From Rikenellaceae bacterium (GTDB lineage Bacteria; Bacteroidota; Bacteroidia; Bacteroidales; Rikenellaceae), in NCBI GenBank assembly GCA_015059715.1, contig SUZV01000001.1, positions 180,948 through 244,947 on the forward strand: a stretch of DNA of 64,000 bases, given 5' to 3'. Shown piece by piece: positions 1 through 64,000 of the stretch (positions are counted from its first letter, which is position 1; the number at the start of each line of letters is the position of its first letter). A model generated the notes under the pieces. It was not told where the DNA came from, ran no database searches, and saw nothing but the letters and a program-made list of their open reading frames with translations. Both the position numbers and the translations under genes were made by a program.

Positions 1-1609
1 TGTCGGCATCCTCGGCAGCATACTCCGCAACACGCTCGATACCAACCATATCCATAGTTATCTGCTTTGTCCCCTTGCCTATGAGCGTCTCGATAGATAT
101 GGGGCGATAGTTAAGGTATCGCTCGGCGAGAAAGTCCATGTTGTGGCGCGACTCGGAGTCTATGAGGTAGTGCAGCAGCATAGTATCTATCTTGCTGCCA
201 CGCACCTCGATGCCCAAGTTGCGAAGTACCATAATGTCGAACTTAATATTTTGCCCTATCTTTGAGATATCCTCGCTCTCGAAGAGTGGGCGTAGCACCT
301 CGGCATACTGCACTCTATTTTCGTTGTTAAATGGCAGATACCACGCCTCGCCCCTCTCTGCGGCAAACGACATACCCACGATGTTACTATTTATAGGGTC
401 AAGACCCGTAGTCTCGGTGTCGAAACAAAATTCGCTGTACCTTGAAAGCGTGGCGCACACCTCGCTGAGCTCCTCGACACTATGTATTATGTGGTAGTTA
501 TGGGGTGTATTGGCTATAGTGCCAATCTCGGGTGTGGCAACATCGTCGGCTACCGCCTGAGCCTCTGTTGTTGTGCTAACCTCTGCGGATATCTCCGATG
601 TGGTAGGGGTGTCGAATAGTGCGAAGAGGTCGCCCTGACCCTCAAGGCTTGCGCGACGCTTGGCCTCTGCCTTGCTACGCGACACCTCCTGCATCTGTAT
701 CTGTGGCTCCTGATGCACACCTTGGCTCACAGGTGCGATGGGTGCAACATTCTCTAAGTCGCGCAGAAAGGATGAGAAGTTTAGCTCGCTATACAACCCC
801 CTCAGCTCGGTATAGTTCGGCTCGCATATCTCGAACTCGGTGGCGACAAAGTCGATAGGCACATCGGTGCATATTGTCGTAAGCCTCTTGGCTAAGAGGA
901 GTTTGTCGCCCCACTCGGCAATATTCTTACCCGTCTTACCACCTATGGCTGCGGCGTTGGCCAAGATATTCTCCACCTCGCCCCACTCACGAACTAACTT
1001 CGAGGCACCCTTCTCGCCTATGCCTGGCACTCCAGGGATGTTGTCGGCACTATCGCCCCAGAGGGCCAAGATGTCACGTACCAATCTCGGGTCCGAGATG
1101 CCATACTTCTGCTTGATAGCCTCCTTGTCGACAATCTCTGTAGCATCGCCCTTCTGTCTGTAAATTACGCAGTTATCGTCAACAAGCTGGCCGTAGTCCT
1201 TGTCTGGCGTGACCATAAATACGTTGTAGCCAGCCTCTGCGCCGCGCTTGGCTAACGTGCCGATAACATCGTCGGCCTCGTAGCCTGCAACCTCAAGGAT
1301 GGGTATGCGCATAGCCTCAAGTAGACGCTTTACGTAGGGCACCGAGAGGATGATATCCTCGGGCGTAGGGGGGCGGTTAGCCTTATACTCTGGGAACATC
1401 TCGCGGCGGAAGCAGCCTCCAGGGGGGTCAAATGCAACACCTATAAGGTCGGGTTTTTCGCGGCGAAGTATATCGCGAAGGAACTTCGTAAGGCCAAATA
1501 TCACCGAGGTATTTAGTCCGCTGCGACTACGCATAGGTCGCCCCATAAAGGCGTAGTAGTATTTGAATATCAATGCATAGGCATCGATAAGGTATAGGCT
1601 TTGGCGCAT
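1..1609 (-). CDS. polA: DNA polymerase I, N-terminal part (cut by window edge)
   Basis: Not in the ORF track because it is open at the left edge; I translated it by hand (about 536 residues, starting MRQSLYLIDAYALIF). Residues 1-290 are the 5'-3' (FEN-type) nuclease domain, with the acidic stretches VAGYEADD and ALWGDSADNIPG. A variable linker follows to about residue 360. Then comes the 3'-5' exonuclease domain with all three motifs visible (FDTETTGLD, QNIKFD and YAAEDAD), so proofreading looks intact, which is not the case in many bacterial PolA proteins. The polymerase domain lies outside the window. Family role: primer removal and gap filling in replication and repair. It is the last visible gene of the leftward run, and its start codon lies inside one copy of a 17-bp direct repeat. 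Confidence 0.95.
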   Translation of the reverse strand, partial: MRQSLYLIDAYALIFKYYYAFMGRPMRSRSGLNTSVIFGLTKFLRDILRREKPDLIGVAFDPPGGCFRREMFPEYKANRPPTPEDIILSVPYVKRLLEAMRIPILEVAGYEADDVIGTLAKRGAEAGYNVFMVTPDKDYGQLVDDNCVIYRQKGDATEIVDKEAIKQKYGISDPRLVRDILALWGDSADNIPGVPGIGEKGASKLVREWGEVENILANAAAIGGKTGKNIAEWGDKLLLAKRLTTICTDVPIDFVATEFEICEPNYTELRGLYSELNFSSFLRDLENVAPIAPVSQGVHQEPQIQMQEVSRSKAEAKRRASLEGQGDLFALFDTPTTSEISAEVSTTTEAQAVADDVATPEIGTIANTPHNYHIIHSVEELSEVCATLSRYSEFCFDTETTGLDPINSNIVGMSFAAERGEAWYLPFNNENRVQYAEVLRPLFESEDISKIGQNIKFDIMVLRNLGIEVRGSKIDTMLLHYLIDSESRHNMDFLAERYLNYRPISIETLIGKGTKQITMDMVGIERVAEYAAEDAD

Positions 1610-1745
1610 AGTGCTTTAGTTAGTGCGTGTAAGCAATTTTCGATTTTCTGGTGCTCTGCACCTCCCTTTGATAAGGGAGGCTTTGCGTTGTATATGCAGA
1701 GTCTATGTCTACCCTTTAGCCCCACTTATATAGGCTTTGGCGCAT
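1593..1745. repeat. 17-bp direct repeat flanking a 119-bp spacer at the polA start
   Basis: TATAGGCTTTGGCGCAT occurs exactly at 1593-1609, where it covers the polA start codon, and again at 1729-1745. The spacer carries a perfect 8-bp hairpin, CCTCCCTT-TGAT-AAGGGAGG (1661-1680), enclosed by a second inverted pair, CTCTGCA (1654-1660) and TGCAGAG (1695-1701). This could be a tandem duplication of the polA 5' end or a small insertion with duplicated target. No coding potential was seen in the spacer. Confidence 0.75.
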
Positions 1746-1757
1746 GCTCTTTTAGCG

Positions 1758-2210
1758 TTAAAAGTTATCCGTAGCGTACCACTCGGCATAGGATGTGGCA
1801 GTCTCATGGAGCTTGAGCGAGTGAAGCTCTATATCGTCGGGCAGAGCCTCAAGAAGTCGCTCGGCAAAGTCCGAGAGCATATTCTCGCACGTAGGCTGGT
1901 AGTCGGTGAGCACAATCTTCGAGAAGCGGAAGCTCACAGCCTCGCACACCTCCTTAGCCTCGGGAGTATTGCGCATAATAAAGGCGTGGTCAAGAGGCTC
2001 GACAATCTGCTCGTTGACGATGCGCTTAAGTATTCCGAAGTCCATAACCATACCGAGCTTCGGAGAGTCGGGGTTGCGCTCAGGCTCGCCCTTAACCGTG
2101 ACGAAGAGTCGGTATGAGTGGCCGTGAATCTCGCGACATAGACCATCGTAGCCCTCAAGTGAGTGTGCCGCCTCGAAAGAAAACTCTTTTGTAAGTCGTA
2201 TTACTGACAT
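1758..2210 (-). CDS. queD: 6-carboxytetrahydropterin synthase (QueD/PTPS family)
   Basis: This 150-aa protein has the length and motifs of the family. H16 (FEAAH) and H29/H31 (HGHSY) are the zinc ligands, C25 in GLCREIHGH is the usual catalytic cysteine, and PTCEN and LHETATSYAEW are the conserved C-terminal segments. In the family this converts dihydroneopterin triphosphate to 6-carboxytetrahydropterin, the second step to queuosine in tRNA. A pyruvoyl-tetrahydropterin synthase role is possible but less likely in this phylum. A TATCTTTG box reads toward the gene on the minus strand (2253-2260). Confidence 0.9.
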   Translation of the reverse strand: MSVIRLTKEFSFEAAHSLEGYDGLCREIHGHSYRLFVTVKGEPERNPDSPKLGMVMDFGILKRIVNEQIVEPLDHAFIMRNTPEAKEVCEAVSFRFSKIVLTDYQPTCENMLSDFAERLLEALPDDIELHSLKLHETATSYAEWYATDNF

Positions 2211-2252
2211 TGTATAATCTATTTATTATTGTTATCACATAGTTGTCTACTA

Positions 2253-2260
2253 CAAAGATA
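2253..2260 (-). promoter_or_regulatory. -7 promoter box upstream of queD
   Basis: On the minus strand this is TATCTTTG, matching the Bacteroidales TAnnTTTG element, about 43 nt before the queD ATG. No clear -33 TTG was found at the usual spacing. Confidence 0.45.
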
Positions 2261-2329
2261 CGCTATTTATTAATATAAATAGGCGGTAGCGAGAGATTTT
2301 TTTAATACCCTGCATCTATATATCTCAAT

Positions 2330-2360
2330 ATGGGCCACCCACACAGCGCAGGTAGCCCAT
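2330..2360 (-). terminator. Hairpin downstream of the FadL-type barrel gene
   Basis: ATGGGCCACC and GGTAGCCCAT form a stem with one mismatch around an 11-nt loop, about 30 nt after the stop of the barrel gene. The T tract after the stem is weak, so termination is inferred from position. Confidence 0.5.
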
Positions 2361-2389
2361 AATGCTTGCTTACTCTCCTCTCTGCGAGG

Positions 2390-4084
2390 TTAGAACCTTA
2401 CGCCGAAGGTCAGCACCGCAATGTGGCGATTTGTCGTCGAGTTATATACTCTGCTCTCGATATTTTGCTCTGGGTCCTCGCTGTCGATAGCGTAGAAGGT
2501 CTGGTAACCTGTGTACTTCGTTGTACCATACTGGTAGGCTAAGTCGAGGTATATATAGCTATTAAACTTAATACCAAAACCTGCGGTGGCGTACCACTGC
2601 TCGGTAGGTATCGAGTGCGAGGCTATGATATCCTTGTAACCCTCGCGAAGTGTTGAGCCGCTCCAGATATAACCTACACGCACAGGGAGGAATGGCAGAA
2701 TGTAGGCCTCGGCACCGACACGCAGTGTGTTGCTGCCCTTGAAGAGCTCCTTATTAGTGCCCGTATAGCTTAGGCCCATTATGGGTGAGTGCTGTAGGCG
2801 TGTAGACTGATACCAGCTACGCTCGTAGTCGGCCGAGACGATGATGCGCTTAAGAAGCGTAACGGCTACACCCGTAAGCAGGCGCGATGGACTGCGGAAC
2901 CTCCAAGCGTTAGGACCTACATCCTCCCAAATAGGGGTGCTTACATCGTCATACATATAGCCTCTTGGGCCGATATCGTAGTCTTCGGGGTTATCACCTG
3001 CACTATATGTGCTCGACCACATATTGCCACCATAGCGTATGGCAACATCGTAGTAGGTGGGGGTGTGGTAGGCAATACCTATGCGAAGCCAATCTACGGG
3101 GCGTGCCGTAGCACCTATCTTGAAGTTAAAACCCGTACCCGAGAGACGTGTGCGCTGCATATAGTTCATATAGATTAACTGGTAGGGCATTGCATCGCCC
3201 GAAGGTAGTGTCTCCTCGGTGTAGATATAGTCCTCGCCATAGAACACCTCGCGGCGATAGCTGAGCGTCTGTATGCCCAGCGAAGCACCTACATAGAAGC
3301 GGTCGCTAAGGTTGAAGCCTGCGGTGATGGCGTACTCACCGAGCGAACCTCGTGTCTCGACAGACGAGTACTGGTCCACCTCGGCATCTGGGTGGATACG
3401 GTCGATAAACCACCCCTGGTCATCCTTGTTCGTAAGTCCATTCTTATAGGCCAATACTGCACCCCAGTAGAATGGGTCGCTCCCGAAACTCATTGTCCCA
3501 TCATCCTTAGTAGTTAGGCCGTCAACGTTAGCAAGCGTGCAGAAGACGTTGGCAAGGCTATTGGTGGCGGGGTTGCCAATTGATGCGATAAGCGTGTTGC
3601 GGTTAAAGTCGGCAATGCGGTTATAGGTCACACCGAAGTTGATATTCGTAAGTGTCCCTGTACCCTTATAGGCCGTAAAGATACCTCCAAAGCTCGACAG
3701 ACCAAAACGCTCCGAGTGGTCCGAGAATGTCTGGTCATGCTTCGGAGTGCCAACAGGATAGAACGCATCGCTATTGGCCGTCGGAGTCTTGCTAAACTGC
3801 ATCATCAACGAGATATTGAGGTCGCTCTGGACATACATGCCTATTCCCGCAGGGTTGAGCGATGCCGAGATCATATCTGCTCCCAAGGCCGTAAAGGCGT
3901 TACCCATAGCCATAGAGCGTGCCGTACCATAGTTGTGCGACGTAAACGAGAGCTCGTAGAGGTCGTACCAGCCTAATATATCATTATTTAGAGTCGTGCC
4001 GCCAAAGTCTACGCTCTGTCCGCGTGACGTGTTTGTCACAAGGCTCAGAACTGCGATAGCGAGTATGGTGCAAAGTCGTTTCAT
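2390..4084 (-). CDS. Outer-membrane transport barrel, OMPP1/FadL/TodX-like
   Basis: This 564-aa protein has a signal peptide (MKRLCTILAIAVLSLVTNTSRG). After cleavage, the N-terminal segment AMGNAFTALGADMISASLNPAGIGMYV is the hallmark of Bacteroidota FadL-like transporters. The rest is alternating aromatic/polar strands ending in phenylalanine (AVLTFGVRF), as expected for an outer-membrane barrel recognised by BamA. FadL relatives take up hydrophobic molecules, but the substrate here is unknown. It starts 24 nt after the YYPG-repeat lipoprotein gene on the same strand, so the two are probably co-transcribed and may act together at the outer membrane. Confidence 0.8.
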   Translation of the reverse strand: MKRLCTILAIAVLSLVTNTSRGQSVDFGGTTLNNDILGWYDLYELSFTSHNYGTARSMAMGNAFTALGADMISASLNPAGIGMYVQSDLNISLMMQFSKTPTANSDAFYPVGTPKHDQTFSDHSERFGLSSFGGIFTAYKGTGTLTNINFGVTYNRIADFNRNTLIASIGNPATNSLANVFCTLANVDGLTTKDDGTMSFGSDPFYWGAVLAYKNGLTNKDDQGWFIDRIHPDAEVDQYSSVETRGSLGEYAITAGFNLSDRFYVGASLGIQTLSYRREVFYGEDYIYTEETLPSGDAMPYQLIYMNYMQRTRLSGTGFNFKIGATARPVDWLRIGIAYHTPTYYDVAIRYGGNMWSSTYSAGDNPEDYDIGPRGYMYDDVSTPIWEDVGPNAWRFRSPSRLLTGVAVTLLKRIIVSADYERSWYQSTRLQHSPIMGLSYTGTNKELFKGSNTLRVGAEAYILPFLPVRVGYIWSGSTLREGYKDIIASHSIPTEQWYATAGFGIKFNSYIYLDLAYQYGTTKYTGYQTFYAIDSEDPEQNIESRVYNSTTNRHIAVLTFGVRF

Positions 4085-4108
4085 ATGATAAAGATTATAA
4101 TTTCCAGA

Positions 4109-5305
4109 TTATCGGCGTGATGATGTCGTGCCTCCTACGCGACCACCGCCGCTGCTGCCAGTGCGTGTGCCACCAGAGAAGCCTCCGCTACCTCTATTTC
4201 CCTCGATAGTCGTTGCCGCCTTAGCCTCATTTGTCCTGTTCGACTGGCGATAGTTATTACTGCGCTCTCTATACTGAGTGCTCTGCTGTGTACGATTAGT
4301 CGTTGTGCCACTAACGCGGCCAGCAGAGCTATTGGTGCTGCCATTATAGCGGTTCGTAGGCCTTGTCTTGCTCTGGTTTATGCCCGTTGAGGTTGCTCCA
4401 GAGTGCGCTGGACGACCACTCTCGTAGTTACCCCTTATGCCGCCACCATAGTTGCGGTTAGAGGTTGGCGATGTATAGCGCGATGCCGAGTTACGACGAT
4501 CGTCATACTTGCCATGATGCTCGCCTCCGTGATGGTGTGGAGGACGTGGTGGATAGTAGCCAGGATAGTAGCCAGGATAGTAGCCAGGGTAGTACCCAGG
4601 GTAGTACCCAGGATAATAACCAGGATAGTAGCCTGGATAGAAGCCAGGACCCCAATAGAAGCCGTAGCAGATAGTCCAGTTCCAGTCGTACCACGAGTAG
4701 TGTGGATAGCCCCACCAGGTGTGGTAGAAGGGGGCGGTATATATATTCCAGCCATAGTTCCATGGCGATGAGTAGATGCCAAAGGTTACATTTGTAGCTC
4801 CCCACGAACCAAACATCGAGGTGATATACTTCGGCTCGACCCACACCTGATCGCCCGACACCATAATGTTATAGTATGCAGGGTCGTAGGCCGTAGCAAA
4901 GTACATAGCATCGTTGGTGGCTAAATTGTAGTAGCTCGATGGTAGCTTGTACGTAGGAGAGTTAAAACCATATAGGCGGCGTGCGTACGCGCTCTCGTAG
5001 TCATCGGCAACGATAGAGTTATACGAGGGCGAGTCGTCTAATGTGGCGTAGTACTGCTGCTCGGCATTGTTGGCATTGGCCTCGGCCATGCGAGCCTCCC
5101 ACATTGCCTGTCGTGCCTCAGCCTCGGCCCTATCTGCCTCAGCCTTAGCCTTAAGCTCGATGGCTACCTGCTCGCGATTGTTGTCGCGATACAAATCGCT
5201 CGACCCGTATGACGATGAGCTGAGCATAGCCGTACAACCACCTAAGAGCAGCGTGCTAAGCGATAATGCTATGATGTAAAGTGATTTTCTCATACGATTA
5301 CTCAT
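4109..5305 (-). CDS. Predicted lipoprotein with YYPG tandem repeats
   Basis: I do not recognise a named family. The 398-aa protein starts with a lipoprotein signal (LSTLLLGGC, lipobox cysteine at about residue 24). Next come a short alpha-helical, Glu/Ala-rich stretch (KAKAEADRAEAEARQAMWEA), a globular aromatic region, eight YYPG units at about residues 220-252, a His-rich patch (RPPHHHGGEHHG), and a long Ser/Thr/Asn/Gly/Arg-rich tail. The composition suggests a surface-exposed, flexible protein. It sits immediately upstream of a FadL-like barrel gene. If translation starts at MRKSLYI instead, the protein is four residues shorter; the signal peptide is the same. Confidence 0.75.
   Translation of the reverse strand: MSNRMRKSLYIIALSLSTLLLGGCTAMLSSSSYGSSDLYRDNNREQVAIELKAKAEADRAEAEARQAMWEARMAEANANNAEQQYYATLDDSPSYNSIVADDYESAYARRLYGFNSPTYKLPSSYYNLATNDAMYFATAYDPAYYNIMVSGDQVWVEPKYITSMFGSWGATNVTFGIYSSPWNYGWNIYTAPFYHTWWGYPHYSWYDWNWTICYGFYWGPGFYPGYYPGYYPGYYPGYYPGYYPGYYPGYYPPRPPHHHGGEHHGKYDDRRNSASRYTSPTSNRNYGGGIRGNYESGRPAHSGATSTGINQSKTRPTNRYNGSTNSSAGRVSGTTTNRTQQSTQYRERSNNYRQSNRTNEAKAATTIEGNRGSGGFSGGTRTGSSGGGRVGGTTSSRR
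4551..4646 (-). repeat. Eight tandem 12-bp units encoding YYPG
   Basis: Plus-strand unit GGATAGTAGCCA with small variations (GGGTAGTACCCA, GGATAATAACCA), eight units in a row. Each unit encodes one Tyr-Tyr-Pro-Gly on the minus strand (one unit reads FYPG). The 12-nt unit keeps the frame, so copy-number change would alter protein length without frameshift. Confidence 0.9.
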
Positions 5306-5420
5306 TTTTTTAGGATATCCTATAATTAAGTAAATATCTCTTAAGGGAGGTCCCTTTTTCGGTCGCTATTTATATCCCCTCTCGTTAACAAATATACTAC
5401 ATATCGGTATCTGTTAGTCA

Positions 5421-5428
5421 CAAAGATA
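5421..5428 (-). promoter_or_regulatory. -7 promoter box upstream of the lipoprotein gene
   Basis: The minus strand reads TATCTTTG (TAnnTTTG type), about 115 nt before the start codon, in an AT-rich gap. The nearest upstream TTG is spaced about 23 nt away, longer than usual. The likely transcript would cover the lipoprotein and barrel genes. Confidence 0.4.
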
Positions 5429-5531
5429 CACATTCTTTTAATATATATAACCAAAACAGAGGTGAAATGTAAAAATTAGGGGGTCAAACGCCTAAATCTA
5501 TCATTAAACCTGCTCTATGGCTTCGGCCGTA

Positions 5532-6140
5532 CTACTTATCGTCGCTACAAACCTCGCGGCGGTTCTTTAGCGCGTGAGTAATGGTCAGCTCGTCAACATA
5601 CTCAAGTTCATCTCCAAATCCTATGCCGCGAGCGATGGTCGTGACTTTAACATCGGGGAAGGCCTTGAGGCGGTTGAGTAGGTAGAAGAGCGTCGTCTCG
5701 CCCTCGACAGAGGTGGAGATGGCGATGATAACCTCGCGAACTGTACCCGTGAGGAGCTTGTCGGCCAGAAGGTCTATCTTTAAATCCGAAGGCCCTATGC
5801 CCTGCATGGGCGAGATAACTCCGCCTAAAATGTGGTAGATGCCCTGATACTGTCCCGTATTCTCTATCGACATAAGGTCCTGCACCTGCTCAACAACGCA
5901 GATGGTTGAGTGGTCGCGACGGCTATCGGCGCATATTGGACATATATCGCTATCCGACAGATTGTTGCAGCTCGTGCAGTAGCGCACATCGTGACGAAAC
6001 TTCGAGATACTCTCCGAGAGTGAGTCTACAACATCTGGCTCAAGACGAAGAATATGCATAGCCAAGCGCAGGGCTGTACGACGACCAATGCCTGGAAGTC
6101 GCTGAAGCTCACTACATACATTATCCAAGAGTCGTGACAT
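5532..6140 (-). CDS. recR: Recombination mediator RecR
   Basis: I trimmed the ORF to the internal ATG (MSRLLDNVCSELQRLPGIG), giving 202 aa, the normal RecR length. The longer ORF would overlap batE and lacks homology. Visible parts: helix-hairpin-helix LPGIGRRTALRLA (about 14-26), a C4 zinc finger CTSCNNLSDSDICPIC (about 55-70), and a Toprim domain starting ICVVEQVQDL with GVISPMQGIGP and STSVEGETT. RecR, with RecO and in some species RecF, loads RecA on single-stranded gaps. It starts 28 nt after batE and is probably in that transcript. Confidence 0.95.
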   Translation of the reverse strand: MSRLLDNVCSELQRLPGIGRRTALRLAMHILRLEPDVVDSLSESISKFRHDVRYCTSCNNLSDSDICPICADSRRDHSTICVVEQVQDLMSIENTGQYQGIYHILGGVISPMQGIGPSDLKIDLLADKLLTGTVREVIIAISTSVEGETTLFYLLNRLKAFPDVKVTTIARGIGFGDELEYVDELTITHALKNRREVCSDDK

Positions 6141-6168
6141 CGAGTATACCCTTTTACCTATTAGACTA

Positions 6169-6987
6169 CTATATAAGCTCGATGGCCGAGTTGCGTATCC
6201 ACCCCTTCTCGCCATCGGCAAAGATTATCTCTGACCACTCGCCATGGCTACGCGATATGCGAACAGTGACACCCTGCGAGGGCTGACGTATAATCTTCGA
6301 TGCACTATCGGGCGAGGCGTGTACTGGAGTGGTGTCGTTGCACAGCACTACGGCGCGGTTGTCATTTAGTACTGCGTAGTGGCTTGATGTGGCAAGCAGC
6401 GTGCTGAGAAGAAAGCATAGTGCCACAACAATAGATGTAAAGAAGCTCGCCTTACGCAGCGCGATGCGCTCCGAGAGTAGATAAATCATAACAAGCGTGA
6501 GCGTGCAGGCAAACATAATAATCGACACTATCGTCCAACCATTAGTGGTCATCATATTGCGCAGTCCGTGCCAGAGCGTCGTGATAAAGCTCTGCGGTAC
6601 GCCATCCGTATCGTTAGTATGGTCTACGGCAAGCTCCAAATTGTAGCGAGCATCCTCCATTGCAGGGTTAAGCCTCAAGGCGCGGTGGTAGTTGAGCACA
6701 GCATAGCCAAGCTCGCCACCCGAGAAGGGGCGCGAAAGCGTCGGTTGCTGGCCCTGCTTAAAGTAGGCATTGGCGAGGTTGTAATATACGTCATCCGAGG
6801 CCTCGCCCAAGAGGATAATCTGATTGAATGAGTCAATGGCCGTGGCGTAGTCCCTATTTTCGTAGGCCTCAATGCCATCGTGCCAGTGTGCCTGTGCCGT
6901 AGTGCGAGCGTCTGCACCTAATAGTTGTGTCGGTAGCAGCACAATGCCCACCACAGCAAAGAGAGTGTAAAATATTGCTCGTTTCAT
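6169..6987 (-). CDS. batE: BatE-like TPR protein with SH3-like C-terminus
   Basis: 272 aa with a signal peptide or N-terminal anchor (MKRAIFYTLFAVVGIVLLP). TPR units cover about residues 35-115 (YENRDYATAIDSFNQ, DVYYNLANAYFKQG, AVLNYHRALRLNPAMEDARYNLEL). Two membrane helices follow at about 145-205, then a bacterial SH3-like domain (VTVRISRSHGEWSEI, GEKGWIRNSAIELI). It follows batD by 39 nt. The Bat (Bacteroides aerotolerance) proteins are envelope proteins linked to oxygen tolerance; their biochemical role is not settled. batA, batB and batC are not in the window. Confidence 0.85.
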   Translation of the reverse strand: MKRAIFYTLFAVVGIVLLPTQLLGADARTTAQAHWHDGIEAYENRDYATAIDSFNQIILLGEASDDVYYNLANAYFKQGQQPTLSRPFSGGELGYAVLNYHRALRLNPAMEDARYNLELAVDHTNDTDGVPQSFITTLWHGLRNMMTTNGWTIVSIIMFACTLTLVMIYLLSERIALRKASFFTSIVVALCFLLSTLLATSSHYAVLNDNRAVVLCNDTTPVHASPDSASKIIRQPSQGVTVRISRSHGEWSEIIFADGEKGWIRNSAIELI

Positions 6988-7026
6988 ATCTGTATCTATG
7001 CAAATTTTGCCATTATACTTTGGCGA

Positions 7027-8832
7027 TTAACGTTTTACCGCCTCCTCGATTTTCGATATCACATCTATCGCATTGGCATATACCTCGTCCATCTCACCTT
7101 CGGCCGATGGGGCGTACTGCGCCTCCTCGGAGCGAGTGATGATATCGCAGAAGCTCTCGGCAACCGTAGCCGTGACGTTACGCCTATAGAGCTCCTCACG
7201 GATGGTCTCCTTCGTGAGGTTCGAGACAGGAATGTTAAACTTATCGCTTATATATCCCCACATTGCGCGGAGCATCTCCTCGTAGAAGTCGTGGCGACGA
7301 CCCTCCTTCATCGAGCGTTCTGCCATACGCAGGCGTTGTACTGCAACCTTGTCGGCACGCTTCATACGACGCGCCACGATATTACGGTTATCGCGGATAC
7401 GCTTGCGAAGAAGCAGATATACCACGATAAATATCGATGCGCAGAGCACCATTATAAGCCAGTAGCTCGGACTGAGAACAAACGAGGCTGCCGCGCGGTG
7501 TGCCAGTTTGCCCGTATGTATAAAGCGTATGTCGCGGTCAAGCTGGCGCATAGTCGTGGCGTAGTTGGTGAGGCCTCCGCCGCTAATAATGGGTGTCGTG
7601 CTTACGCTACCATCATCAAGGACTCGTATCGTCGCCTGCTCGGTGGCGAGAGTGTGGTACTGACCTGTCGAGGGGTCGAAGTAGCTAAACTCGATAGGCT
7701 CGATGGTAAACTCTCCGGGCGAGCGTGCTACGAATGGGTAGGTATAGGTTATGCTTCCCGAGGTGTTGTTCGACGTAACCTTGATATTGTCTATAACCTT
7801 GGTGTCGTAGACCTCGAAGGACTCGGGGAGCAAAACGCGTGGCGCACTGAGGAACTTAAGATTGCCACTGCCCGAGATGGTGAGCTCTATCTGGTCGGCA
7901 GAGTTACTCTCAATCTGGCTATTTGGCATCTTGGCATTGAGCTTAAAGCTTCCAACAGCACCATTAAACGACGCTGGTGCTCCTGCAGGGAACTCCTTGA
8001 CCTTGATGCTAACAGGGGGACTCTCCAGCTGGCGCGTTACGTGGTAGATGTCGTGACCGCCAAAGAAGATGTTCCTATTACGCTTGCTCTCGACAAATAC
8101 CTGAGCGCGAGCTGTAAGCTTAGCCGCAGGGATGACGATAGCGCCGCTCTGCTGTGGCGAGAGGAGCATCTCGACGAGTTTATAGGCCTCGTAGACACCG
8201 CCATTGTACTCCACACGAGTGGGCGTATTGTCGAAAGAGAGCTCCTGTGACCAGAAACCATCGAACGGGGGTATAGAGACGTTGTCGATATTGTCGATGC
8301 TGGCGCGAGTGTATAGTATCAGCGAGGCACGCATAGACTCTCCCTTATAAAGCTCCGTCTCAGAGACCTTAAGGCGCAGCAAGATGTCATCCTTGCCCAC
8401 GAGATTCTCGGGGTTCTGACCCTGCTCGGCTTTGCTCTTCGTCTCTGTAACGGCCTCGATAAGCAGTGGGTTGGTACGATACTCCTTATCCTTGACCTTG
8501 ACGGTTGCCGAGCCTATGGTATGCTTGCCTGCCGAGGTGGCGATAAGTACATAGGTGTAGGTACACTCGTAGCTCGACGACTGGTGGCCGTTGATAAACT
8601 GTACCGAGTGTCCCGTAGATACCGATGGGCCTGCTACAACATCAAAACCCTCAAACCCTGGGGCTGTGAAGCTATTCCTATCGGGCTCGGCATCGACCTT
8701 AAACTCTACACGAAAGGCCTCGCCTACGGCGATAGGGCTCGGGGCATCGACACTAAACGATACCTGCGCACTGAGCGTATAGCTACAAAGTAGTAGCGCA
8801 ACTGTGAGTGTTAATCTTAGTAATTGTTTCAT
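7027..8832 (-). CDS. batD: BatD, aerotolerance-associated membrane protein
   Basis: I moved the start to the internal ATG giving MKQLLRLTLTVALLLCSYTLSAQ, a clean signal peptide, leaving 601 aa. The upstream ORF extension has no signal or homology. The long periplasmic part has repeated Ig-like beta domains (VSFSVDAPSPIAVGEAFRVEF, NPLLIEAVTE, VSETELYKGESMRASL). One membrane helix near residue 450 (YWLIMVLCASIFIVVYLLL) is followed by a basic cytoplasmic tail. This is the BatD layout. It is the first gene of batD-batE-recR. Interaction with other Bat proteins or a MoxR ATPase is known for the system but cannot be tested here. Confidence 0.9.
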   Translation of the reverse strand: MKQLLRLTLTVALLLCSYTLSAQVSFSVDAPSPIAVGEAFRVEFKVDAEPDRNSFTAPGFEGFDVVAGPSVSTGHSVQFINGHQSSSYECTYTYVLIATSAGKHTIGSATVKVKDKEYRTNPLLIEAVTETKSKAEQGQNPENLVGKDDILLRLKVSETELYKGESMRASLILYTRASIDNIDNVSIPPFDGFWSQELSFDNTPTRVEYNGGVYEAYKLVEMLLSPQQSGAIVIPAAKLTARAQVFVESKRNRNIFFGGHDIYHVTRQLESPPVSIKVKEFPAGAPASFNGAVGSFKLNAKMPNSQIESNSADQIELTISGSGNLKFLSAPRVLLPESFEVYDTKVIDNIKVTSNNTSGSITYTYPFVARSPGEFTIEPIEFSYFDPSTGQYHTLATEQATIRVLDDGSVSTTPIISGGGLTNYATTMRQLDRDIRFIHTGKLAHRAAASFVLSPSYWLIMVLCASIFIVVYLLLRKRIRDNRNIVARRMKRADKVAVQRLRMAERSMKEGRRHDFYEEMLRAMWGYISDKFNIPVSNLTKETIREELYRRNVTATVAESFCDIITRSEEAQYAPSAEGEMDEVYANAIDVISKIEEAVKR

Positions 8833-8892
8833 TACAATGCTCTCTTCATCCTTATTCAGATGTCTGTATAACGCCACATTATGGCCGTTTAT

Positions 8893-8916
8893 TGTCGTAA
8901 GTCGTATGTTACGACA
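8893..8916. promoter_or_regulatory. Inverted repeat in the batD upstream region
   Basis: TGTCGTAA-gtcgtatg-TTACGACA, a perfect 8-bp stem with an 8-nt loop, about 60 nt before the corrected batD start. It could be an operator, part of the leader, or part of a terminator with the neighbouring hairpin. Confidence 0.4.
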
Positions 8917-8921
8917 TAAGT

Positions 8922-8952
8922 GGGGCTGACCAAATACCATTCAGTCAACCCC
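8922..8952 (-). terminator. Hairpin after the fumarase gene
   Basis: GGGGCTGAC and GTCAACCCC pair with one G-T wobble around a 13-nt loop, about 23 nt after the fumarase stop. There is no good T tract, so the call is tentative. Confidence 0.45.
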
Positions 8953-8974
8953 CATATATTGCCGTTACTATGCT

Positions 8975-10588
8975 TTAGTGTGCAAAGTCGGCAAAGAAGT
9001 CATTGCCCTTATCATCTACAATGATGAAGGCTGGGAAGTTCTCAACATAAATCTTGCGTACTGCCTCCATGCCAAGCTCCTCGAAGTCAACAACCTCGAC
9101 ACTCTTGATTGAGTTCTTTGCAAGAATTGCCGCAGGACCACCAATAGAGCCAAGGTAGAAACCTCCGTTAGCCTTACATGCATCGGTTACCTGCTGCGAG
9201 CGGTTGCCCTTAGCCACCATTACCAACGAGCCTCCTGCCTTCTGGAAGAGGTCTACGTATGAGTCCATACGTCCCGCTGTGGTAGGACCAAATGAGCCTG
9301 AGGCCATGCCTGATGGAGTCTTCGCTGGTCCTGCATAGTACACAGGGTGATTCTTGAAGTACTCGGGCATAGGCTTACCCTCATCGAGCATCTGCTTGAT
9401 GCGTGCGTGGGCAATATCGCGTGCCACAACCAACGTACCCTTAAGGTTGAGGCGTGTCTTGATAGGATACTTAGACAATATCTGGCGAACCTTATCCATG
9501 CCCTCGTCAAGGTCGATATCTACGGCTGGCGACATTGCTGGTGCCTCGGCAGGAAGGAAACGTGCAGGGTTCTTCTCAAGCTGCTCAAGGAAGATACCCT
9601 CGGGGGTAATCTTTGCCTTGATATTACGGTCTGCCGAGCAGCTAACACCGATAGCTACGGGGCATGAGGCAGCGTGGCGTGGTGCGCGGATGACACGTAC
9701 ATCGTGTACGTAGTACTTGCCACCAAACTGTGCGCCGAGGCCTATCTCCTGGCATATCTTCTCTACCTTAGCCTCCCACTCAAGGTCGCGGAAGCAACGG
9801 CCGCCCTCGTTACCCGAAGTTGGAAGTGCGTCAAGATAGCCTGCCGAGGCCTTCTTGACCGTAGATAGACACATCTCGGCCGATGTGCCACCAATGCAGA
9901 TTGCCAAGTGGTATGGGGGGCATGCCGACGTGCCAAGGTCAAGGATATGCTTCTTAATGAAGGCTGTGAGCGACTCCTCGTTAAGAAGTGCCTTAGTCTG
10001 CTGGTAGAGGAAGGTCTTGTTGGCCGAGCCTCCACCCTTAGTGATGAACAAGAACTCGTACTCCATACCTGGGTGACCTGCATAGATGTCAATCTGTGCT
10101 GGAAGGTTCGTCGCTGAGTTCTTCTCTTCGGTCATCGTGAAGGGGACAACCTGCGAGTAGCGTAGGTTGCGCTCCTTGTATGTCTCGTAAACACCGCGTG
10201 AGATGCACTCTGCATCGTTTGCACCAGTATATACATCCTCGCCCTTGTGGCCGATGCATATTGCTGTACCTGTATCCTGGCAGGTGGGTAGCTCGCCCTC
10301 GGCAGCTACACACTGGTTCATAAGCATCGTGTATGCAACAAACTTGTCGTTGTCCGTAGCCTCGGGGTCGGCAAGGATGTTTGATAGCTTCTGAAGATGT
10401 GATGCTCGCAAGTAGAACGATACATCGCTATAGGCCTCCTTTGCCAATAGCTCAAGACCCTTAGGATCAACCTTCAAAATCTTACGTCCGTCGCACTCAA
10501 CAACCTTAACGTACTCCTTTGTCAAAAGGCGGTACTCCGTCTTATCCTCCTGGATAGGAAACGGCTCCTGATAGATAAATTCAGCCAT
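8975..10588 (-). CDS. fumA: Fumarate hydratase, class I (iron-sulfur)
   Basis: 537 aa, the usual length for the single-chain class I enzyme that interconverts fumarate and malate. The N-terminal alpha part carries the cluster cysteine motif [13 protein letters not shown] and further conserved cysteines ([30 protein letters not shown]). The C-terminal beta part has [19 protein letters not shown] and GGPAAILA. The enzyme uses a [4Fe-4S] cluster and is oxygen-sensitive in this family, fitting the reductive branch of the TCA cycle toward succinate in Bacteroidales. It follows the sodium-dependent transporter gene by 34 nt, so shared transcription is likely. The symbol is by class only; fumA and fumB cannot be told apart. 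Confidence 0.93.
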
Positions 10589-10622
10589 ACTATAAATCTT
10601 AGTTTTTATTGTTTGTACTCGA

Positions 10623-11960
10623 TTACAACGTGTTTATAAAGTCGTAGATGCCAAAGGCAAAGACTATCGACACCAGTACGGGGCATACCCATCTAAGTAG
10701 AAAACTGATAATCGGATAGCTGCTCTTGTCGATGCCTCCCTCGGCTGTGAGCTCGGCACGCATATCCTCGCGTCTCCATATCCATCCAACAAATACCGAG
10801 GTGAGTATGCCGAGAAGTGGCAACATCACGATAGCCGTGAAGTTGTCGAGCAGCGAGAAGAAGTTCATGCCTGCAACTTTATACTCGCTCCAATCGCCAA
10901 GCGACAGCGAGGCTACGGTAGACAAGGCAATAGCTATGAACGTAACAATCAATGCACTCTTATTACGTGACATGCCGCGCTTCTCGACGAAGTATGAGGT
11001 GACGGCCTCGTGCATAGAGATTGTCGACGAGAGTGCGGCAAGAGCTAAGAGCAGGAAGAAGAGCATAGCCCAAATATTACCTGCGGGCATCGCCGAGAAT
11101 ACCTTAGGCATGGCCACAAAGGCAAGCTGCATACCGCTCTCATTCTCAACGCCTGCCGAGAAGATGATAATAGCAGCGGTAAGGGCTACCAAGGTGTCAA
11201 GCGACACTACGCTGATAGCCGTACCTGCCAGCTTTGTACCCTTCTTAAAGTATGAGCCATAGATGAGCATAGCTCCCATACCGATTGAGAGGGTAAAGAA
11301 GGCTTGGCCCATAGCATCGAGGAAGGTCTTGCCCGTAACCTTCGAGAAGTCGGGAGTAAAGACACTGCCCAGAGCCTCGCGGCCCTCGGGGAGCCACAAC
11401 GAGTAGACGGCCAGCACGATAAGTATGACAAAGAGCAGTGGCATCATAATTTTTGAGGCCTTCTCGATACCTCCCTGCACACCTCCAACGATAATGAAGT
11501 GGTTGGCAAGGATGAAGATGTAGGTGTATATCAGTGGCTTCCATGTCGCGGTGGTAAACTCCGTAAAGAAGGCTCCGTAGTCGCCACCAATGCTATCTGT
11601 TGCCGACGAGAGGGCGTAGTTGAGCGTCCAGCCCGAGATTACAAAGTAGTAACCCATAATAAGGGTCACCGAGATAAGGCCTGCAGCACCTAACCAGCCC
11701 CACCCCTTGCGAATCTTCGAGAAGGCATCGATAGGGTTGCTCTTGGCGTTATGCCCCACGGCAAACTCGGCAATAAGAAGCGGCAAACCCAACAGGAGGA
11801 TGCAGCCTAAGTAGATGATGATAAATGCACCACCACCATTCTCGGAGGTGATGTAGGGGAAACGCCAAATGTTACCAAGGCCAATTGCTGAGCCTGCGGC
11901 GGCAAGGATGGCGGCTATCTTACCTCCAAAGCCACCACGTTTGGTTGTCTGTGTTGCCAT
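10623..11960 (-). CDS. Sodium-dependent transporter, neurotransmitter:sodium symporter family
   Basis: 445 aa with many hydrophobic helices. The signature opening [26 protein letters not shown] is the unwound first membrane helix and sodium site of the LeuT-like fold. [34 protein letters not shown] and the final [15 protein letters not shown] helix also fit. Bacterial members carry amino acids with sodium; substrate specificity cannot be read here. It lies 34 nt before fumarase on the same strand. Confidence 0.9.
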
Positions 11961-12021
11961 AGCAATATTAGATTAACTGAAGATTCTATGTCGGTTACTT
12001 TTGAATTTGTAATTGTCTACG

Positions 12022-12381
12022 CTATCCTACAAGCGTTACACTCACCCTATCTATCTTGCCCCCCAGCGGAGGTGCTATCTTCGATACGGTACACTCCATC
12101 TCGACAATCTGTGGGAAGGCCGCGCGCACAGCATTGATGATATCGGTTGCCGCAGCCTCGATAGTGTGGCGCGTGTGCTTCATCGATGCCTCGACAATCT
12201 CGTAGACCGTAAGGTAGTTGACCGCCTGGCGCACATCGTCGCTCTCGGGCAGCGTGCCCAATGCGGTGCGTATCACTAAGTCTACGCGAAAACGGTTACC
12301 CACCTGCTGCTCAAGGTCGTAGCAACCATGATAGGCGCGTAGGTAGATGCCGTCAAGGCGTATGGTGTATAACTTCTCCAC
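12022..12381 (-). CDS. folB: Dihydroneopterin aldolase
   Basis: 119 aa, the normal size. Motifs: IRLDGIYLRAYHGCYDLEQQVGNRF at the N-terminus, DVRQAVNYLTVYEIVEA with the substrate-binding glutamate region, and a C-terminal VSKIAPPLGGKIDRVSV strand where the catalytic lysine is expected. The enzyme splits 7,8-dihydroneopterin to 6-hydroxymethyl-dihydropterin in folate synthesis. It begins 2 nt after the tyrS stop, so the two are translationally coupled or at least co-transcribed. Confidence 0.92.
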   Translation of the reverse strand: MEKLYTIRLDGIYLRAYHGCYDLEQQVGNRFRVDLVIRTALGTLPESDDVRQAVNYLTVYEIVEASMKHTRHTIEAAATDIINAVRAAFPQIVEMECTVSKIAPPLGGKIDRVSVTLVG

Positions 12382-12383
12382 GG

Positions 12384-13679
12384 CTACTCTATAGTTATCA
12401 GGTAGTAGTTCTTCTTACCGCGCTGCACCAAGAGGTACTTACCGGCGATGAGGTCTTCGGCGGTAACTACACGCATAGCATCCGCAACCCTCTCCTTGTT
12501 GAGCTGCACGCCACCGCCCTGCACCATCTTACGGCACTCACCCTTCGAGGGGAACACCTTGCATACGTCGGCAATGATGTCGATAAATGGCTTGTCGAGG
12601 TTACTACGCGCGATGGTGAACTGTGGCACGCCCTCGAACACCTGAAGCAGTGTAGCCTCGTCGAGCGAGCGTAGTGCCTCCGAGGTGGCGTTGCCAAAGA
12701 GAATGTTGGATGCCGCCTGAGCCTTCTCCAGCTCCTCCTTAGAGTGAATCATCGTCGTTATCTCCTCGGCAAGACGCTTCTGTAGTATGCGGAGGTGTGG
12801 TGCCTCATCGTGCTGTGCTATGAGCGTCTCGATAGTCTCGCGGTCGAGAAGCGTGAATATCTTGATATAACGCTTAGCATCGTCGTCACTCACATTGAGC
12901 CAGAACTGATAGAACTTATATGGCGAGGTGTAGCGAGCATCGAGCCATACATTACCCGACTCGGTCTTACCAAATTTCGTTCCATCGGCCTTGGTGATTA
13001 GTGGGCAGGTGATTGCAAAGGCCTCGGCCTCGGCACCGAGCTTACGACGTATAAGCTCCGTACCTGTGGTGATGTTGCCCCACTGGTCGGCACCTCCGAG
13101 CTGTAGCTTGCAACCATACTCCTGATATAGGTGCAGGAAGTCGTAACCCTGGAGTAGCTGGTATGTAAACTCGGTAAACGACATGCCATCACCCTCGCCA
13201 TTGAAACGCTTCTTAACAGAGTCCTTAGCCATCATATAGTTTACGGTGATGCACTTGCCAATATCGCGTGCAAAATCCAAGAACGAGAACTCCTTCATCC
13301 AGTCGTAGTTGTTGACCAAGATAGCATGGTTCTCTGCCGTAGAGTCAAAATCGATGAGCTTAGCTAACTGATTCTTGATAGCCTCCTGGTTGTGGCGCAA
13401 CGTAGCCTCGTCGAGCAGGTTGCGCTCCTGTGACTTGCCCGAGGGGTCGCCAATCATTCCCGTAGCTCCTCCAATAAGGGCGATGGGGCGGTGGCCACAC
13501 ATCTGGAAGTGCTTAAGTATCATGACACCTACAAGGTGTCCTATGTGTAGTGAGTCGGCCGTAGGGTCGATGCCCAAATATGCCGATGTCATCTCCTTCT
13601 GCAACTGCTCTTTAGCTCCTGGCATAATGGTGTGAATCATACCACGCCACTCAAGCTCTTGAACAAAATCCTTAATCAT
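12384..13679 (-). CDS. tyrS: Tyrosyl-tRNA synthetase
   Basis: 431 aa. The class I catalytic core shows the HIGH signature ([11 protein letters not shown], about 40-51) and the KMSKS-type loop as KFGKTESG (about 232). Tyrosine-binding segments YQLLQGYDF and GGADQWGNI are present. A C-terminal S4 RNA-binding domain follows ([19 protein letters not shown], about 365). It charges tRNA-Tyr in the cytoplasm. Just downstream of dnaX and directly upstream of folB on the same strand. Confidence 0.97.
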
Positions 13680-13781
13680 AATATAACGTTTAAATCAATA
13701 ATTAACAATTTTATATAGACAACAGACTTATTGTAATGCCCCTCTATTTAATCGGCATGGCTCGCCTACATACTACGCCTA

Positions 13782-15620
13782 TTACTCGGCATCTAACCCC
13801 AGCTCGCTAATCATCTCCGAAAGACGCTCATTTCGCGCAACGAGATGTCTGAGACGGTCCTCAAGGGTTATGGGGCGCGACACCTTGATACGCTCGTTTA
13901 CCTCAACCTCAATCTCTATAAGCCCCGTAGCTCCGCTTATCGTGGAGAATATCTTCTGTAGCTCGCTCTTCTCGCGCATAACCTCCTCGTAGAGGGCCTG
14001 TGAGGCTACCGTAGTACGCACCCTATTGCCCTCAACGGTCATATTCTCAAATACACGACCTAAGCGAGGGCGTGTGGTAAGTAGGCTCTCAACAATCTTC
14101 TCGCGGGCTGCCGTAATCTTATCCTCACACATCGGGTCGATATTGGCTGCCATACGTGCCGCCTCGCTCTCGGCCTCCTCCTGAATCTCCGTAGCACTCT
14201 TAAAATCGCCCTCAAGGACTCCGCTAAGAGATATCTTTGTCACCGCCTGCCTTAGCGTAGCGTATGACCTGTTACTCTTCGGCCTGCTGTCGTTTGTTGT
14301 CGTCCCCATCTGCCCCTCTGACTTAGTGGCTATAGCACCCTTAGCCTTAGGCTCTGGCGTAGCATCCGCCGCGGGGTTTGGTCGCTCCACTGTGGGCGTT
14401 GCCACCACTCTTGCACTCTGAGGTGCTGCCTGCTGGGGCATAGGTACAGGCTGTGGCGACGGAGCTGTAGCGACTAACTCGGGGAGGGCGAAAGATGTTA
14501 CGAAGGTGTCGCTATCTATCGCTCCATTTTTTTTTTGGCCGAGACCTGCAAGTTTCATCAGTCCCAGCTCCACAAGTAGTCGTTGATTTGACGACTGTCG
14601 TATCTTTCCATCCGCCTCGGTGAGGAGTGATATGGCACTAAACAGAAACCCTCGGTCGCACCTTGCCGCCTGCTCCTTATATCGCTCGATAAGCCTGCCT
14701 GTAAACTCTACTAACGTGATTGCTGGGCCTTGGGCCATCAGCAGGTCGCGGAAGTGGGCATTAAGGCCCGAGATAAAGACCTGTGGCGAGAAGCCGCGCG
14801 ACAGCACCTCGTCGAAACGTAGCAACGCATCTACATAGTTGCCTGCAAGGAGTAGCTCGGTGACCGAGAAGTAGGTGTCGTAGTCAAGAACGTTAAGCGT
14901 AGAGGCTACATCCTTATAGTTTAGCTTTGTGCCACAGAACGACACCGCCTTGTCGAACATCGATAGGGCATCGCGCATCGCTCCATCGGCCTTGTGAGCT
15001 ATAAGGTTTAGGGCCTCGTCATCGGCCTCGACACTCTCCTGCGAGGCGATATGTCGCAGGTACTCCACGCCATCTTCGACACGTATGCGGTTGAAGTCGT
15101 ATATCTGGCAGCGCGAGAGTATCGTAGGGATAATCTTATGCTTCTCGGTGGTTGCGAGGATAAATATAGCGTGACGTGGCGGCTCCTCAAGGGTCTTTAG
15201 AAAGGCATTGAAGGCCGCAGGTGTGAGCATGTGTACCTCGTCGATGACGTAGACCGAGTAGCGACCCTGTTGTGGGATGATGCGTACCTGCTCAATGAGG
15301 TTGCGGATATCATCTACCGAGTTGTTCGATGCTGCATCTAACTCGTGAACATTGAGCGAGCGTCCCTCGTTAAACGTGCGGCACGACTCACACTCGTTAC
15401 ACGCCTCGCCCGACTGTGGGTTGAGGCAGTTGATGGTCTTGGCAAAGATACGTGCGCAGGTAGTCTTACCCACACCGCGAGGACCGCAGAAGAGGTAGGC
15501 ATGTGCTAACTGGCCACGCTCGATAGCGTTCTTGAGCGTAGATGTTATATGACGCTGCCCGACAACCGATGCAAAGGTCGTAGGGCGATATTTGCGTGCT
15601 GATACTACAAAATTCTCCAT
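13782..15620 (-). CDS. dnaX: DNA polymerase III subunits tau/gamma
   Basis: Trimmed to MENFVVSARKYRP, giving 612 aa; the ORF-track extension has no homology. Clamp-loader ATPase: Walker A GPRGVGKTTCARIFAKT (about 45), zinc module CLNPQSGEACNECESC, Walker B VIDEVHML, sensor SRCQIY. The collar domain runs to about residue 360, followed by a Pro/Ala/Gln-rich linker and a C-terminal tau region. At codons 362-365 the mRNA has ten consecutive A. Adding or removing one A leads to a stop within five codons after the run, predicting a short gamma form (367 or 369 aa). The tau form links the clamp loader to polymerase and helicase. The -7 box lies only 7 nt before the ATG, suggesting a very short leader. 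Confidence 0.95.
   Translation of the reverse strand: MENFVVSARKYRPTTFASVVGQRHITSTLKNAIERGQLAHAYLFCGPRGVGKTTCARIFAKTINCLNPQSGEACNECESCRTFNEGRSLNVHELDAASNNSVDDIRNLIEQVRIIPQQGRYSVYVIDEVHMLTPAAFNAFLKTLEEPPRHAIFILATTEKHKIIPTILSRCQIYDFNRIRVEDGVEYLRHIASQESVEADDEALNLIAHKADGAMRDALSMFDKAVSFCGTKLNYKDVASTLNVLDYDTYFSVTELLLAGNYVDALLRFDEVLSRGFSPQVFISGLNAHFRDLLMAQGPAITLVEFTGRLIERYKEQAARCDRGFLFSAISLLTEADGKIRQSSNQRLLVELGLMKLAGLGQKKNGAIDSDTFVTSFALPELVATAPSPQPVPMPQQAAPQSARVVATPTVERPNPAADATPEPKAKGAIATKSEGQMGTTTNDSRPKSNRSYATLRQAVTKISLSGVLEGDFKSATEIQEEAESEAARMAANIDPMCEDKITAAREKIVESLLTTRPRLGRVFENMTVEGNRVRTTVASQALYEEVMREKSELQKIFSTISGATGLIEIEVEVNERIKVSRPITLEDRLRHLVARNERLSEMISELGLDAE
14527..14536 (-). other. dnaX: A10 slippery run inside dnaX (candidate programmed slippage site)
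   Basis: The coding strand reads CAA AAA AAA AAT GGA at codons 362-366, ten A in a row. With nine A the frame continues ATG GAG CGA TAG; with eleven A (or a -1 ribosomal shift) it continues AAA TGG AGC GAT AGA TAG. Both stop almost at once, right after the collar domain. Known precedents are ribosomal -1 frameshifting in E. coli dnaX and transcript slippage on an A9 run in Thermus dnaX. That it operates here is inferred. Confidence 0.7.
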
Positions 15621-15627
15621 AACTCGA

Positions 15628-15635
15628 CAAAGGTA
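15628..15635 (-). promoter_or_regulatory. -7 promoter box directly before dnaX
   Basis: The minus strand reads TACCTTTG (TAnnTTTG), with only seven bases (TCGAGTT) between it and the ATG. Transcription would begin within a few bases of the start codon, giving a nearly leaderless mRNA. No convincing -33 element was seen. Confidence 0.5.
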
Positions 15636-15730
15636 GTAATTTTTTCCGTTCTTAAGGCTCGGAAACCAATTTTTTTCGCGCGCGTAGCAGCATTTATGCT
15701 GTGGGTAGGCCGTTTTTTGCAATATTGTAT

Positions 15731-15738
15731 TACCTTTG
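15731..15738 (+). promoter_or_regulatory. -7 promoter box before the metallophosphoesterase gene
   Basis: TACCTTTG on the plus strand, 24 nt before the ATG. It fits the Bacteroidales -7 consensus; no good -33 TTG is visible at 19-20 nt. Confidence 0.5.
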
Positions 15739-15762
15739 CGAAAACTTATAGACGTTTAAAGT

Positions 15763-16938
15763 ATGAGAGATTTAAGACTTTTATTTGCCATTTTTGCCAC
15801 GCTGTGTAGCGCAACAATCGCTGTGGCACAGGAGAGTATAGATAGCGGTTTTAACCTTATCGTTGTGGGTGACCCTCAGCCTCAGACAAAGGCCCAATTA
15901 GCGAGTCTGGAAGAGGAGATTATACCGCAAATAGCCACCATCGTCGAGGAGTATAAGGCTCAAAGCAACCGTCCGACGGCGATACTTCTTACGGGCGACG
16001 TAGTGTGGGATACGATGCGCTTCCTGCCGCGTGTTAAGAGTGCCTTTGAGAGTCTCGGTGTGGAGGTGTATGCCGTTATCGGCAACCATGACCACAATCG
16101 CGCCTTCTGCCGTAAGGATGCACGAGCAGAGAGACCTTATGTGAAGGTGTTTGGCCCACGCAATCAATCCTTTACAATGGGTGAAACACTATTTGTTACG
16201 CTCGATAACATTATGTTTAACCCGAATAAAACCTATCGCGAGCAGGTAGATGATGAGCAGCTTGCTTGGCTCGAAGAGGTGATGCGTCAGAACCCCGATG
16301 CTAAGCGTGTGGCGGTGTGTATGCACGCCTCGGCAACAGACTTCCAAACCGAGAAGATTAAGCCTTATGCACAGCCTATTGTCGACATTGTAGGCGACAG
16401 AGAGCTACACTTTGTAACGGGTCATCGACATCGCCACAATACCGCCGAGCATAGCCTGAAACTGTACGAGCATAGCGTGGCACAGGTAAACGGCAATCTG
16501 TGGTTTGCGCCAATATGTTCGGATGGTATGCCCAAGGGGGTATTCTGCATCGAGGAGCGCGACGGAGAGTGGCAGTGGCACCATCGTGTGCTTGGCAGAG
16601 ATGCTGACTATAGGTTAGTCGTCTGGCGCGAAGGTGTCGTTAAGGATAACGAGGAGTATGTTGTAGTCAAGGTCGTAGGCTGGGACAATAAGTGGCGTGT
16701 CGAGTGGGCGGAAAATGGTGTCGAGATGGGCGAGATGGAGCGTATCGAGATATACGACCCAGACTATATGCACTACGTTGAGTATGAGGCTAATTACGGT
16801 AAGAGATATATGGAGCGTCTACGTAACTCGGCAACCCTGCGTAGCCACTACTACCGTCTGCGTCGCACGGTGCAAAATAGCGAAATTACGATTACTGCCT
16901 TCGACAGCTTCGGACGTAGGTTCGAGGAGAGATTATAG
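15763..16938 (+). CDS. Secreted calcineurin-like metallophosphoesterase
   Basis: 391 aa with a signal peptide (MRDLRLLFAIFATLCSATIAVAQ). The five metal-binding blocks are in order: VVGDPQ (about 35), LTGDVVWD (about 73), VIGNHDHN (about 105), CMHAS and GHRHRH (about 225). The aspartate and histidine ligands are therefore intact. The C-terminal 130 residues are beta-rich (VVVKVVGWDNKWRVEW), like the extra domain that follows this fold in many Bacteroidota proteins. The substrate is unknown; sugar- or lipid-phosphates at the cell surface are possible. Divergent from dnaX and convergent with the GH2-like gene. Confidence 0.88.
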   Translation: MRDLRLLFAIFATLCSATIAVAQESIDSGFNLIVVGDPQPQTKAQLASLEEEIIPQIATIVEEYKAQSNRPTAILLTGDVVWDTMRFLPRVKSAFESLGVEVYAVIGNHDHNRAFCRKDARAERPYVKVFGPRNQSFTMGETLFVTLDNIMFNPNKTYREQVDDEQLAWLEEVMRQNPDAKRVAVCMHASATDFQTEKIKPYAQPIVDIVGDRELHFVTGHRHRHNTAEHSLKLYEHSVAQVNGNLWFAPICSDGMPKGVFCIEERDGEWQWHHRVLGRDADYRLVVWREGVVKDNEEYVVVKVVGWDNKWRVEWAENGVEMGEMERIEIYDPDYMHYVEYEANYGKRYMERLRNSATLRSHYYRLRRTVQNSEITITAFDSFGRRFEERL

Positions 16939-16965
16939 GTCGGCAAGATTAGGGCGATTAAAGAG

Positions 16966-17006
16966 TTTAGGGAGGTTTAGGCTGCGGCAGTCTAAATCTC
17001 CCTAAA
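16966..17006. terminator. Bidirectional-looking hairpin between convergent genes
   Basis: TTTAGGGAGGTTTAG pairs with CTAAATCTCCCTAAA (15 bp, one G-T) around an 11-nt loop. It sits between the convergent metallophosphoesterase and GH2-like genes and could serve both. Confidence 0.7.
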
Positions 17007-17065
17007 ATCGTTATACGTGCTTACTCTCCCTCTGAAAAATGTGTCAGTAAAGCCATAGTAGTTAG

Positions 17066-18412
17066 CTATTTTGCGATATCTATATCTATATCGCTATTCC
17101 ACTCTCCATCGGCTCCACCGTAGATGATAGGGCGGCTATCGCCATAGCTCTTAAGGTGTTCGTAGGCCTTGTACATATTATAGCCATTGCCCGAGTTGTC
17201 GCCTCCGAGCCTAAAGCCTATGATGCATATATGGTTCTGGCTACGGCGATACATGGCATCCACGCGCACAATATAGTCATCGACAAGCCAGGGGGCATTG
17301 GCTGGTGTGCCTCCTACATTGCGGTTATCGTCCGTAGAGGGTGAGTTGATAGCTGCGCAGTCGATAACATAGATACCAACCCTGTCGCATATATCGTAGT
17401 ACCAACGTGGCTGGGGATAGCTCGGACATAAGCAGTTATAACCCTCGGCCTTGAGTCGCTTAATCTCTCGCTCGGTGGTGGCCATATCGGTGGCGGCGTT
17501 GTATTGTTTCGTCTTAAGCGACAGCTCCTTGTCAAAGGCTGTGATAGCTCCACTATCGGTATAGGCATACTCGCCAAAGCCAACTTTAAGGGGGATATAC
17601 TCCCAAAGAATACCGCTACGCTTGATATATAGCATAAGGTCGTAGAGCTTGGGGTTTGTCGGCGACCAGCGGTTAGGATTAGAGTGGTATATCCAGGGCG
17701 TAAAGCTCATAGTGTCGCGCGTATATCCGCTCATAGCTAAGTCATTGACGCTATACTCCATAAGCTTGCCATCGGGAGCATATATGTCGTAGCCAACCTC
17801 TATAGTCTCGTCCGTAGAGAAGGAGTTATCTACGACGACATCGAGGCGTAGCTGCGCAAAGCGATCTAAAGAGTCGGGGACAAGGCGCACACGAAAGTCG
17901 TAGATGCCCAGCCTGCGCTGAGCAAAGATGTAGCTATTGGCAAATATCTCGCGCTCGGCACTCGTAAGGGCCTCGTCGAGTTGCGACATATAGGGCTCGC
18001 TGATAATAACTACAGCGATGGTATTCTCGCCCTGCTCCAAATAGGGCGAGATGAAAAACTCCGAGGGGGTAAACCTGTCTACAGGCGCGCTTATCTGCTT
18101 ACCGTTGACAAAGAGGGTGTAGCTCTCGGGTGTATTCTCGATATGTAGGTAGGCGTTGTAATCGTTCCATGCGGCGGGTATCTCAACGCGCTGCTCATAT
18201 ACTCGTCGCACGGTGCCCTCCTCGCTCTGAAACGTAAGCTCAGGGGCATAGACAATGTGCTTGTCTATGGCTGTGCGGATGTCGCGCTTGGCATCCTCGC
18301 GCCTGTCGTAACAGATAAACTCGGAGCGCGTAATGCGGCTCTGGGCGAAAGTGTCGGCCGCTGTGAGTAGGCATACAATAGCCGTTAGAAGTAGAGAATA
18401 TGTCGTTTTCAT
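17066..18412 (-). CDS. GH2-like secreted protein, truncated and apparently non-catalytic
   Basis: The start is set at MKTTYSLLLTAIVCLL, a clear signal peptide, giving 448 aa; the ORF-track extension runs antisense into asnS. The layout is that of a family 2 glycoside hydrolase: a sugar-binding-like jelly roll (about 25-175), an Ig-like domain ending NRWSPTNPKLYDL, then the start of a TIM barrel. Key positions differ from LacZ-type enzymes: usual CSHYPN is CPSYPQ, usual DEANIESHG is DCAAINSPS, and usual SLGNE-GNG is RLGGDNSGNG. The chain ends at EWNSDIDIDIAK, before the region holding the nucleophile. The reading frame is otherwise clean, so a carbohydrate-binding or structural role is more likely than recent decay. 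Predicted periplasmic or surface protein. Confidence 0.75.
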   Translation of the reverse strand: MKTTYSLLLTAIVCLLTAADTFAQSRITRSEFICYDRREDAKRDIRTAIDKHIVYAPELTFQSEEGTVRRVYEQRVEIPAAWNDYNAYLHIENTPESYTLFVNGKQISAPVDRFTPSEFFISPYLEQGENTIAVVIISEPYMSQLDEALTSAEREIFANSYIFAQRRLGIYDFRVRLVPDSLDRFAQLRLDVVVDNSFSTDETIEVGYDIYAPDGKLMEYSVNDLAMSGYTRDTMSFTPWIYHSNPNRWSPTNPKLYDLMLYIKRSGILWEYIPLKVGFGEYAYTDSGAITAFDKELSLKTKQYNAATDMATTEREIKRLKAEGYNCLCPSYPQPRWYYDICDRVGIYVIDCAAINSPSTDDNRNVGGTPANAPWLVDDYIVRVDAMYRRSQNHICIIGFRLGGDNSGNGYNMYKAYEHLKSYGDSRPIIYGGADGEWNSDIDIDIAK

Positions 18413-18498
18413 AGTCATCAACAATGTGTAAAGCTCTAAATATACCTCGCAAAGGTATAAAAAAGTGGTAATATCCCACCTATTTATAAAAAAATTAG

Positions 18499-18506
18499 TA
18501 ATTTTG
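18499..18506 (+). promoter_or_regulatory. -7 promoter box upstream of asnS
   Basis: TAATTTTG on the plus strand, 59 nt before the corrected asnS start. No TTG at 19-20 nt upstream. Confidence 0.4.
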
Positions 18507-18565
18507 TGGCCTATAACCGCGTTAGACCATTGACGATAATAGATGAAATAAAAATATATAGACTT

Positions 18566-19954
18566 ATGAAACTTGTACGTATTGCCGAGATTCTCAAGAT
18601 GGAGGGCGATGGCAGAGATATCACAGTAAAGGGCTGGGTGAGAACCAAGCGAGGAAACAAAAATGTAGCTTTCATAGCACTCAACGATGGCTCGTGTGTG
18701 AGCAATATCCAGGTGGTCGTTGACCTCGCAAAGATTGACGAGGCCGAGCTTAAGGAGGTGACTACAGGTGCCTGCTTGCGCGTAGATGGTACACTCGTTG
18801 CATCGCTCGGTGCTGGCCAGGGCGTTGAGGTGCAGGCCTCGAAAATCGAGATTTATGGTACTGCCGACCCCGAGACATACCCTCTCCAGAAGAAGGGTCA
18901 CTCGCTTGAGTTCCTACGCGACATAGCCTACCTACGTCCACGTACCAATACCTTTGGAGCTGTGTTGCGCATCCGCCACGCTATGGCATTCGCTATTCAT
19001 AAGTATTTCAACGACAAGGGTTTCTACTACCTCCATACTCCACTTATCACTGCGTCGGACTGCGAGGGTGCTGGTGCAATGTTCAACGTGTCGACACTCG
19101 ACATGCAGAACCCTCCACGCAACGAGGATGGCTCGGTAGACTACACTCAGGACTTCTTTGGCAAGCCTTGTAGCCTCACAGTGTCGGGACAGCTCGAAGG
19201 TGAGCTCGGTGCTTTGGCCTTGGGTCAGATATATACCTTCGGCCCTACGTTCCGTGCCGAGAACTCTAATACCCCACGCCACCTTGCCGAGTTCTGGATG
19301 ATAGAGCCCGAGATGGCCTTCTACGAGTTGCAGGACGATATGGATCTTGCGGAGGACTTCCTTAAGTATTTGATTCGTTATGCGTTGGATAACTGCCGCG
19401 AGGACCTTGAGTTTATGAACAAGATGTGGGATAAGGGCCTCTTGGAGCGTCTACAGTTTGTCCTCGACAACGACTTCGTAAGACTCGACTACACCGAGGG
19501 TATCGAGATTTTGAAGGCCTCGGGTAAGAAGTTCGAGTTCCCCTGCGACTGGGGTTGCGACCTACAGTCCGAGCACGAGCGTTACTTAGTCGAGGAGCAC
19601 TTCAAGCGTCCTGTAATCCTTATCAACTATCCTAAGGAGATTAAGGCGTTCTATATGAAGCAGAACGACGATGGCAAGACGGTGCGTGCAATGGATGTCT
19701 TATTCCCACAAATTGGAGAAATTATCGGTGGTTCGGAGCGCGAAGCAGACTTTGGCAAGCTTTGTGCTAGAGTAGATGAGTTAGGAATGAGCCGCAAGGA
19801 GCTGTGGTGGTACCTCGACACACGTCGTTGGGGTTCGGCACCTCACTCTGGCTTCGGCTTGGGCTTCGAGCGTCTGCTCCTCTTCGTTACTGGTATGGCA
19901 AACATCCGCGATGTGATACCATTCCCACGTACTCCGAAGAACGCAGAGTTCTAA
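18566..19954 (+). CDS. asnS: Asparaginyl-tRNA synthetase
   Basis: The start is placed at the internal ATG ([16 protein letters not shown]), giving 462 aa; the extra 20 residues in the ORF lie over the promoter. The N-terminal OB fold binds the anticodon ([23 protein letters not shown]). The class II catalytic core has motif 2 around [23 protein letters not shown] and motif 3 [34 protein letters not shown] is typical of AsnRS rather than AspRS. It charges tRNA-Asn directly. Confidence 0.96.
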
Positions 19955-19967
19955 ACCGTAAACGCCT

Positions 19968-20000
19968 AATAAGCGGTCGACCTCTGGCCGACCGTTTATT
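19968..20000 (+). terminator. Terminator after asnS
   Basis: AATAAGCGGTCG and CGACCGTTTATT form a near-perfect stem around a 9-nt loop, ending in a short T-rich tract (GTTTATTGTTT) 15-45 nt after the asnS stop. Confidence 0.7.
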
Positions 20001-20182
20001 GTTTAAATAATTTAGTGACTGCTTTAAATTAACGAACCCTCTATGCTATGTGTAGCTTGCCTCATGGATGTTTATCCGAGCGTAGTACTCCCTACGCGCC
20101 TTAAATCTGGGGACATGGCCACAAATAGGGTAGAAGAGCTTTGTAGATAGATTTAAACAGCACCTTAGACTCCAACAAACCT

Positions 20183-21616
20183 ATGGCAAACAGACTCCAA
20201 CAGACTATATCGCTGCAAACAAAAATCTCTCCGCAGCAGATACAGATGATAAAACTCCTCGAACTGCCAACAATGCAACTCGAGGAGCGCATTAAGCGTG
20301 AGATTGAGGATAATATAGTGCTTGAAGAGGATGTTGAGAGTAGTAGCCAAGGTGAGGGCGAAGAGCTCCCCGAGAAGATATCCGTCGAGGAGTATATCGG
20401 CAAGGAGGATGATACCCCAGCATATAAGGCGCGTGTGAATAACTTCTCGAAGGATGATAAGCAGCGTCCTGTATATATTACCGAGGGCCGCTCACTCGGT
20501 GAGTCGCTTATCGAGCAGCTACGCTTCCGCACACTCAGCGATGAGGAGATGATTGTAGCAGCATATATCGTCGGGAGCATCGACGATGATGGATACCTGC
20601 GTAGGGATATAACCTCGCTAAGTGATGACCTCGCCTTCACGCGCGGTATGGATGTCTCAACCGAGGAGATTGAACGCATACTGTCGTTGGTACAAGAGCT
20701 TGAACCAGCAGGTATTGGGGCTCGCACACTCCAGGAGTGTCTGATGTTGCAGATGCGCCGACATACGCTCGATACGCCTGCTAAGCAGCTTGCTAATAGA
20801 ATCCTAAGCAACCACTTCGAGGCCTTCGCCAAGAAGCACTACGAGAGACTGATGGCACGATTAGGTGTCGGTGAGGATGATTTCCGCGAGGCTATAGAGT
20901 ATATTAGAAGCCTATCACCAAAGCCTGGAAACCTATATACCGATACGGGTATAGATGCTACGCCATATATCACGCCCGACTTTATCCTCGACAGTAGCGA
21001 TGGCTCGATGCGCCTTAGCCTTAATACGTCGGGCATCCCCGAGGTGCGTATCTCGCGCCGCTACCGCGATATGATGCGCGATATGGTTGCCCCCGATGGC
21101 ACTATCAAGGCCGAGGACCGAGAGGCTGTGCAGTTCGTTAAGTCGAAGATAGACTCGGCAAAGTGGTTTATCTCGGCCATAAAGCAACGCCACGATACGC
21201 TTATGCGCACGATGCAAACCATCCTTGACTTTCAGCGCGAATACTTCCAGGATGGCGACAAGAGCAAGCTAAGACCTATGATTCTTAAGGATATAGCAGA
21301 CCGCACGGAGCTTGATGTATCGACAATCTCGCGCGTGGTAAATAGTAAGTATATACAGACATCGTTTGGTATCATACTTCTTAAGTCGCTCTTCTCGGAG
21401 GGTATGCAGACAACTTCGGGCGAGGAGGTGTCGAGCCATGAGATTAAGACCATCCTTGCCGAGTGTATAGATAATGAGGATAAGCGTCATCCGCTCACGG
21501 ACGAAAACCTTATGGATATCCTCAATGAGAAGGGATACCGCATAGCACGCCGCACAGTGGCTAAGTACCGCGAGATGCTTGATATCCCTGTAGCACGTAT
21601 GCGTAAGCAGATATAG
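20183..21616 (+). CDS. rpoN: RNA polymerase sigma-54 factor
   Basis: 477 aa. The N-terminal Gln/Leu-rich activator-interacting region starts at residue 1 (RLQQTISLQTKISPQQIQMIKLLELP), followed by an acidic linker (EEDVESSSQGEGEE), the core-binding domain (ELEPAGIGARTLQECL) and the DNA-binding part with DVSTISRVVNSKYIQT. The RpoN box appears as ARRTVAKYREML near the C-terminus. It directs RNA polymerase to -24/-12 promoters and needs an AAA+ activator; none is encoded in this window. Confidence 0.96.
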   Translation: MANRLQQTISLQTKISPQQIQMIKLLELPTMQLEERIKREIEDNIVLEEDVESSSQGEGEELPEKISVEEYIGKEDDTPAYKARVNNFSKDDKQRPVYITEGRSLGESLIEQLRFRTLSDEEMIVAAYIVGSIDDDGYLRRDITSLSDDLAFTRGMDVSTEEIERILSLVQELEPAGIGARTLQECLMLQMRRHTLDTPAKQLANRILSNHFEAFAKKHYERLMARLGVGEDDFREAIEYIRSLSPKPGNLYTDTGIDATPYITPDFILDSSDGSMRLSLNTSGIPEVRISRRYRDMMRDMVAPDGTIKAEDREAVQFVKSKIDSAKWFISAIKQRHDTLMRTMQTILDFQREYFQDGDKSKLRPMILKDIADRTELDVSTISRVVNSKYIQTSFGIILLKSLFSEGMQTTSGEEVSSHEIKTILAECIDNEDKRHPLTDENLMDILNEKGYRIARRTVAKYREMLDIPVARMRKQI

Positions 21617-21683
21617 AGTCGAGGAGTTGAGAGTATGAATGTATAAGAATTTTGGCCGAACCCGAAATTTTATACTCAAATAT

Positions 21684-21714
21684 TTTGGATATTGATAAAA
21701 TATTTCTATCTTTG
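21684..21714 (+). promoter_or_regulatory. Promoter of tRNA-Cys
   Basis: TTTG (21684-21687), 19-nt spacer, TATCTTTG (21707-21714). This matches the Bacteroidales -33/-7 consensus and ends 41 nt before the tRNA. Confidence 0.75.
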
Positions 21715-21755
21715 CACCTCGATATGGTACTTCGTTATCATATTCATAGTGTTAT

Positions 21756-21826
21756 GGTCTGATGGCCGAGTGGCTAGGCAGAGGTCTGCAAAACCTCGTA
21801 CAGCGGTTCGAATCCGCTTCAGACCT
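21756..21826 (+). tRNA. tRNA-Cys (anticodon GCA)
   Basis: Cloverleaf by eye: acceptor GGTCTGA pairs with TCAGACC, anticodon stem GAGGT/ACCTC with loop CTGCAAA (anticodon GCA), T arm CGGTTCGAATCCG. Discriminator base is T, the cysteine identity base. CCA is not encoded. 71 nt. Confidence 0.95.
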
Positions 21827-21829
21827 CAC

Positions 21830-21868
21830 AAAAACAGCGTTAGAAATCACTCTAACGCTGTTTTTCTT
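21830..21868 (+). terminator. Terminator after tRNA-Cys
   Basis: A perfect 15-bp stem (AAAAACAGCGTTAGA / TCTAACGCTGTTTTT) with a 6-nt loop and a T-rich tail, starting 4 nt after the tRNA. Confidence 0.92.
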
Positions 21869-21937
21869 TTGTATTTTGACCAATAAGCCAATAAGTAGCT
21901 AACATCTATTAAAAAGGGTGGGGTAGGCAGGCTCTAA

Positions 21938-21978
21938 AATTAAGACGTGTCCACGTTGGAGGGGGGCACGTCTTAATT
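21938..21978 (-). terminator. Terminator after the OmpA-like gene
   Basis: AATTAAGACGTG and CACGTCTTAATT form a perfect 12-bp stem around a 17-nt loop, 10 nt after the stop. Minus-strand T's follow. Confidence 0.8.
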
Positions 21979-21987
21979 CTATCAACT

Positions 21988-23181
21988 CTACTTAACTATT
22001 ACGCAGCGGTTGACCGTAGGGCTGTCGGGCGTGGTGAAGGCTGCTTCGGTATCTCCAACCCACTTAGTCGTAAGACGCTGCTTGTCGATGCCCGACTCGA
22101 TAAGCCAAGCGGTAACATTCTCGGCACGCTCCCTCGATAGCTGCTCATTGCGCTGAGCACTACCCGTCTCCTTATCGGCATATCCAACAACCGTAATATT
22201 GCTCTTGCTCGACTTAACCTGCTCGATATATGTTTCGAGCGTCGCCTTGCCGTAGTCGGTAATTGTGGCATTGCCTATCTCGAAGAAGGCTACACACTCT
22301 GGAGTGATAGTGGTGGTTGTGTGTGTCGACTTATTGCTTTTGAGCCTCTCGATATCTGCAACGAGGCTCTCATTCTTATCCTGTAGCGATGCTACCTCCT
22401 TGGTTGCGGTGCTGAGTTGCTCATCGCGCATAATAAGTCGCTCCTCAAGACCCACTATAGCTGCGATGTAGCCATCAACATCAAGCTGAGAGTATGCTGG
22501 GGTCCAGTCGCGCTGCTTGAAGCGGTATGCCACGCCTACGGAGAGCGATGTGGCGAAGGCGTAACGGCCACCGCTACGAATCTCGGCAGGTAGCGATTTC
22601 TCGGCGAAGAGCCACGAGCGAATATCAAGCTCGATGTCCCACTGAGGGCTGACGCGAAACTTATTTAACATACCCGACGAGAAGGCATACTCGCCATTAT
22701 ACGAGCCTGCGGACTTCTTGGTCCACGACATTGCCGTATAGCCAAAGCCTGCATAGGTGATGGCTGTATAGAACCTGTGAGGCTTATATCCACCAATCCA
22801 GTTGGACATATTTACGAGGATATCGCCATGGACAAACATATATGGCGTGTTGAATGCCTCGCTGCCGTAGCGAGCCTGGTCGTAGGAGTAGTTGCGGAAC
22901 TGTCCAGCGTCGAGCTGTAGGCGCATACCTACGACGGGAACAATCCACTTAGTGAAGCCTATGTTGGCATTCCAGCCATTGCGGTCGAAGAACTTACCAG
23001 GGTCTGTGCCCCACTTTTGCGACACCTGGAGGAAGGTGTTACCACCGCCTACGGATATCTCCCAATTATCCCAGAAGCGGTTGGTCTCGAAGCCTTGCCA
23101 GTGCAGGCCGTCACCATCGTGCTGGGCTGTAGCTGCGGTGGTCGCGGCTACTAAAACAATGCAGAGTAGAAATTTTCTCAT
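21988..23181 (-). CDS. OmpA-like outer-membrane protein with peptidoglycan-binding domain
   Basis: 397 aa with a signal peptide (MRKFLLCIVLVAATTAATAQ). Residues 20-235 are an aromatic-rich beta-barrel-like part ending around VGVAYRFKQRDW. A coiled segment at about 250-285 (EVASLQDKNESLVADIERLKS) connects to an OmpA C-terminal domain (about 290-397). That domain has VVGYADKETGSAQRNEQLSRERAENV, where the Asp and Arg that hold diaminopimelate are visible. Likely anchors the outer membrane to the cell wall. A terminator follows closely. Confidence 0.85.
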   Translation of the reverse strand: MRKFLLCIVLVAATTAATAQHDGDGLHWQGFETNRFWDNWEISVGGGNTFLQVSQKWGTDPGKFFDRNGWNANIGFTKWIVPVVGMRLQLDAGQFRNYSYDQARYGSEAFNTPYMFVHGDILVNMSNWIGGYKPHRFYTAITYAGFGYTAMSWTKKSAGSYNGEYAFSSGMLNKFRVSPQWDIELDIRSWLFAEKSLPAEIRSGGRYAFATSLSVGVAYRFKQRDWTPAYSQLDVDGYIAAIVGLEERLIMRDEQLSTATKEVASLQDKNESLVADIERLKSNKSTHTTTTITPECVAFFEIGNATITDYGKATLETYIEQVKSSKSNITVVGYADKETGSAQRNEQLSRERAENVTAWLIESGIDKQRLTTKWVGDTEAAFTTPDSPTVNRCVIVK

Positions 23182-23316
23182 AATCCAATACGTTAATTTG
23201 TTTTACACTTAGAGGTTATTAAAACCTCCGCTTTTCACCGTCGTGGTGTGACAAATACCGCGCCAGCAAACATATGGGATGAGAAAAATAGGGGATATAG
23301 ACTTGCTACACAATAA

Positions 23317-23344
23317 AACCCCGAATGTATTCGCACTCGGGGTT
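23317..23344 (-). terminator. Terminator after serine palmitoyltransferase
   Basis: AACCCCGA/TCGGGGTT, a perfect 8-bp stem with a 12-nt loop, followed on the minus strand by TTATTGTG, 25 nt after the stop. Confidence 0.75.
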
Positions 23345-23368
23345 GTAGGTTTATCTGGGAGAGATAGA

Positions 23369-24637
23369 CTATCGTACCTTGAAGTCTGGGTCTGCCATCT
23401 GAGGGATAGGCTTGATATACTCGCCAGCCTCGAACTTAGCACGTACAGCCTTGAAGGTGTTGATTGTGTACTCCACATCCTCCATAGTGTGTGCCGCAGT
23501 AGGGATAACGCGGAGGATAATCTCGCCCTTAGGAATTACGGGGTAGATAACGATAGAGCAGAACAAGCCGTAGTTCTCGCGAAGGTCTACGATAAGGTTT
23601 GTACCCTCCTCGTTGCCACCTTTCATATATATAGGTGTCACAGGCGACTGCGTTACACCGATGTTAAAGCCGTTGTCGGTAAGACCCTTCTGCAATGCGC
23701 GAGTAATCTCCCAAAGCTTCTCCTGATACTCAGGGTGCTTGCGGATAAGGTCAAGACGCTTCAACGCACCGATAACCATAGGCATAGGCAACGACTTAGC
23801 GTAGAGCTGTGAACGCATATTGTAGCGGAAGAGGTTGATGAGCCAACGTGGTCCCGAAACAAAGGCTCCGATGCCAGCCATAGACTTAGCAAAGGTGTTG
23901 AACAGCACGTCAATCTGGTCCTGAACGCCGAAGTGGTCACCTGTACCACGTCCGTTGGTACCCATAGTACCGAAACCATGAGCATCGTCAACTAAGAGGC
24001 GGAAGCTGAAATCCTTCTTGCACTTAACGATAACATCGAGGAAGCCAAGGTCGCCCTTCATGCCGAATACACCCTCGGTGATAACCAAGACACCACCTCT
24101 CTGCTCCTCAGCAAGCTCTGTAGCGTGCTTAAGCTGTAGGCGCAACGACTCCTCGTCGTTATGAGCATATACGAAACGCTTACCTGGGTGCATACGTAGA
24201 CCATCGATGATGCAGGCGTGGCACTCCTTGTCGTAGACGACAACGTCACGTGGTGTAAGCAAACAGTCGATAATCGAAATCATACCCTGGTAGCCATAGT
24301 TAAGAAGGAAGGCATCCTCCTTGCCTACGAACTCAGCAAGCTCGCGTTCGAGCTGCTCGTGGTACTTTGTCTGACCCGACATCATACGTGCTCCCATAGG
24401 GTATGCCATACCGAAATCCTTGCCGCCCTGAGCATCAGCCTCGCGCACCTCGGGGTGGTTAGCAAGACCGAGATAGTTGTTCAAGCTCCAATTCAATACT
24501 GGCTTACCACGAAATATCATGTGTGGTCCTAACTCGCCCTCAAGCTTGGGGAATGCGAAATAGCCGTGTACTGCCGACATATACTGACCGATTGGGCCTC
24601 CGGCATTCTTCGATAAACGATCAAAAATATCTACCAT
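23369..24637 (-). CDS. spt: Serine palmitoyltransferase (alpha-oxoamine synthase family)
   Basis: The start is at MVDIFDRLSKNAGGPIG, giving 422 aa; the ORF extension runs past the likely promoter box. It is a PLP fold type I enzyme: LNWSLNNYLGLANHP, LLNYGYQGMISII, the cofactor-contacting VDDAHGFGTMG, and the Schiff-base lysine in TFAKSMAGIGAF. Relatives include KBL and BioF. The long N-terminus, GGPIGQYM and the tail match the Bacteroidota enzyme that joins serine and an acyl-CoA to 3-ketodihydrosphinganine, the first step of sphingolipid synthesis. The assignment over KBL is by family resemblance. No other sphingolipid gene is adjacent. Confidence 0.82.
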   Translation of the reverse strand: MVDIFDRLSKNAGGPIGQYMSAVHGYFAFPKLEGELGPHMIFRGKPVLNWSLNNYLGLANHPEVREADAQGGKDFGMAYPMGARMMSGQTKYHEQLERELAEFVGKEDAFLLNYGYQGMISIIDCLLTPRDVVVYDKECHACIIDGLRMHPGKRFVYAHNDEESLRLQLKHATELAEEQRGGVLVITEGVFGMKGDLGFLDVIVKCKKDFSFRLLVDDAHGFGTMGTNGRGTGDHFGVQDQIDVLFNTFAKSMAGIGAFVSGPRWLINLFRYNMRSQLYAKSLPMPMVIGALKRLDLIRKHPEYQEKLWEITRALQKGLTDNGFNIGVTQSPVTPIYMKGGNEEGTNLIVDLRENYGLFCSIVIYPVIPKGEIILRVIPTAAHTMEDVEYTINTFKAVRAKFEAGEYIKPIPQMADPDFKVR

Positions 24638-24721
24638 TATTGCTAAATTTTGGTTAATTTCCTGTTTGCTGTGTACCAAGTGGTGCTTTATATGGCCACA
24701 CTCGTGTACACTATATCCTCG

Positions 24722-24729
24722 CAAAAGTA
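24722..24729 (-). promoter_or_regulatory. -7 promoter box before spt
   Basis: The minus strand reads TACTTTTG, fitting TAnnTTTG, 85 nt before the corrected start; the ORF-track start would lie at the box itself. Confidence 0.45.
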
Positions 24730-24826
24730 GGTTTTTTTTTCCATTATCCCTACCATTTTCTGCAAATATGGCTCTTTGGCATCACAAAATAGGTAGAAAT
24801 ACTTAGTGTAACACTTTGCCCTATTA

Positions 24827-26197
24827 TTACGCTATCATCATATATACCAATACACCGACGATATAGCCCAAAAGTACTATAGGCGTAATTCGCTTGAGGT
24901 AGTAGCCAAACGATATCTTCTCCATGCCCATAACCGTAACACCTGATGCCGAGCCGATGATAAGGATGCTGCCTCCCGTAACGGCGCAGTAGGCCAGGAG
25001 TGTCCAGAACGAGCTGTCGGCAGCAAAGGTCCCCACAGCCTCGACAGGGTACATACCCATGCTGGCTGATACCAAGGCGACGTTATCGAGGAATGACGAC
25101 ATAACACCGAGTACTACGGCAATTGTATTCTGGTTGGCGAAGGTGTCGCTGAGCCAGTTGGCAAGAATGGTGAGCTGACCTGTAACGATAAGGGCCTGAA
25201 CGGACATAAGAATGCCGAGGAAGAAGAAGACTGTGCTTATATCCACTCTCGCTAATGAGCGGTGTACGCGCAGGCTCTGTAGCTCCTCGTCCTCGGATTC
25301 GGCATAGTGGCGGTCGGTGATAGCCCAGAGAGCTACAAGACCCACCAGCACGCCCATAAATGGGGGCAGCTCGATAAGCGTCTGCAATACGGGGACCATA
25401 GCCAAGGAGCCGAGGCCCACCCATAGTACCATCTTGCGCACCTTAGGAGTAACCTTGCTCTCGTCGTGGCCGATAGCCAAAGGCTCGACCGTACCACCCT
25501 TGGGGAGCATAAATGTCGCTATACATAGGGGTACAAGGAGCATAACGAGCGAGGGGAGGATAAGTGTTGTTATCTGGTGCATCGCCGAGATGTTGCCTCC
25601 AGTCCAGAGGAGTAGGGTGGTGACATCACCGATAGGTGAGCATGAGCCACCGGCGTTGGCGGCGACGATAATCATCGAGCTAAAGAGCAGTCGTGTGTTG
25701 CGCTCGGGGATAAGCTTGCGTGCTATGGCTATCAGCACAATTACGGTGGCAAGGTTGCCCAGGAGTATAGACATAAAGAATGTCGTTAGGCACAATATCC
25801 ACAATAGCTTGCGCTGGCGGTTTGTGGTTATCGACTGCGATATTATGCCGAAGCCACCATGACTGTCGATGATATCGATTATGGCCATCGAGCCGAGCAC
25901 GAAGAAGAGCGTTGTGGCCACATCGCCCAGACCGCGAATAAGCTTCCATTCGACAAACTCGAAGGCTAACTCGTGCGTAGGTATCTCTTTAAGTCCTGGG
26001 AACATCGTCATAAACTCCTTGACGTGGGCAGGAGGGTTGATGGTAAGGAATTGCTCGGCGTTGATGATAAAGAGTGCCCAAAGCAGAATTGACATACCTA
26101 CAGCCGTTGCCGCCTTGTTAATCTTGATAACATCCTCGAAGGCTATGGCCAATATTCCGAGAATGAATATTACAGGCATTAGATAGTAGAAAAACAT
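24827..26197 (-). CDS. nhaD: Sodium:proton antiporter NhaD
   Basis: 456 aa, strongly hydrophobic with about 11-13 membrane segments. Family hallmarks: FFVLGSMAIIDIIDSHGGF, ILLGNLATVIVLIAIARKLIP, IVAANAGGSCSPIGDVTTLLLW (the conserved core) and MSSFLDNVALVSASMGM. It exchanges sodium for protons across the inner membrane. A TACATTTG box lies about 40 nt upstream on the same strand (26237-26244). Confidence 0.93.
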   Translation of the reverse strand: MFFYYLMPVIFILGILAIAFEDVIKINKAATAVGMSILLWALFIINAEQFLTINPPAHVKEFMTMFPGLKEIPTHELAFEFVEWKLIRGLGDVATTLFFVLGSMAIIDIIDSHGGFGIISQSITTNRQRKLLWILCLTTFFMSILLGNLATVIVLIAIARKLIPERNTRLLFSSMIIVAANAGGSCSPIGDVTTLLLWTGGNISAMHQITTLILPSLVMLLVPLCIATFMLPKGGTVEPLAIGHDESKVTPKVRKMVLWVGLGSLAMVPVLQTLIELPPFMGVLVGLVALWAITDRHYAESEDEELQSLRVHRSLARVDISTVFFFLGILMSVQALIVTGQLTILANWLSDTFANQNTIAVVLGVMSSFLDNVALVSASMGMYPVEAVGTFAADSSFWTLLAYCAVTGGSILIIGSASGVTVMGMEKISFGYYLKRITPIVLLGYIVGVLVYMMIA

Positions 26198-26236
26198 ATT
26201 CGATAGTTTTTTGGTTTAAAATATTTGTTTATTGTG

Positions 26237-26244
26237 CAAATGTA
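26237..26244 (-). promoter_or_regulatory. -7 promoter box before nhaD
   Basis: TACATTTG on the minus strand, 39 nt before the nhaD ATG. No clear -33 TTG at the right spacing. Confidence 0.45.
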
Positions 26245-26330
26245 AACAAAATTCTATAAAATACTCTCTTCGAAGAGAAAAATATGAGGAGCCTCTATAA
26301 ATTAGGGCGGGTCTAAAATTGGGTAGCAAA

Positions 26331-26432
26331 ATGGAGAGCACTTCAGTTTCTGAGTCCTTTAATGTTATGCTGCGAGGTGGCGGCTATGACAGTATAAATG
26401 TAATAAAAGAGTTGCAACACAGTGAGGATTAA
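26331..26432 (+). CDS. Possible 33-aa small ORF in the nhaD-trkA gap
   Basis: Too short for the ORF track: MESTSVSESFNVMLRGGGYD, then INVIKELQ and stop. The pattern F-N-V-x-L-x-x-x-G ... I-N-V-I-K-x-L resembles the first strand and helix of the ribosomal L7/L12 C-terminal fold, but it ends before the rest of that domain. Its last codons form the left arm of the terminator hairpin of the opposite-strand trkA. No good ribosome site is visible. It may be a remnant or chance. Confidence 0.25.
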   Translation: MESTSVSESFNVMLRGGGYDSINVIKELQHSED

Positions 26433-26464
26433 GATAATATCCCTCGCAAGGTTGCAACTCTTTT
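26405..26464 (-). terminator. Terminator after the TrkA-like gene
   Basis: AAAAGAGTTGCAAC pairs with GTTGCAACTCTTTT (14 bp, perfect) around a 32-nt loop that has its own small pairing. Minus-strand T's come from the first arm. It also reads as a terminator on the plus strand. Confidence 0.7.
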
Positions 26465-26510
26465 TGTTTTGTAGATAAATATGCTAATACATCTACTACT
26501 CCTATAGTCT

Positions 26511-26930
26511 CTATAATAGTTCCGCTGAATCGTTTGAGAGTATCTTCTCGGCAAAAATACGAGCAGCATAACTCTCGGGTATCAGAATCTTCTTAATATC
26601 CATAGCCCTGAGAATTGAGGAGTGTGTTGTATCAAGTGCGCGTGCTATGATATTTTTCACCTTTAACTCTTTTAATGAAGCTACGGCTCTTAAAGAACTG
26701 TCCATACTCTGTCCTATCGCAACGATAACACAATCAATCTCATCCAAAGGCAAGCTCCGTAACGACACCCTTTCGGTTGCATCCATAATATATGCTAAGT
26801 CTATTCTATCTTTAATCTCTTCGATGCAATGCTCATTACAATCTACTCCGATGACAGAGTGTCCCATATCGGTAAGAGTGGCGGCAAGGGTACTTCCAAA
26901 ATTTCCTAATCCTATTACAAGGTATTTCAT
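26511..26930 (-). CDS. ktrA: TrkA/KtrA-type potassium channel regulatory protein, RCK-N domain only
   Basis: 139 aa. The Rossmann nucleotide-binding motif GLGNFGSTLAATL with a following VIGVD acidic end, and DCVIVAIGQSMDSSL and IIARALD, identify an RCK-N domain. Family members usually continue to about 220 residues with a TrkA-C ligand domain, which is absent; no continuation is seen in other frames downstream. It is 14 nt after the TrkH-like gene, so it is the cytoplasmic gate for that transporter. NAD(H) or ATP/ADP binding is expected from the fold. Confidence 0.82.
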   Translation of the reverse strand: MKYLVIGLGNFGSTLAATLTDMGHSVIGVDCNEHCIEEIKDRIDLAYIMDATERVSLRSLPLDEIDCVIVAIGQSMDSSLRAVASLKELKVKNIIARALDTTHSSILRAMDIKKILIPESYAARIFAEKILSNDSAELL

Positions 26931-26944
26931 ACGAATTCGTTTTA

Positions 26945-28744
26945 TTAGTTTATTATTATATCCTCTTTGGGCAAACGGTATTTAGGCTGTTCATTTTGTG
27001 GCAGTATGCTCATAAGTACGGTAATGAAACCTACGCGTCCCAAGAACATAAGCACCACTAACAGAACTTTACTGATATCGCCTAAAAGTGGTGTAATGCC
27101 CAAGCTGGAGCCTACAGTGGAGAATGCCGACACACTTTCAAACAGCAGGTCAATTGATGGTATGCTCGGCTCTAACAGTAGTAGTGCGACATAGAAGAGC
27201 GCAATGATACATATTGAACCAAATACGACGACTAATGCTCTTCGTATCGAGCTATATGTGATCTCGCGGTTAAATAGTGTTGTGGAGTGTTCGCCTTTAA
27301 TCAGCGACTTCAACGAAGCGAGGGCTACTACAAATGTATTAACCTTGATACCACCTGCCGTAGATTGCGAGCCACCACCTATCCACATCAGCACCAAATA
27401 TAGTATGATAGTCACTCTCGAAAAATCACTTAGTGCAACGCTGTTAAAACCCGCTGTTCGTGGTGCTACGGCATTAAACAGCGACTGCACAACCTTCTCC
27501 CCAAAGGAGAATGAGGCAAACGCCCCATCCCACTCAAAGAGGGCAATGCCGACAGTTCCGATAAATATCAGAGCCAGAGAGGAGTATAGTACAATCTTAG
27601 TGTTGATATCGACAATGTGCATATATCGTGATCGCTGCCCTCCCTTTCTGAATACTTTATGCAAGAGTTCTGAGCCATAATATGAAAGAATCCTTTTTAA
27701 ACTCATAAGTATAGGAAATCCGATACCTCCCAAAACTATAAGAAGCGAGATTACCAGATAGAAAGAGTTGTGATTGTATAATATCAATTCATTCCCGAGA
27801 TTACCTTCGAGCGTGGAGAATCCTGCATTGCAGAATGCTGATACGGAGTGAAAGAGAGAGAAGAGTATCTCATCATGGAGTGTCATTCCCATTGTTGAAT
27901 GAATACTAAGCCATATGAAAAGAGCTCCTATTATCTCTATCACGAAAGTAAACCCTAAAACATTTGTCAACACAGATTTCAGTGATTCGGAACTTGACGC
28001 TATCATATTCTTCAGTGAAAATTGAGAATACAATCCGATGCCACCCATGAAAAACAGGGCAAAGAAACTCGTTATTGTCATAATACCCAAACCTCCGATC
28101 TGAATCAATAGGGCTATGATTATTTGCCCCTCGGGGGTAAACGTATGCGCAATCTCTACGGGGCTTAATCCAGTAACACAAACCGCACTTGTTGAGATGA
28201 AGAGTGCATCTACCACAGGTAGTCGGATATGCTCCAATGTGGAGCGAGGGAGCAAAAGTAGCAGAGCCCCAAAGGCTATTAACGTCATAAAACAGACTAC
28301 AATTAGAAGCGCAGGATTTGTCCTTTTGTTTACAAAGTTTACTATCCATTGCGATATTGTAATCAGCGACAATAGGCCAATGATGCTTATGATAAAATAT
28401 TTATGAATTAGCACAGACCATAAGGTAGTGAGAATTTGACTATCCCCGGGCGTAGTAAAAAACTTCGGTAATGCAGAAGCACAAAGCATAATGCCTAAAA
28501 TAAGGGTAAATGATATCCCCTTACGCCAAACCTCACTCCAATGAACGATAATCTTATAAGCAAATGATATGAAATAGACCCACCAACCAGCGTTATATAC
28601 CGACAAGATGAACGACATCTCGTTGGCGTTAAGATCGAAACCATAATCAACAATTATGGCTGCGACAACAAATATAGATGTCAGTATATTGACAATCTTT
28701 ACGATATAGTCTGCTCTTGAAACAATAGGTTTAAGGTCAATCAT
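26945..28744 (-). CDS. trkH: TrkH/KtrB-type potassium transporter
   Basis: 599 aa, longer than KtrB (about 450) because of extra N-terminal membrane helices (residues 1-160). The four pore repeats carry the glycine filter positions: SAVCVTGLSPVEI, SAFCNAGFSTLE, APRTAGFNSVAL and SAFSTVGSSLGI. GGGSQSTAGGIKVNTF is the conserved intramembrane loop. Ends with FLGRVGFITVLMSI as usual. Followed by the RCK gene. Base composition is more AT-rich than flanking core genes. Inner-membrane potassium uptake. Confidence 0.92.
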   Translation of the reverse strand: MIDLKPIVSRADYIVKIVNILTSIFVVAAIIVDYGFDLNANEMSFILSVYNAGWWVYFISFAYKIIVHWSEVWRKGISFTLILGIMLCASALPKFFTTPGDSQILTTLWSVLIHKYFIISIIGLLSLITISQWIVNFVNKRTNPALLIVVCFMTLIAFGALLLLLPRSTLEHIRLPVVDALFISTSAVCVTGLSPVEIAHTFTPEGQIIIALLIQIGGLGIMTITSFFALFFMGGIGLYSQFSLKNMIASSSESLKSVLTNVLGFTFVIEIIGALFIWLSIHSTMGMTLHDEILFSLFHSVSAFCNAGFSTLEGNLGNELILYNHNSFYLVISLLIVLGGIGFPILMSLKRILSYYGSELLHKVFRKGGQRSRYMHIVDINTKIVLYSSLALIFIGTVGIALFEWDGAFASFSFGEKVVQSLFNAVAPRTAGFNSVALSDFSRVTIILYLVLMWIGGGSQSTAGGIKVNTFVVALASLKSLIKGEHSTTLFNREITYSSIRRALVVVFGSICIIALFYVALLLLEPSIPSIDLLFESVSAFSTVGSSLGITPLLGDISKVLLVVLMFLGRVGFITVLMSILPQNEQPKYRLPKEDIIIN

Positions 28745-28773
28745 CGATTCAGAACTTTATGAACGATTATCGG

Positions 28774-29799
28774 TTATTTCATCTGTTTTCGCCACTTCTC
28801 ACGTGCATACGCCTGTAAGTCTACTATCGTATCGCTCTCATCGACAATCTCTCGTCCGATGATGGTCTCGATAATATCCTCCATCGTCACAACACCTAAA
28901 AAACAGCCAAACTCATTCTGCACCTGGGCAATATGCTCCTTTCGTTTGAGCATCTCCTCCCATGCGACACTTACCAGCGTATCCTCATTAAATGATAGTA
29001 TGGGTCGCTTTATTTCTGCCAACGATTTATCGAAGTCGTCCTCGGCCATCTTCTCAAGAACGGTCTGCTTGAGGACAAAGCCCGTAATAAAGTCGGGGTT
29101 GTCGCTATAAACAGGTATTCTTGAAAAAATACCATGCATCTTATTGGCATAGAACTCCCTCAATTTTGTGCTCTCCGAGGCAGTAATCACCACAGTACGA
29201 GGTGTCATTACCTCGTGCAGAGCGATGCTCTTGAGCTTAAAAATATTTTGAATCATATCGCTCTCCGTAGCCTCAAATACACCCTCCTTAGTACCTACGC
29301 TAACCATTGCCGAGACCTCCTCGCGACTGACAGATAGGGGTTGCTTTTTTGCCGCTATCAGGTTGGTTATAAGCTCTGAAAACCACACTAAGGGGTATGA
29401 AATAATTACTAACCAGTGAATTATCCTTGAGGCGGGCATGGCTAACTGTCGCCAATAATACGAGCCTATGGTTTTAGGGATAATCTCCGAGAGGACAAGT
29501 ATCAAAATGGTTAATACGGCTGAAATGACACCGAAATAGGCCTCGCCAAAGACCTTTACAGCCTCTGCTCCGACACCTGCTGAGCCTACGGTATGGGCTA
29601 TGGTGTTAAGCGATAGAATTGCAGAGATAGGGCGGTCAATATTCTGTTTCTGCTTCATCATGATAGGTGCATTCTTGGCCCCCTCTTTCTCTTTCATTGT
29701 AATAAAAGACATTGGCGTAGAGAGTAATACAGCCTCCAACACCGAACATAAAAACGACACAGATAGTGCCAAAAATAGATATAATATAACTAATTCCAT
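28774..29799 (-). CDS. CNNM-domain (DUF21) protein with CBS pair
   Basis: 341 aa. An N-terminal CNNM membrane domain of three or four helices (residues 1-150; LSLNTIAHTVGSAGVGA, VLSEIIPKTIGSYYW) is followed by two CBS motifs (about 190-320; VMTPRTVVITASESTKLREF, IPVYSDNPDFITGFV, GCFLGVVTMEDIIETIIG). The usual CorC/HlyC C-terminal domain is absent. Relatives transport or regulate magnesium or cobalt. It is 29 nt upstream of the potassium transporter on the same strand, so it belongs to that ion-homeostasis unit. Confidence 0.85.
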   Translation of the reverse strand: MELVILYLFLALSVSFLCSVLEAVLLSTPMSFITMKEKEGAKNAPIMMKQKQNIDRPISAILSLNTIAHTVGSAGVGAEAVKVFGEAYFGVISAVLTILILVLSEIIPKTIGSYYWRQLAMPASRIIHWLVIISYPLVWFSELITNLIAAKKQPLSVSREEVSAMVSVGTKEGVFEATESDMIQNIFKLKSIALHEVMTPRTVVITASESTKLREFYANKMHGIFSRIPVYSDNPDFITGFVLKQTVLEKMAEDDFDKSLAEIKRPILSFNEDTLVSVAWEEMLKRKEHIAQVQNEFGCFLGVVTMEDIIETIIGREIVDESDTIVDLQAYAREKWRKQMK

Positions 29800-29934
29800 A
29801 TACGAAGATTTACCGATGTTTCTGAATCGGGATAATAAAAAATGTTTGTTATAAAAAAGATATTATCGCCATCAACGAGAATGTAACCATTGATTTACAA
29901 TAAGTTATGATGGCGTGTGGTGGGGTGTGCTATG

Positions 29935-30294
29935 TCAAATGAGGAGTGTGCAGAACAACTCTGACAGGCATTTCGATATTTTCGAGGGGCGTGGTGTAGG
30001 GACGACAATATTAGCCACTTGCCACTTGATAGAATAAGGCGATTTAAAATCCGTAAAATGGAGAGTTGTAATCCTGATAGGGTGTTTTGTTACCCTTCTT
30101 AGATAACCCTCATCATTGGATTCGTTTTCCGTATCGGCATATATGGTAGAGCTATGGTGTGCGACCTGCTCCAGATTCATAGTGTGGGTTGTTTGAGTAC
30201 TTAAAATATATTCAAACATTCCACCTTGAACAGAAACAACCATTACTATTAGGGCTGTTATCGCTCTTATTATGTTGCACCTAAAATATTCCAT
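29935..30294 (-). CDS. Hypothetical 119-aa protein with N-terminal hydrophobic segment
   Basis: Not recognised. Residues 8-25 (IIRAITALIVMVVSVQGG) could be a signal peptide or membrane anchor; the rest is polar with no clear domain. No convincing ribosome site or promoter was found, and the GC content is like the AT-rich neighbourhood. It may be a real small secreted protein or an open frame by chance. Confidence 0.35.
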   Translation of the reverse strand: MEYFRCNIIRAITALIVMVVSVQGGMFEYILSTQTTHTMNLEQVAHHSSTIYADTENESNDEGYLRRVTKHPIRITTLHFTDFKSPYSIKWQVANIVVPTPRPSKISKCLSELFCTLLI

Positions 30295-30667
30295 TTGTAA
30301 AATAATGGTAAATCATATGCAAAATCAGTAAAACGTACGTTTGCTGCACTGCTATATACATAAATTGACCATTAGAAGCGTAACGAACAATTGATATTAT
30401 TTATTGTGTTAATGGCAACTTCTTTTCATAAACTATATGTCGACACTCGTTTTAAGCCCTCCTCGTTAATCCAATTACAGTGTCACATACCGACTCTTTT
30501 GCCGAATTGCTATTAGCCATATCTCTGAGATTTTTAGCGTAATACATTTATTATCAGTGTGTGATGTATTATTATCCCTATTTCGGTTGATTATTCCAGC
30601 GTTTTTTGTAACTTTGCCTTGATATTTTGATTACAAACTGATACACAGAAATAAAACTATATAAGCT
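30295..30667. other. AT-rich gap with inverted repeat and acyl-CoA ligase promoter
   Basis: No gene seen. It holds an inverted repeat TAATACAT...ATGTATTA (30540-30571) just upstream of a promoter, a possible operator for the acyl-CoA ligase. The rest shows nothing I can name. Confidence 0.4.
30587..30616 (+). promoter_or_regulatory. Promoter of the acyl-CoA ligase gene
   Basis: TTG (30587-30589), 19-nt spacer, TAACTTTG (30609-30616): both elements of the Bacteroidales promoter at standard spacing, 51 nt before the ATG. Confidence 0.7.
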
Positions 30668-32581
30668 ATGAAACGAACAATTATAGACCTCTTCGAGGAG
30701 TCGGTATCGAAGTATGGGAATAAGGAGTTTCTTCTTGAGAAACACAATGGTAAGTTTGAGCCTACAACATACGCACAGACAAAAAGCCGAGCACTAAATA
30801 TCGGTGCAGGATTGGCCGCCTTAGGTATCGAGTATGGTGACCGAGTGTCGATACTCGCCGAGGGGTGTAACAACTGGATTATCTCGGAGTTGGGACTGCT
30901 ATACGCTGGAGCTATCAGCGTACCACTATCTATAAAGCTTGAGGAGGCCAACGACCTGAGGTTTCGCCTTAAACACTCCGATGCAAAGCTTATATTTGTG
31001 TCGAAGCAACAGCTGCGCAAGGTGCGTAATATCATCGCAGAGCTTCCCGAGGTCAAACATATCGTCGTGTGGGGCGATGTTGAGGTCCCACTTGAGGGTT
31101 GCGAGATGCCACTTACGGAGCTTGAGGCTCAGGGTGCGGAATACCTTAAGGAGCACAGCGAGGAGTTCTTGGCTATAGGCAAGCGACTCAAGAATGATGA
31201 TATTGCCACCATAACCTACACCTCGGGAACTACGGCAGACCCTAAGGGTGTGGTGCTTACACATCGCAACTATACGGCAAATGTCGAGCAGGCACTCTCG
31301 GTTGTGACGATACCTTCAACTTGGCGCACACTCATCATCTTGCCGTTGGACCACTGCTTTGCTCACGTCGTAGGCTTCTACATTATGATTGCTTGCGGAG
31401 CGTCGGTAGCTACTACCGAGGTGGGCCGCACACCTATGGAGACGCTGAAGAATATACCTATAAATATCAAGGAGGTACGTCCTCACTTCCTGCTCTCGGT
31501 ACCTGCGTTGGCTAAGAACTTCCGCAAAAATATCGAGACTACGATTCGTAAGCGCGGCAAGGCCACTGAGCGGCTCTTTAGCCTCGCGCTTAAGACCTCG
31601 TATGCCTATCAGGCCGATGGATACTCCAAGGGTAAGGGGTGGCGCGTGTTGCTCAAGCCATTAGTGGCCCTCTTCGACAAGGTGCTATACTCGAAGGTGC
31701 GTGAGGCCTTTGGTGGAGATTTGCAGTTCTTTATCGGTGGTGGCGCACTCCTCGACAGCGAGCTGCAACGATTCTTCTATGCCATTGGTATCCCAATGTT
31801 CCAGGGCTATGGTCTCTCGGAGGCTACGCCCGTCATCTCGACTAACGCCCCATCGCAGGGCAACCATCGCTTCGGCTCCTCGGGACGCTTGGTTAAGCCT
31901 CTCGACATCAAGATTCTTGACGAGGATGGTCGCCAGATGGCCGCAGGCGAGAGGGGCGAGATTGTCATTCGTGGCGAGAATGTGATGGCTGGATATTGGA
32001 AGAATCCAGAGTCTACGGCAGATACAGTACGCGATGGTTGGCTCTATACGGGCGATATGGGATATATTTCCGAGGATAACTTCCTCTACGTCTTGGGACG
32101 TTTTAAGAGTCTGCTTATATCGAGCGATGGCGAGAAGTATAGCCCCGAGGGTATGGAGGAGGCTATCGTAGATAAGTCGCCATATATTGACCAGACAATC
32201 GTATATAACAACCAGTCGCCATATACTATAGCCTTGGTGGTGGCCTCTAAGGAGAACCTTAATCGTCAGCTTGACAAGGAGGGCCTTGCAGGTGATGCTC
32301 GCTATAAGCGCGCAGCGGAGATTGTCGGTGGCGAGGTTGCCAAGTATCGCAGTGGTGGTGAATATGCCAACGAGTTCCCCGATAGATGGGTACCTGCGGT
32401 CATCGCCCTTGCCGACGAGGCCTTTACCGAGCAGAATGGCCTGGTTAATAGTACTATGAAGGTTGTGCGCAACAAGGTCGAAAAACACTTTGCCGAGGCC
32501 ATAGCCCACGCCTACACCCCCGAGGGCAAGGCTATTGACAACGCACGTAATATTGCGGCCTTAAAGCGCATTTTAGGATAG
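30668..32581 (+). CDS. fadD: Long-chain acyl-CoA synthetase (AMP-forming)
   Basis: 637 aa, typical of the FAA1/FadD-like long form. The adenylate-forming motifs are present: ITYTSGTTADPKGVVLTH (P-loop, about 178), MFQGYGLSEATPVIS, GWLYTGDMGYI and the C-terminal hinge GRFKSLLISSDGEKYSPE with its catalytic-lysine region. It activates fatty acids to acyl-CoA through an acyl-AMP at the membrane face. Stands alone with its own promoter; convergent with rnhB. Confidence 0.9.
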   Translation: MKRTIIDLFEESVSKYGNKEFLLEKHNGKFEPTTYAQTKSRALNIGAGLAALGIEYGDRVSILAEGCNNWIISELGLLYAGAISVPLSIKLEEANDLRFRLKHSDAKLIFVSKQQLRKVRNIIAELPEVKHIVVWGDVEVPLEGCEMPLTELEAQGAEYLKEHSEEFLAIGKRLKNDDIATITYTSGTTADPKGVVLTHRNYTANVEQALSVVTIPSTWRTLIILPLDHCFAHVVGFYIMIACGASVATTEVGRTPMETLKNIPINIKEVRPHFLLSVPALAKNFRKNIETTIRKRGKATERLFSLALKTSYAYQADGYSKGKGWRVLLKPLVALFDKVLYSKVREAFGGDLQFFIGGGALLDSELQRFFYAIGIPMFQGYGLSEATPVISTNAPSQGNHRFGSSGRLVKPLDIKILDEDGRQMAAGERGEIVIRGENVMAGYWKNPESTADTVRDGWLYTGDMGYISEDNFLYVLGRFKSLLISSDGEKYSPEGMEEAIVDKSPYIDQTIVYNNQSPYTIALVVASKENLNRQLDKEGLAGDARYKRAAEIVGGEVAKYRSGGEYANEFPDRWVPAVIALADEAFTEQNGLVNSTMKVVRNKVEKHFAEAIAHAYTPEGKAIDNARNIAALKRILG

Positions 32582-32628
32582 ACTCGAAGTCGAGGGGATA
32601 CCCTCATGGTCTTGCAGTGCGTCCCCGT

Positions 32629-33225
32629 CTAAAAAAGTTCCAACTGCTCTGGAGAGGAGTTGAACGTTAGGCGATGGTGTTCTGTAAGACCATAGTCGCG
32701 TATTGCTATGCGGTGTTCGCGCGTAGGATACCCCTTGTTCTTGCTCCATCCGTATGCTGGAAACTTCTCGGCAAGGCCTATCATATATTCGTCGCGGTGT
32801 GTCTTGGCAAGCACCGAGGCTGCTGCGATATTGGCATACTTGCCATCGCCCTTGACTATCGTGCGCCAAGGGATATCTAAGTCGGTATGGAAGCGATTTC
32901 CGTCTATAACGAGGTACTCTGGCTGTGGAGATAAGCCTTTGACCGCCAAGTTCATACCCTCGATTGAGGCGTTTAGGATATTTATCTTATCTATGCGCTC
33001 GGCATCGATAGCCACCACTTGCCACGCTATCGCCTCGCGCTCGATGATGCTACGAAGTTCGTTGCGGCGACGCTCGCTCATCTGCTTCGAGTCATTGAGC
33101 AGCGGATGGTAAAAGTCGCGAGGCAGTATCACCGCAGCAGCAAATACTGGACCTGCGAGGCATCCACGCCCCGCCTCATCGCACCCAGCCTCCAAGAGCT
33201 GGTGTTGATAGCAGTTCTCCAACAT
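32629..33225 (-). CDS. rnhB: Ribonuclease HII
   Basis: 198 aa. Metal-binding motif CDEAGRGCLAGPVFAAAVIL (Asp-Glu at about 18-19), LNDSKQMSE, VIDGNRF and KGDGKYANIAAASVLAKTHRD carry the remaining catalytic aspartates. It removes ribonucleotides and RNA primers from DNA-RNA hybrids. It starts 2 nt after the 5'-nucleotidase stop. Confidence 0.95.
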   Translation of the reverse strand: MLENCYQHQLLEAGCDEAGRGCLAGPVFAAAVILPRDFYHPLLNDSKQMSERRRNELRSIIEREAIAWQVVAIDAERIDKINILNASIEGMNLAVKGLSPQPEYLVIDGNRFHTDLDIPWRTIVKGDGKYANIAAASVLAKTHRDEYMIGLAEKFPAYGWSKNKGYPTREHRIAIRDYGLTEHHRLTFNSSPEQLELF

Positions 33226-33227
33226 AG

Positions 33228-34697
33228 CTACTCGCCTTTAACCTCACGCTGACGGCACTCGTTGTCGGGAGTGAAGCCCTCCTTGCCAAACGAGCGGATA
33301 TATCGCAACATAGCGTCGCGCACCGTAACGTCAGAGTCTCTAAACTGACGTGCAACGATTGTAGAGTCTATATAGTTGTCAGCTATATAGTTACACACTG
33401 CTACGCGGTATGTGCCTGGCTCAAGCTCAAAGCGTACATCGAGTGCGTCGGGTTCGTTTGCAGGTTCGTCTGAGAGGAGTATGGTGTATGGGATGTCGCT
33501 ACGGAAGTAGGGGTAGTGCGACTCCTTGTCTGGTGCGTCGGGCGAGCCGTTGTTATACTTGGCAAGGATAAAGTCACGCATCTGCTCTGTGGTGAGCTCT
33601 CCGATGTATATTGTCGAGACAAAGGGGTCATTGTTGAGGATGTCGGCACGCTTGATGTCGCCCTCCTTAAACTCATCGAGCCTGATGCCACCATAGTGGT
33701 AGAAGGTTACCTCGGGGACAAAGCCTCCATCGTAGGGATAGCTTGCCAATGAGGCGATGGTGAAGTTCGAGACACCCTCCTTTGTCGCTGGCCTTGTCGC
33801 AACGCCCTCAACGGTGTTAAGCTCTGGGTCGCTGGCCTTAAGCTCGGCGATACGCTCCACCATAGCCTTGTCGGGCTCAAAATCCGAGGTCTTGAGCTGC
33901 TCGTACTCAACCCCTACAATGTTACCATCCCGCACCTCGATATCGGCTACTGTAGCATAGCGTAGATTCTTATTATTCTGTGACATGTATACGCCGTTAA
34001 GCTCGCTACTGACCACATCGTGGCTATGGCCCCCAGCTATCCAGTCGTATGCCGTACCGCGCTCGACAAGGCGCGTGTCGTTCTCCTTGCCCATATGCGA
34101 GAGAAGCACTATAAAATCGCACTTCGAGGCCACCTCGTCACACACGGCATAGGCGGTATCGACATCGGACGTGAAGGTGTAGTTTCGATACGAGCTCTTG
34201 CCCCCTAAAGGTCTGCCACCACCATCCGTATCGACAACGCCCACAAAGCCTATATCTACGCCACAGCGCGACACTACGGTATAGGGCAGAGGGTCTATTG
34301 CGCCGTTTATGGCCTCGACATTTGCGCACACCACCTGATATTCGGCGGCTGTGAGCATCGCATCAAGAGCCTCAGAACCCTTGTCAAACTCATGGTTTCC
34401 GAGCGTTACAACATCGTATCCCATCTGGTTCATAATCTCGACAAGGGGTACACCAGGCTTAGTAGCATCGTCGATATAGGCATTACCCGTAACCCTGTCA
34501 CCAGAGTCTACAAGGAGCACCTCGCCACGCTGCTTATACTCCTTAACGAGTGTAGCAAAGCGAGGTATGGCATCGATAGAGGCGTGGATATCGTTTGTCG
34601 AGATGATATATATATGCTGACTATCTGTTGTAGCCACTTGGCCGCACGACACTATGAGTGTAGCCGCTAATGTGAAAAAAAATAGAAGTTTTCGCAT
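33228..34697 (-). CDS. 5'-nucleotidase/UshA-family lipoprotein
   Basis: 489 aa with a lipoprotein signal (MRKLLFFFTLAATLIVSCGQ). The N-terminal metallophosphatase domain (about 27-260) has ISTNDIHASI, LLVDSGDRVTGN, TLGNHEFDKG, LLSHMGKEND and GGHSHD, so the metal ligands are intact. The C-terminal nucleotidase domain (about 290-470) has VTFYHYGGIRLDEFKEGDI and NNDPFVSTIYIGELT, which bind the nucleotide. Periplasmic or surface dephosphorylation of nucleotides is expected. In some Bacteroidales these two domains are separate genes; here they are fused in one chain. rnhB follows. Confidence 0.88.
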   Translation of the reverse strand: MRKLLFFFTLAATLIVSCGQVATTDSQHIYIISTNDIHASIDAIPRFATLVKEYKQRGEVLLVDSGDRVTGNAYIDDATKPGVPLVEIMNQMGYDVVTLGNHEFDKGSEALDAMLTAAEYQVVCANVEAINGAIDPLPYTVVSRCGVDIGFVGVVDTDGGGRPLGGKSSYRNYTFTSDVDTAYAVCDEVASKCDFIVLLSHMGKENDTRLVERGTAYDWIAGGHSHDVVSSELNGVYMSQNNKNLRYATVADIEVRDGNIVGVEYEQLKTSDFEPDKAMVERIAELKASDPELNTVEGVATRPATKEGVSNFTIASLASYPYDGGFVPEVTFYHYGGIRLDEFKEGDIKRADILNNDPFVSTIYIGELTTEQMRDFILAKYNNGSPDAPDKESHYPYFRSDIPYTILLSDEPANEPDALDVRFELEPGTYRVAVCNYIADNYIDSTIVARQFRDSDVTVRDAMLRYIRSFGKEGFTPDNECRQREVKGE

Positions 34698-34775
34698 AAC
34701 TTATTAAGTTTAATCGTTACAAATTTACAAAAAATTACTATCTTTACACACTATTAATTAAAAAATGCTCAACAA

Positions 34776-36446
34776 ATGGCAGCGACAGTATCACTTCGAC
34801 TCCTAAACAACGCCTCTACGATAGAGGTCGAGATGGGCACCACACTGATGGATGTGCTCAACAAAATAGAGTTGGACAACCCCTATCCTGTACTTGCCGC
34901 AAGGGTGAATAATAGATATAAGGAGCTTGGCTACCACATCTACAAGCCTGTGGAGGTAGAGTTCTTCGATATGCGCCATTTCGAGGGCTACCGCGTATAC
35001 CAGCGCACGCTATCCTTCGTTATGCAGTGTGCTTCTTATGAGCTCTTTCCAGAGCGTAAGTTGCGCATACGCCACACCTTGGGCAACGGATTCTATGCCG
35101 AGTTTGATGACCGTAAATCGCTCAGCGCGGAGGATGCTTCGCTCCTCAAGCTACGTATGGAGGATATCGTGGCGCGTGATTTGCCCATTAGGCGTGTCAA
35201 GCGTTTAGCCTCGGAGGTAGCCGAAGAGTATCGCAAGTACGACTTCGATGACCGTCTTGAGCTTCTAAATACCCGTCCCCAGCTATACCGCACGGTAAAC
35301 TACTTGGGCGATATGCCTGGCTACTTCTATGGAGCATTGGCCCCCTCGTCGGGCTACGTTGCGCACTTCGACCTTAGGCCGTACTACAACGGCTTCTATG
35401 TGGCACTGCCAGCACGTACCAATCCCGAGCAGGTGACGACAGCGATACATCACGACAAGATGTTCGACATCTTCCATGAGTATCAGCAGTGGATAGATAT
35501 CATGGGAGTGCCCACAGTGGGCGATCTAAACCGCCGCGTGATGGAGGGCGACAGCTCGGAGCTTATCAAGATTGCCGAGGCCTTCCACGAGAATAAGATT
35601 GCAGCCATTGCGCGCTCAATAGCCGAGGCCAATAGTGAGCGAGGTGTGCGTATGGCACTAATCTCGGGGCCCTCGTCGAGCGGTAAGACAACCTTCTCGA
35701 AGCGTCTTGGTGTGCAGCTACGAGTCCTCGGCCTTGACCCTGTACTTATCGCCTTGGATGACTACTTTGTTGACCGCGACAAGACCCCTTTAGACGAGAA
35801 TGGCAAGCCAGACTTCGAGGCTCTGGAGGCTATTGACCTCGGCACGCTCAACGAGCATCTACGCCTCCTTGCCGAGGGTAAGAGCGTAGAGATTCCGCGC
35901 TACGACTTTATATCGGGTCGTAGGCAGTGGCACGAAAAACCGCTACAGCTGTCCGACCGTTCCATACTCATTATAGAGGGTATTCACGCCCTTAACCCCA
36001 ACCTCACGCCAGGCATTGCCGATGGCCAGAAGTTCAAGATATATATATCGTGCTTCACATCTGTCGCCATGGATAACTTCTCGCGCATACCGACGACAGA
36101 TAACCGCCTGCTGCGCCGCACCATTCGCGACAACGCAACACGTGGCAACGACGCTCTCAGGACGCTGACGATGTGGCCCGATGTGCGCAGAGGCGAGGAG
36201 AGACATATCTTCCCCTATCAGGAGAATGCCAACGTGATGTTTAACTCGTCGCTCTTCTACGAGATTTCGGTGCTTAGGGCTATAGCCGAGCCTGTGCTCC
36301 GCGAGGTGCCCGACACCTCCCCCGAGTATGCCGAGGCGCAGCGCATGCTTAAGTTCCTGGACAACTTCGTGCCCATCGCCCCCGACGAGATACCTCCAAC
36401 CTCGCTGCTTAGGGAGTTTATCGGTGGCAGCTCGTTTAAATACTAA
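34776..36446 (+). CDS. udk: TGS-uridine kinase fusion protein
   Basis: 556 aa. Residues 1-65 look like a TGS/ubiquitin-like fold (TVSLRLLNNASTIEVEMGTTLMD). Residues 70-250 resemble the editing-type second domain of ThrRS-like proteins (YQRTLSFVMQCASYELFP, GYFYGALAPSSGYVAHFDL). From about 285 comes a P-loop kinase of the uridine kinase/phosphoribulokinase class: ALISGPSSSGKTTFSKRLGV, LIALDDYFVDRDKTP and IIEGIHALNP. This three-part fusion is common in Bacteroidota and Firmicutes and annotated as nucleoside kinase. Substrate uridine/cytidine is inferred from the kinase part; the role of the N-terminal parts is unknown. Confidence 0.85.
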   Translation: MAATVSLRLLNNASTIEVEMGTTLMDVLNKIELDNPYPVLAARVNNRYKELGYHIYKPVEVEFFDMRHFEGYRVYQRTLSFVMQCASYELFPERKLRIRHTLGNGFYAEFDDRKSLSAEDASLLKLRMEDIVARDLPIRRVKRLASEVAEEYRKYDFDDRLELLNTRPQLYRTVNYLGDMPGYFYGALAPSSGYVAHFDLRPYYNGFYVALPARTNPEQVTTAIHHDKMFDIFHEYQQWIDIMGVPTVGDLNRRVMEGDSSELIKIAEAFHENKIAAIARSIAEANSERGVRMALISGPSSSGKTTFSKRLGVQLRVLGLDPVLIALDDYFVDRDKTPLDENGKPDFEALEAIDLGTLNEHLRLLAEGKSVEIPRYDFISGRRQWHEKPLQLSDRSILIIEGIHALNPNLTPGIADGQKFKIYISCFTSVAMDNFSRIPTTDNRLLRRTIRDNATRGNDALRTLTMWPDVRRGEERHIFPYQENANVMFNSSLFYEISVLRAIAEPVLREVPDTSPEYAEAQRMLKFLDNFVPIAPDEIPPTSLLREFIGGSSFKY

Positions 36447-36527
36447 AGACTAAGTTACAGACTCGATAAGGGCTCTGCCCACAATATAACAATGTTAAAC
36501 CAAAACAACTAATAATTTTAAGAACTA

Positions 36528-39362
36528 ATGAAAACCTTTGACAGCTTTGTAGACCGCCATACAGGTCTAAACTCTAAGGACGATTTGCAGCAGATGCTCG
36601 CAACCATTGGCGTAGACTCTGTTGAGGAGCTTTTGCAGCAGGTTATACCACAGAATATACGCCTTAAGAGGGAGCTTGACCTCCCTGAGGCTATGAGCGA
36701 GTATGAGTATGCCGCACATATTGCAGCATTGGCAGCCAAGAACCGCACTCTGCGCTCGTTTATCGGTATGGGCTATTACCCCAATGCCGTACCTGCCGTA
36801 GTGTCACGCAACGTATTTGAGAACCCTGCGTGGTACACCTCATACACACCCTATCAGGCTGAGATATCTCAGGGTCGCCTTGAGGCACTGCTCAACTACC
36901 AGACCGCCATCCTCTCGCTTACAGGTATGGAGGTGGCAAACTGCTCGCTCCTCGATGAGGCTACAGCAACAGCCGAGGCTATGCTTATGATGTACTCACT
37001 CCGCTCACGCGATGCCGTTAAGCAGGGTCGCAACCAGCTCTTCGTCGATGAGAATATCTTCCCACACACTCTCGATGTATTGATTACACGCTCCGAGCCC
37101 TTCGGCATCGAGATTATCCGCGATGACTTCTCGTCGTATGAGTTTAGCGGTAAGGAGTTTGGTGCTATCGTTCAGTTCCCAGCGGCTAATGGCGAGGTGC
37201 GCGACTACGCTGCCTTTGCAGCTAAGTGTCACGAGGCTGGCGTGTTGATTACGGCCGTTGCCGACCTTCTGTCGTTGGCACTCCTTAAGTCACCAGCAGA
37301 GTGGGGTGCCGATATCGCCGTAGGTACTACACAGCGTCTTGGCTGCCCAATGGGTATGGGTGGTCCAAGTGCAGGATATATGGCAACACGCGATGCCTAC
37401 AAACGCCAGATGCCTGGCCGCATCATCGGTGTGTCGGTAGACCGTCTTGGCAATAGAGCACTGCGTATGTCGTTGCAGATGCGCGAGCAGCACATCAAGC
37501 GCGAGAAGGCTACATCGAACATATGTACCGCACAGGCACTTATGGCCTCGATGGTGGGCTTCTACTGTATTTATAACGGCAAGGAGGGCTTGCAGCGCGC
37601 TGCACTCAATGCCCACACCGCAGCTGTAACCGTAAAGGAGGCCTTGGAGGCTATGGGATACAAGGTGCGTACCCAGGCCCTCTTCGATACCCTTGAGGTC
37701 GAGGCCGAGGCATCGGTAATTCAGGATATAGCCCTCGCTCGCGAGATTAATATGTACTATCCTACGGATGACTGCGTGCGTATGTCATTCGACGAGGTGA
37801 CCACCGATGCCGAGATTCAGAGCGTCGTGGATATCTTCGCTGAGGCACGTGGCAAGAAGGCCAAGAGCGTTAAGCGTGTAGAAAAGGCCGTTATCGCTGA
37901 GGAGGTAGTGCGCCAGAGCGAGTTCTTCGCCGAGAAGATATTCAACGCCTACCGCACCGAGACAGAGATGATGCGTTATATCAAGCGTCTTGAGCTCCGC
38001 GATATCTCGCTTATGAACTCGATGATATCACTCGGCTCTTGCACAATGAAGCTCAACGCAGCACAGCTTATGCAGCCACTATCATTGGCAGGCTTCCAGA
38101 ATATACACCCATTTGCTCCAGCTGACCAGACCGAGGGTTACCGCGAGCTTATCACCAACCTTGAGGGATACCTTGCAACCATCACAGGCTTTGCTGGTTG
38201 TACGCTCCAGCCAAACTCAGGTGCCGCAGGCGAGTACACAGGCTTGATGATTATCCGCGCATATCACCAGAGCCGTGGCCAGGGATATCGTAACATCATC
38301 CTCATCCCATCATCGGCACACGGAACTAATCCAGCCTCGGCAGCTATGGCAGGTATGAAGATTGTCATCGTCGCCTGTGACCAGAATGGTAACATCGACG
38401 TTGATGACCTTAAGAAGAAGGCCGAGGAGCATGCATCGGAGCTCTGCGGCTTGATGGTTACCTACCCATCGACACACGGCGTATTCGAGAGCCGTATCCG
38501 CGATATCGTGGATGCTGTACACGATGCTGGTGGCCAGGTATATATGGATGGTGCTAATATGAATGCACAGGTAGGTCTTACAAATCCAGGATATATCGGT
38601 GCAGACGTATGTCACCTCAACCTCCACAAGACCTTCGCAATGCCTCATGGCGGTGGTGGTCCTGGCGTAGGTCCAGTGTGCGTTGCTGAACACCTTGTTA
38701 AGTTCTTGCCAACACACTCACTTATGGAGACTGGTGGCGAGGAGGGTATCACCGCAGTATCGTCATCTCCTTGGGGCTCGGCAATGCTCTTGCCTATCAC
38801 CTACGGATATATCCGTATGCTCGGCTTCGAGGGCTTGCGCCGCTCAACAGAGCTCGCTATCGTAAATGCTAACTATATGTCGTCGGCACTTAAGGGCGAG
38901 TATAAGACATACTACTCAGGTGAGACTGGCCGCGTAGGTCACGAGATGATTCTCGACCTTACACGCTTCAAGCACGACTATAACATCGACTGTGGTGATA
39001 TTGCACACCGCCTTATGGACTATGGCTATCACGCACCTACGCTCTCATTCCCTGTACACGAGACCCTTATGGTTGAGCCTACCGAGAGTGAGTCTAAGGC
39101 CGAGATGGACCGCTTCATCGAGTCGCTTATCCAGATTAAGCGCGAGTGCGAGGCCGCCGCAGCTTCGGGCAATGCCGATAACGTTGTTGTGAACGCTCCA
39201 CATACAGCACGTGAGCTTGCTGGCGAGTGGTCACACCCATACTCGCGTCAGGAGGCTGCCTTCCCATTGGAGTGGGTTGCTGAGGGTAAGTTCTTCCCCT
39301 ATGTGACAAAGATTGACAATGGCTACGGTGACCGTAACCTTGTATGCCGTTGCATGGAGTAG
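36528..39362 (+). CDS. gcvP: Glycine dehydrogenase (P protein of the glycine cleavage system)
   Basis: 944 aa, a full-length single-chain P protein with N- and C-terminal PLP-fold halves. The N-half has MGYYPNAVPAVVSRNVFENPAWYT and ISQGRLEALLNYQT. The C-half has the cofactor lysine in LNLHKTFAMPHGGGGPG and MNAQVGLTNPGYIGADVCHLN. It decarboxylates glycine and passes the methylamine group to lipoyl GcvH. The H, T and L partners are not next to it. A strong hairpin follows. Confidence 0.97.
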   Translation: MKTFDSFVDRHTGLNSKDDLQQMLATIGVDSVEELLQQVIPQNIRLKRELDLPEAMSEYEYAAHIAALAAKNRTLRSFIGMGYYPNAVPAVVSRNVFENPAWYTSYTPYQAEISQGRLEALLNYQTAILSLTGMEVANCSLLDEATATAEAMLMMYSLRSRDAVKQGRNQLFVDENIFPHTLDVLITRSEPFGIEIIRDDFSSYEFSGKEFGAIVQFPAANGEVRDYAAFAAKCHEAGVLITAVADLLSLALLKSPAEWGADIAVGTTQRLGCPMGMGGPSAGYMATRDAYKRQMPGRIIGVSVDRLGNRALRMSLQMREQHIKREKATSNICTAQALMASMVGFYCIYNGKEGLQRAALNAHTAAVTVKEALEAMGYKVRTQALFDTLEVEAEASVIQDIALAREINMYYPTDDCVRMSFDEVTTDAEIQSVVDIFAEARGKKAKSVKRVEKAVIAEEVVRQSEFFAEKIFNAYRTETEMMRYIKRLELRDISLMNSMISLGSCTMKLNAAQLMQPLSLAGFQNIHPFAPADQTEGYRELITNLEGYLATITGFAGCTLQPNSGAAGEYTGLMIIRAYHQSRGQGYRNIILIPSSAHGTNPASAAMAGMKIVIVACDQNGNIDVDDLKKKAEEHASELCGLMVTYPSTHGVFESRIRDIVDAVHDAGGQVYMDGANMNAQVGLTNPGYIGADVCHLNLHKTFAMPHGGGGPGVGPVCVAEHLVKFLPTHSLMETGGEEGITAVSSSPWGSAMLLPITYGYIRMLGFEGLRRSTELAIVNANYMSSALKGEYKTYYSGETGRVGHEMILDLTRFKHDYNIDCGDIAHRLMDYGYHAPTLSFPVHETLMVEPTESESKAEMDRFIESLIQIKRECEAAAASGNADNVVVNAPHTARELAGEWSHPYSRQEAAFPLEWVAEGKFFPYVTKIDNGYGDRNLVCRCME

Positions 39363-39387
39363 TTGACCTAAAGCGTTAAATATTCAG

Positions 39388-39428
39388 GAGGGGTGACTAA
39401 TGAGTGTATAGCCACCCCTCGTTTTATC
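39388..39428 (+). terminator. Terminator after gcvP
   Basis: GAGGGGTG pairs with CACCCCTC (8 bp), with further AGCC/GACT weak pairing inside, followed by GTTTTATC. Confidence 0.75.
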
Positions 39429-39444
39429 AAAGCCAAAGTAAAAT

Positions 39445-40191
39445 ATGAAGAAGATACTAACCCTTTTTAGCCTCGTTATAGTCTCTCTCGTGACGCTCCA
39501 CGCCCAGGAGGTAGAGTTTACCGCCGACCGCCCAGGAAGCTCTACTGGTCCAGCTACGGTGGCAATGGGGGTGATACAGCTTGAGCAGGGTATGCAGTAC
39601 GATGGTGATTCGAGCTATGGAACCTTTACCTTCAGCAATACACTGCTGCGCTATGGCCTTTTCGAGGGTATGGAGTTGCGCCTTGGTAGCGATGCCCTTA
39701 TTCACCATATGTCGAATGGCTGGCAGGCGGCCTTTGCAGGTGTCAACGTAGGTACAAAGATTCGTTGCTTCGAGGGTCGCGGAGCTATCCCTGCCATCTC
39801 GGTTCTTGCCGACTTTGCGATACCTGGCACTGCGAGCCGAGGCTTTGGTAGCGAGCACCTTGCTCCTGCACTCTACCTGCTCTTCGAGAATGGCGTAAAC
39901 GACTGGCTGAGCATAGGATATAATGTCGGAGCTGAGTGGGATGGCGCGAACCCAGCACCACAGACCTTCGTAGCACTCTGTCTGGGGTTTGCACCTACCG
40001 AGCGTTTGGGCTGCTTTGCCGAGAGCTATAACTACTTCTCGCGCCAGGGTAATAGCTACTGCATAGATTTTGGCCTTAACTATATGGTTGGTCGCAAGCT
40101 TCAGCTCGATATCGCTGCCAACTTGGACCTTCTCTCTCCTCGTCACTGCTGGGCGATAAGCTTTGGTGTGGCGTGGCAGATAAACAAATAG
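39445..40191 (+). CDS. Small outer-membrane protein, phenol-degradation-associated (MetA-pathway) family-like
   Basis: 248 aa with signal peptide MKKILTLFSLVIVSLVTLHAQ. The opening EFTADRPGSSTGPATVAMGVIQLEQGMQYD matches the family annotated as transporter/phenol MetA degradation outer-membrane proteins. The rest is an antiparallel barrel pattern ending in AISFGVAWQINK. Function unknown; the name reflects family naming rather than phenol use. Downstream of gcvP with a terminator between. Confidence 0.75.
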   Translation: MKKILTLFSLVIVSLVTLHAQEVEFTADRPGSSTGPATVAMGVIQLEQGMQYDGDSSYGTFTFSNTLLRYGLFEGMELRLGSDALIHHMSNGWQAAFAGVNVGTKIRCFEGRGAIPAISVLADFAIPGTASRGFGSEHLAPALYLLFENGVNDWLSIGYNVGAEWDGANPAPQTFVALCLGFAPTERLGCFAESYNYFSRQGNSYCIDFGLNYMVGRKLQLDIAANLDLLSPRHCWAISFGVAWQINK

Positions 40192-40286
40192 TGTGAATTT
40201 AGACCTATACGGCTAAAACTTAGAGGTTTAACGGCCGTAAGATTGAGTAAAATTACTTATAGATAGAAATTTTTACACTTTTCAGG

Positions 40287-40316
40287 TTGTTATTTATAAT
40301 TTTTTCACTATCTTTG
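40287..40316 (+). promoter_or_regulatory. Promoter of tRNA-Met
   Basis: TTG (40287-40289), 19-nt spacer, TATCTTTG (40309-40316), 23 nt before the tRNA. Confidence 0.8.
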
Positions 40317-40339
40317 CATCCACAAAACGTGAAAACGTT

Positions 40340-40413
<74 letters not shown>

Positions 40414-40421
40414 CACCGCAT

Positions 40422-40453
40422 GAGGGCTGACTATTTAGTCGGCCCTCTTTTTT
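40422..40453 (+). terminator. Terminator after tRNA-Met
   Basis: GAGGGCTGAC / GTCGGCCCTC (10 bp, one wobble), 6-nt loop, then TTTTTTG. Confidence 0.92.
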
Positions 40454-40680
40454 GTTGTCTATATCGTTCCTTCGGGTGTCCCACGCTCTATTCGCCGCAA
40501 TGTGAAACAAAGCTTTTATAAAAAAGCATACGACCTTTTCGTTAGACCCTATTTCAGAGTCGGACAGAGCGGATTTTTAAGAAGTATTTGATTGACAAAG
40601 TATTAGGTTGTTTGAGTTCGGAGCAATTTGATGCCAAAATACGCTTAAACCTTTATTTTACGAAGATTATACTCTTCTTA

Positions 40681-40697
40681 TGTAGTCTTCTATGTAG
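40681..40697 (+). repeat. Direct repeat copy 1 (possible attachment core)
   Basis: TGTAGTCTTCTATGTAG, followed by CCTAAATTAAG. Identical 17-mers occur at 45825 and 63589. Copies 1 and 3 also share CTAAATTAAG on the right and CGCTTAAAC upstream. Confidence 0.85.
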
Positions 40698-40793
40698 CCT
40701 AAATTAAGACTAATTAAGTGAAGACACTTATACCTCTTATTTCAATTTTGATAAAAAAATATCATCGAAGGAGCGTATTTCAAGAAAATGTTT

Positions 40794-40819
40794 TACCTTT
40801 GCGTCTGACATTAGTGTCA
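40794..40819 (+). promoter_or_regulatory. -7 box with overlapping palindrome, probable TetR operator
   Basis: TACCTTTG (40794-40801) is followed by TGACA-TTAG-TGTCA (40806-40819), a palindrome where transcription would start. Its position and symmetry are those of a TetR-type operator, and a TetR gene ends this operon. Binding is inferred. Confidence 0.55.
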
Positions 40820-40844
40820 AACACATAAGAAAAATCTCGGAAAT

Positions 40845-43800
40845 ATGCTACGATTGGGTCTTGATATTGGCTCTACAACCGTGAAATTGGTCGCCATTGA
40901 CGATGGCGGCAAAGTCTGTTTTACCCGTTACGGCAGGCACAACGCCCAAATGGGCGAGGTGGTACAGGCTTTTCTTGCAGAGCTACTCGGTGAGGTTGGC
41001 GATACGGAGGTGTCGTTAAGGGTAACAGGCTCGGTGGGTATGGGTCTGTCGGAGAGGTACAGCCTCCCATTTGTGCAGGAGGTGGTGGCCGCAACCAAGG
41101 CGGTACAGAACTTATATCGCTCAGCCAATACAATGATTGACATTGGCGGCGAGGACGCAAAGATCGTCTTCTTCAAAGATGGCGAAGCCGAGGACTTGCG
41201 TATGAATGGTAACTGTGCAGGTGGCACGGGAGCATTTATCGACCAGATGGCAATAATCTTGGGCGTTACGGCTGACGGGCTAAACGATTTAGCGTTGCAA
41301 GCAACACGCACCTATCCCATTGCCTCGCGCTGTGGTGTCTTCTGCAAGACAGATATTCAAAATCTTGTTGCCAAAAATGTGAGCCGAGAGAATATCGCAG
41401 CGTCAATCTTTCACGCCGTAGCCGTACAAACCGTAACGACATTGGCGCACGGATATGACATCAAACCGCCCGTTCTGTTTTGCGGTGGTCCGCTGACATT
41501 CGTGCCTGCTCTTCGCAAGGCATTTAAGAGCTACCTATCGTTCAACGATTCGGATATTATCCTCCCCGAATATGGCGAGTTGATACCTGCTTACGGCACA
41601 GCATTGGCGAGCACCAATAATGAGCGTTCAGAGTCGCTATATGCGCTTATCACCCGTTTGAAGGATACTCCGCAGACTACCGACCGAGCAAAGACGACAT
41701 TGCCCCCAATTTTTGAAGACTCCGATAGTTATCGTTTGTGGCGAGAGCGCATTGCACGACACCATATTCCCAAAGCAGAACTTGCGAGTGGCGAGCAACG
41801 AGCCTTTATCGGCATTGATTCTGGCTCGACAACAACCAAAATTGTCGTAACAAACGAGCAAGGCGAGTTGCTCTACACCTTCTATAAAAACAATGGCGGT
41901 AATCCGATAGAGTGCGTATCCGAGGGATTGAGGTTGCTCGACGTAATGTGCAAGGAACGAGGCACGGAACTGCAATTTGTAGGTAGCTGCTCAACGGGTT
42001 ATGGTGAGGAGCTTATCCGCACAGCGTTCAATCTGCATTCGGGCATTGTCGAAACGATAGCCCACTACAAAGCGGCGCACTATCTTGACCCCAAACTAAG
42101 TTTTATTCTCGACATTGGAGGTCAGGATATGAAGGCTATATTTGTCAATAACGGCATCATCGACCGCATCGAGATTAACGAAGCCTGCTCGTCGGGTTGT
42201 GGCTCGTTTATCGAGACATTTGCCAAGAGTTTAGGCTACTCCGTAGAGGAGTTTGCCCAGCAAGCGTGTGAGTCGAAGTTGCCTGCCGACCTCGGCACTC
42301 GCTGCACGGTATTTATGAACTCGAAGGTCAAGCAGGTGTTGCGTGAGGGTGCTACCGTTGCCGATATTTCGGCAGGACTCGCCTACTCGGTGGTAAAGAA
42401 CTGCCTATACAAAGTGATGAAACTCAAAGATGTGGCAATACTCGGTAAGCATATCGTGGTGCAGGGTGGAACGATGCGTAACGATGCCATAGTGCGTGCA
42501 TTGGAACTGCTGACCGAAGCCGAGGTTTCACGATGTGATTGTCCCGAATTGATGGGTGCATTCGGCTGTACCCTCTACGCTGCGGAGCACAGTGGCAAGA
42601 CGATAACACTCGACCAGATGTTGGCTACGGCAACCTATACCACACGCACTATTACCTGTCGTGGTTGCGAGAATTGTTGCGAGGTGCAGCAATACAACTT
42701 CGGCAATGACCGCCATTACTATTCGGGCAACCGTTGCGAAAAACATTTCAACAATAGCGGAGAGGAGAAAACTGCGGGACAAAATATGTACGAAGTCAAG
42801 AACGAGTTGCTTTTTGTCCGTAAGGCTGAAATAACAAACCCCAAGATGACTATCGGCATACCACGAGTGTTGAATATGTTTGAGGAGTATCCATTCTGGC
42901 ATACGCTCTTTACGCAGTGTGGTATTGCGGTGTGTCTGTCCGACCAATCGGACTACTCTCGATATGAGGAGAGTGCGCGAATGGTGATGTCGGATAATAT
43001 CTGCTTCCCTGCCAAGCTTGTGCATAGCCATATTGCCAATCTTGCAAAGCAGGGCGTGGATAGAATCTTTATGCCCTTTGTTGTCTATGAGCAGGGTGGT
43101 GAGGGCGACCAGAATAGCTACAACTGCCCGATTGTTACCGCCTACTCGACGGTGGTTAAGAGCGTGGAGCAGACCACTATCCCTATCGACAGCCCCACCA
43201 TTAGTTTTAAGGACGGCAATCTGTTATACAAGCAGTGTCGAAGCTATCTGCGTTCGTTGGGCATATCATCGAGCGAGATTGTTGATGCCTTCCTCAAAGC
43301 TGAGGAGGAGCAGGCGGCATATCATCGAAAGGTAGCCGAGCAGAACCAAAAGGCGCTGTGTAAGGCACAAATGTTTGAACGACTATCCATTCTTCTCGCT
43401 GGTCGCCCCTACCACGCCGACCCTCTGATTCAGCACAAGGTATCGAATATGCTTGCAGAGATGGGCATAACCGTACTGACCGAGGATATAGTGCGTGGCG
43501 AAGAGGTGGACATTAAGGATACACATTTTCTGGCGCAATGGTCATATCCCAACCGCATAATGCGTGCGGCAAAGTGGTGTGCGGAGCAGGGCGACGATGT
43601 GCAGTTTGTGCAGATGACATCGTTCGGTTGCGGCCCCGATGCCTTCATTGTCGATGAGGTGCGAGATTTATTGCTGCGCCACAACCGAGCCTACACCCTG
43701 TTGAAACTCGACGACATCAACAATATCGGCTCAATGAAACTGCGTGTTCGCTCGCTGGTCGAAAGCCTGAAAATGGCAAACGAGAGGCGAGAGAGGCGCA

Positions 43801-45059
43801 CTGCGAAGGAGTTCGTTACCACACCCGCGTATGACGAGAACTACCGCCAGCGCAAGATTCTCATTCCGTTCTTCACATCGTTTATCTCTCCGCTTCTGCC
43901 AGCCATAATGCGTGTTGCGGGGTATGATGCCGAGTGCCTGCCGATGAGCAACGAACAATCTTCGGAGTGGGGATTGAGGTATGCCAACAATGAGGTGTGC
44001 TATCCCGCAACGCTTGTTATTGGCGACATAATAAAGGCATTCAAGGAGGGTCATTACAACCCTTCGGAGGTGGCGGTAGGTATTACGCAGACGGGCGGGC
44101 AATGCCGCGCATCGAACTATCTGCCAATGCTCAAAAAGGCACTTGTCGATGCGGGTTATACCGATACGCCCGTTATCTCACTCACCTTTGGCGACGACCT
44201 CGACAATAATCAACCTGCGCTCAAAATCAATTGGGCGAAGATGTTGCCTGTTGCCCTGCGTGCTGTGCTGTATAGCGATGTTATCAATAAATTCTACCAC
44301 GCCACCGTTGTGCGTGAGAGATATTCAGGAGCAGCTGCCGATTTACGAAATGTCTACTTGAAGGTTGGCGCAGAACTGATTGAGGAGGGCAATAGTCAAG
44401 AGCTGTATAAATATATGGATTTAGCGGCGGAGGAGTTTGATTCCGCCTGCCTTGACAGGCAATGCCCAAAGGTCGGTGTTGTTGGTGAGATATATCTCAA
44501 ATTCAACAACTTCGCACAACGCGGTATCGTTGATTGGCTTACGGAGCAGAGAGTTGAGGTTGTGCCTCCCGTACTTGCAGACTTCTTTACACAAACCTTT
44601 GTCAATCGCAAGGCTAATGTTGCGGCACAAATCGAGAAACACAAAATATCGGATTATCTGATTGGTTTAGGCTACCACTTGGTGCGCTCCGAGATTCGAA
44701 AAGTGAATAAGATATGCTCCAAATTTCGCTACTTCACCCCATTTGGGGAGATCTTCCACGAAGCCGAACTTGCGAAAAATGTCATCTCGCTCAATGCCCA
44801 ATTTGGCGAGGGCTGGCTGCTTCCTGCCGAGATTATATCCTATGCCGAGAGTGGTGTTAAGAGCGTCATCAGCCTGCAACCTTTTGGTTGCATCGCAAAC
44901 CATATCGTGTCGAAGGGTGTAGAAAAAAGGATAAAAAGACTATATCCTGCGATAAATTTATTATCTTTGGACTTCGATAGTGGCGTAAGCGATGTGAATA
45001 TCAAGAACCGCCTATTGCTATTTATCGACAAATTGAAGGAAAATTACGATGGAGAATAA
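40845..45059 (+). CDS. Fused double acyl-CoA dehydratase activase / 2-hydroxyacyl-CoA dehydratase-like protein
   Basis: 1404 aa. Residues 1-255 form an ASKHA ATPase of the BadF/HgdC activase type (LGLDIGSTTVKLV; cluster cysteines in NGNCAGGTGAF and SRCGVFCKTD). Residues 320-590 are a second one (FIGIDSGSTTTKIVV; NEACSSGCGSF and GTRCTVFMNS). A Cys-rich linker (TCRGCENCCEV) is followed by a DUF2229-like part (IGIPRVLNMFEEYPFW, about 660) and an HgdB-like dehydratase part (LLAGRPYHADP, NEVCYPATLVIGD, ITQTGGQCRASNY). In the family, ATP hydrolysis drives an electron to a very low potential. Having both activase halves in one chain could hold the [4Fe-4S] cluster intramolecularly. Substrate unknown; related fused proteins are widespread in anaerobes and uncharacterised. 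Overlaps the TetR gene by 11 nt. GAA and CAA codons are more frequent than in neighbouring core genes. Confidence 0.85.
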   Translation: MLRLGLDIGSTTVKLVAIDDGGKVCFTRYGRHNAQMGEVVQAFLAELLGEVGDTEVSLRVTGSVGMGLSERYSLPFVQEVVAATKAVQNLYRSANTMIDIGGEDAKIVFFKDGEAEDLRMNGNCAGGTGAFIDQMAIILGVTADGLNDLALQATRTYPIASRCGVFCKTDIQNLVAKNVSRENIAASIFHAVAVQTVTTLAHGYDIKPPVLFCGGPLTFVPALRKAFKSYLSFNDSDIILPEYGELIPAYGTALASTNNERSESLYALITRLKDTPQTTDRAKTTLPPIFEDSDSYRLWRERIARHHIPKAELASGEQRAFIGIDSGSTTTKIVVTNEQGELLYTFYKNNGGNPIECVSEGLRLLDVMCKERGTELQFVGSCSTGYGEELIRTAFNLHSGIVETIAHYKAAHYLDPKLSFILDIGGQDMKAIFVNNGIIDRIEINEACSSGCGSFIETFAKSLGYSVEEFAQQACESKLPADLGTRCTVFMNSKVKQVLREGATVADISAGLAYSVVKNCLYKVMKLKDVAILGKHIVVQGGTMRNDAIVRALELLTEAEVSRCDCPELMGAFGCTLYAAEHSGKTITLDQMLATATYTTRTITCRGCENCCEVQQYNFGNDRHYYSGNRCEKHFNNSGEEKTAGQNMYEVKNELLFVRKAEITNPKMTIGIPRVLNMFEEYPFWHTLFTQCGIAVCLSDQSDYSRYEESARMVMSDNICFPAKLVHSHIANLAKQGVDRIFMPFVVYEQGGEGDQNSYNCPIVTAYSTVVKSVEQTTIPIDSPTISFKDGNLLYKQCRSYLRSLGISSSEIVDAFLKAEEEQAAYHRKVAEQNQKALCKAQMFERLSILLAGRPYHADPLIQHKVSNMLAEMGITVLTEDIVRGEEVDIKDTHFLAQWSYPNRIMRAAKWCAEQGDDVQFVQMTSFGCGPDAFIVDEVRDLLLRHNRAYTLLKLDDINNIGSMKLRVRSLVESLKMANERRERRTAKEFVTTPAYDENYRQRKILIPFFTSFISPLLPAIMRVAGYDAECLPMSNEQSSEWGLRYANNEVCYPATLVIGDIIKAFKEGHYNPSEVAVGITQTGGQCRASNYLPMLKKALVDAGYTDTPVISLTFGDDLDNNQPALKINWAKMLPVALRAVLYSDVINKFYHATVVRERYSGAAADLRNVYLKVGAELIEEGNSQELYKYMDLAAEEFDSACLDRQCPKVGVVGEIYLKFNNFAQRGIVDWLTEQRVEVVPPVLADFFTQTFVNRKANVAAQIEKHKISDYLIGLGYHLVRSEIRKVNKICSKFRYFTPFGEIFHEAELAKNVISLNAQFGEGWLLPAEIISYAESGVKSVISLQPFGCIANHIVSKGVEKRIKRLYPAINLLSLDFDSGVSDVNIKNRLLLFIDKLKENYDGE

Positions 45060-45648
45060 GATTATAGATGCTGCCCGTAGCGTATTTATCGAAAAGGGTT
45101 ATGCCGAAACAAGTATGAGCGAGATTGCTGCCCGTGTTGGTATAAATCGCCCCGCTCTGCACTACTATTTCCGCACCAAAGACAAGATGTTTCAGGCGGT
45201 ATTCGGCAGTATCGTATCATCGGTGATACCTAAGGTTTTTGAGGCATTGACCCATAGGGAGAAGAGTATTGCACAAAGAGTCGAGAGTATTATTGATGCT
45301 TACTACACTCTGTTTTTGGAGAATCCACGATTGCCGATGTTTATGCTCAGAGAACTCAATCGTGATTCGGACCTGCTGATTAAAACCATACAGCAGCTCA
45401 ATGTTATGGATACGGCTCGTAAAGCCCTAGCCTCGGTACAGGAGGAGATGAACGAGGGAAAACTTAAAAAGGTGTCGCTGCAAATCGCCTTCTACAATTT
45501 TTATAGTTTGCTCACCTTCCCATTCCTTACAAGGGTTGTTTCAACAAAGGTCTTCCAAAACGATGACAAAGATTTTCTCACGATGCTTTCGGAGTGGAAA
45601 CAGAACATCATCTCCCAAATGGAGAATCTCTTGGAGGAAAAACAGTAG
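45049..45648 (+). CDS. TetR/AcrR family transcriptional regulator
   Basis: 199 aa. The N-terminal helix-turn-helix is typical (IIDAARSVFIEKGYAETSMSEIAARVGINRPALHYYFRTKDKMF, residues 4-48), followed by a ligand-binding helical domain of unknown specificity. It starts inside the end of the activase gene (11-nt overlap), so translation is coupled and it most likely controls that operon, through the palindrome at 40806-40819. The ligand may be an acyl-CoA or other metabolite; this is a guess from context. Confidence 0.92.
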   Translation: MENKIIDAARSVFIEKGYAETSMSEIAARVGINRPALHYYFRTKDKMFQAVFGSIVSSVIPKVFEALTHREKSIAQRVESIIDAYYTLFLENPRLPMFMLRELNRDSDLLIKTIQQLNVMDTARKALASVQEEMNEGKLKKVSLQIAFYNFYSLLTFPFLTRVVSTKVFQNDDKDFLTMLSEWKQNIISQMENLLEEKQ

Positions 45649-45667
45649 CAAAACAGCCTAAACCACT

Positions 45668-45718
45668 ACAATAGTAGCGTATGTAGTGAACTGTGTAGTT
45701 CCTTCATACACCACTATT
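45668..45718 (+). repeat. Three-tier nested hairpin after the TetR gene
   Basis: CAATAGT / ACTATTG outside, GTATG / CATAC in the middle, GAACT / AGTTC inside with a GTGT loop, separated by small internal loops. No T tract follows, so it is not a typical terminator. Could be an RNA element or a structural part of the segment boundary. Confidence 0.6.
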
Positions 45719-45824
45719 GTCTGTTCGCATTACATCTTTGTAAGATACTTGATTTCAGGGCTTTACTTTCAAAAACATTGTCTTTCTTTGTACTCGCAGT
45801 TAGTTGGCCTAATTATGACCTTCG

Positions 45825-45841
45825 TGTAGTCTTCTATGTAG
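45825..45841 (+). repeat. Direct repeat copy 2 (right boundary of the activase segment)
   Basis: TGTAGTCTTCTATGTAG, same orientation as copy 1, 5.1 kb downstream. Just inside it lies CCTAATTATGACC, similar to CCTAAATTAAGAC just inside copy 1. Confidence 0.85.
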
Positions 45842-45885
45842 TATTTCGCTTGTCTTCGTAAAAACTAACACTGAAAATCATTTTA

Positions 45886-45921
45886 AGCAAAAAAAGAGGT
45901 CTTCCCTTGCGGAAAGACCTC
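45886..45921 (-). terminator. Terminator of the exbB-exbD operon
   Basis: GAGGTCTTCC / GGAAAGACCTC, about 10 bp, with the minus strand continuing into seven T's. It lies 25 nt after the last ExbD stop. Confidence 0.9.
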
Positions 45922-45945
45922 ATAGAAGAGTTTATCATCGTGTCA

Positions 45946-46401
45946 TTAGTTCTCCATAGCGCGTGCTGCGTATGAAATGTTGAGAGCCTCGGCCTTACGT
46001 AGCTCCTGCTTTACAGCTGTGAGCTTACCTACCGTTGCATTCTCATCTACACGAAGGTTCACTACAATATCGTTTGGACCTACGCCCTTAGTAACTGTTG
46101 TAGCTGAGATAAAGTCACGAATATCCTCTACCTCGCGAGTCTGGTCATTGAGCTGAATCTTCAACGCATCCTCGCCCTTTGCAGCACCAAGTGGCTTACC
46201 CATCCAGATATTTACAAGATTCTTCTTGTCGAGCTCAGTAATCTCATTAGCCTCGGGCATCTGTACCGAAACCAACGGATCTACCTCACGCATCGTAGTT
46301 GCTGCCATAAAGAAGAACAACAACATAAATACGATGTCGGGAAGTGACGAAGTCGACATTGCGGGCACTTCACGCTTGCCCTTTTTTGCCATTACTGCCA
46401 T
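45946..46401 (-). CDS. exbD: ExbD/TolR-type biopolymer transport protein (second copy)
   Basis: 151 aa. One membrane helix (about 19-37) with the conserved aspartate in SLPDIVFMLLFFFMAATTM, then a periplasmic domain. The start may be MAVMAKKG or the internal MAKKGKR, three codons later. Works with ExbB as a proton-driven motor for TonB. Starts 2 nt after the first ExbD gene; last gene of the operon. Confidence 0.92.
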   Translation of the reverse strand: MAVMAKKGKREVPAMSTSSLPDIVFMLLFFFMAATTMREVDPLVSVQMPEANEITELDKKNLVNIWMGKPLGAAKGEDALKIQLNDQTREVEDIRDFISATTVTKGVGPNDIVVNLRVDENATVGKLTAVKQELRKAEALNISYAARAMEN

Positions 46402-46402
46402 A

Positions 46403-46999
46403 CTACTTCTTTGTTTGATCGTTAGGTTCTGCCTCAGATATCCTCATAGGAACAGCCTTACGAATGTTCTGTGCCTCGATGTCTGTAAGCTCATCGTATA
46501 CCTTGCCATATACCTGAAGAGAAATCTCGTCACGATATAGGTTGAAGGCGTGGGTAAGCTCGTCCTGCACCTTGAGATATACCTTATACTCTGTCTCGTC
46601 ATCGGCCTTCAGTGAAACAAGACCCTCGCTGACATTGTAAGTGTCGCCATCAATCTCGGTAGCCTTCTTATTAGATCTTGAGGGATCTACAAGGAAGAAG
46701 TATACCTCGCGTGACAATCGTGAGTGCTCACCGCTACGACGCAAGTCGCTTGAACGGTACTCATCTGTGCCAACCATGATGGCACCACTACGCGATACGT
46801 TTACCTTAAGAACGTTACGCTCGTTAACATCAACATCGTTCTGTTGCTCTGTAGGGTCGATCCAAGGCGGAAGGGTACGCTTCATACCTGTGTCGACATC
46901 CATCGTAGTTGTCACCAAGAAGAATATCAACAGCAGGAACGCGATATCCGCCATTGAACTGGAGTTGATATCTCCAGCCTTTTTCTTAGTTTTTGCCAT
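46403..46999 (-). CDS. exbD: ExbD/TolR-type biopolymer transport protein (first copy)
   Basis: 198 aa. Membrane helix with the proton-path aspartate in SSSMADIAFLLLIFFLVTTTMD (about 14-35), followed by a larger periplasmic domain than the second copy. Two unlike ExbD proteins after one ExbB is the usual Bacteroidales arrangement, suggesting a heteromeric stator. 3 nt after the 321-aa gene. Confidence 0.92.
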   Translation of the reverse strand: MAKTKKKAGDINSSSMADIAFLLLIFFLVTTTMDVDTGMKRTLPPWIDPTEQQNDVDVNERNVLKVNVSRSGAIMVGTDEYRSSDLRRSGEHSRLSREVYFFLVDPSRSNKKATEIDGDTYNVSEGLVSLKADDETEYKVYLKVQDELTHAFNLYRDEISLQVYGKVYDELTDIEAQNIRKAVPMRISEAEPNDQTKK

Positions 47000-47002
47000 A
47001 TA

Positions 47003-47968
47003 CTACGATTTAAAAATACCACGAATAGCCGAGATAATAGCTGCAAGAGCTGCACCTGCAAAGGTGATGTACGTAACCATGATACTTGTATCTGCAACCA
47101 TATACTCGAAAGGACCGAATACGTCGCGAGTAGTAGGATCTGCGCCGATACCGAGGTCATAGCCTGCTGCATCCTTAAGTGTAGCACCCTCAGCCCAACC
47201 ATTGCCTGAAGCGATGAAGTATGATACAGCTACAACGGCTGCAACAACAACCAATGATACCAAAGTCTTCTTAAGGCCACCAGCGTTGAGCATCATATTC
47301 CATACTGCGCTGATGACGATGAAGCATACTGCAAATACCATAAGGAAGTAGAACCACATAAGGTTCCAGTGGATAGCAACTGCAAGATTCTCCATATTCT
47401 CGGCACTTAGCTGAGCCTCCTCGTTAGCCTTAAGTGAGGCAGCGATGTTCTCCTCCATAATGGTAACGTTCTCGCGGTGCTGAGCAAGAGTGTCGTTGAG
47501 AGCCTTGAAGTTTGCCTCTACGCTCTTAGCTGCCTCAAGCTGACGCTTCTGAGCTGATGAAAGACGCTTATTCTCGCCAAGTGACTCGATAGTAGCCATA
47601 GCCTCCAAAGCACCCTCACGTGCCTCAGCAACCTTAGCCTCATAAGCAGGGATAATCTGGTTAATAGTGTTGTTGAGCTTCTCCTTCTCCTCCTCGATAG
47701 CGGCAAGAGTAAGGACACCCTCGTCAAGCTGATTAGCAAAGATAGTGCTAAGAGCCTGAATACCCTCCGATGTAGTCTCTACTGGCACCGGCTGGTCATC
47801 CTCAGTATTCACTGCCATGCCGTTAGCATCGAACTTCTGCACAAGTGGGGTGTTGTTAGCAATCTTAGCAGAGTCTGGAGCATCCATACCTGCTACAATA
47901 GCCCAGCCCACCATTGCAACTGACACCAATGCGAAAACCAGGAATACGTAACTATGTAATTTTCTCAT
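47003..47968 (-). CDS. Conserved membrane protein of the ExbB-ExbD locus
   Basis: Unnamed family. 321 aa: an N-terminal membrane helix (HSYVFLVFALVSVAMVGWAIVAG), a Glu/Ala/Gln-rich coiled coil at about 85-200 (EEEKEKLNNTINQII, ALNDTLAQHRENVTIMEENI), then three membrane helices at about 208-315. Sandwiched between ExbB and ExbD with short gaps, so it is almost certainly part of the same machine, perhaps a periplasmic spacer or peptidoglycan contact. No enzymatic motifs seen. Confidence 0.8.
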   Translation of the reverse strand: MRKLHSYVFLVFALVSVAMVGWAIVAGMDAPDSAKIANNTPLVQKFDANGMAVNTEDDQPVPVETTSEGIQALSTIFANQLDEGVLTLAAIEEEKEKLNNTINQIIPAYEAKVAEAREGALEAMATIESLGENKRLSSAQKRQLEAAKSVEANFKALNDTLAQHRENVTIMEENIAASLKANEEAQLSAENMENLAVAIHWNLMWFYFLMVFAVCFIVISAVWNMMLNAGGLKKTLVSLVVVAAVVAVSYFIASGNGWAEGATLKDAAGYDLGIGADPTTRDVFGPFEYMVADTSIMVTYITFAGAALAAIISAIRGIFKS

Positions 47969-48001
47969 AATTGACTTTTCTTATAAATAGGTTGGGCTTA
48001 A

Positions 48002-48781
48002 TTATCGCTTGTTGTATGCTGTGAGCATATCAATCAAGGTAATAGATGTATCCTCCATCTTAACTACCTGACCCTCGATCTTAGAGAGGATGTAGTTGTA
48101 GAACACCTGGAGAATAACTGCCGAGATAAGACCCATCAAAGTTGTCAAAAGAGCCACCTTGATACCACCTGCTACAACGGCTGGAGAGATAGTTGCCTGA
48201 GCCTGGATATCATCGAATGCCTGGATCATACCAACAACAGTACCCATGAATCCGAGTGATGGAGACAAAGCGATGAACAACGAGATCCAAGAGAGACCTG
48301 ACTCGAGTTGACCCTGCTGAACTGAACCGTAAGATACAACAGCCTTCTCAACAGCCTCCAAACCCTGGTCGTAACGCATAAGACCCTGGTAGTAGATTGA
48401 TGCGATAGGACCACGTGTGTTGCGGCAGTACTCCTTAGCAGCGTCAACACCCTGAGTGTTAAGCAACTCCTCAACCTTCTCTACGAACTTCTTGGTGTTG
48501 ATCTGAGCCATTGACAAGTAGAGAATACGCTCGATAGCGATAGCCAAACCGAGTACCAAGCAGACAAGTACTGGAAGCATCCACTCCCAACCACCTTCCA
48601 AGAACTTCTTCATAAGAGCGAAGTGCATAGGCTCACCAGCCAACTCCTCTACAGCAGCCACCTCTGGAGTAGCAACCTGCTCTACTGCGGTCTCCTGTGC
48701 TGGAGCCTCGTTAGCATCCTGTGCGTAAGCAGCGCCGAATGAAAGAGTGGCAGCTGCCAAAACCAAAAAGAATTTTTTCAT
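48002..48781 (-). CDS. exbB: ExbB/MotA/TolQ proton channel protein
   Basis: 259 aa. Unlike E. coli ExbB it begins with a signal-like helix and an Ala/Glu-rich periplasmic stretch (about 20-50). Membrane helices at about 66-90 (MLPVLVCLVLGLAIAIERIL), 165-190 and 205-230; the latter two form the channel (SLGFMGTVVGMIQAF, GGIKVALLTTLMGLISAVILQVFYN). First gene of the operon exbB-321aa-exbD-exbD, which supplies proton-motive energy to TonB-dependent outer-membrane transporters. Confidence 0.94.
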   Translation of the reverse strand: MKKFFLVLAAATLSFGAAYAQDANEAPAQETAVEQVATPEVAAVEELAGEPMHFALMKKFLEGGWEWMLPVLVCLVLGLAIAIERILYLSMAQINTKKFVEKVEELLNTQGVDAAKEYCRNTRGPIASIYYQGLMRYDQGLEAVEKAVVSYGSVQQGQLESGLSWISLFIALSPSLGFMGTVVGMIQAFDDIQAQATISPAVVAGGIKVALLTTLMGLISAVILQVFYNYILSKIEGQVVKMEDTSITLIDMLTAYNKR

Positions 48782-49036
48782 AATGTTTTGTTAGTTAAAA
48801 TTTGTAATTTTTAGTAGTTGTTTTCTCTATATTTGTTTTTTGTTAAACATTATCGCGATTCTACATCGTGTGTCGCCAGACTCGCAAATCTGCATATCCC
48901 GTCGCCTGACCACTTAAAACTATATGTTAATCAGCTAATTACGTCACAAAAAGAGGAATATAGCCTTTTAAATACCCCCTTTTAGCGACAAATTACAGTG
49001 CGAAATATACGCATTATTTTCGAAAAGTGCAACGCT

Positions 49037-50074
49037 TTACAAAGTAAATTCTCCACGAAGGGGTCGTCGCATCAAACTCAACATTTCCGAAAGTGGCAAA
49101 TTCTTGCCTAAAACGTACATTAGCTTGGCCACCGCAGCCTCGATAGTCATATCGTGGCCCGAGACTACTCCTGCATCCTGAAGGGCAAGGCCTGTTTCGT
49201 AGAGGTGCATCTGCACAGCACCATCCTTACACTGTGAAACATTGACTACCACGACACCACGCTCTACGGCCTCCTTAATAAGCTCTACGAACCAATCTGT
49301 CGTAGGGGCATTACCTGCTCCATAGGTCTCTAGGACCACACCTTTGGCACCGCTATCGATAAGCATAGCGCGCAACGTGGCGGGGCGGATACCAGGGAAG
49401 AGCTTGATGACAATAACATCGCTACACATAGACTCGCTAATTCGGAACTCATCCGAAAAGTCGGGGGCGTATGAGGCTATGGCTGCGCTGTTATACTGAA
49501 TATTGACACCCACATCGGCCAAGGCTGTATAATTAAACGAGGCGAAGGCGTTGAGGGCTTCGGCACTGAACTTCGTTGTTCTATTGCCGCGCATAAGCTT
49601 ATTCTGGAAGTAGAGAGCTACCTCGGGGACTATAGGCGCGCCATCCTCTGTGCGAGCACCTGCAATCTCTATGGCAGTGATAAGGTTTTCGCGACCATCG
49701 GTGCGCAGTATGCCGATAGGTATCTGGCTACCTGTAAAGATGACGGGCTTAGCAAGGTTTTCAAGCATAAAGCTCAGTGCAGCAGCCGAGTAAGACATCG
49801 TATCGGTGCCATGCAGAATGACAAAGCCGTCATATTTGTAGTAGTTATCGCGGATGATACGCGCCATATCTACCCAGTTCTCTACCGAGACATTCGATGA
49901 GTCAATAGGTGGCTTTATTGTTAAGACATCGATATCAACATTTAGGCGTTTCAGCGATGGGAACTCCTCATATATGCCGCTGAAGTCGAAAGGAACCAAG
50001 GCACCTGTCGCCTCATCGGTCTTCATACCGATTGTTCCACCTGTATAGATAATAAGTATAGAGGAACGCTTCAT
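49037..50074 (-). CDS. ansA: Type I L-asparaginase
   Basis: Start taken at MKRSSILIIYTGGTIGM, giving 345 aa; the six extra residues of the ORF lack support. Catalytic threonines: TGGTIGM (about 12) and HGTDTMSYSAAALSF (about 90, with the Asp of the triad). PVIFTGSQIPIGI is also conserved. No signal peptide, so it is cytoplasmic like E. coli AnsA. It splits asparagine to aspartate and ammonia. A TACCTTTG box is at 50117-50124 on the same strand. Confidence 0.93.
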   Translation of the reverse strand: MKRSSILIIYTGGTIGMKTDEATGALVPFDFSGIYEEFPSLKRLNVDIDVLTIKPPIDSSNVSVENWVDMARIIRDNYYKYDGFVILHGTDTMSYSAAALSFMLENLAKPVIFTGSQIPIGILRTDGRENLITAIEIAGARTEDGAPIVPEVALYFQNKLMRGNRTTKFSAEALNAFASFNYTALADVGVNIQYNSAAIASYAPDFSDEFRISESMCSDVIVIKLFPGIRPATLRAMLIDSGAKGVVLETYGAGNAPTTDWFVELIKEAVERGVVVVNVSQCKDGAVQMHLYETGLALQDAGVVSGHDMTIEAAVAKLMYVLGKNLPLSEMLSLMRRPLRGEFTL

Positions 50075-50116
50075 AACTATTATGATGCGCAACTTTAGTG
50101 TTGTGCTACATCTTCA

Positions 50117-50124
50117 CAAAGGTA
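50117..50124 (-). promoter_or_regulatory. -7 promoter box before ansA
   Basis: TACCTTTG on the minus strand, 42 nt before the start. It lies directly beside the tatD terminator, fitting an independent transcript. Confidence 0.5.
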
Positions 50125-50127
50125 CAC

Positions 50128-50165
50128 AAAAAAAGTGAACCAAGAACATTTTGGTCCACTTTTTT
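50128..50165 (-). terminator. Terminator after tatD
   Basis: AAAAAAAGTGAACCAA pairs with TTGGTCCACTTTTTT (one mismatch), 7-nt loop. T tracts on both strands make it usable in either direction. Confidence 0.85.
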
Positions 50166-50198
50166 CTCCTTTATCCCAAATATTTCTGCATATAGATG

Positions 50199-50975
50199 CT
50201 AAATGCAGAATATCTGTTTGGCCGTAGCCGAGGTCACCGCTGCCACACGCTCAGGCTCGATATGCTTAATCTGGGCAATCTTATCGCGCACATACTTGAC
50301 ATATGCCGACTCGTTGCGCTTGCCACGATAGGGGACAGGCGTAAGGTAGGGACAGTCGGTCTCCAAGAGCATAAACTCCACAGGTAGCGACTCGACAACA
50401 TCGCCTAACCCTCCATTCTTAAAGGTCACCACTCCACCGATGCCAAAGACAAACTCTCCGCAGCGCATCAACTTACGCGCCATGTCGATGTCGCCAGCGT
50501 AGGCGTGAAAGACCCCTCTAAGGCCGCGACCGCGATATGTAGATACGGCATCCAGCATCTCGGTATATGCCGAGCGCGTGTGGATGGCCACAGCCTTGTC
50601 ATACTTTAGGGCCAATTCGAGCTGGGCGTGTAGTGCCTCGCGCTGCTCGCGGTGAAAGTCACTACTCCAATATAGGTCAAGGCCTATCTCACCGACACCG
50701 CATAGTGGCATCGGAGGTTGGCGCAGCAGCTTTTCTACGGCATCCAACTCATCAAGCCATCTTGGATTGTCGTTTACTGACGTGGGGTGCAGACCCACCA
50801 TAGGCCTACAGCGACAGGGCTCGGCCTTGGCCACAGCGAACATCCTATCGCGACTCTCGGAGTCTATATCGGGTAGTAGTAGCATCTCGACACCCTCGCT
50901 CCAAGCACGCTCCAAGGCCTCGGCTCTATCCTCGTCGAACTCCTCGGCATAGATATGTGAATGTGTGTCAATCAT
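50199..50975 (-). CDS. tatD: TatD-family metal-dependent hydrolase/DNase
   Basis: 258 aa TIM-barrel amidohydrolase. Metal ligands: DTHSHIYAEEFDEDR (residues 3-17), GEIGLDLYW with the bridging glutamate, AIHTRSAY, VFHAYAGD and LLETDCPYLTP. TatD proteins show 3'-5' exonuclease activity and D-aminoacyl-tRNA related roles in some species. It lies 58 nt after dprA on the same strand. Confidence 0.92.
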   Translation of the reverse strand: MIDTHSHIYAEEFDEDRAEALERAWSEGVEMLLLPDIDSESRDRMFAVAKAEPCRCRPMVGLHPTSVNDNPRWLDELDAVEKLLRQPPMPLCGVGEIGLDLYWSSDFHREQREALHAQLELALKYDKAVAIHTRSAYTEMLDAVSTYRGRGLRGVFHAYAGDIDMARKLMRCGEFVFGIGGVVTFKNGGLGDVVESLPVEFMLLETDCPYLTPVPYRGKRNESAYVKYVRDKIAQIKHIEPERVAAVTSATAKQIFCI

Positions 50976-51033
50976 ATCTCAAAATTGATAGTTTATAGCG
51001 CTCTTCTTGTAGAAGACACCTTCGGTTTTTGCT

Positions 51034-52143
51034 CTATACACGCTCGTAGCGTTGCCCTGGAAGAGGGCGCACCAAGCCTTGCATCTCAAGCTCAATTAGG
51101 GACATGGTAAGCTCTCCAATGGTGAGCCCCGTAGCCGAGAGTAGCTGCGACATATCCATCGATACGGCACCCTCCAGAGCCTTGAGGCATCGCTGCTGCT
51201 CGGTAGTAAGCTCAGCGACGATATCACCATCGTCATCGCCACCCTTCGTGGTTGTGTCAGTGGCGATATCCCAATCCATATCTTCGATAATATCCTCTGC
51301 CGTAAGCACCAAACGAGCCTTGCCCGAGCGAATGAGATTGTTTGTGCCAAAGGAGTTGCTATCGGTGACGCGCCCAGGTAGTGCCATAACCATACGATGG
51401 TAGCCGTCGGCTAAGTCGGCCGTGACGAGCGACCCTCCCGAGGCTGGTGACTCGACAACAAGCGTGCCCATGCTCATTGAGGCGATTATGCGGTTGCGAG
51501 CAACAAAGTGATGGCCGTTTTGCTTCGTCTGAGAGTGTAGCTCCGAGACTATAGCACCTCCATGCCTAAGGATATCCTCGGCAAGGGCGCGATGTGGTGC
51601 AGGCTGCACATCGGGGAGCACGTTGGCAACGACAGCCACCGTAGTGACTCCATGTGCCAGTGCAGCGCGGTGCGAGGCGGCATCTACACCATAGGCCAAG
51701 CCGCTAACGATGCATAAATCGGGAATTTTAGACCCAAGCTCTGCGATAATCTTGTCGGTGACGTGCTGTCCCGAGGGCGACATATCGCGTGTACCTACCA
51801 CCGAGAGCATGCGCATCGATAGTGCCTCGACTCGGCCCCGTACAAAGAGTATATGTGGGCGGTCTATAGCCTCGCGCAGAGGGGAAGGGTAGGCATCGTC
51901 CGTAGCTGCAATAATCGATATTGAGTGCTTACGACAATACTCTATCTCCCTCTCGGCCAGCCTATAACACTCGCCACTAAGGATGCTTCGTGCTACGCTC
52001 TCCTTAAGGCCATACTCGCCCACCAGCCGCTGCATAGGGCTGGTGAGTATCTCGCGTGCCGAGCCTACGGCTTCCATAAGTCGTGTCGCCGTAAGGCTCC
52101 CTAATCCCGAGACAAAGAGCAGAGCTAAGTCGTCTAAGAGCAT
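51034..52143 (-). CDS. dprA: DNA-processing protein DprA
   Basis: 369 aa. A Rossmann-like core with VVGTRDMSPSGQHVTDKII, IVSGLAYGVDAASHRAAL and ASGGSLVTADLADGYHRMVMALPGRV. The C-terminus (about 295-365) is a winged-helix-like DprA-type domain (LTTEQQRCLKALEGAVSMDMSQLLSATGL). It protects single-stranded DNA and loads RecA in transformation or recombination. Starts 2 nt after glnA. Confidence 0.94.
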   Translation of the reverse strand: MLLDDLALLFVSGLGSLTATRLMEAVGSAREILTSPMQRLVGEYGLKESVARSILSGECYRLAEREIEYCRKHSISIIAATDDAYPSPLREAIDRPHILFVRGRVEALSMRMLSVVGTRDMSPSGQHVTDKIIAELGSKIPDLCIVSGLAYGVDAASHRAALAHGVTTVAVVANVLPDVQPAPHRALAEDILRHGGAIVSELHSQTKQNGHHFVARNRIIASMSMGTLVVESPASGGSLVTADLADGYHRMVMALPGRVTDSNSFGTNNLIRSGKARLVLTAEDIIEDMDWDIATDTTTKGGDDDGDIVAELTTEQQRCLKALEGAVSMDMSQLLSATGLTIGELTMSLIELEMQGLVRPLPGQRYERV

Positions 52144-52145
52144 AT

Positions 52146-53648
52146 CTATCCGCAGTGGAAGTATTTGTGTACCAGCTGGAGCATCTGCTCGCGGTCATTA
52201 CCTATATCCTCACGAAGGGTTCTGTCATCAAAGGCTCTGAGGCTCTTGAGTATGCCATCAATCATCGCTGGGCTAAATACGCCACGTGCCTCGTAGAGTG
52301 CGCGCTGTCGCTCAAGGGCATCTGCCGATGCTGCGCAGCTATCGGGCAACTGTGCCAGACCTTCAAGCTTCGACGCATTCTCCCTCTGGTGGATATTGAC
52401 ATTTACATAGGTGCGCTGGGCAATATCTAAGGCGTTGTCGAGCTCGAAGCCGTAGCGGCACGCCACGACAAGGCCTGCGATAAGCTCGTAGACATCTGCC
52501 GAGCCATCGGGTGAACGCATCTCTACGGTCTGTTTCTGCGAAGTGTCGTACTCGCTTAGCTTCTCAAGAGGATTGGCTATATGGCACATATCGCTCTTTG
52601 CGGTCCAGCCCAGAGGTACGCGCACAAGTACCGAGCGGTTACGGTCGCCCCAGCATACGTTTGTTGGGGCCTCCTGATGTGGCACAAGGCGGAAGTACGA
52701 GGTAGGATTGGTATTTCCAAAGGCTGTTATCGAGGGCGCAAGCTCCATCATACCTGCAATGGCGCGACGTGCCGTATCCGATAGTACGCCGCCATCGAGC
52801 ATCATATTCTTGCCATCCTTGACTATGCGCATGTGTATGTGTAGTCCCGAGCCAGCCTTGCCTGCCGTAATCTTAGGTGCAAAGGTGATGTCGTAGCCGT
52901 AGCGATATGCTAAGTTGCGGATTATCCACTTGGCGATAACGAGCTGATCGGCAGCATCCTCTGCGGCAACGGGCAGAAACTCTATCTCATTCTGTTCGTA
53001 TATCATGCCGTCGATAGAGAAGTTACCCACCTCTGAGTGTCCATACTTAATCTTGCCTCCTGCCTGAGCGATATAGGCCATACACTCTGTTCTAAACTCG
53101 TTAAACTTGGCGTATGGTGCCGACTCGTGATATCCCCTCTGGTCGGTCGCAGGGAATAGCCCCTCGTCGGGAGCTATCACGTAGTACTCCAGCTCGCCCA
53201 TCGCCTCGAACTGCATACCCGTCACCTCCTCGAAGGCTGCCAAGGCCTTGAGTAGCGTGTAGCGTGGTGCTGATGCTAATGGCTCGCCATCCTTGTTGAA
53301 GAACGAGCATAGCATGCTTATCGTTGGTATCTCGGCGAATGGGTCATGAAAGGCGGTGCTAAAGCGTGGTACGACATATAGGTCGCTACTGCCCGCCTCG
53401 ATAAATGAAAAGAGGCTTGAGCCATCAACACGCTCGCCACATGTGAGTATCGTGTCGAGGTAGTCGGCATTGTTAATCACGAAGTTGAGGGTCTTAAGTC
53501 GACCATCACCCGCAGGATACATAAAGTTGACCATACGGATACCATTTTCGGTGATATACTCAACGATGTCGGCCTTAGTAAACTCTTTTGCTGGCTTTCC
53601 CAAGAATGCAACGAGCTTATTGGGATTAAGTTTTAGCTCTCTATTCAT
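52146..53648 (-). CDS. glnA: Glutamine synthetase
   Basis: 500 aa. Beta-grasp N-terminus (TENGIRMVNFMYPAGDGRLKTL) followed by the catalytic barrel: MGELEYYV, GNFSIDGMIYEQNEIEF, GSGLHIHM (metal/ATP), NPTSYFRLVPHQEAPTNVCWGDRNRS and EMRSPDGSADVYE. The adenylylation tyrosine of the E. coli type (NLYDLPPEE) is not seen, so control by adenylylation is unlikely. It assimilates ammonium onto glutamate using ATP. The promoter is clear (53684-53714). Confidence 0.93.
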   Translation of the reverse strand: MNRELKLNPNKLVAFLGKPAKEFTKADIVEYITENGIRMVNFMYPAGDGRLKTLNFVINNADYLDTILTCGERVDGSSLFSFIEAGSSDLYVVPRFSTAFHDPFAEIPTISMLCSFFNKDGEPLASAPRYTLLKALAAFEEVTGMQFEAMGELEYYVIAPDEGLFPATDQRGYHESAPYAKFNEFRTECMAYIAQAGGKIKYGHSEVGNFSIDGMIYEQNEIEFLPVAAEDAADQLVIAKWIIRNLAYRYGYDITFAPKITAGKAGSGLHIHMRIVKDGKNMMLDGGVLSDTARRAIAGMMELAPSITAFGNTNPTSYFRLVPHQEAPTNVCWGDRNRSVLVRVPLGWTAKSDMCHIANPLEKLSEYDTSQKQTVEMRSPDGSADVYELIAGLVVACRYGFELDNALDIAQRTYVNVNIHQRENASKLEGLAQLPDSCAASADALERQRALYEARGVFSPAMIDGILKSLRAFDDRTLREDIGNDREQMLQLVHKYFHCG

Positions 53649-53683
53649 AACACTTGAGTTTTTTTTGTGATAACATTATGTAA

Positions 53684-53714
53684 CAAAATTATGAAAAAAT
53701 AAGAGAAATGGCAA
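53684..53714 (-). promoter_or_regulatory. Promoter of glnA
   Basis: Minus strand: TTG, 20-nt spacer, TAATTTTG (53684-53691). About 36 nt before the glnA ATG. Confidence 0.65.
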
Positions 53715-54061
53715 TAGTGACAGAGAAAAAGTTACAATCGAGAGCCTGCCCGCTCTCTATTTAGATAGGTGTCAGAGAGTTTTTTTTGTGAGTAGGTATG
53801 TAGGTGCGCTCGCACGCAGCGAGCTCAAGGAGTAGTTTAAGGGTTTTCGTTATTGCGGATTGTTGTGATACTCGACCTCTTAATGTCTTATGGTCTTATC
53901 GTCTTAATGTCCTAAAAGAATAAAGACTATAGGACAATAGGACAATAAGATGGTTGCGGACAAAAATTTCTCCCTGTTGTGTTTTGTTGTGATACTCGAC
54001 CTCTTAATGTCTTATGGTCTTAACGTCTTAATGTCCTAAAAAAATAAAGACAATAAAGTAA
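53715..54061. other. Repeat-rich gap between glnA and EF-G2
   Basis: No gene seen. It contains a small GC hairpin, GCTCGC/GCGAGC (53808-53824), and the 67-bp duplicated repeat described separately. Confidence 0.5.
53861..54051. repeat. 67-bp direct repeat built of 8-bp units
   Basis: Copies at 53861-53927 and 53985-54051 differ at two positions. Inside each, four octamers in a row follow TCTTAATG, TCTTATGG, TCTTATCG and TCTTAATG, then TCCTAAAA. Right of copy A lies TAGGACAATAAG, nearly the inverse of CTTAATGTCCTA, so the first copy can also fold. No coding potential. Confidence 0.9.
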
Positions 54062-54102
54062 GACCCCTCGGGCAGTACTCGTCGGTACCATCCCAAGGGG
54101 TC
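54062..54102 (-). terminator. Terminator after EF-G2
   Basis: GACCCCTcGGG pairs with CCCaAGGGGTC, with an inner GTACTCGTCGGTAC pairing; minus-strand T-rich tail (TTACTTTATT). It lies about 30 nt after the stop. Confidence 0.8.
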
Positions 54103-54132
54103 ATCTTTTATACCTATTTATACTCAAACGAA

Positions 54133-56286
54133 TTACTCTTCGTCGGTATCGGTGTAAGCCTTCAACAGCTTATCCTGTACGTCGGCAGGCACCTGCTCGT
54201 ATGATGCAAACTGCATTGTGTATGTCGCAGCACCCGATGTCAACGACGACAACGATGTTGAGTAGCGATAGAGCTCTGCAAGAGGTACACGTGCATTAAG
54301 ACGGTCGAAGCCCTTATCCGACTCCATACCCATAATCATAGCACGGCGGTTCTGCAAGTCGCTCATCACAGCACCCATATACTCGCTTGGAGTGAGCACC
54401 TCGACGTTGTAGATAGGCTCCATAATCTTAGGACCTGCGTTGCGGAAGGCATCCTTGAAGGCGTTACGTCCTGCAAGCTTGAATGAGAGCTCGTTTGAAT
54501 CTACTGGGTGCATCTTACCGTAGTAGATAACCACGCGTATATCGCGAGCATATGAGCCTGTCAATGGACCCTCGTCCATCTTCTCCATGATACCCTTCAA
54601 AATCGCAGGCATAAAGCGTGCATCGATAGCACCACCAACGATAGAGTTGTAGTACTGAAGCTTACCGCCCCATGGCAAGTCATACTCCTCCTTGCCCTTA
54701 ACGCTCACAGCAATCTCCTGGCCATTTACCTTATACTTCGTAGGCTCAGGCATACCATCGTAGTATGGCTCGATGACCATGTGAACCTCGCCAAACTGAC
54801 CTGAACCACCCGACTGCTTCTTGTGACGATAGTCGGCCTGAGCTACCTTGGTGATAGTCTCGCGATATGGAATCTTAGGTGCGAAGTACTCAAGCTCCAT
54901 CTTATTCTCGGTAGATAGACGCTGCTTGAGGATGTTGAGGTGGTGCTCACCCTGACCCTGGATGATGGTCTGCTTAAGCTCCTTAGAGTACTCTACAAGG
55001 ATTGTTGGGTCCTCATACTTAGCATCGTTGAGCAACTTGCCAAGCTTCTCCTCGTCGTTCTGCTCCTTAGCCTTCACAGCTGCGCGGTAGCGAGGTTCGG
55101 GGAATACAATAGGCTCGCAAGCAACAGGTGCTGATGGTGCTGCAAGGGTGTCGTTTGTGCGAGTTGCCTTGAGCTTTACGGTGCAACCTATATCACCAGC
55201 CAAGAGCTCCGTAACCTTAACACGGTTCTTACCTGCTACGGCAAACAACTGCGAGAGCTTCTCCTTGTTGCCCGTGCGTGAGTTTACAAGCTCCATACCC
55301 TCTGAGAGCTTACCACGTACCACGCGGAAGTAGGTAATCTCGCCGATGTGCTGCTCTATCTGGCTCTTGAATACGAATACAACTGTTGGCTCCTCCTCGT
55401 TGGCCATAAGCTCCTCGCCCTCGGTAGAGAGGAATGCTGGGGCCTTCAATGGACCTGGGGCAACGTTGATGATAAACTCCATAAGACGCTTTGTACCTAT
55501 GTCGCGCTTACCCGATGCGCAGAAGACAGGCATAACATCGCGCTTAGATACACCGAGCTTAAGACCCGAGCGGATGTCGTCCTGTGTGAGTGAACCCTTC
55601 TCGAAGTATAGCTCCATAAGTGCGTCATCGTATACGGCAGCGGCCTCGGCAAGCTCCTGGTTAAGGGCATTAGCCTTATCTATCTCGCTATCTGGAATTG
55701 GGTGCTCCTCGCGAGTACCGTTCTCGTCTACGAAGGTATACATCTTCATCATCAACACGTCGATAAACGAGTTGAAGCCTGCGCCCTGGTTTACAGGATA
55801 CTGCACGATAACTGGCTTAACAGAAGAGTTGGCGCGGATACCCTCAAGGGTGGCATCGAAGTTTGCCTTGTCGCCATCGAGCTGGTTAACAACACCGATG
55901 AGTGGCTTGTTGAGGATACGTGCATAGCGTGACTGTAGCTCAGAGCCTACCTCCCAGCCATTCTGGGCATTGAGAACCATGATACCAACGTCGCCGACCT
56001 TGAATGCCGAGAAGAGCGAGCCACAGAAGTCGTCCGAACCTGGGCAGTCGATGATGTTGAGCTTGCGGCCCATGAACTCAGTAAAGAGGGTTGTTGAATA
56101 GATTGAGCGTTTGTATTCATGCTCGATATCGGTGTTGTCCGATATTGTATTGTTATTCTCGATACTACCCCTGCGGTCAATCACTTTACCCTCGAAAGCC
56201 ATTGCTTCGGCAAGGGTAGTTTTTCCAGTGCCAGGCGCACCAATAAGAACGATGTTCTTAATCTCTTTTGCTGAATAATTTTTCAT
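54133..56286 (-). CDS. fusA2: EF-G2, elongation factor G paralogue with degenerate GTPase motifs
   Basis: 717 aa with the full EF-G domain plan. The G domain keeps a P-loop, GAPGTGKTT (16-24), but the usual His of DTPGHVDF is Ser84 in DCPGSDDF, the RGITI switch I segment reads RSIYS, and NKxD is NQLD. Domains II-V are well kept: GGSGQFGEVHMV, TGSYARDIRVVIYYGKMHPVDS and LTPSEYMGAVMSDLQNRRAMIMGME. The Bacteroides thetaiotaomicron paralogue EF-G2 is reported to support translation without GTP hydrolysis and to matter in the gut under carbon limitation; the motif changes here fit that. It has its own promoter and terminator. Confidence 0.85.
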   Translation of the reverse strand: MKNYSAKEIKNIVLIGAPGTGKTTLAEAMAFEGKVIDRRGSIENNNTISDNTDIEHEYKRSIYSTTLFTEFMGRKLNIIDCPGSDDFCGSLFSAFKVGDVGIMVLNAQNGWEVGSELQSRYARILNKPLIGVVNQLDGDKANFDATLEGIRANSSVKPVIVQYPVNQGAGFNSFIDVLMMKMYTFVDENGTREEHPIPDSEIDKANALNQELAEAAAVYDDALMELYFEKGSLTQDDIRSGLKLGVSKRDVMPVFCASGKRDIGTKRLMEFIINVAPGPLKAPAFLSTEGEELMANEEEPTVVFVFKSQIEQHIGEITYFRVVRGKLSEGMELVNSRTGNKEKLSQLFAVAGKNRVKVTELLAGDIGCTVKLKATRTNDTLAAPSAPVACEPIVFPEPRYRAAVKAKEQNDEEKLGKLLNDAKYEDPTILVEYSKELKQTIIQGQGEHHLNILKQRLSTENKMELEYFAPKIPYRETITKVAQADYRHKKQSGGSGQFGEVHMVIEPYYDGMPEPTKYKVNGQEIAVSVKGKEEYDLPWGGKLQYYNSIVGGAIDARFMPAILKGIMEKMDEGPLTGSYARDIRVVIYYGKMHPVDSNELSFKLAGRNAFKDAFRNAGPKIMEPIYNVEVLTPSEYMGAVMSDLQNRRAMIMGMESDKGFDRLNARVPLAELYRYSTSLSSLTSGAATYTMQFASYEQVPADVQDKLLKAYTDTDEE

Positions 56287-56383
56287 AGTATATTAGTTTT
56301 TAGGTTTTTTCTTGAGCCGCTTAAGTCTTAGTCTTAGCTCCTGTTTTGGGGCCGAGCAAACCCTTAAGTGCCTTTGCGGATTA

Positions 56384-56415
56384 TAAAGTTAAAGACTTTT
56401 TTTTTAACGACAAAA
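56384..56415 (-). promoter_or_regulatory. Likely EF-G2 promoter
   Basis: Minus strand: TTTTG, exactly 19 nt, TAACTTTA (one base off TAnnTTTG). About 100 nt leader, longer than for most genes here, leaving space for regulation. Confidence 0.5.
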
Positions 56416-56680
56416 TAAAAGACCAATATTTTTTAAAAAGTGATTATTTCCCTCGGTTTTTAACCCCCTAATATAGCTGTTCTTATATTATATATGGTAT
56501 ATTTATGCTATTTATCCACTTTGCATACATCGCTACTTGAAGTGCATGCAATAGAGCAAAATGAGAGGTGGAATATGGTCTTTTTGCACTTTTCGATATA
56601 AGATGGTAACCATTTCGCACACTAAGCATATCACTATCACGAAATTTTTGTATATTTGTTTGTGCTAACCTGCAATATAG
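56416..56680. other. AT-rich divergent gap between EF-G2 and the 830-aa barrel gene
   Basis: No gene seen. A TATATTTG box (56651-56658) reads toward the barrel gene 23 nt from its ATG. Shared control of the divergent genes is possible but no palindrome was identified. Confidence 0.4.
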
Positions 56681-59173
56681 ATGAAACTTAAGTTATCGAC
56701 ACACACTCTACTAATAACCGTTGCCATGCTCTGCTTCGTTGCAGTGGCTGTGGCACAGGATATAGGTGTCGATAAGGACGAGGCCTATAAGCTCCTTGGC
56801 TACGACTACAACGACTACAAATATTACGACGACAATGAGGATGATATGCAGAGTATCACGCCCCTGCAAGATACGTTGTCGCCATCGCTCAACCTTGGCG
56901 ATGTAGATATTCGCAATGCACAATACGCACTGCGCACATACGGACTTAGACTACGTGGCCAAGCACTTCAAGAGGAGTCATATGCTATAGGCCCTATCGA
57001 GATAGACTACCAGAGTGCATCGCGCCTAATGAGGTTGGGCCTTGCTCGCAGCACAACGTTGGGCATAGCGACCACAAGACCCTCAGCTACCATAGCCTCT
57101 ACTACGGAGATACTCTTGGGCGAAGAGCGCAGAGAACGATACTCGGAGCACTACCTTCGAGGCGATATCTCGGGGCGCAACTACCTCGGTGGCCTAAGCT
57201 ACAGGGCCACGTGGCTGCCACAGCGCGATGGCATACGCCTTGACGATGCGTGGACGATAACCCACTATGCCAATCTCCGCACGGGGCGTGACCTATATAT
57301 CGATGGGGTATACACCAACTCCGCAGAGTTAGCCGTTGAGGCCTCGCGCTCTACGCGCCGCTATGCCCTCTCGATTGTTGCCCTTTTGCCCTACTCGAAC
57401 CAGGGACTTAGGCAGGCATCTACGGCCGAGGCGTTCAGGCTGACGGGAAACACACTCTACAACCCCTCATGGGGTTTTCAGTGTGGCAAGCCGCGCAATG
57501 CTCGTGTGCTCAGTGTCTTAACGCCAGAGGTTATAGCACGCTGGGACTACCGTATAACCAACACCACAACTCTACACCTTATCTCCGATATAAGCTATCA
57601 GCCAAGGTCACTTACAGCACTCAATTGGTTCGATGCATCCACGCCGATTCCCGACAACTACCGCTATATGCCCTCATACTACGATACAAATCGTAAGATA
57701 GGTGTTACCAAGATGTGGACAACAAATAATAGCGACTACACGCAGATAGATTGGCAGGGGCTCTACCACACAAATGCGATACAGCCCGATGGCCATGCTC
57801 GCTATATCGTGGATAGCCAGCGCGAGAATCTCACACGTGCCGCCTTATCGCTATATGTTGATGGTCAAATCCTAAGTGTTAAGGTCGCGGCAGGTGCAAT
57901 CATAGATTACAACACTACGCACCATTTCAAGGTTGTTGAGGACCTGCTCGGTGCCGACTATCTTATCGACAAGGACTACTACCTTGTCAGCGACGATACC
58001 TATGGCAACAACTATCAGAATGACCTGCATAACCCTAACCGCATACTCTACGAAGGCGATAAGTATAGCTACAACTATCGCCTCAGCCGCCTACAGACCA
58101 GGGTCTTTGCCAATGCGTTATGGGGTTACGGCCTCGGCCAGATAGGTGCTACGATATCCATAGCTACGCAGTGGACACATAGGCGCGGCTACTACGAGAA
58201 GGAGATATTCTCGGGGAGTGGCTCCTACGGTCGCTCACAGACTATCTTACTCAGTCCCTATGACATCTCCTTAGGGTGGCGACACTCCTTTGGCAAGCAT
58301 GGCCTGCGTGTCGCAGCAATGGTGCGTGGCGATAGCCCACAGTGCGACAACATGTTTCTCCAAACAGAGTATAATAATCGCCGCGTCGAGGGGATAAAAC
58401 TACGTACTGCGTTGGCCTCCGATGCTACATATATCTATGCTCCTAATCAACGCTTTACATTCTCGGCGACGCTCTTTGCCGCAGCCTTGGTCGATGATAG
58501 CGATGTGATACACTACTACGATGACTTAGTGGGGAGATATGTCGATGGCGTAGTGAGTAACATCGAGTATCTAAGCTTCGGTATCGAGGCGAGTGCCAAT
58601 GTTAGGTGGTCGAAATACCTAAGTTCGAACTTCTTGGCTACGGCTATGCGCAGTCGATATATCGACAATGCGACAGTGACGCTCTATGCCGACAACGACA
58701 ATAGCCTGATAGCGCACACTACGGCAGAGATGAAGGGGCATAATACGGGTACGCCTGAGTTGGCTCTCTATGGCGATGTGGAGTTCTATGCAGCAGGTTG
58801 GCGAGCGCGACTTGCGGCATACTACTGTGGCTATAGATATATATCTCCATCATATACGCGCCGCAGTGTACGTGTGTTGGATATCGCCTCGTCCGACGAG
58901 CACCGCATGTTGCTACGCTCGCAACAACGCTTCGACGATATAGCCTCGATGGACCTTAGCGTAAGTAAGCGTATACGCCTAAAATGGGCCACAATGAGCA
59001 TCCAGCTATCTATACGAAATATGCTCGGCATCAACACTATAAGTAGTGGCTATGAGCAGCATAGGGTGCGCCGTATAACGCATAACGATATAGCGCGTGT
59101 TGAGCCCTTCGACAACCGCCTAAGATATGGCTATGGGCGCACCTATAACTTCGGCATAGGATTGTGGTTTTAG
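56681..59173 (+). CDS. Large outer-membrane beta-barrel protein of unknown function
   Basis: 830 aa. Signal peptide MKLKLSTHTLLITVAMLCFVAVAVAQ, then an acidic, Tyr/Asp-rich segment (LLGYDYNDYKYYDDNEDD, about 38-55). From about residue 70 on there are dozens of alternating aromatic strands and turns, ending in YGYGRTYNFGIGLWF, like the last strand of TonB-dependent receptors. No carboxypeptidase-like, plug or TonB-box region is recognised, so it is either a divergent receptor or a different large barrel. Divergent from EF-G2; upstream of ricT but with an independent gap. Confidence 0.75.
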   Translation: MKLKLSTHTLLITVAMLCFVAVAVAQDIGVDKDEAYKLLGYDYNDYKYYDDNEDDMQSITPLQDTLSPSLNLGDVDIRNAQYALRTYGLRLRGQALQEESYAIGPIEIDYQSASRLMRLGLARSTTLGIATTRPSATIASTTEILLGEERRERYSEHYLRGDISGRNYLGGLSYRATWLPQRDGIRLDDAWTITHYANLRTGRDLYIDGVYTNSAELAVEASRSTRRYALSIVALLPYSNQGLRQASTAEAFRLTGNTLYNPSWGFQCGKPRNARVLSVLTPEVIARWDYRITNTTTLHLISDISYQPRSLTALNWFDASTPIPDNYRYMPSYYDTNRKIGVTKMWTTNNSDYTQIDWQGLYHTNAIQPDGHARYIVDSQRENLTRAALSLYVDGQILSVKVAAGAIIDYNTTHHFKVVEDLLGADYLIDKDYYLVSDDTYGNNYQNDLHNPNRILYEGDKYSYNYRLSRLQTRVFANALWGYGLGQIGATISIATQWTHRRGYYEKEIFSGSGSYGRSQTILLSPYDISLGWRHSFGKHGLRVAAMVRGDSPQCDNMFLQTEYNNRRVEGIKLRTALASDATYIYAPNQRFTFSATLFAAALVDDSDVIHYYDDLVGRYVDGVVSNIEYLSFGIEASANVRWSKYLSSNFLATAMRSRYIDNATVTLYADNDNSLIAHTTAEMKGHNTGTPELALYGDVEFYAAGWRARLAAYYCGYRYISPSYTRRSVRVLDIASSDEHRMLLRSQQRFDDIASMDLSVSKRIRLKWATMSIQLSIRNMLGINTISSGYEQHRVRRITHNDIARVEPFDNRLRYGYGRTYNFGIGLWF

Positions 59174-59277
59174 GGCAATACTCCCCTCTTTGGCAAACTT
59201 TTGTTAGTTGCACTTTTCGATTCCATATTTTTTTAGTATCTTTACCCCGTTTTGAATACTATATATAGTGTAAGATA

Positions 59278-60729
59278 ATGAGTTGTAATAAAAAACATAT
59301 TCCCGATATTGGAAGAGGATGCTGCTTCTGTGATTGTGGCGATGAGATGGAGGCTAAGGCCTCGGAGGGTTGCTACAAGCTTCACGAGACCGACTGGTTA
59401 GAGGAGTATCCCAATAACATCCCCACCGATATATTTGAGGTGCGATTTAAGAATACACGTCGTTCCTACTACCAAAATGTCAACAACTTGGAGCTTAAGC
59501 GTGGCGATATTGTCGCTGTCGAGGCGCAGCCTGGTCACGACATAGGTATCATCTCGCTTACGGGCGATATGGTGGCTAAGCAGATGCGCCGCGTAGGCTT
59601 TAACCCCCACAATGGCGAGTTTAAGAAGATATACCGCAAGGCTCGTCCCTACGACATCGAGCGTTGGCAGGAGGCCATAGCCTTAGAGCACGAGACGATG
59701 ATAGCCTCGCGACAGATAGCCGCAGATATGGGTCTAAACATGAAGATTGGCGACGTGGAGTATCAAGGCGATAAGCTCAAGGCGATATTCTACTACATCG
59801 CCGATGAGCGTGTCGACTTCCGCGAGCTTATCAAGGTCTTTGCCGAGCGATTTCATATACGTATCGAGATGAAGCAGATTGGTGCGCGTCAGGAGGCTGG
59901 CCGTATAGGTGGCATTGGTGCTTGTGGTCGCGAGCTATGTTGCTCATCGTGGATGTCGAGCTTCTCAAGCGTGACGACAAATGCTGCGCGCATGCAGGAG
60001 ATATCGCTCAACCCCCAGAAGTTGGCTGGCCAGTGCTCGAAGCTTAAGTGCTGCCTAATGTATGAGTATGACGTATACGCCGATGCACGTCGCACGATAC
60101 CTCGCCTCAGAGAGCCTCTTCAGACTATCGATGGCGAGTACTTCCTCATAAAGATAGACCCCTTGGCTGGTACAATGTCGTTCTCGACAAGTAAGAATAC
60201 CATTGCTAACCTAACGACGCTGCCTATCAGCCGAGTAAAGGAGATTATAGCCCTTAACCGCGCTGGCGAGAAGGCCGAGACGCTTGAGGGTAACACCACA
60301 GAGCAACGTGCCGAGGAGCCTACCTATCGCCAAGAGGAGGATAGCATAACACGCTTTGACAATAAGAGCAAGCGTAGTAAGCGTAATAAGCGCAAAGGCG
60401 ATAAGGGTGATAAGGGCGTGCGTAGCGAGTCGGGTGAGGGCGAGAGTGGTGCGGAGAATATAGCCGAGGGTGGCGAGCAGAGTGCGCAAGAGCCTAAGGA
60501 GCAGCGCGAGACAAAGGAGCGTAGGCAGCGACCACGTAGGCCCGAGCAGCCAAAGAGTGACAATACGACAGCTGAGACAGCACCCCAGGCAGATAAGCAG
60601 GGCGATAGCAACGAGGAGCGTGGTGAGCGTGGTGAGCGTGGTGAGCGACGCTTCAAAGGTCGTGGCCGCAGAAATGGAGGGCGTGGCGAGCGTCAGCGTG
60701 GTGATAATGGCCCAGATAGCAAGGAGTAA
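59278..60729 (+). CDS. ricT: PSP1-domain protein (RicT-like)
   Basis: 483 aa. An N-terminal Cys-rich start (CNKKHIPDIGRGCCFCDC) precedes the conserved core: FEVRFKNTRRSYYQN, VAVEAQPGHDIGIISLTG, and the PSP1 C-terminal signature RFHIRIEMKQIGARQEAGRIGGIGACGRELCCSSW with CSKLKCCLMYEYD. These cysteines bind iron-sulfur in the RicAFT complex of Bacillus. The last 140 residues are a charged, low-complexity tail with KRSKRNKRKGDKGDKG and RGERGERGER. It starts a four-gene run ricT-gldH-trmB-rlmD. The tail may bind RNA; this is an inference from composition. Confidence 0.87.
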   Translation: MSCNKKHIPDIGRGCCFCDCGDEMEAKASEGCYKLHETDWLEEYPNNIPTDIFEVRFKNTRRSYYQNVNNLELKRGDIVAVEAQPGHDIGIISLTGDMVAKQMRRVGFNPHNGEFKKIYRKARPYDIERWQEAIALEHETMIASRQIAADMGLNMKIGDVEYQGDKLKAIFYYIADERVDFRELIKVFAERFHIRIEMKQIGARQEAGRIGGIGACGRELCCSSWMSSFSSVTTNAARMQEISLNPQKLAGQCSKLKCCLMYEYDVYADARRTIPRLREPLQTIDGEYFLIKIDPLAGTMSFSTSKNTIANLTTLPISRVKEIIALNRAGEKAETLEGNTTEQRAEEPTYRQEEDSITRFDNKSKRSKRNKRKGDKGDKGVRSESGEGESGAENIAEGGEQSAQEPKEQRETKERRQRPRRPEQPKSDNTTAETAPQADKQGDSNEERGERGERGERRFKGRGRRNGGRGERQRGDNGPDSKE

Positions 60730-60764
60730 ACCCCGAATATAGTAACGTTAGCATCGCAGAGAGA

Positions 60765-61220
60765 ATGAGAAGCAGACTCATTACGATAATATCGATATTG
60801 GTGATATCGCTGTCGGGATGTATGCCTAAGGGGCGTAGCGTCGTGGTAAACGATACCGAGAACGATAGGTGGAGCACGGTCGAGGAGTTCTACTACGATA
60901 ACGTAGATACCCTCACACGTCGCGACATATCTATCGTCGTGCGCTACGGTCATGGCTATACGGCCGACTCGGTGGCGATGAGCATACTTAGCATATCGCC
61001 CGACTCTCTGGTTTTTGAGGAGCCCTTTAAGTTGCGTATACCTCGCTTAGGCGATATGCGTCCTGCGGAGCATACGTTTCTCTATCGTCGTAACGTGCTG
61101 CTCGCAAAAGAGGGCCGCTACACCTTCCGCCTTAAGCCAGATGCCGTAGTCGAGGGCATAAGCTCGGTAGGCCTCGTAATAACAGAGGTTAAAAGAGTCG
61201 GTGATAACACACAACAATAG
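60765..61220 (+). CDS. gldH: GldH-family lipoprotein
   Basis: 151 aa. Lipoprotein signal (LITIISILVISLSGC), then a beta-rich domain (EEFYYDNVDTLTRRDISIVVRYG, RNVLLAKEGRYTFRLKPDAVVEGISSVGLVI) as in GldH, a protein needed for gliding in Flavobacterium. In Bacteroidales GldH is conserved without gliding, so its role here is uncertain. 35 nt after ricT and 26 nt before trmB. Confidence 0.85.
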   Translation: MRSRLITIISILVISLSGCMPKGRSVVVNDTENDRWSTVEEFYYDNVDTLTRRDISIVVRYGHGYTADSVAMSILSISPDSLVFEEPFKLRIPRLGDMRPAEHTFLYRRNVLLAKEGRYTFRLKPDAVVEGISSVGLVITEVKRVGDNTQQ

Positions 61221-61246
61221 CCACATAACGAATAACACCCGTAGCT

Positions 61247-61999
61247 ATGGGAAAAGATAAACTGAGAAAATTTGCCGAAAACCTCACCTTTGCCTGCCTT
61301 GTGCAGCCCGAGTTCGAGGATATATTCCACAAGGACCACCCCTTGAAGGGTCGCTGGCACGAGGAGTTCTTCCACAACGACAACCCCATCGTCCTGGAGC
61401 TTGGTTGTGGCAAGGGAGAGTACACCATTGCGCTTGCCGAGCGTAACCCCGACTGCAACTATATAGGCATCGACATCAAGGGGGCGCGTATGTGGCGTGG
61501 TGCCAAGACAGCCACCGAGCGCGGCATGGCCAACGTGGGCTTTGTGCGCACACGCATCGAGTTTATACGCTCTTTCTTCGCGCCTGGCGAGATTAGCCAG
61601 ATATGGATAACCTTTCCAGACCCTCAGCTTAAGAGTCGACGAGCAAAGAAACGCCTCACCTCGCCACTCTTCTTAGCCGACTACAAGCAGATGCTCACAG
61701 AGGATGGTGTGATAAACCTCAAGACCGACTCGAAGCATCTTTACAACTATACCGCTGCCGTTATCGAGCGTCTTGGCCTCGGCGTAGAGGTGCAGAACGA
61801 CGACATCTACGGCTCGGGATATGCCGATGAGGTGTTGTCGGTAAAGACGGCATACGAGACAAGGTTTGTGTCGATGGGCCTGCCCATCACCTACACGCGC
61901 TTTAGCCTCGCAGGGTGCAACCACTTCGAGCACTTCGACTGGGAGGGTGACGACATCTTGGAGAAGGATGCCGAGAGTAACAGAACTAAAGCTTTTTAA
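61247..61999 (+). CDS. trmB: tRNA (guanine-N7-)-methyltransferase
   Basis: 250 aa Rossmann methyltransferase: SAM motif VLELGCGKGEYTIALAER (about 47), NYIGIDIKGARMW, the catalytic motif IWITFPDPQLKSRRAKKRLTSPLFL, and NLKTDSKHLYNYT. It methylates G46 in the variable loop of tRNAs. 26 nt after gldH. Confidence 0.95.
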   Translation: MGKDKLRKFAENLTFACLVQPEFEDIFHKDHPLKGRWHEEFFHNDNPIVLELGCGKGEYTIALAERNPDCNYIGIDIKGARMWRGAKTATERGMANVGFVRTRIEFIRSFFAPGEISQIWITFPDPQLKSRRAKKRLTSPLFLADYKQMLTEDGVINLKTDSKHLYNYTAAVIERLGLGVEVQNDDIYGSGYADEVLSVKTAYETRFVSMGLPITYTRFSLAGCNHFEHFDWEGDDILEKDAESNRTKAF

Positions 62000-62010
62000 C
62001 CTACGCATAT

Positions 62011-63423
62011 ATGGGAAAGAGAAGAAAGGATTACCCACTTATTGAGGGTCTACATATAACTACCCTTGCGGCCGAGGGTAAGGCGATGGGCAAGGTAGAT
62101 AATCAGGTTGTCTTTGTGCCCATGACACTGCCTGGCGATGTTGTGGATGTGCAGATACGCAAGCACCACCGCCGCTATATGGAGGGTACTGTGGTACGCT
62201 TTGTCGAGAAGTCGCCACTGCGCATAGAGCCCTTCTGCCAGCACTTTGGCACCTGCGGAGGGTGTAAGTGGCAGAACCTGCCATACGACGAGCAGCTTAA
62301 GCAGAAGCGTCAGCAGGTCGAGGACCAGCTTGTGCGCATCGGCCACTTGGATATCCCCGAGGTGCGCACCTGTCTGGGCTCGGCACGTACTCGCGAGTAT
62401 CGCAATAAGCTTGAGTTTACCTTCGCGGACCGCCGCTGGCTCACCTACGAAGAGATTGCCTCAGGGGGCGATATAGCCTCGACACCTGCCGTAGGCTTCC
62501 ATATCCCTGGCTGCTTTGACAAGGTCCTCGATATCGAGCAGTGCCATCTACAGGTAGAGCTCTCGAACAGAATACGCCTTGCTACCAAGCAGTTCTGCAT
62601 CGACAACGGCTACTCGTTCCACAATGCACGTGCCCACGAGGGCCTTATGCGCACTATGGTTGTGCGCACAGCCTCAACGGGCGAGGTGATGGTTATCGTG
62701 GTATTCAACGAGAACGACAGAGAGAGAATAGAGGCACTTATGACATACCTACGCGATGAGTTTAAGGAGATAACCTCGCTGATATATATGGTCAACGACA
62801 AGTGGAATGACTCGCTTGGCGACCGTGAGCCTATATGCTTTGCAGGCAAGGACCATATCATCGAGCAGATGGAGGACCTTAAGTTTAAGGTAGGACCTAA
62901 GTCGTTCTACCAGACCAACTCGGAGCAGGCCTACGAATTGTATAAGGTTGCGCGTGACTTTGCCGAGCTTGGCGAGGATGATACCCTCTATGACCTATAT
63001 ACGGGTACGGGTACTATCGCCAACTTCTGCGCTCGCCACGCTAAGCGAGTTGTAGGCATCGAGTATGTTCCCGAGGCAATAGAGGATGCGGTTATCAACT
63101 CGCGCCTCAACGGCATCGAGAATACGACGTTCTATGCTGGCGACATGAAGGATGTGCTCAGCGACGAGTTTGTCGAGCGCAATGGCCGTCCCGATGTTAT
63201 CATCCTCGACCCTCCCCGCGCAGGTGTCGATGAGCGCGTATTGGAGGTTATCAAGCGTGCCGCACCCGAGCGTATGGTATACGTTAGCTGTAACCCCTCG
63301 ACGCAGGCTCGCGACTTGGCTATACTCAATGATATGTACGAGATTGTTGCCGTGCAGCCAGTCGATATGTTCCCCCACACACACCATGTCGAAAATGTCG
63401 TTAAGCTCCGCAAGCGAGCATAG
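62011..63423 (+). CDS. rlmD: 23S rRNA (uracil-C5)-methyltransferase RlmD family
   Basis: 470 aa. A TRAM domain (about 15-75), four iron-sulfur cysteines (FCQHFGTCGGCKWQ and IEQCHLQ), and the SAM-binding core LYDLYTGTGTIANFCARHAKRVVGIEYVPEA. The catalytic cysteine region is VSCNPSTQARDLA, after the DPPRAG motif. It methylates a uracil in 23S rRNA; RlmD (U1939) and RlmC-like specificity cannot be told apart with certainty. It starts 11 nt after trmB and ends the run with a strong terminator. Confidence 0.9.
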   Translation: MGKRRKDYPLIEGLHITTLAAEGKAMGKVDNQVVFVPMTLPGDVVDVQIRKHHRRYMEGTVVRFVEKSPLRIEPFCQHFGTCGGCKWQNLPYDEQLKQKRQQVEDQLVRIGHLDIPEVRTCLGSARTREYRNKLEFTFADRRWLTYEEIASGGDIASTPAVGFHIPGCFDKVLDIEQCHLQVELSNRIRLATKQFCIDNGYSFHNARAHEGLMRTMVVRTASTGEVMVIVVFNENDRERIEALMTYLRDEFKEITSLIYMVNDKWNDSLGDREPICFAGKDHIIEQMEDLKFKVGPKSFYQTNSEQAYELYKVARDFAELGEDDTLYDLYTGTGTIANFCARHAKRVVGIEYVPEAIEDAVINSRLNGIENTTFYAGDMKDVLSDEFVERNGRPDVIILDPPRAGVDERVLEVIKRAAPERMVYVSCNPSTQARDLAILNDMYEIVAVQPVDMFPHTHHVENVVKLRKRA

Positions 63424-63473
63424 CGATGTGATGATACCATACAACAAAGGCTGCCATTCAGACTGTCCTTTTT

Positions 63474-63512
63474 CGGCGGTGAAAATCAATTCACTGCCGA
63501 TTTTATTTATTT
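63474..63512 (+). terminator. Terminator of the ricT-rlmD run
   Basis: CGGCGGTGAA / TTCACTGCCG (10 bp, one wobble), 6-nt loop, then ATTTTATTTATTT. Confidence 0.9.
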
Positions 63513-63588
63513 ACAATAGGTTAGGCTGTTGGGTTATGAAACGACTTTTATGCAAAAAACCGCTTAAACTCCAATCCTGCTCTTGGCG

Positions 63589-63605
63589 TGTAGTCTTCTA
63601 TGTAG
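63589..63605 (+). repeat. Direct repeat copy 3
   Basis: TGTAGTCTTCTATGTAG followed by TCTAAATTAAG; CGCTTAAAC lies about 27 nt upstream of it, as it does (at 43 nt) upstream of copy 1. It may be the left end of an element continuing beyond the window. Confidence 0.85.
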
Positions 63606-63825
63606 TCTAAATTAAGTGTAAATAATCAACCTACTGTTTAATCACCTATTGCGGACAGGCAAGAGGTGATTTTTCTATTTTATTCGAACAAGACCCCAAA
63701 AGAGTATTGTCATTTGCGAAAATATAATCGGCAAAACGATTTGTACAACTTTGTAAAACGAAATGTGCAAAAATCCAAAATTTTTGCGAGCGTTTGAAGC
63801 GACCATTTGAGCGGGAATTAAACGC

Positions 63826-63858
63826 TTTTCAAACACTATTCAAACGATATTCAAAAGC
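63826..63858. repeat. Three 11-bp TTCAAA repeats
   Basis: TTTTCAAACAC, TATTCAAACGA, TATTCAAAAGC in direct succession; an inverted relative, CGTTTGAA, lies at 63791-63798. The layout is iteron-like, but no replication or mobilisation gene is visible. Confidence 0.55.
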
Positions 63859-63860
63859 AA

Positions 63861-63890
63861 ACCGCTGCGACATTTCCATCGCAGCGGTCT
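63861..63890 (-). terminator. Terminator of the right-edge gene
   Basis: ACCGCTGCGA / TCGCAGCGGT, perfect 10-bp stem with 8-nt loop, 3 nt after the stop codon of the minus-strand partial gene. Minus-strand tail is TTGCTTTTGA. Confidence 0.85.
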
Positions 63891-63892
63891 TT

Positions 63893-64000
63893 TTATGCAG
63901 CAACCTTTTCGAGTATCTCGTGGCAATTATCCTTTATTTTTCGCGTGTCTCGCTTCCATTCCGACAGCGTAAAACCTTTTTCGTATTGAGGGTAAGGTTT
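63893..64000 (-). CDS. Unknown gene, C-terminal end only (cut by window edge)
   Basis: 35 residues visible, reading KPYPQYEKGFTLSEW, KRDTRKIKDNCHEI, then LEKVAA and stop. Not recognised. Followed closely by a perfect hairpin terminator, which supports a real gene. Together with the repeats next to it, it may belong to an accessory element. Confidence 0.6.
   Translation of the reverse strand, partial: KPYPQYEKGFTLSEWKRDTRKIKDNCHEILEKVAA

Follow-up and report, generated by a model that had tools for sequence, protein, structure and literature searches.

A likely decayed member of an Alistipes family of recombinase-less cassettes that shares its ends with integrase-bearing elements and appears to insert into terminator loops

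The activase–TetR segment of the window (the whole stretch of 64,000 nucleotides analysed here) has, we believe, decayed and belongs, as a recombinase-less member, to an Alistipes family of terminator-loop cassettes: a family that shares its ends with elements carrying a CTnDOT-like integrase and a terminase, and whose members would be moved in trans. This reading appears to us likely. Comparison of genome sequences places the segment among small cassettes, both ends of which are common to an integrase-carrying, phage-like element, and leads us to conclude that the family inserts into the loops of terminators. A preliminary description had proposed an integrated cassette without a recombinase, which would depend on movement in trans or be a remnant; the core of that idea is supported, but the boundaries and the site were wrong.

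Two exact copies of a 17-bp sequence, at 40681–40697 and 45825–45841 on one strand, surround the segment in the same orientation, just as first described; a third exact copy, at 63589–63605, had been missed. With up to three mismatches allowed, the 64-kb window yields these three, all exact, against 0.11 expected by chance. The window's own genome holds six exact copies (0 in a backwards-read control), and among 81 genomes searched the exact 17-mer was present in 19 of 49 from the genus, the own one counted, and in 0 of 32 from outside it. The named relatives are Alistipes MAGs from animal guts. To search genomes with the 17-mer, and look between the copies, had been proposed at the outset: in many Alistipes genomes the copies mark left and right ends with variable cargo between them. 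The contrary prospect, that the motif is scattered and regulatory and that empty sites do not exist, is half right: the motif is dispersed, but as a component of element ends. The conserved ends of the window element span about 40541 to 45896, which makes it ~5.35 kb rather than 5.1 kb. The features of the window are as follows.

40521–40551, + strand: left outer junction, with presumed host half-hairpin (AAAAAAGCATACGACC), short spacer and element half-arm GTTAGACCCTA
40552–40765, + strand: La-type left end, outer half kept, inner palindrome half and integrase gene missing (nhmmer profile, 151.9 bits; compared with the intact La of L089–L094)
40679–40697, + strand: subterminal tandem motif TATGTAG-TCTTC-TATGTAG, which includes 17-mer copy 1; proposed arm-type integrase-binding site
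40845–45059, + strand: cargo gene 1, a 1404-aa acyl-CoA dehydratase activase-like protein (Pfam BcrAD_BadFG and DUF2229, 2e-68 and 4.5e-74)
45049–45648, + strand: cargo gene 2, a 199-aa TetR-family regulator (Pfam TetR_N, 6.8e-19)
45668–45896, + strand: R-type right end (nhmmer profile, 205.3 bits)
45672–45716, + strand: stem-loop within the R end, GCGTATG...CATACRC (9-bp consensus stem in 21 R ends)
45680–45698, + strand: second tandem motif, TATGTAG-TGAAC-TGTGTAG, 143 bp ahead of the R-end 17-mer motif (same spacing in six elements)
45823–45841, + strand: subterminal tandem motif CGTGTAG-TCTTC-TATGTAG, which includes 17-mer copy 2
45890–45934, no strand assigned: right outer junction, the terminator of convergent exbD and presumed target site (sequence AGAGGTCTTCCC-TTGC-GGAAAGACCTC)
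63440–63464, + strand: left junction of a second element, host half-hairpin (AACAAAGGCTGCC)
63465–63677, + strand: Lb-type left end of this second family member, which is cut off by the contig end, also the window end (nhmmer profile, 185.7 bits)
63587–63605, + strand: subterminal tandem motif CGTGTAG-TCTTC-TATGTAG, 17-mer copy 3

The second family member thus occupies 63465–64000 of the window. The related CCTAA-TTA-GAC sequences remarked upon just inside each repeat are present and belong to the longer conserved ends, and the counts agree with the claim that the operon is richer in GAA and CAA codons (28/114 and 28/59) than the other open reading frames of the window (83/1123 and 67/499). 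GTTAGACCCT also opens the element in L077, L085, L090 and L091, and terminator-like hairpins are found at the exbD 3′ end in congeners. The upstream tRNA gene is real – a tRNA-Met that ends at 40414, 267 bp ahead of the left repeat – but its supposed relevance is not borne out, as nothing links it to the element. We rejected it as the attachment site: the tRNA has its own intact terminator, and the element starts ~125 bp further on. The neighbouring tRNA is incidental. Elsewhere in the window (53860–54056) are two short repeats that match a single stretch close to the end of the own contig C7 at 91–95% identity.

When the copies of the 17-mer are aligned, each marks one of two end types, a left end (L, ~200 bp) or a right end (R, ~230 bp). 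R runs from a stem-loop through TGATTTCAGTGCTTTA... and the 17-mer to CACTGAAAATCAATCAGTTAAAAATTAAAA. L exists in two forms: La, which directly precedes an integrase gene and lies inside a ~170-nt palindrome, and Lb, without integrase, which starts TTTTTCGGCGGTGAA...TTCACCGCCG. Three profiles (La, Lb and R), searched with nhmmer, recover ends at many loci. L and R occur as ordered pairs on the same strand, separated by 1.6 to 5.3 kb, and enclose unrelated cargo: BspA-like leucine-rich proteins, lipoproteins, a 5′-nucleotidase-like protein, Sel1 repeats, a PD-T4-3 homologue and, in the window, the activase and TetR genes. Many cassettes have an Lb end, no integrase trace and small, compact cargo that reaches from L to R, and R ends are usually followed by a convergent gene. 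Across genera the La palindrome has been conserved, 11 of its pairs having changed in both arms, and the R stem has five such pairs; these structures may act as RNA folds, as single-stranded DNA folds, or simply as inverted protein sites.

Several individual cassettes deserve mention. At L027 (10208–10453, own contig C9) Lb joins the start of R directly, with no cargo and the rest of R missing, giving a miniature, MITE-like member. The cargo at L083 (3250–3966) is a GIY-YIG protein that matches the PD-T4-3 defence model (9.8e-65), and at L029, L082 and L121 a BspA-like leucine-rich protein followed by a 126–156-aa ATPase-like protein forms a recurring cargo pair beside R ends. The genomes are MAGs with many contig breaks, and many L/R ends lie less than 700 bp from a contig end (own C7, C17 and C20; G004:C14, G038:C6, G005:C47 and others); repeats inside cassettes, or mixed populations, could have broken the assembly there.

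The nature of the target emerges from the outer edges of the elements, which split host intrinsic terminators and leave half a hairpin on each side. At the left edge conserved sequence starts as half a terminator hairpin, the other half of which is locus-specific host sequence; at the right edge conserved sequence stops before the complementary host half. The two host halves at L122, 2.9 kb apart, are perfect complements (23/23 bp), and those of L082, L108, L026, L128 and L124 are also strongly complementary; weak pairs are seen at L070, L071 and the window copy. For 11 pairs of related elements, with arm boundaries picked by eye from the junctions before scoring, 0 of 20,000 re-pairings were as good in summed complementarity. 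A direct empty-site test is provided by a sister cassette, L082 (3.7 kb, beside the V-ATPase K gene of G039), the host halves of which lie apart: in four congeners (G027, G034, G020 and G008) the site is empty, the flanks are adjacent, and one intact terminator, AAAAAGGCTGTCC-n4/5-GGACAGCCTTTTT, stands there – in G008 a single perfect one, AAAAAAGGCTGTCC-GCATT-GGACAGCCTTTTTT. The occupied site of L082 is distinguished from these empty ones by the precisely inserted element. A search for the empty site of L108 via its mutB flank gave left-flank matches only, with no adjacent right flank. Intrinsic terminators are natural inverted repeats, with arms of ~10 bp around a spacer of 4–7 bp, and therefore have the layout of a tyrosine-recombinase core site. 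We found nothing on point concerning terminator-targeting tyrosine integrases in the open-access literature, although such work may well have been published.

A critical issue is the role of the 17-mer, which had been taken for the element's end and integration core. That the 17-mers are crossover cores (attL and attR), and that the mobile unit is exactly 40681–45841, is suggested by their exact identity and shared orientation around a compositionally distinct operon, and by the observation that in some copies the inner flanks of L are more different than the outer ones. We nevertheless judge this highly improbable, because conserved element sequence goes on beyond both repeats, sister-cassette empty sites are terminators rather than lone 17-mers, and no copy that was read stands in an empty-site context, with left-outside sequence joined to right-outside. 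A crossover core, moreover, is expected to be identical when created, whereas protein-binding motifs may differ, and the paired copies do differ within single elements (L108, L083, L122, L026, L082 and L088); in L108 the spacers are TCTTT and CCTTA. With no single-copy junctions, mismatched copies and conserved sequence outside, the crossover core is contradicted for the family and was rejected. The 17-mer is instead part of a TRTGTAG-n5-TATGTAG tandem with a 12-bp period, located about 100–130 bp inside the L edge and ~55 bp inside the R edge; in six elements a further tandem lies in R, 143 bp deeper inside. Tandem motifs lie inside both ends and are retained alongside the integrase across genera. 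An arm-binding domain is a feature of CTnDOT-subgroup integrases, and for IntDOT the binding of subterminal arm sites has been shown (PMC8138268). This, together with the differences between copies within elements, leads us to read the tandem TRTGTAG motif as, most probably, an arm-type site to which the N-terminal domain of the integrase would bind.

As to the enzyme, the L end is linked to an integrase gene: in G029, G004, G046 and others La is followed, ~80 bp on, by an intact 425-aa protein with Phage_int_SAM_5 and Phage_integrase domains. G004, G029 and G046 also hold separate R ends, so that integrase and cassette ends reside in one genome. Relatives of this integrase with 71–76% identity occur in isolates of Bacteroides and Phocaeicola, and remoter ones (39–45%) in Butyricimonas and B. 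oleiciplenus; among the carriers of the integrase are the cultured type strains B. gallinarum DSM 18171, P. coprophilus DSM 18228 and B. ndongoniae. YATGTAG-n5-YATGTAG stands upstream of nearly all these genes, in Alistipes through to Butyricimonas, those with 39–45% protein identity included. In three Bacteroides/Phocaeicola copies of one element the differences run exactly as far as a terminator half (GGCACACCCTTTTTT), which indicates that they too sit in terminators. At L088 and L108 La is followed by a broken integrase start, cargo and R, and the integrase family is thereby tied to the R end as well. Near-full-length integrases (76–100% identity) were detected in 6 of 101 genomes of the genus, and strong homologues in 3 of 295 genomes of the order. 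No complete element with an intact integrase and both ends was recovered; for L096/L146 no right end was found in 17.6 kb downstream. The preliminary description had rightly noted the lack of a recombinase in the window segment, and its own assembled genome (92% complete) has no homologue of the family integrase either.

Several integrase-bearing elements carry a DUF5675 gene, a large terminase (PF04466; PHROG terminase) and a connector-like gene. The terminase of one (L089, 12849–15539) is broken by an in-frame insertion, a LAGLIDADG/homing-endonuclease region that is probably an intein. Another (L146, 7412–19354, reverse complement) has genes for HlyD-like, peptide-exporter-like and small secreted proteins downstream of its terminase genes, and at L143 and L145 (G067:C113) two family-integrase homologues (46% and 41%) lie in tandem, ~340 bp apart.

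Evidence that cassettes move as units comes from a single BspA/AAA cassette that is 88–92% identical, ends included, at different terminators in two species: in G039 it follows the V-ATPase K gene, and in G038 it occupies an acyl-CoA-dehydrogenase/ffh terminator and is divided between two contigs, its host halves matching. That cassettes are moved in trans is the simplest reading and probably the correct one. Whether cassettes are instead mere dead deletion remnants of integrase-bearing elements, comparable to CIMEs and without movement in trans, has to be weighed against it. The short broken integrase starts kept in L077, L081, L088 and L108 are what such decay would leave, as are the degraded ends and mismatched host halves of the window copy, and the BspA/AAA cargo could have come to both terminators with a longer element since lost. 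Yet many Lb cassettes are small and compact with no integrase trace, and independent deletions would not yield one cassette, with its ends, at two unrelated terminators in two species. We regard the remnant explanation as rather unlikely. Scarcely credible is the notion that L and R represent dispersed repeats of a regulatory or structural kind, such as promoter or terminator modules, and not the ends of mobile elements: they do hold stem-loops and terminator-like segments, lie between genes, and R usually has a convergent gene after it, but they form ordered L-to-R pairs around unrelated cargo, they split terminators, and at empty sites both ends and the cargo are missing together, which contradicts this reading for the family.

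The window copy itself is less tidy. Both end types are present, integration and transfer genes are absent, and the junctions do not rebuild one target: the host halves are not complementary (score 4 vs a cross-pair mean of 5.6). To align the locus with close relatives lacking the operon had been suggested, with a single 17-mer expected at the empty site. The window-locus empty site was sought via the left and right flanks and no clean one was found, nor were the flanks adjacent in any congener examined; the empty sites that do exist, those of a sister cassette, are intact terminators and not single 17-mers. G035 keeps omp and tRNA-Met with a different downstream gene, and via the right flank no clean empty site is to be had because the neighbours of exbD vary. 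Given the mismatched host halves and the variable order of the flanks, no single clean insertion could be reconstructed. The activase–TetR operon is rare, being present in 4 of 101 genomes, that is, in three other Alistipes genomes besides the own one, and family ends were not found around it in the closest copy or in the other copies read. Most likely the window copy is a decayed element that carries, or has captured, this rare operon; it would have entered by the same route as its sisters and decayed thereafter.

Taken together these data suggest a mechanism. The element would be inserted by recombination within the hairpin loop of an intrinsic terminator, a reaction probably catalysed by the linked CTnDOT-like integrase, and one hybrid hairpin would be left per junction. 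The integrase N-terminal domain would bind the tandem TRTGTAG-n5-TATGTAG motif inside each end, a candidate arm-type site, and cassettes that retain both ends, their integrase lost or replaced by cargo, could be moved in trans by an integrase-bearing relative. With moderate confidence we extend this to a broader proposal, based on sequence comparison: that a tyrosine integrase of satellite-like elements in Bacteroidales uses ordinary terminator loops as attachment sites and spreads end-only cassettes of one to a few genes between species in trans, creating a dispersed, integron-like gene pool. Every suitable terminator would then be a low-cost docking site. Short recombinase-less genomic islands are common and usually go unexplained; for this family we can name the ends, the target and the likely helper integrase, so that end sequences can serve to find cassettes. 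If terminator-loop integration is true, many chromosomal sites are usable, genes stay unbroken and a hairpin is left at each border, which would also provide a candidate tool for integration at multiple sites in gut Bacteroidales.

The family has parallels with several known systems. Like CTnDOT and NBU1 it resides in Bacteroidales and has an integrase with Phage_int_SAM_5 and Phage_integrase domains, and the repeated motifs inside its ends recall the arm sites of CTnDOT (PMC8138268). NBU1, going by a title cited in that source, integrates at a tRNA-Leu gene, whereas this family targets intrinsic terminator loops at many loci; related elements carry terminase genes, and most members are found without an integrase. 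The window segment lacks the tyrosine integrase that relatives sharing its L end possess, and so resembles an autonomous member of the CTnDOT subgroup in its working without being one. The integrase-bearing relatives, with their integrase, HU-like gene, DUF5675, large terminase and connector-like gene, and with no capsid genes in the stretches read, resemble PICI-like phage satellites in gene content; their full right boundaries were not found. The window cassette has neither terminase nor connector-like gene.

CIMEs have lost integration and transfer genes and kept attL and attR (PMC5704250), and the cassettes likewise keep both ends without such genes. The movement ascribed to CIMEs, however, is in cis, through accretion with an element that arrives at one site; the family consists of small, separate cassettes at several unrelated terminators, and no tandem of cassette and integrase element was seen at the window locus. 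CALIN and integron cassettes are movable in trans without an integrase of their own (PMC11389934), as is proposed here, but the family has no attI platform and no tandem array: single cassettes with two different end types lie at scattered loci, each splitting a whole target terminator. With MITEs and mobile insertion cassettes, finally, the family would share ends that are recognised in trans and passenger genes that are optional, the miniature element on contig C9 being itself MITE-like; the difference is that the enzyme linked to the family ends is a tyrosine integrase and not a transposase.
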